25,723 bases of DNA, from IMG/VR virus record IMGVR_UViG_3300021598_000396, positions 1-25,723 of that record; one strand, 5' to 3'. Origin of the DNA: a virus. A model generated the notes under the pieces. That model was not told the origin of the DNA. It ran no database searches and was given only the letters and a program-made list of their open reading frames with translations. The translations under genes were made by a program, and so were the position numbers. Numbering within the stretch: the stretch's first letter is position 1; each line of letters starts with the position of its first letter. Below, one piece after another: positions 1 to 25,723 of the stretch.

Positions 1-393
1 TACACAATGAATGGTTTGGAAATTCAGTTCCAGCCAGATTTCGGCGAAGTAGCAGTAGACCAGGTACTTGACGTTGCTAAGTTGTTCAAGCAAGGCATGC
101 AGGTAAACCTAAATACTACATTCGCAGAATCAACACTAGAGAATCTTCTCTTTGCTCTCGCAGGCAAGGATGCAGATCTAAGCACAGTTTCAGGAAACCC
201 AACACTTAATCTTTCAGCAGGAGACATTGGCGAATGCCCAGTCGAACGTGGTTTGGTTGCAGTTGGTCCAGGAACTGGCGAGTGTGCAGCATCAGATGAA
301 CTCGAAAGAGTCTATGTAGCATACCGTGCACTTTCAATCGAAAGCGTAACAGTATCTGCAAAGAGAGATGAAGCGACAATGTTCGAAGTATGA
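1..393 (+). CDS. Major tail tube protein (5' partial, interrupted by in-frame TGA)
   Basis: Probably the major tail tube subunit, which polymerises around the tape measure to build the tail shaft. The frame is open to the left edge (two codons precede the first ATG at position 7), and residues just after that ATG look internal to the protein, so the true start is probably upstream. The assignment rests on position directly before the tail assembly chaperones and tape measure, on the look of the sequence (NTTFAESTLENLLFALAG, then a strand-rich half ending VTVSAKRDEATMFEV), and on codon use typical of an abundant protein: all four lysines read so far are AAG. The frame stops at TGA 391-393, but the same frame continues with the same codon style to TAA 460-462. 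The intact protein therefore probably includes that extension, by mutation or sequence error, or by readthrough. Family assignment is from memory of actinophage tail proteins, without a search. Confidence 0.72.
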   Translation, partial: YTMNGLEIQFQPDFGEVAVDQVLDVAKLFKQGMQVNLNTTFAESTLENLLFALAGKDADLSTVSGNPTLNLSAGDIGECPVERGLVAVGPGTGECAASDELERVYVAYRALSIESVTVSAKRDEATMFEV

Positions 394-462
394 TTCGGTC
401 TTCTTCCAAATGATGATGCATCATACGGTAAGATCGTAGACCGCACTATCCCAGCAGCATAA
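391..462 (+). other. In-frame continuation of the tail tube gene past TGA
   Basis: After TGA 391-393 the same frame reads FGLLPNDDASYGKIVDRTIPA then a final A and stops at TAA 460-462. This looks like the genuine C-terminus of a tail tube protein. Codons match the upstream part (GGT, CTT, CTT, AAG, ATC, GAC, CGC, ATC). TGA could be a one-base change from CGA, AGA, GGA or TGG, a sequencing error, or a programmed readthrough site giving a minor long form. A perfect 12-base palindrome lies at 413-424, but its loop-free geometry makes a strong hairpin unlikely. Confidence 0.7.
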
Positions 463-480
463 TACAACTTAATATAGGAG

Positions 481-514
481 AGGCTCAATCCTTCGGGGTT
501 GGGCCTTTCTGTTT
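481..514 (+). terminator. Rho-independent terminator after tail tube gene
   Basis: Stem 481-491 pairs with 496-506 (11 pairs, two of them G-U) around a TTCG tetraloop at 492-495. It is followed by a short T-rich tail at 507-514. The stem can extend weakly by about four more pairs. It begins 18 bases after the TAA at 460-462, where the abundant tube transcript would be expected to end or be attenuated before the chaperone genes. Confidence 0.8.
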
Positions 515-522
515 GGTATACT
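514..522 (+). promoter_or_regulatory. Extended -10 promoter, leaderless start for long chaperone
   Basis: TGGTATACT has the extended -10 form (TGn then TATACT). The hexamer ends six bases before the ATG at 529, so transcription would begin at about the A of the ATG. No Shine-Dalgarno sequence lies before that ATG. No good -35 is visible, as that spot is occupied by the terminator. A second TATAAT at 525-530 overlaps the ATG itself. The same arrangement recurs before 20769 and 24260. Confidence 0.45.
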
Positions 523-528
523 TATATA

Positions 529-1209
529 ATGCCTACAGAAATATACAAAACCTCAATTATAGAACTCTTTGATGGAACAGAACTGTATATAACGCCATTA
601 AAAATAAAATATTTAAAGTTATTTTTAGAAGAGTTTGAAAATGTAAAAACAGCAACAAATGATATTGAGGCAATCGATGCTTTGTGTAAATGTGCAACAA
701 TAACAATGAGACAGTATTTTCCAAAAATAAAAACTCAAGAGCAGTTAGAAGATAATATTGATATGCCTACAATATATAAACTTTTAGATTATTCAGCAGG
801 AATTAAGATAAATGAAAAATCTGAAGAGCCAGTAAAAGAACAAGCAAAAGAGAGTGGATCTACCTGGGATGAACTAGATTTAGCAGAGATAGAGTCAGAG
901 GTTTTTTTGCTGGGAATCTGGAAAGATTATGACGAACTAGAATCATCTATGTCAATGCCAGAGATTATGGCTACTCTTAAGGTTAAGAGAGACCTTGATT
1001 ATTCTAACAAGAAGTTTCTTGCTGCAATGCAAGGTGTTGATTTAGATAAATCAAGTGGTAAGCAAGATGCTTGGGAAGAAATGAAGGCTAGAGTGTTTAG
1101 CGGAGGACAAGCAGCAAACTCTAAAGATATTTTGGCATTGCAAGGAATTAATGCAGAAAAGGCAGGTTTTGGAATTGGAATGGGCCTATCTTACGAGAAA
1201 ATAGATTAA
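529..1209 (+). CDS. Tail assembly chaperone, long two-domain form (gpGT-like)
   Basis: This 226-residue protein likely binds the tape measure protein and recruits tail tube subunits, the role of phage lambda gpGT. Residues about 8-95 are paralogous to the short chaperone encoded next at 1262-1603: shared signatures include DGTEL, PLK, an LED box followed by D(M/L)PT(I/V)Y, and a similar length. Residues about 110-226 form an extra C-terminal domain corresponding to the gpT part. In most siphophages this part is reached by a programmed -1 frameshift, but here the two parts are one continuous frame. ATG 529 is preferred over TTG 499, which lies inside the terminator. No ribosome binding site precedes it, so translation is probably leaderless and weak. 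The N-terminal domain is AT-rich (lysine AAA about 11 to 2), whereas the C-terminal domain prefers AAG about 7 to 4, so the gene is a compositional mosaic. Confidence 0.75.
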   Translation: MPTEIYKTSIIELFDGTELYITPLKIKYLKLFLEEFENVKTATNDIEAIDALCKCATITMRQYFPKIKTQEQLEDNIDMPTIYKLLDYSAGIKINEKSEEPVKEQAKESGSTWDELDLAEIESEVFLLGIWKDYDELESSMSMPEIMATLKVKRDLDYSNKKFLAAMQGVDLDKSSGKQDAWEEMKARVFSGGQAANSKDILALQGINAEKAGFGIGMGLSYEKID

Positions 1210-1224
1210 AAACTAGCCCTAGCG

Positions 1225-1255
1225 TGGTATAATTAACTGTTAACCTATAAGGAGG
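1225..1255 (+). promoter_or_regulatory. Extended -10 promoter plus strong RBS for short chaperone
   Basis: TGGTATAAT at 1225-1233 is a consensus extended -10 element. A perfect 11-base palindrome, TTAACTGTTAA at 1233-1243, sits immediately downstream, where an operator could act. AGGAGG at 1250-1255 lies six bases before the ATG at 1262 and is the strongest Shine-Dalgarno sequence in the left part of the window. The combination would give the short chaperone higher expression than the long form. No clear -35 is seen. Confidence 0.5.
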
Positions 1256-1261
1256 AAGACT

Positions 1262-1603
1262 ATGGCTGACAAGCCTTCAACAACAAAAACTACAGACGGC
1301 AAGACCATCACACTAATGGACGGTACAGAACTTTCAGTAAGACCACTTAAGTTATCACTACTTAGACCTTTTATGGCTAAGTTTGCTTTGCTACAAGAGG
1401 CATCAGACGATAATGATAAGTCAATGGATATTCTTATTGATTGTGCACAGATTGCACTAAAGCAATTCAAGCCAGAATTGGCAGAAGACAGAGAAGCGCT
1501 AGAAGATCTTCTAGACCTTCCAACTGTATATCAAATTATCGATGTGGCATCAGGCCTCCAAAACTCTGATGCTGGAGCATTGCTTAATTCGCTAAACAAA
1601 TAA
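1262..1603 (+). CDS. Tail assembly chaperone, short one-domain form (gpG-like)
   Basis: A 113-residue acidic, helical protein paralogous (about a third identical by eye) to the N-terminal domain of the preceding 226-residue protein, but without the C-terminal domain. It would play the part of lambda gpG, the abundant chaperone that coats the tape measure. Start ATG 1262 follows AGGAGG at 1250-1255. Codon use is that of a well-expressed gene (lysine AAG 7 of 9), in contrast to its AT-rich paralogue. No convincing slippery heptamer lies near its 3' end, and the downstream frames lead straight into the tape measure rather than a second T domain, so it appears to be expressed only as the short form. 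The tape measure gene follows after 20 bases. Confidence 0.75.
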   Translation: MADKPSTTKTTDGKTITLMDGTELSVRPLKLSLLRPFMAKFALLQEASDDNDKSMDILIDCAQIALKQFKPELAEDREALEDLLDLPTVYQIIDVASGLQNSDAGALLNSLNK

Positions 1604-1623
1604 ATAAAAGGGGCACATAGAAT

Positions 1624-4600
1624 ATGGCAGATGTAAACTCTAATATTAATATTAATTTTAATACAGATGCCGCCCTTGCACAACTTCGTTTACTTCAGGC
1701 AGGCCTCAGCAGGTTTCATCAATCACTTGCTGAGGGCAACCTGGCTGCTGCAAATGCACAAAAAGGTTTAAACGCTCAACTACTACAATCTATTGGTGCT
1801 ACAGGAAAGTTTTCTGCAAGTCAAGTTAAGGTAGCAGGAAGTACACTTGCATTTACTTCTGCCTTAGAAAAAAATAAATTATCTCTTCGTGAGTACTATC
1901 GATACACAATGGCAGCAGCAACTGCCAATACCCGTGTTCTTGGAAAAGCCTTTGCAGCAGAAAGAGAAATTATAAACCGTGCTCGCCGAGACAGAGTAAA
2001 GGCTTTACAGGCACAATACATCCAAATGAATAAGTCCAATGCTGGATTTATGGATGCAATTAAGATTATGCCAAAAAGTCTTGCGATGGCAAATGGTAAA
2101 TTTACTGAACTTGGAACAAGAATTCAGTATGCTGCACAAAGACAGCAGTTCTTAAATCAGTTACTTAAGCAGGGATCTACACAACTCCTGAACTTCGGTA
2201 AGAATACTCAGTGGGCTGGTCGTCAGTTAATGGTTGGTCTTACAATGCCACTTGCATTATTTGGTGGTATGGCTGCAAAGACATTCAGAGAACTTGAAGC
2301 AGAGATCGTAAAGTTTAAGCGTGTTTATGGAGACGCATTTACTAATGATTCAGAAACAGATGCAGCAGTTAATAATATTAGAAGATTAGCAAGCGAATAT
2401 ACAAAGTATGGCGTTTCTGTAACAAAGACTGTTGAAATGGCAGCAACTGCTGCTGCAGCAGGTTTTACAGGAGCAGCATTAAATGCTCAAGTTGAAACAG
2501 CAACAAAGTTATCAGTTCTTGGTCAAGTTGAACAACAGCAAGCACTTGAAACAACTATTTCTTTACAGAGTGCTTTTGGTCTTTCAAGTGAAGAACTTGC
2601 AAAGAAAATTGATTTTCTTAACGCAGTAGAAAACCAGACACTTTTATCGATTGAAGATTTAACAGTTGCTATTCCAAAAGCAGCGCCAGTAATTAAACAA
2701 CTTGGTGGATCTGTAGAAGATCTTGCATTCTTTATGACTGCAATGAAAGAAGGCGGAATCAATGCATCAGAAGGCGCTAACGCACTAAAGTCTGGTCTCG
2801 CATCTTTAATTAATCCATCTGATAAGGCAGCAAAGTTTCTTGGAAACTTGGGCATTAACATTAAGTCAATTGTTGATCAAAACAGTGGAGATATCAAAGC
2901 AACTGTTGTTGGTTTTGCACAAGCACTTGATAAATTGGATCCACTTAACCGTGCACGTGCAATTGAGCAGATGTTTGGTAAATTCCAGTTTGCACGTCTA
3001 TCAACATTATTCCAAAATGTTACAAAAGATGGTACTCAGGCATCTAGAGCACTTGGTTTAGCAGGAGCATCAATAGAAGAATTAGCAATTCTCTCTGAGC
3101 GAGAAATGAAAAAAATTGAAGATTCCGTAGGTGTAAAATTCCAGGCAGCGGTAGAACAATTTAAGCAAGAGATTATGCCACTAGGAAAAATATTCTTAGA
3201 AGCGCTAACTCCAGTTGTTAAATTTTTTGGATCACTATTTGAAAAGTTTAATGGACTAAGTGATCAGACTAAAAAGGTTATTGCAGTTATTGTTGGAGTA
3301 GTTGCAGGCCTTGGTCCAGTTCTTTTGATGACCTTTGGTTTACTTGCAAATGGTGTTGCAAATGCTATTAAATTCTTTGCACTTCTTCGTGGAGGAATAG
3401 CAAGACTAAACGGACAGACAAATGTTTTGGGTGCAGGGTTTAACTATATGACACAAGAGCAGATAGAAAATGCTGCTTCATCACAATCTTTGCATCAAAC
3501 TCACACAAGATTAATAGAAGTATTTAACGTTGAAAAAGCATCTGTTAATGCACTTGCTTCATCTTATAATTTTCTTAGTACACAAATGCGAGCAATGGCA
3601 TCTCAAAACCCTGCACTATTTGCTGGGGGAGCACCAGGAGCAACATCAGCAGTACGAGGGCTACCTCCAGTTAGAAGGTATAAAGATGGAATTTTAACTG
3701 TACCAGGTCCAAAGGGTGCAGGAGATATTCAACCTGCAATGCTTGCTCCAGGTGAAGCAGTTATTCCAGCAAAGACTACTGAAAAATATAAAGGTTTGAT
3801 TAGTGCAATATTTAATGATAAGGTTCCAGGATTTATGGCTGGCAGAATTCCTGCTGGTCCTGCTAAGTATTCCACCAATGACTTGATAATGCAAAGGATA
3901 AAGCGTTCTACTTACCCTGGCACACATCCAGAAAAACAGTCTGGTCCTCAGTTTGTTGGAATGCCAAAGTCTGCTGAACAAGCATCTCAGTCAAGACAGA
4001 TAGTAGAAAAAATAGCGCAGCAAGCAAGTCTTGGAAGGTTTGGAACTTTGCCTCCTTCAGACTTTGGAACATTATTACAACCATTTTCTGGAAGAAGTTT
4101 CCCTGTGCGAGGAGTCGGCGGAATATATAGAAAGCCCAATGGAGAAATCGTAGTAGTAAAACCAACAATGGATGAAAGAACTGCTTTAGCAGAAGTTCGT
4201 GCTACTGAGATTGCTAGAGAAGTTCATGGATTAATTGCGCCAAAACAAAGCATTAGAACAATGATTGATCCAACAGATCCTTCAGGACAAAGAAAGTTTG
4301 TTGTTGTTGAGTCTCCGTATGATCCAAGAATTGCGGCAATGGATGGCAAGTTCTCTAGATCTGACATGATTAAGCAATTAGTTGCGTCAACACTAAGAGG
4401 AGACAGAGACTTACAACAGGCAAACCTATCTGGAAATGTATTGGCAGATGTTGGAACTGCTGGAGTATTTGATAGAGCATCTGGCTTTAGGGATTTTGCT
4501 AAGACAATGCCAAGCATGGAAGAGCAAGCAGTTGTTAACCTTCTTGGAGTAAAGGGTGGAGCAAAGAAGTTCTTTGCACAAGAAACATCATCTCTTGCAG

Positions 4601-7600
4601 CAAGCATGACTCCAGCACAATATGACACAGCAATAAAAACAGAAATCTCTAAGTCTATTCCTAGACTAAAAAGTCTTATTAAATCTTGGGAGGGGGCTCT
4701 AGACCCAGAAGAACTAGTTGTATATAACAACATGCTTGAAAGACTTGAGGCTGGAAAAAGAACACACTGGGACAAACTTCAACCAATTCATGCTCGTGCT
4801 GGAGAAGGTATTAAAAAAGCAATAGTAGGAATTGATCCAGCAGCGCTTAGCCCTGAAATAAGAGAACAAGTTGGCAGATATATTACAGGATCAGGCACAC
4901 AACAACAGTCAATCATAGATGAATTAAAACTTGATGCTAAAAATCAGTTTGCATCAAGACTTGTAGATTTAGAATTGAGTGATCCACAAAGAGCGTCAGT
5001 CGTAAAAGCAGCATGGCAAGGTGGCAGTGCTGAGATTCCTCCATCAATGAGAAACCAAGGGTTTACTTCACCAAGACAATCAACTTTCTTAAATCACATT
5101 CAAAGCATGACTCCAGTAACGATTGACGGAGTAACCAGATATATTGCTGATGTTGACATGGAAAGATTTTTATCAAATCCAGATGTTGAAGCACCTAGAC
5201 TTGCAAGAACAAAAGAAGAAGTTCTTAATAAACTTTTATATAGAATGGGTACTATTAAAAAGAATGGAAGATTTGTTGCTAGTAACAAGTTTACGGGAAA
5301 GTTTGCTAATCCATCCGACTTTTTAACAGATCTAAGAGTAGGTGGAAAAGAGTCTGGTAGTTGGAAGGGCAATGCTAAAAAAGAATTTAGAAAACCTTTA
5401 AGGGCTGCAGAAAAGGCTTACAATACTGAATACACTGATGAAAGATATTTAAAGATGATGACTGATGCTGGATTATCAGCAGAAGAGGCAAGAATAGAAC
5501 TAAAAGCAGAACTATCTCACAGAGCAAAAACTGGAGCACCAGGAAGAGGACCTGAAAAATGGTTAAGAGGAACTGGATTTTTTGATTCATTAATAGTCAA
5601 TAGGTATATGAACTCTGAAAAACGTCTTTCAAGCCTATTACAATGGAATAAGGATAATGGATACTCTGTAATTCCAAAAGACGGAATTGATAAATATTAC
5701 GAGGCTGCTTCTTTTATGAGAAAACGTCAACATCCATCAACTGCTCATGAAGCATCTCTTGTTGCATTAGCAGCAGAAGCAGACTTACTAGCACTGGATA
5801 ACCCAACAGTTCCAAGTGACAAAAAGACAGGATATAGTAGAGAAAAATTAATTGCCATGCGCTCATTACTTGCTGATAAAGCAGGAAGAGGTTTCTACGA
5901 GTCTGCAACTAGATATAACTTTGGAGCAGGAAATCTTAAGGGTCTTGTTTTAGCAAAACTCGGAGAGTATATATATGATAGACCTAAGCAAGTTTTAGAA
6001 GAAATAACACAAAAAAATAGCAAAAGGGCTGGGAGAAAAGTAAAACCAGATAATGGCAAGCCATCAGATAATAGAGTTGTAAAAGAGGGTCAGGGAAGGT
6101 CGGTAGTTACAAAGTCTCAAGCAGGAAGAATTGCTGGAGGCAGAGGAGTTGTGGTACTTCCTGCAAGAGACAAGGGAGATCCAACATTAGATTTACAATC
6201 AACAAGAAGAGGTCCATCATCAGATGGATTAAGTAAGGTAGCACAAAGAAGGATTAATGCTGGGCTTATTCAGAAAGCAAATTTATTAAGAAAAGACAAT
6301 AGATTAACTGAAACTCAGATTCAAAGAGCAATTGAAAAAATAAGAATGCAAAGAACTGAGGCTGAAATTACAAAAGCAAGAGTTCACCAAGAAAGAATGG
6401 CTCTTAATGAGGCTAAGAAAAATCCTCCTCAAACAGCAAGACAAGCACGTAAGGCTGAACAACAACAAAAAAGAATGGCTCGTCAACAAAAAATAGGTGG
6501 TGTGTCAGGTGGCTTAGCAATGGGTCTTGGAATGGCTGGATCAGCCATGATGATGTCTGGCAATCAAACAGGTGGTATGACATTAATGGGTGCATCTGCA
6601 GTAGCAGGTCTTGCTCCAATGCTTACCGATCCAAAAGGAGCAATTGTTGCAGGACTTCTTGCAGTTGCAGGAGCAGTTTATGCCTTTAATGCTGCTATGA
6701 AGAAGGCTAGAGAAGAAGGTATTGCTCTGGCTAACTCAATGTCTATGACTAATAAAAAATTAATTGAATTGTCTCAAATTACTAAAACAGTTTCCGCAAG
6801 TGAAGCAGCAGATAAAAAGAGGCAGGATAGGCTTTCTGGAGCAACAGAAAAACAGCGCAAGGTTGGACAAACAATATTAGATTCCGAGTTTGGGAAATCA
6901 TTACTTGCAGATGTAGATACACAAGCAAAAGCAGGAATGTCAAGTAAAGAAGTTGGTCAAAATATTGGAGTTCAACTATCCAGTGCAATGCTTAGTGGTG
7001 TCATAACTTCAGAACAAGCAAGAAGCCTGGCGATGGCTTTAGGTAATGAGTTAAAAGATTACCCTCTATCTGCAAGTGTAGTTGGAGAAATTATTCGAAT
7101 AACAGGACCTAATGGAGAAAATATTGAAAAAGATCCAATCAAGGTTGCTTTAGATATTGATAAAAAAACATTCCAAACTTCTAAAAAGATGATTGATTTT
7201 GCAGCAAAGCAAGATTTTACAAAATCTTTTACTGGCAAAGGAGGAACTTTTGAAAATGCAAACAATGCTTTGTCTGGGAAAAAGGGAATAGTTCAAGCAG
7301 GTTTAGCAAACGTAAACCCATATATTTATCAAGACTTCTTTGATCCAAAAAAGAGTGGTTTAGACAAGACCCTATCAATTGTTTCTTTTGGATTAACATC
7401 AGCATTCTTCCAAATTAGAGATGCTAATGCACAAACAAATAAAATTAGAACTGCAGGCGCACAATTAATGATTCAAGAGTTGCAAAATAATCAGCAACTA
7501 ATAGACTCAATAAATAAACAATATGATATTAAACTAAAGACTGCAAAAACTGAAAAAGAAATTCAAGGAATTGAAGGAGAACGCAAGGATGCCCTAGATG

Positions 7601-10600
7601 CCTTAAACAAACAAAATCAGGACCAACTAAAGACTATCCTAGCATCTAAGGATGCAATTGGAGATACTGCTTTCAACGCTGCTATTAGAGGTGCAGCAAA
7701 CGAACTATACAAAAAGGGACCTTTAGCAGAATTAAAAAATGTAGCACTTGACCAACTAGAATCGCTTAGCAATAGCACATTCAAAACACAGATGCAATTA
7801 GATTTTGCAAGTGGAAACCTTGACCCAATGACATTGATTGAATTACTTAACAATCCAAATTATCAATCATCCTGGACTCTTTTAGTTGAAACTACTTTGG
7901 GTGGTAATACTGCTGAAGCAGCAGTTATTTCGCAACTACTATCAAAGGCTGGCTTAAGTACTGAATCAAAAGTTATTGTTATTGACTTATTAAATAATCA
8001 AGGAGATAAGTATACTAATGAAGAGATAACATCAGCAGTTGACATATTGTCTAAAATACAAGAAACTTATGGCATTAACTTGGATGTTAATACAAACAGT
8101 ATGTCAAAGGTTCAAAGAATTTCAGATATGATTAAAGCCCTCAAGGGAAAAAAAGGCTTAACAAAAATTGAATTAGAGGCTATAGCCAAAGAAGATCCAA
8201 GATATAAATATATTATTGATAACTGGGAAACCTTAGTTGGAGATGGAACAACAATCTCAAGAACACTGCTACTTAACGTTGAAACATTGGTAACTGATAA
8301 AAATGTTCTTGATGCTTATTTACAGGCTGCTGGAACCGACGCAGAAAGATCTGCAGTTAATGCATCTCGCATGGGTTTGCCAGCACTTGGCTTGCCGCAA
8401 ATAAATGAAAAGGCTGCAATCTGGGCAGCAGACCCTAAAAATGCAGCAAAACTAAAAGCATTAGGTCTTGGTAACGGAAATTCAACTGGTAACGGAACAA
8501 AGACAGATCCACTTGATTTCCTAAAGCCATTAGCAATGGATCTAAAGCAGGTAAAAGATAATGCATTTAATGCACTTAAACCTGTAGAGTCACTTCTTGC
8601 AGCATTTACAAATAAAAAAACACAGAAGGATGCTTTTAATTTATTTGATGGCATACAAAATAGACTTTTAAGATTTGGTGCAGGTAAAGGACTTAGAGAC
8701 GCTGTATCTTCAATGTCTGCAGAAGACTTTGACAAGATTGCAAAACTAGAAGGTAAGAAAGCACTATTTACCTTTGCAAAGGGCAAGCCAAGGTCAAAAG
8801 ATACAATAACTGGGCTAACTGAGACTGGCGAGGCCGTTGACCAAGGGTATATGCAAAGAGACCTTGGTAATTTTAATCTTATCAATGAAGAAACAATAAA
8901 AAACATACAAGACCAAACCAAGGCTTACAATATCTTAATTAGCAGTGGTCTTTCAGCAGGCCAAGCCTTAGAGGTTGTTTCAGACCAAAGCCAAGCAGCA
9001 GCCATTGCTGCGGGGGCAATTTCAAAATCTGACCCTAACTGGAATAAATATATTAGTAACATAAAGACTTCTAACACAGCACTTGAACGTCAAGCAGTTT
9101 TGAATAAAGCAATTCGTGAAAATGAAGACTTTAAGATATACAAGGAAATGCCAAAACTTGTTTCTCAAATGAAGGGGCTAGGCTACAGTACTGATCAAAT
9201 TGATGCAGTTCTTGGTGATCCAGAACTTGCAAAGTTTATGATAGATGATTTAAAGGCTGGCAAGTTACTCTCTAAGGATATTGCAGACTATCTAAACTCA
9301 ATTGAAGAGCGCAAGATAATTGATATTCAATCTAACTTTAACGCTGGAGAATATTCAGAATCTGCTCAGCCAGGATTTGACGCTTTAGATGAAATATTTG
9401 CTGTTAAAGAAAGACTTTTAAGAACTGGTGTAGATGAAAGAACAACTTCTATAGTTGACGAAATGAACAAGAATGAGATAGCAATTCGAGATGCAGAAGC
9501 ATCTGCAATACCATTTAGAGAAAAGATTGAGGAGATCAATCGTGCAATTACAAAAGATCAAAGAGCAATTGAAGAAAAATACACAAGACCAATTGAAGAT
9601 TTAAGTGAACAGGTTAATGATCTAAACCGTGAATTAGAGATGAATCCACTATTTGGTGATCGTGCTATACAAAGTATTCAAGATGAAAATAGTGCTTTGT
9701 CTAATGATTTAACGCTTATCTCAAATGCTGCTGATGAAGTTAATAAAAGATATGACGAACAAGCCGATGCCCTTGAAAAAGTTTCTGAGATCAATCAAAA
9801 TATTTTAGATCAACAAAAGCAACAACTTGATTTAGCAGATGCAATAACATCTGGAGATATATCTGCAGCAGCCCGTGCTGTACAAGAAATAAGAGCAGGA
9901 AACGCTGCAAGGTTTGCCGATGCTCAAAGTAAGGCTTTACAGCAGGCAAGAGAAAATGAACTTAGTTCTTTAACTGCTAGACCAGGTGGTTTAACTCAAG
10001 AGCAGATAAACAAGAAGCAGTTTGAGAATTCACAAAGAATTTATGCAATGGAAAACGATCCAGCAAGAATTGCAATATTAAAACAAATTCGAGACAAGCA
10101 AGATGACATTTATAACAAAGAAGAAGAGCGTGAAAAAGCACTTGATGCAATTAGAGTTCAAGAAGACAAAATAAATAAAATTCAAGTTGAGAACCTTAAT
10201 CCACTAGAAGAGACAATTTCAAAACTAACTTATAGAAATTCTGTGATTCAAACAACAATAGACAAACTTGTAGCAGAACAAACAGAATTAGGTAAAACAC
10301 AGAAAGAGTGGGATGCAATAAAGTCAAAGATAGATGCCGACGCTCTTGCAGCAAAAGATTTTGATAAGGAACTTGGAGCACTGCTTGCTTCTACTACAGC
10401 AATAGACAATAAGTGGAAAGACATTCTTACCAAGTTATCAACATACAGCACAACTTCAAAAGAAGTAATTGACGAAAAAAAGAAAATTGAAGACAAAGCC
10501 AAAGCAGATAAGGCAGAGGCTGCTAGACTTGCAGCAGAAGCAGCAGAAGCAGCAATGCTTGCAGCAGAAGCAGCCAGAGTTGCAGCAGCCTTGCGTAAGG

Positions 10601-13446
10601 CTAAACCTGGTCAAGCAGTTGCAACATTTGCTTCAGGTGGATTTGTTCCAAGTGTTTTTGAATCTGGAGGGTATGCAAAGGGAACTGATACAGTCCCAGC
10701 AATGCTTACACCAGGAGAATATGTCTTAAGAAAAGATGCAGTAAAGAGATATGGCGTTAAGAATCTTGACGCAATGAATGTTGGAATGTATTCAGATGGT
10801 GGAGAGGTTTCTAAGTTTGGGTCAAGACCAAAGTATGGAACTAAACCTGAAACAAAGGATAACTGGTTTACAAGTTACATTCAGAGACTAACAAAATCTC
10901 AAGAAGATGCAGGAAAGATGATTCCATCATTTATGAGAATGAATGGAAAAGCAGATGCTTTGGGGGCAGGATCAGTATTAAGGCAACTAACTGGGCAAGG
11001 CCAAGCAGGAGATAAATTTGCTGCTGCACTATTCCCACTAAACTTCCTTGGTATAGGAAAGATTGGTAAAGAAGGAATACAGGCAGGATCTCCAATAATA
11101 AAAAAATCTTCAGGAATTTTATCAAAGATTTTTGCAAATATTTCAGAAGCAAGAAATTGGGTTCACTATGCTCACAAGTCACCAGACGAGTTACTTCCTA
11201 GTATAGGTAGACCAACTGATGCAATGCATCAGTATGGACCTGGTACATATGGATCAACAACAGGTACCTTTATGGGAGATACATTTGGAACAGAAGCACA
11301 CACACTTAGTTTATCCCCACTTGCTTGGATTAAAACTGCTTTAGGAAAAGGAGCAATTGATGATGCTCAATTAGCAGTAGAAGCAGCAAAATTAGGTATA
11401 GATCCTAAAGCAACTATAACAGATGATTTTGCAAAACTACTACAAGCCCAGGGATACTCTGGATATAAGACTGACGATATTGTTACAAATTGGAATGTTG
11501 GATCTCCAGGTTTTGGATTAAAGAATTCCCAAGGCAAAATTCCTTTTGGAAAGGTTGCTCCTTCAGCCCCTGTTCCTAAGCCTGGGAAATTTGATCCTAC
11601 TCTAATTATGGCTCAAGGTGGCTTAGTTCCAAATTACTTTGCAAATGGCGGAGAAGTTCCAGGACCTCCAACTACAGGAAGATTTCTTGAATCGCCTTAT
11701 GATACTACAAAAAGAGAGTATCAAGAACAAAATAAAAAAACAATAAAAATTTCAATTCCTCCAATCAGAGCCAACTTTAACACAAACTCTTTTAAACTAA
11801 ACAAAAAACAAAAACAAGAACTTGATAGTCTTGCAAAGGAAATTGCCAAGCATAAATTAAAATCACTTGTAGTTCAAGGCCATGCTGACTCAAGAGGTGG
11901 AGTAGATAATGATTTGCTTTCACTAAATAGAGCAAAAGCAACAGCACAATATTTGTCTAAACTTGTGCCAGAAACTGCGTTTGTTCCAGTAGGTCATGGT
12001 GTTTATAAGCCACTTGTTCCAAATACAAGTCCAGAAAACATGGCTCAAAATAGAAGAGCAGAAGTATTTTTACCAGATACATATAAAACAACTTACCCAG
12101 AGTATAAGCCTGAAAACCATAGATATGAAATTATTGGTGGGGGATCAATATTACCTACCGATGGAGCACTTAGTGGTGGAACAATGCTATCTAACAAGGG
12201 CACACTTACTGGTGGAACAATGGACCCAACTGGATCAATGTCCTCTGGAATAGATTTTGGTAAACTTTTTAGCAAGTTAGGAAGTTTGTTTGGAAAGGAC
12301 GATAGAGAAGTAAAAAATTTACGTGGTGGTTCTGGAAATGTGTTATTAAAGTCAAAAGGCGGACTAATTCCAAGTTACTTTGCTGCTGGTGGAAAAGTTG
12401 ACAAATCTAAAATTGGCAGATTATTTAGTAGTATTTTAAACCCAATAGGGCTAGTTGGTAAAGGCATGGGCTTAGGACTAAATATACTTAACAGAATAGA
12501 TTCATATAGAAAAAATAAAGATTTAAAGACAAGTGGCGATGGTACCAAATGGATGGAAAAGAAAACACTTAACCCAAATGCTGAAACAATATATGTTTAT
12601 GATATGGCTAATCGTTTTAATTCAAAAGACCGTTCCCCAATTGTTAATCAAGGACTTCAGTATTTGACAGGACAAACTGGTGTTCAATTTAAGAGAGCAA
12701 CATTTGGAATGAGAAACGATCCAGATGTAATTAAGATAAATTGGGCAGATAGCAAGCGGCTTGCCGAACAAGGTGTTGCGGGAGATGCTGTTGCTGGATC
12801 TAGAGAGATTAACCTTACTTCTCCAAGAGGACTTAACTTGGGTACCCAAAACAGAGCAGGTGGAGCACGTGTAGTAGCGCACGAAATTCTTCATTCTTTA
12901 AACATTGGTGAATACGATGCACCTTATGGAATTCGCCAGAATACTACTGCTTTCTTTGGACATGCAAAAAATCCTTTTAATATAATGTTTCCAATTGGGG
13001 GTATGACTCCAGCCTTTATTAGTAAATCAGATACAGAACAATTAAGAAACCTTGTAGGTTATTATAACTATGAAACTAAGCCTATTTCTAAAGAAAGTAT
13101 ACCTAAGAGCAGTTTAGCACCACTACCTTTAGATATTGGTATTGATAAAAAAACTGGTAGACTAATTCCAAAGCACTTTGCTGCTGGTGGATATGCAATG
13201 GGAACCGACACAGTTCCAGCGATGCTAACTCCAGGAGAATTTGTTATGAGTAAATATGCTGTTCAATCATATGGAACAGACACAATGAAGGCAATAAATT
13301 CTGGCTCATCAGTTGGGGATTCAGTGTATAATTATAACCTTAACTTAAATGTAAAGTCTGATGCCAATCCAGATGAGATTGCAAGAGCAGTTATGGTACA
13401 AATAAAGAGCGTAGATGCTCAAAGAATTAGGGGGACTAGAATCTAA
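1624..13446 (+). CDS. Giant modular tape measure protein (3940 aa)
   Basis: The tape measure protein fills the growing tail tube, sets its length and leaves the tail first at infection. Start ATG 1624 follows AAAAGGGG (1606-1613). Residues about 95-480 look like the conserved tape measure core (TFRELEAEIVKFKRVYGD near 220; GGINASEGANALKSGLASL near 377). Hydrophobic segments lie near 551-580, 1624-1646 and 1672-1690, and could be membrane-inserting. A PAMLAPGE motif (704-711) precedes a kinase-like region (about 825-955). About 1400-1620 is basic and probably disordered. About 2630-3000 is coiled coil ending in an Ala/Glu-rich stretch. The C-terminal 940 residues carry four PxxFxxGG motifs bounding an ART-like candidate, an OmpA-like domain and an HExxH metalloprotease candidate. 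At 3940 residues it is exceptionally long. A fully helical chain would span close to 590 nm, but the globular modules mean the real tail should be shorter. The main identity is secure; the modules are graded separately. Confidence 0.95.
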   Translation: MADVNSNININFNTDAALAQLRLLQAGLSRFHQSLAEGNLAAANAQKGLNAQLLQSIGATGKFSASQVKVAGSTLAFTSALEKNKLSLREYYRYTMAAATANTRVLGKAFAAEREIINRARRDRVKALQAQYIQMNKSNAGFMDAIKIMPKSLAMANGKFTELGTRIQYAAQRQQFLNQLLKQGSTQLLNFGKNTQWAGRQLMVGLTMPLALFGGMAAKTFRELEAEIVKFKRVYGDAFTNDSETDAAVNNIRRLASEYTKYGVSVTKTVEMAATAAAAGFTGAALNAQVETATKLSVLGQVEQQQALETTISLQSAFGLSSEELAKKIDFLNAVENQTLLSIEDLTVAIPKAAPVIKQLGGSVEDLAFFMTAMKEGGINASEGANALKSGLASLINPSDKAAKFLGNLGINIKSIVDQNSGDIKATVVGFAQALDKLDPLNRARAIEQMFGKFQFARLSTLFQNVTKDGTQASRALGLAGASIEELAILSEREMKKIEDSVGVKFQAAVEQFKQEIMPLGKIFLEALTPVVKFFGSLFEKFNGLSDQTKKVIAVIVGVVAGLGPVLLMTFGLLANGVANAIKFFALLRGGIARLNGQTNVLGAGFNYMTQEQIENAASSQSLHQTHTRLIEVFNVEKASVNALASSYNFLSTQMRAMASQNPALFAGGAPGATSAVRGLPPVRRYKDGILTVPGPKGAGDIQPAMLAPGEAVIPAKTTEKYKGLISAIFNDKVPGFMAGRIPAGPAKYSTNDLIMQRIKRSTYPGTHPEKQSGPQFVGMPKSAEQASQSRQIVEKIAQQASLGRFGTLPPSDFGTLLQPFSGRSFPVRGVGGIYRKPNGEIVVVKPTMDERTALAEVRATEIAREVHGLIAPKQSIRTMIDPTDPSGQRKFVVVESPYDPRIAAMDGKFSRSDMIKQLVASTLRGDRDLQQANLSGNVLADVGTAGVFDRASGFRDFAKTMPSMEEQAVVNLLGVKGGAKKFFAQETSSLAASMTPAQYDTAIKTEISKSIPRLKSLIKSWEGALDPEELVVYNNMLERLEAGKRTHWDKLQPIHARAGEGIKKAIVGIDPAALSPEIREQVGRYITGSGTQQQSIIDELKLDAKNQFASRLVDLELSDPQRASVVKAAWQGGSAEIPPSMRNQGFTSPRQSTFLNHIQSMTPVTIDGVTRYIADVDMERFLSNPDVEAPRLARTKEEVLNKLLYRMGTIKKNGRFVASNKFTGKFANPSDFLTDLRVGGKESGSWKGNAKKEFRKPLRAAEKAYNTEYTDERYLKMMTDAGLSAEEARIELKAELSHRAKTGAPGRGPEKWLRGTGFFDSLIVNRYMNSEKRLSSLLQWNKDNGYSVIPKDGIDKYYEAASFMRKRQHPSTAHEASLVALAAEADLLALDNPTVPSDKKTGYSREKLIAMRSLLADKAGRGFYESATRYNFGAGNLKGLVLAKLGEYIYDRPKQVLEEITQKNSKRAGRKVKPDNGKPSDNRVVKEGQGRSVVTKSQAGRIAGGRGVVVLPARDKGDPTLDLQSTRRGPSSDGLSKVAQRRINAGLIQKANLLRKDNRLTETQIQRAIEKIRMQRTEAEITKARVHQERMALNEAKKNPPQTARQARKAEQQQKRMARQQKIGGVSGGLAMGLGMAGSAMMMSGNQTGGMTLMGASAVAGLAPMLTDPKGAIVAGLLAVAGAVYAFNAAMKKAREEGIALANSMSMTNKKLIELSQITKTVSASEAADKKRQDRLSGATEKQRKVGQTILDSEFGKSLLADVDTQAKAGMSSKEVGQNIGVQLSSAMLSGVITSEQARSLAMALGNELKDYPLSASVVGEIIRITGPNGENIEKDPIKVALDIDKKTFQTSKKMIDFAAKQDFTKSFTGKGGTFENANNALSGKKGIVQAGLANVNPYIYQDFFDPKKSGLDKTLSIVSFGLTSAFFQIRDANAQTNKIRTAGAQLMIQELQNNQQLIDSINKQYDIKLKTAKTEKEIQGIEGERKDALDALNKQNQDQLKTILASKDAIGDTAFNAAIRGAANELYKKGPLAELKNVALDQLESLSNSTFKTQMQLDFASGNLDPMTLIELLNNPNYQSSWTLLVETTLGGNTAEAAVISQLLSKAGLSTESKVIVIDLLNNQGDKYTNEEITSAVDILSKIQETYGINLDVNTNSMSKVQRISDMIKALKGKKGLTKIELEAIAKEDPRYKYIIDNWETLVGDGTTISRTLLLNVETLVTDKNVLDAYLQAAGTDAERSAVNASRMGLPALGLPQINEKAAIWAADPKNAAKLKALGLGNGNSTGNGTKTDPLDFLKPLAMDLKQVKDNAFNALKPVESLLAAFTNKKTQKDAFNLFDGIQNRLLRFGAGKGLRDAVSSMSAEDFDKIAKLEGKKALFTFAKGKPRSKDTITGLTETGEAVDQGYMQRDLGNFNLINEETIKNIQDQTKAYNILISSGLSAGQALEVVSDQSQAAAIAAGAISKSDPNWNKYISNIKTSNTALERQAVLNKAIRENEDFKIYKEMPKLVSQMKGLGYSTDQIDAVLGDPELAKFMIDDLKAGKLLSKDIADYLNSIEERKIIDIQSNFNAGEYSESAQPGFDALDEIFAVKERLLRTGVDERTTSIVDEMNKNEIAIRDAEASAIPFREKIEEINRAITKDQRAIEEKYTRPIEDLSEQVNDLNRELEMNPLFGDRAIQSIQDENSALSNDLTLISNAADEVNKRYDEQADALEKVSEINQNILDQQKQQLDLADAITSGDISAAARAVQEIRAGNAARFADAQSKALQQARENELSSLTARPGGLTQEQINKKQFENSQRIYAMENDPARIAILKQIRDKQDDIYNKEEEREKALDAIRVQEDKINKIQVENLNPLEETISKLTYRNSVIQTTIDKLVAEQTELGKTQKEWDAIKSKIDADALAAKDFDKELGALLASTTAIDNKWKDILTKLSTYSTTSKEVIDEKKKIEDKAKADKAEAARLAAEAAEAAMLAAEAARVAAALRKAKPGQAVATFASGGFVPSVFESGGYAKGTDTVPAMLTPGEYVLRKDAVKRYGVKNLDAMNVGMYSDGGEVSKFGSRPKYGTKPETKDNWFTSYIQRLTKSQEDAGKMIPSFMRMNGKADALGAGSVLRQLTGQGQAGDKFAAALFPLNFLGIGKIGKEGIQAGSPIIKKSSGILSKIFANISEARNWVHYAHKSPDELLPSIGRPTDAMHQYGPGTYGSTTGTFMGDTFGTEAHTLSLSPLAWIKTALGKGAIDDAQLAVEAAKLGIDPKATITDDFAKLLQAQGYSGYKTDDIVTNWNVGSPGFGLKNSQGKIPFGKVAPSAPVPKPGKFDPTLIMAQGGLVPNYFANGGEVPGPPTTGRFLESPYDTTKREYQEQNKKTIKISIPPIRANFNTNSFKLNKKQKQELDSLAKEIAKHKLKSLVVQGHADSRGGVDNDLLSLNRAKATAQYLSKLVPETAFVPVGHGVYKPLVPNTSPENMAQNRRAEVFLPDTYKTTYPEYKPENHRYEIIGGGSILPTDGALSGGTMLSNKGTLTGGTMDPTGSMSSGIDFGKLFSKLGSLFGKDDREVKNLRGGSGNVLLKSKGGLIPSYFAAGGKVDKSKIGRLFSSILNPIGLVGKGMGLGLNILNRIDSYRKNKDLKTSGDGTKWMEKKTLNPNAETIYVYDMANRFNSKDRSPIVNQGLQYLTGQTGVQFKRATFGMRNDPDVIKINWADSKRLAEQGVAGDAVAGSREINLTSPRGLNLGTQNRAGGARVVAHEILHSLNIGEYDAPYGIRQNTTAFFGHAKNPFNIMFPIGGMTPAFISKSDTEQLRNLVGYYNYETKPISKESIPKSSLAPLPLDIGIDKKTGRLIPKHFAAGGYAMGTDTVPAMLTPGEFVMSKYAVQSYGTDTMKAINSGSSVGDSVYNYNLNLNVKSDANPDEIARAVMVQIKSVDAQRIRGTRI
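3721..3762 (+). repeat. PAMLAPGE motif in tape measure (divergent copy 1)
   Basis: Residues 700-713 (GDIQPAMLAPGEAV) are a divergent copy of the TDTVPAMLTPGE(Y/F)V motif found again at residues 3021-3034 and 3861-3874. It lies just before the kinase-like region, separated by a short Pro/Gly-rich stretch containing FMAGRIPAG. Motifs of this kind recur in phage tape measure proteins, and their function is unknown to me. Confidence 0.6.
4096..4488 (+). other. Kinase-like (PI3K/HipA-type) candidate domain inside tape measure
   Basis: Residues about 825-955 show an ordered set of kinase-like signatures: a glycine-rich GVGGIYRKPNGE near 830-841, EIVVVKP with Lys 846, a helix with Glu 857 in LAEVRATEIARE, a GDRDLQQAN stretch (Asp 927, Asp 929, Asn 934) resembling the GDRHxxN catalytic loop of phosphatidylinositol-kinase-type enzymes, and VFDRAS with Asp 950 in the metal-binding position. 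The order and spacing fit that fold. The identification is by eye only, and the domain could be an inactive relative or a coincidence. Confidence 0.4.
10636..10725 (+). repeat. Tape measure motif pair: PSVFESGG + PAMLTPGEYV
   Basis: Residues 3005-3034 contain GGFVPSVFESGG followed directly by YAKGTDTVPAMLTPGEYV. The second half is nearly identical to residues 3857-3874 near the C-terminus, while the DNA of the two copies differs at many synonymous positions. They are therefore old, protein-selected repeats. This copy opens the C-terminal modular region after the coiled coil. Confidence 0.85.
11158..11523 (+). other. ADP-ribosyltransferase-like candidate module in tape measure
   Basis: Residues about 3179-3300, between two PxxFxxGG motifs, begin WVHYAHKSPDELLPS and continue with QYGPGTYGSTTG (GPGTY at 3205-3209), then, after a helical stretch, LLQAQGYSGYKTDD (from about 3273). 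An HYxxS-like opening, a GPGxY turn and a later GYxGY stretch are the general arrangement in some ADP-ribosyltransferase-fold domains. The match is weak and no catalytic glutamate can be named with confidence. It could equally be an unrelated phage module. Confidence 0.25.
11617..11652 (+). repeat. Tape measure PNYFANGG motif
   Basis: Residues 3332-3343 (GGLVPNYFANGG) are the second of four PxxFxxGG copies. This copy lies between the ART-like candidate and the OmpA-like domain. Confidence 0.8.
11743..12075 (+). other. OmpA-like peptidoglycan-binding domain inside tape measure
   Basis: Residues about 3374-3484 fit the OmpA C-terminal domain. There is an opening strand with FNTNSFKLN, a helix, VVQGHADSRGG (GHAD 3419-3422), LLSLNRAKATAQYL, a glycine-containing turn PVGHGVYKPLVPN, and NRRAEVFLP with NRR at 3476-3478. 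Asp 3422 and Arg 3436 sit where this family binds the diaminopimelate of peptidoglycan. Inference: the tape measure, or a released fragment, docks on the cell wall during DNA entry. Confidence 0.8.
12358..12393 (+). repeat. Tape measure PSYFAAGG motif
   Basis: Residues 3579-3590 (GGLIPSYFAAGG) are the third PxxFxxGG copy. This copy lies between the OmpA-like domain and the metalloprotease-like domain. Confidence 0.8.
12571..13071 (+). other. Matrixin-like HExxH metalloprotease candidate inside tape measure
   Basis: Residues about 3650-3816 contain VVAHEILHSLNIGEYD, with His 3753, Glu 3754 and His 3757 forming an HExxH zinc site. It is preceded by strands ending in SREINLTSP and followed by a Met-turn-like NIMFPIGGM (Met 3788) and SKSDTEQLRNLVGYY, similar to the closing helix of matrixin-type proteases. 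In that family the third zinc ligand is a His six residues after the second His; here that position is Glu 3763, with Asp 3765 and His 3780 as other candidates. Activity is thus plausible but not assured. Confidence 0.55.
13156..13245 (+). repeat. Tape measure motif pair: PKHFAAGG + PAMLTPGEFV
   Basis: Residues 3845-3874 contain GRLIPKHFAAGG followed by YAMGTDTVPAMLTPGEFV. This is the fourth PxxFxxGG copy and the third PAML(T/A)PGE copy. It closes the modular region, leaving about 66 residues to the C-terminus. Confidence 0.85.
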
Positions 13447-14105
13447 TGGCAAACAATACTTATATGTCTGGTAGAAAAAAATATTCTAGACCCCAAGCAA
13501 TGCTATTTGCAGACAACCCTGGAACCTTGGTTGATGGATTTTACATCCCAGATGGAAACGAAATAGGGTCATCTACGGGCTTTACAGCCACCAATGGCGA
13601 GTTTTTAATCCTGTCTGATGATAATAGGTCAGAAATAGACTTTAGTCCCGTTAGAATTGAAAAGCGGGAGAGAATGATCAATGGCCGTATGAGGTCATAT
13701 CACATTGCAGACAAACTAAATATATCAGCATCTTGGAATATGTTGCCATCCAGAGCCTATGATACAAAAGCAGGATTTGATGCTAATGGAAATCCAGATA
13801 TGGTAAAAAATGTACTCACTAGACCAAACCCACTAGAGTTTACAACAGATGGTGGAGCAGGTGGAGTAGAACTCCTTAACTGGTACGATAACCACAAAGG
13901 ATCTTTTTGGGTCTACCTTGCCTACGATAAGTACACAAATTTTGAGGACACAGATAGCAGTGCAAAAGACAACAGGTTTAACAATGTAAATAAATATAAT
14001 GAGATCATAGAAGTCTTTTTTGCAGACTTTAGTTACTCGGTTGTAAAACGAAGTGGTTTGAACTTTGACTTTTGGAATGTGTCTCTATCACTGGAAGAGG
14101 CATAA
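13446..14105 (+). CDS. Minor tail protein, distal-tail-like
   Basis: A 219-residue protein directly after the tape measure, the usual place of the distal tail protein that joins the tube to the tail tip. The ATG overlaps the tape measure stop by one base (TAATG), so translation is probably coupled by re-initiation. The sequence is mixed alpha/beta with aromatic-rich strands (SFWVYLAYDKYTNF, EIIEVFFADFSYSVV) and ends LNFDFWNVSLSLEEA, which suits a structural protein. No enzymatic motif or signal peptide is seen. The Dit-like role is inferred from position; sequence alone supports only a conserved tail protein. Confidence 0.65.
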   Translation: MANNTYMSGRKKYSRPQAMLFADNPGTLVDGFYIPDGNEIGSSTGFTATNGEFLILSDDNRSEIDFSPVRIEKRERMINGRMRSYHIADKLNISASWNMLPSRAYDTKAGFDANGNPDMVKNVLTRPNPLEFTTDGGAGGVELLNWYDNHKGSFWVYLAYDKYTNFEDTDSSAKDNRFNNVNKYNEIIEVFFADFSYSVVKRSGLNFDFWNVSLSLEEA

Positions 14106-17100
14106 TGTTTCAAAACAAAGAATTATTAGATTATATAGAAACAAGTTCTTCTGTTAAAACAAAATCTTCAGTCATTGCTGAATGGAATATGAATATTGCA
14201 ACAAACATTTCTATGCTAGGGAACTATAGATATCGTCCAAACGATCCTACTTCTATTTATAGAACTATCCCTAATACTTTTATTGTAGAGAACAAAGACT
14301 CTTCTCCAGCATTTTACTATGGAGCAACAGATGCAGATGTAGTTATTGATGGTGGCTTTGAGGATAATGGGGATCCAGCAATACTAAAACCAATTAAAGA
14401 AAAAATGAAGATGCTTTATTCTCTGGAAGATTGCTTTGGTTATCAGAGACCAAGATCTGGTATTAATAAAGCAACATATCTTAATGGAAAGTTTTTGCAT
14501 AACCCAAATATTAATATGGCCAAAAGACCAAGATACTATATGTCAGATAAAGATGATCCCTTTAAGTATTGGACTTCTTTTAGAACAGAAAACGGTATTG
14601 AGTATGGAGTTGCTAACAAAACTATTAATGGAAAACATAGAATAGAAGATACAGCACCATTTGTTGTATATAAGGAAAAGGTTCCAGCAAATAGACTAAT
14701 TGTAAAGATGCAAACCAATACAGGGGAAATAGACTATAGAACATTTTACAACTCCTCTGAATCATTCTTAGACCCATACTATGGAGAAGCAAATCAGACA
14801 ACTCCAAATAACTGGAAGATTCAGGTATTGAAAAATAACAATTGGGTGGATGCTATATCTTTTTCTGATAGAGATAGAAGAAAAGATGGTAAATCAATAA
14901 TTGGATCTGATGGATATGTTGAAGTTTCATACGGTTTGATTGTTCCAAAGATTTATTCAAATATATTCAAGTTTATTGCAGAGTTATCTTCAGAAACATT
15001 AAAGCCAGAGACAGCCCAAGAAGGCGATGCTTACTTAGTTATCTCTAACAGTATGTCTTTAGGCACATATTATGTTTGGTATAAAGGAGAATGGAAGACT
15101 TTTATTCCTTCTTATGGTTGGAGACTTGAAGACTCTAATGTTGGAACTCTTACAAGTTTTGTTACAGACTTAACTAATCCCCCAGCATTTACAATAAGCA
15201 ATCAAATTAAGTATAAAGAGTTTGAATATATTTCTGGAATAAGAATTGTGATAGACAGTATGAATAAGTTTGATTCCACATTTGATTTAATTGAACTATC
15301 TCCAAGACTTGTATCAGACTTAAGCGATAGAGTTCTAGAGTTTTCTGTTAACAAAAGTGCTTCAGATTTAGGGGTTAGCGGGTTACCAGTGGGGCAACTT
15401 CTTGCTTCAACAGGATCAATTTCTTTGTTTGACTTTGATGATGCCTTTCATCCATCAAATAATTTAAGCATTATTAGTAAGTATGTTTCTAAAAATATTC
15501 AATTTAAACTTTACGAAGTAATTACAGATAATTCTGCAACTGAGTATTATATTCCAATCAAGACCATGTACTCTGATGGATTTCCAAAACTAGATAATCA
15601 GTCTAAAGAAGTATCTATAGAACTTAGAGATTTATATTTTTATTTTGAGTCAAGAATCGCTCCGCAAATATTGCTTACAAATACATCTGTTAGTTCAGCA
15701 GTATCGTTGCTACTTGACTCTATTGGATTTTCTAATTATGTTTTTAAAAGGGTTGAAGGAGAATCTGAGGTTATCATTCCTTATTTCTTTATTCCTCCAG
15801 AAAAAAGTGTGGCAGAGGTATTAGAAGATATTGCAGTGTCAACACAGACTGCAATGTTCTTTGATGAATATAATAATTTTGTTATGATGAGCAAAGACTA
15901 CATTATGCCATCAGTTAATCAAAGACCAGTAGATATAACTCTTTATGGAACCACAGATTTTTCTGACACGGGAGTTATCAAGAATGAAAGAACAAACAAT
16001 AAACTTTCAAATATCTTGGAGATAACATCCCAGGATAATGAGGTTTACAATGATGGAAAAATTACTTATACTGCAAGATCTATAGAAAGATCAGTTGGAA
16101 CAGTCAGGCAGGCAAGCCTTGTAGACAACGAAAAGGTTTGGATTTATAAGCCAGTAGTTCTTTGGGAATTGGGTGGCTCAGAAGGCACAAAGTCTATAAA
16201 TCAAGAAATTCAAAATCAGTCAACCTATTCACTAAGTGCAATACCTTTAAACTCAAACTTGTCGTCAGAAGTACCATCGGTAAAAAATAATAGAGTTGTT
16301 GATAATGTTATTGATTTCGGAGAAGGAATTTTCTTTATAACAAGATACAATGGATACTTTTATTCAAACGGAGAAATTATTAAATATGATGCTGTTCAAT
16401 ATAATATATCTGGTACTGGTGATGTCTGGATAGATAGCGTTCAGGAATATGAAAAGTATTTTTCATCACTACCATTTAATGGAAAAATTTATCCAACAGG
16501 ATTAGTAAGAATATACTCTGAGCCAAACTATGAAGAAGTTTTTGGAGTTACAAAATTAAAAAATGGGCCAGTAGCAAAACACGGAAGAGGACAGTTTGGA
16601 ACAGCAGTTATTTCTCACTCTGCAGGAGTCAGTCCATACTGGTCTAATAATGAAAATGTTCGTGGATGCACTATGGAATCAAAGTATTTGTTTAATTTAA
16701 ATCAAACTCTTCCCGCAACAACTGTTGGCCCTGCAGGAATAAATAATACTCTTGCACAAAAAACATCAAGAAGCGGCATTATTAAAAATCCTTTAGCATC
16801 AAAGTATATATCTGAATCAAATATCAATGCTATGTTATCCACACAAGCAGGAACAATACAGTCATCAGCACTAATTATGAATGGTCCAGGATTTACTACA
16901 ACAGAATCTCCTCTTGACTTTGTTTCCTATGTATATAAAAATTTAAGCAATAAGTATAAACACTTTGGAACGAGAATGAGAGTCATTGGAAAAATTGAAA
17001 ATGATGCAAACCGTGGACAAACATCTGTTGGTGCTGCTACATATTACACGGTTGCAGGAACAACTCCAGATAAAAGCATAAGTGTGGTTGGAGGATCTGG

Positions 17101-18379
17101 AGGACTTGCTGTTATGCTTAATCCATTAACAAACAATGGATACTATTTTGAGATTATTGCTTTAGGATCAAATAACTTAGATGACGCTAAAAAACAAAAT
17201 GTAAATGACGTTATATTTTATAAGATAAAGGCTTCTGGCTCTTCTGCTATTCCAATAAAACTATATGAAGGCTTAGCAGGAATTATAGTTGATGACGGAA
17301 TGTTTACTGGTCAGTACAGAATGGCTGCAGAAAAACATCCAACAGTTTATGATTTGTCTATTGAGTATCAAGATATAGGAACAAAAAGAAGATTCTTTTT
17401 GTATATAAACAACAACCTTGTTGCAGAGGTAGATGACGAAGACCCACTTCCAGTATACAATAATATGGCTCTCTTTGTTCGTGGTTCATCCAGAGTGATG
17501 TTTGAAAATATTTATGCTTTAGGATATAATTACTCACAAAATACTGCTTTTAAAATTAATGCCCCGATAGCATCAGCCTTTGGAGATTCTGAAATAAATG
17601 CAAACGAATCATTTATGAAGTACGCTATGAGTGGAGCAGTTCAAGAAACATATTTATCAGGAATAACCTCTGCCGAGCCATCAGCATTTGATATGTATTT
17701 TGAAGAATTCGGAACAATTATGAGAGAGGCTGCATCGTTTAATATTAAGTATGATAAAGCATACCCAGCCCTTTATGCAAAAATATCTCCTACTTTTAAT
17801 AAACTAAAAGGTTATGTTATTTCTGGATTTAGAGCAGGATCTTATGGGGCAGAGTTTTTAGTTTTTAATGCAACAGATACAACATTAAATTTAGATTCAA
17901 CATCTGGCAACTATTTAAAAATACAAGGAATAACATTTACCCAAGAATCAAATGTAGATTTAACAGTTGACGAATATTTTTCAAAAAATAGCAATCTTGC
18001 TAATCCAGAAGTAGTTGGATCTTCTTTGGTAGTGTCCCCGCTTAAAATTAAAAAAGATTATCAAGATATAAAGTTAAGCAGAATGTCTTATGGTAAAAAA
18101 GATTTTAGTTTAGATGTTCCATACATTCAGTCACAAGATGCTGCAGAAAGTTTAATGTCTTGGGTGATTAATAAAATAATGAAGCCAAGAAAGTCTGTTG
18201 GAGTTAAGATTTTTGCAAATCCAATGATTCAATTAGGAGACATAATTAATTTAGACTATATTGATAATTTAATTGAAATGGTTTCACCAAAAAGCAGTAG
18301 ATTTGTTGTGTACAATATAGAGTACTCTAAAGATCAAAGTGGTCCATCAATGACAGTATTTTTAAGTGAGGTAGTTTAA
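14105..18379 (+). CDS. Large tail-hub / tail-associated minor tail protein
   Basis: A 1424-residue protein. ATG 14105 overlaps the previous stop (TAATG); an upstream in-frame ATG at 14072 would lie inside the previous gene and is unlikely. Residues about 400-600 (from RVLEFSVNKSASDLG through PPEKSVAEVLEDIA) resemble the hub domain of tail-associated proteins at the siphophage tip, and the last 70 residues (IQLGDIINLDYIDN, FVVYNIEYSKDQSG) are typical of the end of such proteins. Residues about 950-1150 have a LamG/concanavalin-like strand pattern (YYFEIIALG, RRFFLYINNNLVAEV, MALFVRG), suggesting carbohydrate binding. It probably forms the tail-tip hub and contacts the host surface. No hydrolase active site was recognised. 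The domain calls are from pattern only. Confidence 0.65.
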   Translation: MFQNKELLDYIETSSSVKTKSSVIAEWNMNIATNISMLGNYRYRPNDPTSIYRTIPNTFIVENKDSSPAFYYGATDADVVIDGGFEDNGDPAILKPIKEKMKMLYSLEDCFGYQRPRSGINKATYLNGKFLHNPNINMAKRPRYYMSDKDDPFKYWTSFRTENGIEYGVANKTINGKHRIEDTAPFVVYKEKVPANRLIVKMQTNTGEIDYRTFYNSSESFLDPYYGEANQTTPNNWKIQVLKNNNWVDAISFSDRDRRKDGKSIIGSDGYVEVSYGLIVPKIYSNIFKFIAELSSETLKPETAQEGDAYLVISNSMSLGTYYVWYKGEWKTFIPSYGWRLEDSNVGTLTSFVTDLTNPPAFTISNQIKYKEFEYISGIRIVIDSMNKFDSTFDLIELSPRLVSDLSDRVLEFSVNKSASDLGVSGLPVGQLLASTGSISLFDFDDAFHPSNNLSIISKYVSKNIQFKLYEVITDNSATEYYIPIKTMYSDGFPKLDNQSKEVSIELRDLYFYFESRIAPQILLTNTSVSSAVSLLLDSIGFSNYVFKRVEGESEVIIPYFFIPPEKSVAEVLEDIAVSTQTAMFFDEYNNFVMMSKDYIMPSVNQRPVDITLYGTTDFSDTGVIKNERTNNKLSNILEITSQDNEVYNDGKITYTARSIERSVGTVRQASLVDNEKVWIYKPVVLWELGGSEGTKSINQEIQNQSTYSLSAIPLNSNLSSEVPSVKNNRVVDNVIDFGEGIFFITRYNGYFYSNGEIIKYDAVQYNISGTGDVWIDSVQEYEKYFSSLPFNGKIYPTGLVRIYSEPNYEEVFGVTKLKNGPVAKHGRGQFGTAVISHSAGVSPYWSNNENVRGCTMESKYLFNLNQTLPATTVGPAGINNTLAQKTSRSGIIKNPLASKYISESNINAMLSTQAGTIQSSALIMNGPGFTTTESPLDFVSYVYKNLSNKYKHFGTRMRVIGKIENDANRGQTSVGAATYYTVAGTTPDKSISVVGGSGGLAVMLNPLTNNGYYFEIIALGSNNLDDAKKQNVNDVIFYKIKASGSSAIPIKLYEGLAGIIVDDGMFTGQYRMAAEKHPTVYDLSIEYQDIGTKRRFFLYINNNLVAEVDDEDPLPVYNNMALFVRGSSRVMFENIYALGYNYSQNTAFKINAPIASAFGDSEINANESFMKYAMSGAVQETYLSGITSAEPSAFDMYFEEFGTIMREAASFNIKYDKAYPALYAKISPTFNKLKGYVISGFRAGSYGAEFLVFNATDTTLNLDSTSGNYLKIQGITFTQESNVDLTVDEYFSKNSNLANPEVVGSSLVVSPLKIKKDYQDIKLSRMSYGKKDFSLDVPYIQSQDAAESLMSWVINKIMKPRKSVGVKIFANPMIQLGDIINLDYIDNLIEMVSPKSSRFVVYNIEYSKDQSGPSMTVFLSEVV

Positions 18380-18885
18380 TGGCAACTGATGCAGTAGCAA
18401 ATCAATCTATGTCTATTTCACAGCGCCATATGGAGCAGTTGAACTTATCTCAGAAGGCAACAAAGCCTGCAACCCCACCTTTACTTGCACTTAGCAATCC
18501 AACTCTAAGTGAAGAGAGGATGACAGACTTAATTTTTGAAAATATTGGGGGACAAGAATTAATTAATATTTCAAGAAATGATATTATTGACGGGCAAGAT
18601 GTAGTCTATAGCCCAATAAAAAATCTAAAAGACCTATACATTCAGTATAACCCAAACAACATAATCAGGTTAGAAAGTACTTCCGATACATATTTTAAAA
18701 ACTTTCCAATTAAATTAGAGAACAAACTTCCAGCCTACGGAACAGGTCCAAATGGCGAGGTGGTATATATAGATCCAACTACAGGAGATATGGTCATAAA
18801 CGTTTCATCACTTGATCCTGACGAGCAGGTAGATATACAAATATTGGATAGTGGAGATACACTTAATGGTACAATATATGAATAG
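18379..18885 (+). CDS. Minor tail protein, small conserved
   Basis: A 168-residue protein whose ATG overlaps the hub gene stop by one base (TAATG). The first 40 residues are polar and probably flexible (SQRHMEQLNLSQKATKPATP); the rest is predicted beta-rich (IIDGQDVVYSPIKNLKDLYI, GEVVYIDPTTGDMVINVS). I recognise it only as a conserved protein of tail operons in actinobacteriophages. It sits between the tail hub and the presumed fibre, so an adaptor or connector role is plausible. No catalytic motif is visible. Confidence 0.55.
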   Translation: MATDAVANQSMSISQRHMEQLNLSQKATKPATPPLLALSNPTLSEERMTDLIFENIGGQELINISRNDIIDGQDVVYSPIKNLKDLYIQYNPNNIIRLESTSDTYFKNFPIKLENKLPAYGTGPNGEVVYIDPTTGDMVINVSSLDPDEQVDIQILDSGDTLNGTIYE

Positions 18886-18893
18886 GAGTAAAA

Positions 18894-20291
18894 ATGATAA
18901 CTAATACAGGTAAAAATATTTTGGCTAAATACCTTATTGGGCAGGCACCTGCCTATGCTTCACATATTGCAATTGGTTGTGGAGCAAAGCCACTAGCCCT
19001 TAATGCAACACTTGGAGACTATTCAGACAAGCAATCATTAGACTTTGAAATGTTTCGTGTACCCATTACTTCTCGTGGATATGTTACCGAAGAAGGCCAA
19101 TCAAAAATTGTTTTTACAGCAGAACTTCCCACTGCAGAAAGATATGAAATAACTGAAGTTGGACTGTGGTCTGCTGGGGCTAATCCAAGCGCAGGAGCCT
19201 ATGACAGTAAAACTATTTATTCTTTTAGCGGAGCAGAAAACTGGGAGCACCATATACAAACAAACTCATTAAGCATTCCAAGCATACAAATATCTTTAGG
19301 TGATAATAATATTATTACTGGTTCTTATAAAATAGATTCATCAAGAAAATACTCTTCAACTGGAATACTAACAGAACTGCCAGTGTTTCAAACCAATGCA
19401 GATAACCCAACCTTTACAAACTCTGAGAGAGTAAATAGGTATGAAAGATGTAGATTCTTAAATAACATAATGATGATAAGAGGAGATATGAGCAATCTAT
19501 CTCTTACAGATGGAGCAGTTGGTATTCCAACAGGGTCAACTCACATACATCTAACTGGAGTAAATCTTGATTTTAATAAAAATGCTCCTACTGATCAACT
19601 TAAACTTGCATTTTCTGTTGTTAATAAAGATGGAGAGTCTTCAATTCAGCCAGATGAAGTAAGAATTGTTGTTGAGTTTTCAGATACAGATGAAGCAACT
19701 ACAACTGGCGCTCAGTATGCAAGACTCCAAGTAGCATTAAAAGAAACAGACTCAGGTGTTGATTTTGCAACAAATAGGTATTTTGTTTCTTCTGTGGCAC
19801 TACAAGACTTGCTTAAAACATCTGGCTTTACTTGGAATATTGTAGACACTGTAAAGTTTTATGCCACAGTAATAAAAGGCACTGCATTGGTTAGTAATAA
19901 ATCTGCAACCGATACTGTTGTAACTTTAACGACTTCCGCTAATCATAGTTTTAGTGTAGGGAACAAAATTATTGTTGCTGGTTTAGGAAACTCTGGAAGA
20001 TTTGACGGCACATTTGAAATTACAGAAGTTACATCAAATACTATAAAGTATAATAGCGCAGGGGCTGTCGTATCTTCAACTGCAGTATCCCCAACAGTAC
20101 AGATTGCTTCTCCAAGCGATAACTACTATGTTGCATTAGATGCTTTAAGATTAGAAAATATAACATCTTCTAACCCAGTTTATGGTTTAAGTGGCTACTC
20201 TGTTATTAAAAACACAGGATCTCAGCCAATTCTTAAGTCTCCTAATACTACTAACCATATTGAGTTTAGGTTTGGGATGGATGTGCTTTAG
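18894..20291 (+). CDS. Minor tail / tail fibre protein
   Basis: A 465-residue protein. ATG 18894 has AGGAG at 18884-18888, overlapping the upstream TAG stop. Residues 1-125 (MITNTGKNILAKYLIGQAP; IAIGCGAKPL; ERYEITEVGLWSAGANPSAG) form a conserved attachment-type domain known from phage tail fibre genes. The remainder is Thr/Ser/Asn-rich and beta-rich, with a small repeat-like domain near 335-405 (TVVTLTTSANHSFSVGNKI, GRFDGTFEITEVTSNTIKY) resembling bacterial Ig-like or carbohydrate-binding modules. It is likely part of the host-recognition apparatus. The receptor cannot be deduced. Confidence 0.6.
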   Translation: MITNTGKNILAKYLIGQAPAYASHIAIGCGAKPLALNATLGDYSDKQSLDFEMFRVPITSRGYVTEEGQSKIVFTAELPTAERYEITEVGLWSAGANPSAGAYDSKTIYSFSGAENWEHHIQTNSLSIPSIQISLGDNNIITGSYKIDSSRKYSSTGILTELPVFQTNADNPTFTNSERVNRYERCRFLNNIMMIRGDMSNLSLTDGAVGIPTGSTHIHLTGVNLDFNKNAPTDQLKLAFSVVNKDGESSIQPDEVRIVVEFSDTDEATTTGAQYARLQVALKETDSGVDFATNRYFVSSVALQDLLKTSGFTWNIVDTVKFYATVIKGTALVSNKSATDTVVTLTTSANHSFSVGNKIIVAGLGNSGRFDGTFEITEVTSNTIKYNSAGAVVSSTAVSPTVQIASPSDNYYVALDALRLENITSSNPVYGLSGYSVIKNTGSQPILKSPNTTNHIEFRFGMDVL

Positions 20292-20761
20292 TGTCAGATC
20301 CAATAGTAAAAAAGGTAGTAATTAAAAAACAAGATTTACCTGCTTTTAATGGAGTTTCACAAAACTATTTAGTTAGATATAGAATAGTTTCAGATGATAA
20401 AAACAGAACGTCGCATTGGTCCCCATACTATAAGGTTGATGTTGAGCCTGAGATAGATAGAGACCTGCTGCCAACACCAGAGCCCTGGATTCCACACTCT
20501 GTGGCAGTAAGTGAAAACAAGCAAATTATCAATGTTGTTTGGACTCCTCCTGCAAATTTAAAGTCTGATTTTGATTTGTATGTTAAATGGGGAACAGATA
20601 ATTTTAAATATGTTGGTTCTATTCAAACATTTTCATATACTGTTCAGGCTTCAGCAGGATATACCACAGTAAAGTTTGCTGTTCAAGTTCCAACATTTCC
20701 TAAAGAGAGATTTACTAAGGCTACACTTTTTGAGTCTGATCCAGAAAGCCTAGTGGTATAA
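20291..20761 (+). CDS. Minor tail protein with fibronectin-III-like domain
   Basis: A 156-residue protein with a GTG start overlapping the preceding TAG by one base (TAGTG), again implying coupled translation. Residues about 25-55 (QNYLVRYRIVSDDKNRTSHWS) and 68-150 (IINVVWTPPANLKSDFDLYVKW, TTVKFAVQVP) have the strand pattern and Trp/Tyr positions of fibronectin type III-like folds, common in phage tail-tip proteins as weak surface-binding modules. Its stop codon is embedded in the candidate promoter for the next gene. Confidence 0.5.
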   Translation: MSDPIVKKVVIKKQDLPAFNGVSQNYLVRYRIVSDDKNRTSHWSPYYKVDVEPEIDRDLLPTPEPWIPHSVAVSENKQIINVVWTPPANLKSDFDLYVKWGTDNFKYVGSIQTFSYTVQASAGYTTVKFAVQVPTFPKERFTKATLFESDPESLVV

Positions 20762-20762
20762 T
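20754..20762 (+). promoter_or_regulatory. Extended -10 promoter, leaderless start for 20769 gene
   Basis: TGGTATAAT overlaps the last codons and stop of the upstream gene. The hexamer ends six bases before ATG 20769, the same spacing as before ATG 529, and there is no Shine-Dalgarno sequence. Transcription would begin at or next to the start codon. No -35 at good spacing is seen. Confidence 0.5.
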
Positions 20763-20768
20763 AGTATT

Positions 20769-21185
20769 ATGGCAAAAATTCCTCTACCAGAGCGTGGTCA
20801 ACCACTAGATGTGACCTATATTTCTCAATTAGCACAGGTAGTTAATGAGTTGTCTGCTGCAGTATCTCCAGCAAACTATAAATATATATCAGTTGATACT
20901 CCAAATAATGGTAAACAAAATATTAAAACTAGTGAAGCAAGAGTAATTGGTGGCGCTGTTAGGGTAGTCCCTAGTGGAACAATTACCGCTGGAGAAGAAA
21001 AATCATTTACTTATTCTTTTGCTGGAGCAGCAATAAATGTTGGGAATACGGTTGCTGGTAAAAATGTTACGGTTGTTCTAAAAAGCATAACAACTTCTGG
21101 TCTTGAGGGGTTTGTAAGATTTAACACAAGCGGAGATAACGTCACGGTTGATGTTAACTTAATTATCATTGGCGTACCAAATTAA
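20769..21185 (+). CDS. Hypothetical beta-rich protein, probable tail fibre/tip component
   Basis: A 138-residue protein that I do not recognise by family. A short helical start (PLDVTYISQLAQVVNELSAA) is followed by a beta-rich domain with alternating Val/Thr/Gly strands (ITAGEEKSFTYSFAGAAINV, NVTVVLKSITTSGLEGFVRF, NVTVDVNLIIIG). This resembles small trimeric fibre-tip or carbohydrate-binding modules. It is the last gene before the regulatory and replication genes and has its own candidate promoter, so it may be expressed separately from the tail operon. No signal peptide or catalytic motif is seen. Confidence 0.5.
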   Translation: MAKIPLPERGQPLDVTYISQLAQVVNELSAAVSPANYKYISVDTPNNGKQNIKTSEARVIGGAVRVVPSGTITAGEEKSFTYSFAGAAINVGNTVAGKNVTVVLKSITTSGLEGFVRFNTSGDNVTVDVNLIIIGVPN

Positions 21186-21376
21186 TGCTAAAGTGCAAAA
21201 AATGTAGTGGGAGAATGTTTCTTGATAGACAATACAGTTCAGTTGGACACCTTGAAACCTACTGCATTGCGTGTGGAGCAAGAAGTTTTTATAACCGACC
21301 AGAGAATTCTGCGGAGGGTCTATGGCTATTAAAAAAGGAACTATTGAGAATGAAGGCTACAATCTCCTCCCTGTAA
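21185..21376 (+). CDS. Small zinc-ribbon protein
   Basis: A 63-residue protein beginning at an ATG that overlaps the previous stop (TAATG). Cys 4, Cys 7, Cys 27 and Cys 30 form a CxxC-x19-CxxC pair, the pattern of a zinc ribbon. The rest includes a basic, hydrophobic C-terminal helix (LWLLKKELLRMKATISSL). Such proteins usually bind nucleic acid or act as transcription accessories; the target is unknown. Its last 55 bases overlap the start of the next gene in another frame, which suggests the two are translated in a coupled way. Confidence 0.65.
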   Translation: MLKCKKCSGRMFLDRQYSSVGHLETYCIACGARSFYNRPENSAEGLWLLKKELLRMKATISSL

Positions 21377-21864
21377 TTCCAGGGAATAAAAAGGTTTGGT
21401 TTCTAAATGGAGACCTTGTTAGAATACATCATCTCAATAAATCTAACGGTATTATGTCTGTCTATAATATAACAAAAGATCAGATTGAAAGTTGTTTAAT
21501 TTCTGATTTTAAAAAGAAGCGTGAAAGAGCCTACACTGTTAGAGAGACTGCTGATTTAGTTAATAGACATAAAAAATATATGCCATCATTAATGAGACGA
21601 GGAATCATTCCATTTCCAATGGGATCTCAAAAAGGTGGAGCAAGAGGTTTTCAAGTTAGATCATATTACTCAGAATCCCAGGTAAGAGAGATTCGTGATA
21701 TACTTGCTACATACCATATTGGTAGACCAAGAAAAGACAATTTAATAACAAACGATATCACCCCAAGCAAGCAAGAGTTGACACGAAGAATGGGCGATGG
21801 TATACTTACATATACGAGAACTGAAGATGGACGATTCATTCCAATCTGGTCTGAATCTATTTAA
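21322..21864 (+). CDS. Helix-turn-helix (MerR-like) DNA-binding protein
   Basis: A 180-residue protein whose start lies inside the zinc-ribbon gene (55-base overlap), supported by GGAGGG at 21313-21318, close to the ATG. Residues about 69-135 (RAYTVRETADLVNRHKKYMP, RGIIPFP, YYSESQVREIRDILATYHIG) match a winged helix-turn-helix of the MerR/excisionase type: a TVRETADLV helix pair, then a RGIIP turn and a second helical element. It is likely a phage transcription regulator placed between late tail genes and replication genes, where a switch would make sense. The N-terminal 65 residues are not recognised. Confidence 0.6.
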   Translation: MAIKKGTIENEGYNLLPVIPGNKKVWFLNGDLVRIHHLNKSNGIMSVYNITKDQIESCLISDFKKKRERAYTVRETADLVNRHKKYMPSLMRRGIIPFPMGSQKGGARGFQVRSYYSESQVREIRDILATYHIGRPRKDNLITNDITPSKQELTRRMGDGILTYTRTEDGRFIPIWSESI

Positions 21865-21877
21865 CGAAGGGTATGAA

Positions 21878-22084
21878 ATGGAAAACGAAGACACTAAGGT
21901 ATCTGTTACATTGGGATACACACTTAATCTTGGAAACTTTCAATCGCTAAGACTTGATCTTGGTGTTGTTGATTCACGTAAAAATGGAGAAAATGTAAAT
22001 CAAGCATTTGAGCGTGTCTATAAGTTTGTAGAAGATAAGTTAACTGAAAAGATTAACGAAGCAAAGTCTGAAATCAACGAGTAA
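21878..22084 (+). CDS. Hypothetical protein, 68 aa
   Basis: An acidic 68-residue protein of unknown function. ATG 21878 is chosen because GAAGGG at 21866-21871 lies at good spacing; the longer frame from ATG 21797 would run 68 bases into the upstream gene and has no clear ribosome site. A strand pair (KVSVTLGYTLNLGNFQSLRL) is followed by an amphipathic helix (NQAFERVYKFVEDKLTEKIN). Its place in the replication cluster hints at a nucleic-acid or replication-accessory role, which the sequence alone does not show. Confidence 0.6.
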   Translation: MENEDTKVSVTLGYTLNLGNFQSLRLDLGVVDSRKNGENVNQAFERVYKFVEDKLTEKINEAKSEINE

Positions 22085-22392
22085 TGGCTGAACGCAAAGA
22101 CCGAATGGCTTTGCTTTCAAGATACAGCAAGTATCATACCGCAAGGTACGAGTCAAAGCCATCACTTAATTTAAACGTAGAGCAGTGGGCCTCTGACGGC
22201 CTTGTAGAGTCATACGGATTATCTGGTTGCTACGATATACTTGAGTACTACTTTTCAGTTGCAGAGAATCCATCTTGGAATCACTTTGCATATAATGCAG
22301 AAAAAATTTTACAGGCACAAAAAGATAAAAAGCGGGATGATGAAGAGAGAGCGGAGCGTAGAAGAATGGCTAAGGAGTGGCTAAGTGAATAA
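22084..22392 (+). CDS. Hypothetical protein upstream of helicase, 102 aa
   Basis: A 102-residue protein starting at a TAATG overlap with the previous gene and ending 8 bases inside the helicase gene. The first 70 residues are probably globular and helical (VESYGLSGCYDILEYYFSVA), and the last 30 are strongly charged (KKRDDEERAERRRMAKEWLSE). The tight link to the helicase suggests an accessory role such as helicase recruitment, but I recognise no helicase-loader motif. Family unknown. Confidence 0.6.
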   Translation: MAERKDRMALLSRYSKYHTARYESKPSLNLNVEQWASDGLVESYGLSGCYDILEYYFSVAENPSWNHFAYNAEKILQAQKDKKRDDEERAERRRMAKEWLSE

Positions 22393-23605
22393 TACAGAGT
22401 CTAAACTAATCACGGCAGTTCTTCAAGATAAGCAGATCCACGTTCTACTACAAGCAAATGTAGATAATCTTCTAAGAACCCACGGAGATATCTGGAACTT
22501 TATCAGACTATACTTTGAGAACAACAAGTCTTTACCACCTGCAGAACTTGTTACAGAAAAATTTAGAGACTTTGCTCCTATAGCAAATGTTGGAGCAACA
22601 AAACATCACCTTGAAGAGTTGCAAGGCGAATATCTAAACGATAGTCTTAAAGATATCTTAAGATCAGCAGCAAGTAATGTTCAGAATAATCAGGGTAATG
22701 TTGCATTAAATGATTTAATTACACAAACATCAGAGTTAAAGAAAAACACTTCAGCAATTCGTGATATTGATGTTACTGATCTTGAGTCAGCAGTTGCATA
22801 CTTTGAGAATCTAAAGATTCAGCAGGCTGCAGGTCACGTTGGTATTAAAACAAATCTTCCAGGATTTGATAACTATCTTCCTTCTGGAATTATGCCAGGG
22901 CAGTTAGGAGTCTTTCTAGCATACCCAGGTATAGGAAAGTCGTGGATGGCTCTATACTTTGCTGTACAGGCCTGGAAACAGGGTAAGACACCCCTTGTAA
23001 TTTCTCTTGAGATGTCGGAAACAGAAGTTCGTAATCGTGTGTTTACTATTATGGGTGAAGGGCTTTGGTCACACCGCAAGTTAAGTAATGGAGATGTTGA
23101 ATTAGATACACTTAAGGCTTGGCACGAAAGACATCTAAAGGGTAAGCCAGAGTTCCATATTATCTCTAATGATCAAGGCGGAGAAATTAATCCTTCAGTA
23201 CTTCGTGGAAAGATTGACCAATATAAACCAGACTTTGTAATTGTTGACTACCTACAGTTGATGGCTCCTAATCAGAAGTCAGATAATGAAACGGTACGAA
23301 TGAAGAACCTTTCAAGAGAACTTAAACTTATGGCTATTGGTGAAGAGGTTCCAATTATTGCTATCTCATCAGCAACACCAGATGATGTTAATGATCTGAG
23401 TGGAGTTCCTACCTTGGGTCAAACTGCTTGGTCAAGACAGATTGCATACGATGCGGACTGGGTTATCGCACTTGGAAGAGCATCAAATAGCGATGTTATT
23501 GAGTGCGCTTTTAGAAAAAACCGTAATGGATTTATGGGGGACTTTTTAGTACAGGTCGACTTTGATAAAGGATATTATCGATATAAAGATTTTGAGGATA
23601 AGTAA
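22385..23605 (+). CDS. dnaB: Replicative DNA helicase, DnaB-like
   Basis: A 406-residue protein of the RecA-fold DnaB helicase family, which unwinds the phage replication fork. The start is GTG 22385 with AAGGAG at 22372-22377. Visible motifs: Walker A AYPGIGKS (179-186, Lys 185), a following SLEMSETEVRNR stretch typical of DnaB motif 1a, Walker B FVIVDYLQL (Asp 288), the RMKNLSRELKLMA helix and EVPIIAISSAT, and a final AFRKNRNG that could contain an arginine-finger region. Residues 1-150 form a shorter helical N-terminal region than in bacterial DnaB. The normal glutamine-rich sensor is SSATPD here. It overlaps the preceding gene by 8 bases. Confidence 0.9.
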   Translation: MNNTESKLITAVLQDKQIHVLLQANVDNLLRTHGDIWNFIRLYFENNKSLPPAELVTEKFRDFAPIANVGATKHHLEELQGEYLNDSLKDILRSAASNVQNNQGNVALNDLITQTSELKKNTSAIRDIDVTDLESAVAYFENLKIQQAAGHVGIKTNLPGFDNYLPSGIMPGQLGVFLAYPGIGKSWMALYFAVQAWKQGKTPLVISLEMSETEVRNRVFTIMGEGLWSHRKLSNGDVELDTLKAWHERHLKGKPEFHIISNDQGGEINPSVLRGKIDQYKPDFVIVDYLQLMAPNQKSDNETVRMKNLSRELKLMAIGEEVPIIAISSATPDDVNDLSGVPTLGQTAWSRQIAYDADWVIALGRASNSDVIECAFRKNRNGFMGDFLVQVDFDKGYYRYKDFEDK

Positions 23606-23606
23606 T

Positions 23607-24179
23607 ATGAGTCAAACTCCTAAACTTGATACAGACTTTGTAACTATATATAAAAACAATTTAGACAGCAAGCACCTGATTGGCTTGATTGAACTTGTTA
23701 ATAAAGAATCTTATAAATTTAAAATTGTAGAAAGACGGCCTCACCTAACAATGGAACTCCCTGTAGTCCATAATGAAGAAGATAATCACGCTGCTATAGA
23801 ACTAAGGTCTATATTTAATAATATTCTACACGAATCTCTTATAGACTTTTTAAAAAGAAAAAATATAAAAAGAGTCAAGCAGTCTATGCTAAACAATAAC
23901 TATATTAGTGTTTCTAAAATGATCGTAGGTACTCCTCAAATGGATGTACACAAAGATCTTAACGAGGATAGTCCGCTAACTGACAGTTTTATAGCAATGC
24001 TTTACGTTAATGATAATTTTGATAATGGAGAACTGTACTTCCCAGATAATGATTTTATTTATAAGCCACAGGCTGGGGATATGGTATATTATAAAAGAAG
24101 TGTGTCTCACGGTGTCAATGTTGTGACAAGTGGTGAGAGGTATACGATTGGTTGTGGGTTCCTTGGTCCCATTGTGTAG
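23607..24179 (+). CDS. 2-oxoglutarate/Fe(II)-dependent oxygenase
   Basis: A 190-residue protein of the prolyl-4-hydroxylase-like superfamily. Metal ligands are visible as HKD (His 115, Asp 117) and a distal His 168 in SVSHGV, with Arg 178 in GERYTIG as the 2-oxoglutarate-binding arginine; GELYFP and QAGDMVYY are typical surrounding strands. It could hydroxylate protein or nucleic acid; the substrate cannot be named. ATG 23607 is chosen because it comes just after the helicase stop; an upstream in-frame ATG at 23562 would overlap that gene. It is AT-rich and prefers AAA for lysine (about 11 of 14), unlike the neighbouring helicase, so it may be a later arrival between helicase and primase. Confidence 0.8.
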   Translation: MSQTPKLDTDFVTIYKNNLDSKHLIGLIELVNKESYKFKIVERRPHLTMELPVVHNEEDNHAAIELRSIFNNILHESLIDFLKRKNIKRVKQSMLNNNYISVSKMIVGTPQMDVHKDLNEDSPLTDSFIAMLYVNDNFDNGELYFPDNDFIYKPQAGDMVYYKRSVSHGVNVVTSGERYTIGCGFLGPIV

Positions 24180-24259
24180 ATCGTTTTTTTGGGGTTTTAG
24201 AGATAGGATCCTAAGATGTCAGGGTTAATAAAAATTAAGATAGGTAGGTATAATATGGT
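24180..24259 (+). promoter_or_regulatory. Intergenic region with leaderless promoter for 24260 gene
   Basis: This 80-base gap holds a T-run at 24184-24190 with no convincing stem before it, a 10-base palindrome TAGGATCCTA (24204-24213), and TATAAT at 24249-24254 preceded by AGG. The -10 ends five bases before ATG 24260, and there is no Shine-Dalgarno sequence, so a leaderless transcript is likely. It would restart expression after the oxygenase gene. Confidence 0.45.
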
Positions 24260-24613
24260 ATGTCGCAAAATAAGGAAAATATGCCTCCTACCTTCTATCA
24301 TCATAGACCCATTAAAAAGTTCTATCTTGATGGGGTTATACACGATGAGTCAGCCCTTGGCAGACTTAAGGCAGAATACGTTAGACTACTTGAATCAGAA
24401 ATGCGGCTATCAGGCTATGTTCCAAGGCTTGACATACTGCCAGACTTTACATTAGACTATAATCATAAGAAAAAATATTTTGAGTTTCAACTAACAGTAC
24501 ACGGGACATATACGGGGAGAAAGCAAAGCGAATGGATAGCAGGAATAGACGGAAGCACAGCAATCTATACACAAAAGAACAAATCAAAAGAGTTCTCACA
24601 GGAGCAGGTGTAA
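24260..24613 (+). CDS. Conserved hypothetical protein next to primase, 117 aa
   Basis: A 117-residue protein. The middle (ESALGRLKAEYVRLLESEMR, GYVPRLDILPDFTLDY, KYFEFQLTVHGTYTGRKQSE) looks well folded, a helix followed by strands, and I recognise it only as a conserved companion of primase genes in actinobacteriophages. There is no known catalytic motif. Its final 82 bases overlap the primase gene in another frame. A candidate leaderless promoter ends five bases before the ATG. A role in replication is inferred from position only. Confidence 0.6.
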   Translation: MSQNKENMPPTFYHHRPIKKFYLDGVIHDESALGRLKAEYVRLLESEMRLSGYVPRLDILPDFTLDYNHKKKYFEFQLTVHGTYTGRKQSEWIAGIDGSTAIYTQKNKSKEFSQEQV

Positions 24614-25476
24614 CGATTGAATCTGAGGTAGACTCAGACTACATAATTTTTTGCCCATACCACAATAATAATAGAACCCCAGCAGGAGAAATAGACAAGA
24701 ATGATGGAACATTCTTTTGCTTTGCTTGCCATCACGTTACTGGTCTTACTGAGTTTGTTATGCATATGTCTAACAGAACCTACTTTGAGGCTGCAAGGTT
24801 TATAAAGAGTAAAGAAACAGAAACCAGTATTGAAACAGACATTGACAAGGCTCTATATAAAAAGCCAGAGTTCACAATGTTTGATGAATTAGTTCTTAAG
24901 CGTTTACATAACAATCTTATTGAATCAGATAGAGCAAAAAACTATTTTAATTATCGAAAGATAACAAAAGAATCTGCTTCAAAATTTTCTTTAGGCTATT
25001 CAGATAAACAGGATATGGTTACAGTTCCAGTTCACAGCCCAGATGGTTTGCCAATTGGCTTTGTTGGAAGATCAATCGAAGGAAAAGAGTTTAAGAATAC
25101 CCCAGGTCTTCCAAAATCAAAAACACTTTTTAATCTACACAGAGTAAAAACTTCTGGAAAGGTTTATGTGGTAGAGTCATCATTTGATGCTATAAGGCTT
25201 GACCAGTGTGGCTTTCCTGCAGTAGCAACACTTGGATCCAATGTGTCAAACATACAAATAGAATTGCTTCAAAAGTACTTTAATGATATAATTGTTATTG
25301 CGGATAACGATGAAGCAGGAGGAAATATGAAAACTAAGATAATTGAAAAACTTGGTTCTCGTGTATCCGTTATCAAACTAAATAAAGAATATAAAGATAT
25401 AGGCGATATGGACGATAAGTCAATTAAAGAACTGGACTTCCAGTTTGACAAATCAATACAGTCTATGCTAAACTAA
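24532..25476 (+). CDS. DNA primase, DnaG-like (zinc finger + Toprim)
   Basis: A 314-residue primase that would make RNA primers for the helicase-driven fork. Residues 41-66 hold the CHC2-type zinc finger (CPYH with Cys 41 and His 44; CFAC with Cys 63 and Cys 66). Residues about 208-265 are the Toprim domain: VYVVESSFDA with Glu 215, and IVIADNDEAG with Asp 258 and Asp 260. It lacks the C-terminal helicase-binding domain of bacterial DnaG and is about half that length, as in many phages. ATG 24532 lies inside the previous gene, but the family N-terminus (YTKEQIKRVL) begins before that gene ends, and no later start would keep it. GGGGAG near 24515 may serve as ribosome site. Confidence 0.88.
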   Translation: MDSRNRRKHSNLYTKEQIKRVLTGAGVTIESEVDSDYIIFCPYHNNNRTPAGEIDKNDGTFFCFACHHVTGLTEFVMHMSNRTYFEAARFIKSKETETSIETDIDKALYKKPEFTMFDELVLKRLHNNLIESDRAKNYFNYRKITKESASKFSLGYSDKQDMVTVPVHSPDGLPIGFVGRSIEGKEFKNTPGLPKSKTLFNLHRVKTSGKVYVVESSFDAIRLDQCGFPAVATLGSNVSNIQIELLQKYFNDIIVIADNDEAGGNMKTKIIEKLGSRVSVIKLNKEYKDIGDMDDKSIKELDFQFDKSIQSMLN

Positions 25477-25500
25477 CATAACAACACAAAGGAGAAACAC

Positions 25501-25723
25501 ATGGCAATACTAAGAGGAATAAAAGAAATGGGCCCAGTACTAGATGGCCCAAAGGGTGGCGATGGTCCAAAGGTTAAGTGGCTAAAACTTGCCGATGGTC
25601 AATCAGTAAAGATTAGGTTCTTAGAAGAACTTGATGAAGATTCAGCAAACTATAACGCAGAGCGTGGACTAGCAATTGTTGTATCAGAACACACAAACCC
25701 AAAGGACTACAAGCGTAAGGCTG
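25501..25723 (+). CDS. Probable single-stranded-DNA-binding protein (3' partial)
   Basis: Only the first 74 residues lie in the window. ATG 25501 follows AAAGGAG at 25488-25494, the strongest ribosome site on the right side. The frame reads MAILRGIKEMGPVLDGPKGG, then KVKWLKLADGQSVKIRFLEE and SEHTNPKDYKRKA. The KIRFLEELDED stretch followed by H, NPKDY and KRK resembles the start of T4 gp32-like or related phage ssDNA-binding proteins, and the position after helicase and primase fits. Lysine codons are mostly AAG, as expected for an abundant protein. Without the rest, including any zinc-binding cysteines, the call stays tentative. Confidence 0.55.
   Translation, partial: MAILRGIKEMGPVLDGPKGGDGPKVKWLKLADGQSVKIRFLEELDEDSANYNAERGLAIVVSEHTNPKDYKRKA

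Follow-up and report, generated by a model that had tools for sequence, protein, structure and literature searches.

Separate long and short genes for putative GT- and G-type tail assembly chaperones in a probable actinophage lineage with frameshifting relatives

Organization of the Tail Gene Block

The window, that is the whole stretch of DNA analysed here, is a 25.7-kb virus record that carries on its plus strand, in this order, a tail tube protein gene, a terminator, two putative tail assembly chaperone genes designated LONG and SHORT, and a tape measure protein gene (Table 1). The LONG frame is open from its ATG to the stop codon at 1207-1209 and encodes 226 amino acids, in which an N domain (residues 1 to about 100) is joined in frame to a T domain (residues about 113-226). 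SHORT ends with the stop codon at 1601-1603 and encodes 113 amino acids. An earlier reading made from the letters of the sequence alone (the sequence-only reading) had described LONG as one unbroken two-domain frame and SHORT as a separate paralogue sharing the landmarks DGTEL, PLK, and D(M/L)PT(I/V)Y. Both descriptions hold: the landmarks were all found, SHORT and the LONG N domain share 38% identity over 85 residues (BLASTP, E 2e-20), and profile searches assigned the N domains of both proteins to phrog_10504 and, for LONG, the C-terminal part to phrog_10474. These two PHROGs are without a named function, but in Streptomyces phages the homologous ORFs carry the annotation of tail assembly chaperones, and LONG is homologous to the G and the -1 frame T ORFs of Stanwilliamsviridae phages. 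Searches of Pfam and NCBIfam assigned no named family to LONG or SHORT. The pair is flanked by the phrog_2175 gene upstream and by the gene matching PF10145 and tape-measure PHROGs downstream, an arrangement also seen in the relatives, and no G or GT gene beyond these two was found in the tail block.

Table 1. Features of the tail gene block in the window.
Feature	Position	Strand	Remarks
Major tail (tube) protein gene, 3' part	1-459	+	phrog_2175 match
Intrinsic terminator in the gap between tail tube gene and LONG	477-510	+	15-pair stem, T-rich tail
Extended -10 promoter of LONG, TGGTATACT	514-522	+	ends 6 nt 5' of ATG 529
LONG, putative GT-type tail assembly chaperone	529-1209	+	phrog_10504 and phrog_10474
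In-frame heptamer T TTT TTG of LONG	903-909	+	judged incidental; present in 19 of the 158 relatives that could be scored
Extended consensus -10 promoter of SHORT, TGGTATAAT	1225-1233	+	10/12 sigma-70 match, TG
Shine-Dalgarno site of SHORT, AGGAGG	1250-1255	+	Shine-Dalgarno site in 100% of SHORT upstream regions
SHORT, putative G-type tail assembly chaperone	1262-1603	+	ATG start; paralogue of LONG N domain
Tape measure protein gene, 3,940 aa	1624-13446	+	PF10145, E 2.8e-28; Shine-Dalgarno start

Structure models, for which the alignment was built without phage-record sequences, reached a mean pLDDT of 73.9 for LONG and 77.2 for SHORT. Compared with PDB entries, the LONG model resembled YqbN (3klu; Z 5.4, rmsd 4.0, 84 residues aligned) and the HK97 chaperone (2ob9; Z 4.3), and 2ob9 was also among the top folds for SHORT (Z 4.6, rmsd 4.5, 88 residues aligned), all of these scores being modest. 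The top match of SHORT in BFVD carries a tail assembly chaperone annotation (E 1.8e-6, TM 0.74/0.80). Foldseek searches of both models against PDB alone yielded no significant match, and a PDB sequence search with the two proteins found nothing.

Three further observations concern neighboring or related genes. In the tape measure protein, an OmpA-family domain was recognized around residues 3385-3477 (PF00691, E 2.7e-12), and beyond it follows the sequence HEILH, a motif of the kind typical for zinc metalloproteases. In the tail tube frame, an in-frame TGA is present at 391-393 and a Gly codon at 397-399. At these two positions Ser and Arg are encoded in nearly all relatives, the 99%-identical contig L003 among them. 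Recoding of this TGA was considered and rejected, because the relatives carry a sense codon at this position (Ser in nearly all) and because the window differs from the 99%-identical contig in two neighboring codons; the TGA occurs in no relative, the frame being open across that codon there, and is probably a sequencing error or the mark of a damaged copy. Finally, LONG of a near-identical relative (L034/L084; IMGVR_UViG_3300021594_000045) is C-terminally shortened to 202 amino acids, its T match ending at residue 78 of 102, which may stem from misassembly or be a genuine truncation.

Two Arrangements among the Relatives

Most long-tailed phages produce two forms of the tail chaperone from one gene by a programmed ribosomal slip. 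This G/GT frameshift is described as widely conserved among them, T4 excepted, and is usually explained by the need for a fixed ratio of the two forms. Relatives of the locus were collected from seven viral-contig scans (the best 80 matches of each) and from phage records, and in at least 506 of them, counts that do not represent frequencies in nature, the whole block could be classified. At least 373 loci (248 distinct) combine a fused LONG with a separate SHORT, as the window does, and in at least 133 (107 distinct), Streptomyces phages among them, T comes after a single G gene. In the latter group T lies in the -1 frame in all 107 distinct loci among the matches listed. The heptamers in the overlap of G and T are CCCAAAC (65 distinct loci), CCCAAAT (20), and GGGAAAC (16), with CCCTTCC, CCCGGAA, and AAATTTA/G as rarer candidates (two each), again among the matches listed. 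Fourteen additional loci are incomplete, the contig breaking off inside the block or next to it. Among the matches listed, the two states are never mixed in an intact locus: none has LONG without SHORT, and none has a second N gene beside a frameshifted T. The switch from one arrangement to the other is not imposed by base composition, since some of the frameshifting relatives are as AT-rich as the duplicated loci.

Search for Frameshift Sites within LONG

The sequence-only reading had seen no good slippery heptamer in LONG. Taken literally this needs correction, as two XXXYYYZ heptamers, T TTT TTG and TTTAAAG (612-618), do lie in frame, but it stands insofar as neither the window nor its relatives revealed a conserved frameshift site in LONG, or an internal stop codon. 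LONG could nevertheless be supposed to yield both chaperone forms by itself, slipping at T TTT TTG or at another A/T-rich heptamer, with SHORT as a spare or specialized third chaperone. The presence of T TTT TTG in frame, just inside the T domain, would be in line with this, but a slip at this heptamer was rejected: it is not a conserved site, because just 19 of 158 scorable relatives have it, and the commonest form of the equivalent codons is A TTT TTG (70/158). In the LONG linker, in-frame XXXYYYZ heptamers occur in 29 of the 248 distinct loci listed, every one beginning with AAA where the DNA is A-rich; the three motifs common in the relatives are not among them. CCCAAAC, CCCAAAT, and GGGAAAC, the common heptamers of the single-G loci, are present in 0 of these 248 LONG linkers. 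Moreover, every intact fused-LONG locus among the matches listed also has SHORT, which is unlike the behavior of a dispensable gene, so that slippage within LONG as the source of both forms is very improbable. What characterizes frameshift-encoded gpG and gpGT is not seen here, as T shares one ORF with the N domain in the window and in the other duplicated loci.

Start Signals and Terminators

The signals ahead of the two genes differ consistently. Upstream of LONG, 168 of the 181 distinct regions listed contain the pattern TGnTAnnnT with its end 6-9 nt away from the start codon. At this spacing it precedes 3 of 821 other long ORFs of the same loci, and shuffled sequences gave a mean of 2.1 in 195. 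A Shine-Dalgarno core was found in 0 of the same 181 distinct LONG upstream regions among the matches listed. All 211 distinct SHORT upstream regions listed, by comparison, contain a Shine-Dalgarno site (mean duplex energy -9.9 kcal/mol), and their -10 element, located about 25 nt before the start, has TG in 100% and reads TATAAT in 97%, against a TATAAT share of 18% among the -10 elements of LONG. Among 33 divergent representatives, the Shine-Dalgarno site was found in none of the LONG and in all 33 of the SHORT upstream regions. The single-G genes of the frameshifting relatives resemble SHORT (Shine-Dalgarno site in 99%, TATAAT in 95%). Since LONG and single-G starts are homologous and align at the first residue, the LONG start is no mis-annotation. 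In 52 of 94 distinct upstream regions of single-G loci, for example L129 and L131, the apparent start codon is TTG, following a good Shine-Dalgarno site; the SHORT start codon, unlike that of many single-G genes, is nearly always ATG.

A terminator-like hairpin lies 5' of LONG in 175 of the 206 distinct regions listed (vs. 5 in shuffles) and in the gap between LONG and SHORT in 2 of 222. Transcripts of LONG should thus run on through SHORT. The tape measure gene, whose starts have a Shine-Dalgarno site in 98% and lack an extended -10 in 194 of 210 cases, has no promoter of its own. In the window, the terminator ahead of LONG and the extended -10 and AGGAGG of SHORT were already noted in the sequence-only reading, and all three were recovered. 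That reading was also right that LONG has no ribosome site, but it overlooked the -10 element of this gene, and "leaderless" is the fuller description.

A -10 element at this spacing together with the lack of a Shine-Dalgarno site is the signature of a leaderless mRNA, with a transcript predicted to start at the start codon itself. In Mycobacterium tuberculosis, about a quarter of the genes with a mapped start are leaderless, and the TANNNT motif is centered 7-12 bp upstream of the transcript start site (PMC3898074). Judged from these elements, the start signals would favor SHORT over LONG, which is the direction that G:GT assembly requires, because SHORT combines a strong -10 with a Shine-Dalgarno site and a terminator is located before LONG but not between LONG and SHORT.

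The contrasting signals might also serve another end, if LONG and SHORT differed by client or by stage rather than in ratio and the leaderless start provided timing instead of dosage. The N domain of LONG is indeed diverging from SHORT, and leaderless mRNAs gain in relative expression in starved M. tuberculosis (PMC3898074). However, the pair occupies the exact position of G and GT, the domain order and linker of LONG are those expected of the frameshift product in the relatives, and the block is without any other G or GT gene; we therefore regard a difference in client or stage as improbable.

Indications for the Host

A gene for WhiB, which is an actinophage marker (PMC10202952), was detected in 16 of 17 long relative contigs. 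As far as gene content can tell, the host is thus plausibly an actinobacterium, in which case leaderless translation would be plausible as well. A search of bacterial genome contigs retrieved one relative, L361 (CAINGU010000031.1), a 110-kb contig in a bin labeled as an uncultured cyanobacterium, whose G/T locus is of the frameshift type. It is probably a mis-binned phage, and as a single relative of the frameshift type in such a bin it conveys no reliable host information.

Phylogeny and Recombination

The sequence-only reading had taken the N-terminal domains of LONG and SHORT to be homologous, and an N-domain tree agrees with the BLASTP result in this respect. SHORT forms one clade (100/98) and LONG another (89/51), and each of the two appears to be of one origin. 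In trees of the T domain and of the tape measure protein the duplicated loci likewise fall into one group each, with one or two intruders. Two such cases are L203 and L204 (about 2995-3674), frameshifting loci with CCCAAAC whose T domain is nested among those of duplicated phages, as is the tape measure start of L204. Parts of the tail module have thus probably been moved by recombination at least once; the nesting suggests either recombination or a reversion to frameshifting in these two phages.

SHORT is grouped with most single-G proteins (99/98), and LONG is placed outside this group on a long branch, its N domain sharing about 31-42% identity with SHORT and with outgroup G. Taken by itself, this branching suggests an older split or an acquisition from another phage. 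The LONG N domain would then have come in by recombination, which L203 and L204 indicate for this region, or from an older duplication, and the frameshift would have been lost afterwards. Yet a constrained LONG plus SHORT clade was not rejected (p-AU 0.317), and no LONG-type N domain was found in any frameshifting phage among the tree representatives. In addition, the LONG N domain may have been placed too deep because it evolves faster, with a mean pairwise identity of 51.5% as compared to 64.7% for SHORT and 66.3% for T. A foreign or older origin of the LONG N domain is therefore possible but rather unlikely. We favor a single duplication, in which one copy would have been fused to T and its N domain would subsequently have changed faster, since the LONG N domain is the fastest changing part and the clade uniting it with SHORT is not rejected. 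The date of this duplication is blurred, as the position of LONG outside SHORT and single G is set against that same p-AU value.

Proposed Origin and Expression of the Gene Pair

The profile searches, the N-domain tree, and the frameshift search all support the interpretation of the sequence-only reading, according to which the G:GT ratio is set by separate start signals after a duplication. We consider it highly likely that LONG represents the GT and SHORT the G chaperone of an actinophage, that the two genes derive from a frameshift locus, and that their ratio is governed by separate starts; their function as GT and G is deduced from homology and gene position. The following course of events is proposed. 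An ancestral frameshifting G/T locus would have gained a second copy of G. One copy would have been fused in frame to T, losing the slippery site and its leader, and become LONG, and the other would have kept its strong leader, lost T, and become SHORT. The LONG RNA would begin at the start codon, from an extended and usually non-consensus -10, and would consequently be translated as a leaderless mRNA. SHORT would be made from its own consensus extended -10 and strong Shine-Dalgarno site, and also by read-through of LONG transcripts. With both sources contributing, an excess of SHORT over LONG is to be expected, and at the protein level this excess would replace the fixed efficiency of a frameshift. 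The G:GT ratio would accordingly be determined by how strong the promoters and the initiation sites are, not by how often ribosomes slip. Following the model for phage lambda, SHORT would be the abundant coat of the tape measure protein and LONG the scarce recruiter. The more far-reaching proposition that one switch from recoding to duplication underlies the entire actinophage lineage, with the ratio resulting from a leaderless LONG and a Shine-Dalgarno-led SHORT, has in our view an even chance of being correct.

This phage group would have abandoned the G/GT frameshift while its close relatives kept it, and the states before and after the switch can be compared side by side. These phages therefore allow a test of whether the ratio requires frameshifting or whether a slip is just one of the ways of setting it. 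The start signals of LONG also suggest that leaderless initiation can serve as a viral dosage device. In this case the G:GT ratio would depend on the capacity of the host for leaderless initiation and could thus vary with host physiology, unlike the fixed outcome of a frameshift. For genome annotation it follows that gene pairs of the LONG and SHORT type should not be forced into the frameshift model.

Comparison with Known Systems

In lambda, the G:GT ratio of about 30:1 is crucial for assembly, and according to the model for this phage many G and few GT coat the tape measure protein, with T recruiting the tail tube protein (PMC5009743). LONG and SHORT resemble lambda gpGT and gpG in the shared N domain, in the additional T domain of the long form, and in their position between the tail tube and tape measure genes. 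They differ from these in that lambda relies on one slip site, whereas here two genes are present and LONG lacks a conserved slippery heptamer.

The closest cultured relatives among the matches listed are Stanwilliamsviridae phages of Streptomyces, and tblastn matches in the phage collection were, among those listed, restricted to Streptomyces and Rhodococcus phages. BillNye, Coruscant, and EGole share homologous G and T proteins and the gene order with the window, but have a single G with a Shine-Dalgarno leader and no second G, and their T follows CCCAAAT or CCCGGAA in the -1 frame. Microbacterium phages of cluster EA possess two separately expressed chaperone ORFs with no evident frameshift (PMC7302621). 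Such expression of two chaperone ORFs is reminiscent of LONG and SHORT, but the description of these phages includes no fused long form accompanied by a paralogous short form. A literature search for tail assembly chaperones and leaderless expression jointly returned, as far as titles tell, no entry naming either subject.

A chaperone pair of T4-like phages is reportedly described by Vladimirov, Gautam and Davidson (2022, Virology 566:9-15). As summarized, with reference to that work, in the PRFect paper, some T4-like phages encode the short chaperone and the fused long one in a gene each and use no frameshift (PMC10885494). Compared by this description, the likeness to the present locus lies in the separate short gene, the fused long gene, and the absence of frameshifting; the differences lie in the actinophage lineage, the frameshifting sister loci, and the pairing of a leaderless with a Shine-Dalgarno start. 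Separate short and fused long genes are thus known from T4-like phages, and, measured against the same description, the frameshifting relatives and the conserved leaderless and Shine-Dalgarno start pair are new. LONG and SHORT would then represent a T4-like gene logic in a different, probably independent lineage with distinctive start signals.

Follow-up and report, generated by a model that had tools for sequence, protein, structure and literature searches.

Results

The window, by which we mean the whole 25,723-nucleotide stretch of viral DNA that was analysed, contains a tape measure protein (TMP) gene at positions 1624–13446 that encodes 3940 residues in a single open frame; this gene and all features described below lie on the + strand. 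It matches the PHROG family tail length tape measure (E 8e-94), and Pfam places a PhageMin_Tail domain at residues 259–452. Four PxxFxxGG motifs reported in an earlier note were found at exactly the residues claimed, specifically 3009–3016 (nt 10648–10671), 3336–3343 (11629–11652), 3583–3590 (12370–12393) and 3849–3856 (13168–13191). In shuffled versions of residues 2951–3900 the pattern occurred 0.024 times on average, with a maximum of 2, and 0 of 5000 shuffles reached four (the mean for whole-protein shuffles was 0.038). The PAMLTPGE copies said to flank the set and an earlier PAMLAPGE are likewise present, at residues 3025 and 3865 and at residue 704, respectively.

The four motifs are not equivalent. 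Motifs 1 and 4 open a complete unit of about 45 residues ending in PAMLTPGE, whereas motifs 2 and 3 are bare lead-ins that lack the PAML half. With the unit described as FxxGG...GTDTVPAMLTPGEFV...YG...N, an iterated HMM located an N-side unit containing PAMLAPGE at residues 685–732 (3676–3819; E 7.8e-18), a first C-side unit that forms the left edge of a cargo slot at residues 3011–3054 (10654–10785; E 6.2e-20), and a terminal unit that forms its right edge at residues 3851–3894 (13174–13305; E 1.1e-23). The conserved TMP C-terminus that follows (residues 3895–3940, 13306–13443) is kept with or without cargo. Across TMPs, 101 of 120 PxxaxxGG motifs are unit lead-ins, mostly in cargo-free proteins, and none of the 120 falls within a recognised module, where by the earlier note their random occurrence would have spoken against its reading. 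Because the unit is widespread even in TMPs that lack cargo, the suggestion that the motif is a cargo-specific cleavage or chaperone signal is unlikely, and the evidence favours conserved joints.

Between the first C-side and terminal units lie a preamble and three modules. The preamble (residues 3110–3146, 10951–11061) is shared with TMPs L014 and L155, where it leads into a different module, K2. Module A (residues ~3173–3301, 11140–11526) is a candidate ART-like domain on the basis of its conserved His and Tyr and weak fold matches. Specifically, the His is invariant in 15 sequences and GPG-Y nearly so, while the residue at the expected catalytic-acid position is variable. For an AlphaFold2 model (pLDDT 71, pTM 0.65), most of the top PDB matches are diphtheria/exotoxin A group ART toxins at non-significant E values, the best fold match of ART_A being weak (E 0.74, Z 5.3), and a viral-structure search ranked 'PolyVal ADP-ribosyltransferase' first, also without significance. 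Module B (residues 3385–3477, 11776–12054) is firmly assigned as an OmpA domain, with a Pfam match above cut-off (E 2.7e-12), matches to PDB entries for domains of the OmpA family (E 3.4e-10) and retention of GHADSRGG....LLSLNRA. Module C (residues 3599–3822, 12418–13089) is a putative zincin of metzincin-like type, an assignment that rests on its HExxH motif (HEILH, residues 3753–3757, 12880–12894), followed downstream by NIMFP, and on a match to Pfam Reprolysin_3 that is under cut-off (E 0.0025); its predicted structure is poor (pLDDT 38.9). Outside this slot, module K1 (residues 805–1070, 4036–4833) is kinase-like by motif only, with K43, E54, D124, D126, N131 and D139 invariant in 22 sequences; it matched nothing when searched against Pfam and PDB profiles and is missing from relatives L046 and L067. 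Of the domain identities proposed earlier, that of OmpA is firm, whereas the metalloprotease-like, ART-like and kinase-like modules are candidates.

Alignment of homologues, which the earlier note had called for, showed swapping of segments at the motifs and a domain content that is not fixed. Sixteen TMPs form a clade with N-terminal identity of at least 84.6%; among them, eight combinations of modules occur between the units, and some members have nothing there. L022 and L024 are 98.7% identical in their N-terminal parts, yet carry ART_2 and K2, respectively, as cargo. The ART_A of L026 is 94% identical to the L029 copy and 64% to that of L025, the cores of L025 and L026 being 99.6% identical. 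Module C recurs in the distant TMPs L164 and L166 (54% and 60–61% identity), between GG motifs but with other neighbours and with HEILH and the downstream NIMFP kept; the heads of these TMPs are 36% and 53% identical to that of the window. Ymod lies upstream of the enzyme in some TMPs and downstream in others, and ART_A occupies the N-side slot in L184. Slot contents across TMPs include ART-like, GNAT, kinase-like and HAD modules, the HAD assignment, like that of OmpA, being secure. Zincin-like modules are present in three TMPs, next to other cargo, and most cargo arrays are without one. No recognised cargo is seen in 64 of the 79 TMPs on the tree. The cargo modules are under purifying selection (dN/dS 0.06–0.49 in comparisons of ART_A, GNAT, K2 and ZIN_C). 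Searches of isolate phages for modules A, C and K2, and of bacterial genomes for modules A and C, found none.

The boundaries of exchange coincide with the units. Compared with L003, its nearest relative, the window loses DNA homology at the first unit (residue 3062) and regains it at residue 3846 (nt 13156), three residues before motif 4; between L025 and L026 homology restarts at the terminal unit, at 94.7% identity. Homology-block ends lie a median of 23 residues from a GG motif, against an expectation of 63.6 (the minimum over 200 draws was 55), in a test that counts pairs of related sequences as independent. At the DNA level, position-matched units are about 60–90% identical, and unbroken matches between them reach about 30 nt. 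In the clade, the first C-side unit starts only between residues 2997 and 3299, with or without cargo, despite total lengths of 3174–4076, which places the cargo outside the ruler. An immunity gene specific to the cargo was not found, and genes downstream in the window and L003 are collinear despite different cargo. In isolate Streptomyces phage relatives, segments after the unit resemble, by sequence motifs, a transglycosylase and an M23 peptidase.

Discussion

Near the tail-tip end of the TMP is a slot in which close relatives hold wholly different enzyme-like domains. We consider it probable that this swappable slot at repeated units holds cargo that is delivered to the host at infection. 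The slot lies downstream of the ruler region between two copies of the conserved unit, another slot follows the N-side unit, and whole cassettes, as well as modules within them, are exchanged at units and at the shorter GG lead-ins. The likeliest route would be homologous recombination between co-infecting phages, because of the DNA identity and identical runs that position-matched units share. The cargo would most likely be loaded in the tail along with the TMP, exit with it at infection, and act on the host envelope or cytoplasm just before or as DNA enters. The earlier proposal of interchangeable modules punctuated by motifs thus stands, while tail-packed effectors delivered with DNA would be a reading of TMP position and domain classes. 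The ART-like, zincin, GNAT, kinase-like and HAD phosphatase classes are known from injected phage proteins and are here accompanied by a peptidoglycan-binding OmpA domain; the catalysis and targets of the modules we infer. A consideration against delivery is that globular domains would need to fit, or unfold, inside the narrow tail lumen.

An alternative that we regard as rather unlikely is an envelope-penetration set, in which OmpA would tether the TMP to peptidoglycan after ejection and the metzincin would cleave proteins of the wall or surface. This would extend the role that murein hydrolases are known to play in TMPs, with no cytoplasmic action. It would fit the peptidoglycan-binding nature of OmpA and the motif retained in module B, the hydrolase-like segments of the Streptomyces relatives, and the documented TMP lysins (PMC10194240, PMC3314691). 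However, the ART-like, GNAT, kinase-like and HAD modules in the slot use cytosolic cofactors or are without an obvious wall role. Cleavage at the GG motifs by module C or a host protease, freeing separate effectors, is unlikely: zincin-like modules do adjoin other cargo, and polyvalent proteins have been proposed to be processed by their own zincins (PMC5512222), but most motifs are lead-ins of units, largely in TMPs without cargo, and most arrays lack a zincin. We find it improbable that the C-terminal part accepts any folded insert as a neutral spacer, exchanged without host-directed function; the many cargo-free TMPs would suit this, whereas dN/dS below 0.5, conserved active-site-like residues and domain classes matching those of injected proteins argue against it. 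Fusion of different phages by assemblers is scarcely credible, even though every cargo-bearing case is a metagenome contig and chimeras would form precisely at conserved units, as architectures repeat in independent samples (L003/L004; L026/L027; L030/L032/L033; the window and contig 3300021599_001088), frames are open and flanking genes are collinear.

With respect to known systems, a swappable cargo slot would have several partial counterparts. Some TMPs, such as those of TM4 and enterococcal phages, contain peptidoglycan hydrolase domains. These likewise place an enzyme domain within the TMP, as the Streptomyces relatives appear to, whereas the window-type slot accommodates numerous domain classes, most of which have no evident function at the wall, and its cargo is exchanged among close relatives. 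The polyvalent proteins found in phages and conjugative elements are likewise very long single polypeptides that combine several unrelated domains, with ART, kinase, GNAT and zincin-like metallopeptidase among the commonest classes (Iyer et al. 2017, PMC5512222). That text discusses head, portal and N4-RNA-polymerase proteins and not tape measure proteins; here, in contrast, the backbone is a TMP, the slot is edged by a repeated unit and swaps occur between near-identical backbones. No case of polyvalent-type cargo built on a TMP was found in the literature searched.

Sle1-type contractile-injection-system effectors, which are experimentally reconfigurable (Nagakubo et al. 2026, PMC13277306), share a TMP-like coiled-coil N-terminus and a variable functional C-terminus. 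They belong to actinobacterial injection machines, and the sections consulted do not describe their module boundaries as repeated units, whereas the window encodes phage tail and DNA replication genes; DUF4157 was not seen in the window ORFs scanned. Polymorphic toxins (PMC3482391) similarly combine a constant delivery part with a variable, exchangeable tip, but TMP cargo is enclosed by units instead of forming the very C-terminus, and it is not followed by a cargo-specific gene. Finally, shuffling of fragments across phages resembles the protein domain mosaicism surveyed by Smug et al. 2023 (PMC10684548), in which TMPs gave a mosaic signal and no recent case could be confirmed; the present TMP set supplies such cases.

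Repeat Unit of the Tape Measure Protein

The largest gene of the 25.7-kb virus window (1624–13446, plus strand) encodes a protein of 3940 residues that matches a tape measure protein (TMP) family in PHROG (E = 8e-94) as well as PhageMin_Tail (E = 2.8e-28), and a minor tail protein is encoded downstream. A TMP core domain within a tail gene cluster identifies it as a TMP. Upstream, two ORFs (499–1209 and 1262–1603) both match PHROG 10504 and occupy the usual place of the tail assembly chaperones. Within the TMP gene itself, 42–57 nt at window positions 2197–2253, encoding FGKNTQWAGRQLMVG, match the DNA of 35 Streptomyces phages at 90–98% identity, although the TMP heads of these phages are only ~28% identical to that of the window; conservation at the DNA level looks stronger here than expected.

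The four PxxFxxGG motifs that the earlier note had placed at residues 3009–3016, 3336–3343, 3583–3590, and 3849–3856 are indeed present, and their number is far above that expected by chance, which rules out a chance origin. The motif leads into a unit of ~45 residues, which was modelled by iterating an HMM from the terminal copies. Specifically, full copies were found on the N-side (residues 685–732), at the first C-side position (3011–3054), and at the terminal position (3851–3894), together with copies at residues 3336 and 3583 that consist of the lead-in only. Short TMPs carry one C-side unit at their end and long TMPs two or three. In the relaxed form PxxaxxGG (a = aromatic, H, L, or M), 101 of 120 motifs lead into a unit and 19 occur elsewhere. 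The proposal that the motifs mark module boundaries held up, as none of the 120 lies inside a recognised module; random placement within domains is thereby ruled out. A cargo-specific processing signal is disfavoured because the motif is also present in TMPs without cargo. Separately, the unit may also mark cargo in cyanomyoviruses: in a virion protein of a Synechococcus phage (locus L190, 6210–9074; annotated as lysozyme), a copy stands immediately ahead of the lysozyme-like region.

Cargo Exchange among Related Phages

Homologues were collected from viral contigs using the TMP N-terminus (80 loci) and the terminal unit (another 80); a search with the metzincin-like module C added two new loci, and one with the ART-like module A (ART_A) added further loci. 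Among 51 long TMPs compared, window residues 1 to ~2990 align throughout most relatives, the OmpA and zincin segments are missing from all the others, and module A is matched by a minority. This comparison, along with a quick tree of 79 TMP N-termini in which cargo labels depend on the profiles used, rules out a fixed domain content. The window's nearest relatives by N-terminus, L003 (91.3% identical), L014 (89.9%), and L077 (87.5%), each have different cargo, and a clade of 16 rows (at least 84.6% identity) holds eight cargo architectures plus none, which bears out the suggestion that segments are swapped between phages. Cargo even differs within the pairs L022/L024 (98.7% identical) and L025/L026 (99.6%), and the ART_A of L026 is 94% identical to that of L029 and only 64% to that of L025.

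This cargo was catalogued by searching 130 non-redundant TMP ORFs with profiles. Between units, the window has ART_A–OmpA–zincin; other arrangements are ART_A alone, Ymod–ART_A, ART_A–Ymod, Ymod–ART_2, Ymod–K2, a GNAT-like module followed by a unit and K2, K2 alone, X alone, zincin–Ymod–second zincin–ART_2 (L164), and small–ART_3–zincin (L166). Ymod, a 102-aa module lacking a database match (L017, L021, L022, L024, L026, L089, and L164), precedes the enzyme in some TMPs and follows it in others. In L164, the second zincin-like module (HETMHHFD) and the ART_2-like module lie at ~11168–11830, placing four cargo modules in a row. Apart from the window, the OmpA module (B) was found only in the near-twin contig 3300021599_001088 (L001 and L002), where the TMP frame is broken into ORFs of 2200 and 1729 aa by a frameshift or an assembly error. 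The N-side slot is also variable, since the kinase-like module K1 is missing from L046 and L067 (TMP residues ~730–1100). In L184 this slot (7600–10600) reads K1–HAD–unit–ART_A; its kinase-like, HAD phosphatase-like, and ART-like modules lie between units that nearly repeat each other (81% identical in DNA, with a run of 23 nt) and are possibly a recent unit duplication.

Modules also recur in distant TMPs. Module C is 54% (L164) and 60–61% (L166) identical to that of the window and is bracketed by GG motifs in both, although the TMP heads are only 36% and 53% identical, respectively, and the coils ~22%. With respect to the route of exchange, unit 1 of the window and unit 1 of L155 share 90% DNA identity (run of 30 nt), versus 67% (run of 10) for two C-side units of one protein; this higher likeness of position-matched units would fit recombination at matching units over fresh duplication. 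A preamble at window positions 10951–11061, also present in L014 and L155, precedes ART_A in the window and K2 in the other two, which suggests exchange inside cassettes as well. The modules are under purifying selection that is looser than that on the TMP core.

The breakpoints lie close to the motifs. DNA homology between the window and L003 is collinear to residue 1244 and continues in blocks through the core, the last of which before the cargo falls in the first unit (3016–3062); none extends across the cargo, and identity is 84.9% from residue 3846 on, through the downstream genes. The 740 homology-block ends, which are not independent of one another, lie at a median of 23 residues from a GG motif, compared to 63.6 for random positions, and 39% of them, versus 18.7%, fall within 15 residues.

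Identity of the Cargo Modules

Module B is firmly an OmpA-like domain (Pfam OmpA, 47.3–51 bits against a gathering score of 27.2, with PDB matches as well), and the HAD module has a Pfam match above cut-off; all other module names are tentative. The module alignments contained 3–22 sequences. Modules A, C, and K1 had no credible match to PDB sequence profiles. When an AlphaFold2 model of module A (15 sequences; pLDDT 71, pTM 0.65) was compared with the PDB, the leading matches were largely chains of diphtheria toxin, cholix, exotoxin A, and PARP14, and one ejection protein from a cyanophage was also among them. These fold matches are weak, and their E-values are not significant (best Foldseek E 0.74, Z 5.3); the best viral-structure (BFVD) match, a PolyVal ADP-ribosyltransferase, was likewise not significant (E 0.61). 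Across the 15 sequences, the H of an H-Y-E ADP-ribosyltransferase is invariant and the Y nearly so, and the catalytic acid, D or E at neighbouring columns, is placed without confidence. We therefore tentatively term module A ART-like and claim no activity for it.

Module C, tentatively zincin- or metzincin-like, reads HEILHSLNIGE in the window, HEILHSLGIGD in L164, and HEILHALNIGD in L166 (metzincin pattern HExxHxxGxx(H/D)); the three sequences share HExxH and an NxMFP resembling a Met-turn. Its Pfam match, Reprolysin_3, fell below cut-off, and structure prediction of module C with its unit yielded no usable model. K1 is tentatively kinase-like: it has invariant Lys, Glu, Asp, Asn, and Asp spaced as in a kinase and no kinase family match in Pfam or PDB profiles. 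The GNAT module of L149 has a Pfam match just below cut-off, and ART_2, ART_3, K2, and the L013/L014 GNAT were named from sequence motifs, without Pfam support. Modules A (queried via L026), C, and K2 were not found in isolate phages, nor were A and C found in bacterial genomes.

Known Systems and Implications for Delivery

In the clade, the first C-side unit starts at 2997–3299 with or without cargo after it, which places the cargo outside the ruler. The nearest cultured relatives are isolate Streptomyces phages, in which the region after the unit resembles a transglycosylase and an M23 peptidase by sequence; the cargo slot as such is thus probably old, and what stands out is how broadly and quickly its contents are exchanged.

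The window cargo belongs to the same domain classes as polyvalent proteins, among which the zincin-like metallopeptidase is the commonest domain (PMC5512222). Like those proteins, the window TMP joins at least two functionally unrelated domains in one polypeptide, firmly so for the TMP core and OmpA and tentatively for the ART-like, zincin-like, and kinase-like modules. Unlike polymorphic toxin systems, in which the immunity gene adjoins the toxin, the window has no cargo-specific immunity gene, because the downstream genes are common to the window and L003 despite their different cargo. Among the window ORFs scanned, none encoded the DUF4157 partner that accompanies a Sle1-type effector in a contractile injection system (CIS) cluster. 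TMP cargo of this kind is not described in the open-access papers searched, and it may have been described elsewhere; the closest are PMC5512222, PMC13277306, and PMC10684548.

Given its location in the TMP, the cargo is likely delivered into the host with this protein. Whether the TMP of free-living phages is a combinatorial effector rack strikes us as an evenly balanced proposition: the unit would be a universal joint exchanging ART, protease, acetyltransferase, kinase, phosphatase, and wall-binding modules between distant phages, so that the first-strike proteins of each phage, entering together with its DNA or before it, would change rapidly. A large survey suspected domain exchange in TMPs but could not confirm recent cases (PMC10684548); the present set contains clear cases, together with the joints where exchange happens. 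Should the cargo prove to be delivered, early anti-host enzymes would have a carrier in the TMP as well as in head and portal proteins, the passage of folded domains through the narrow tail lumen would become a structural question, and cargo in unannotated phage genomes could be sought simply by the sequence of the unit.
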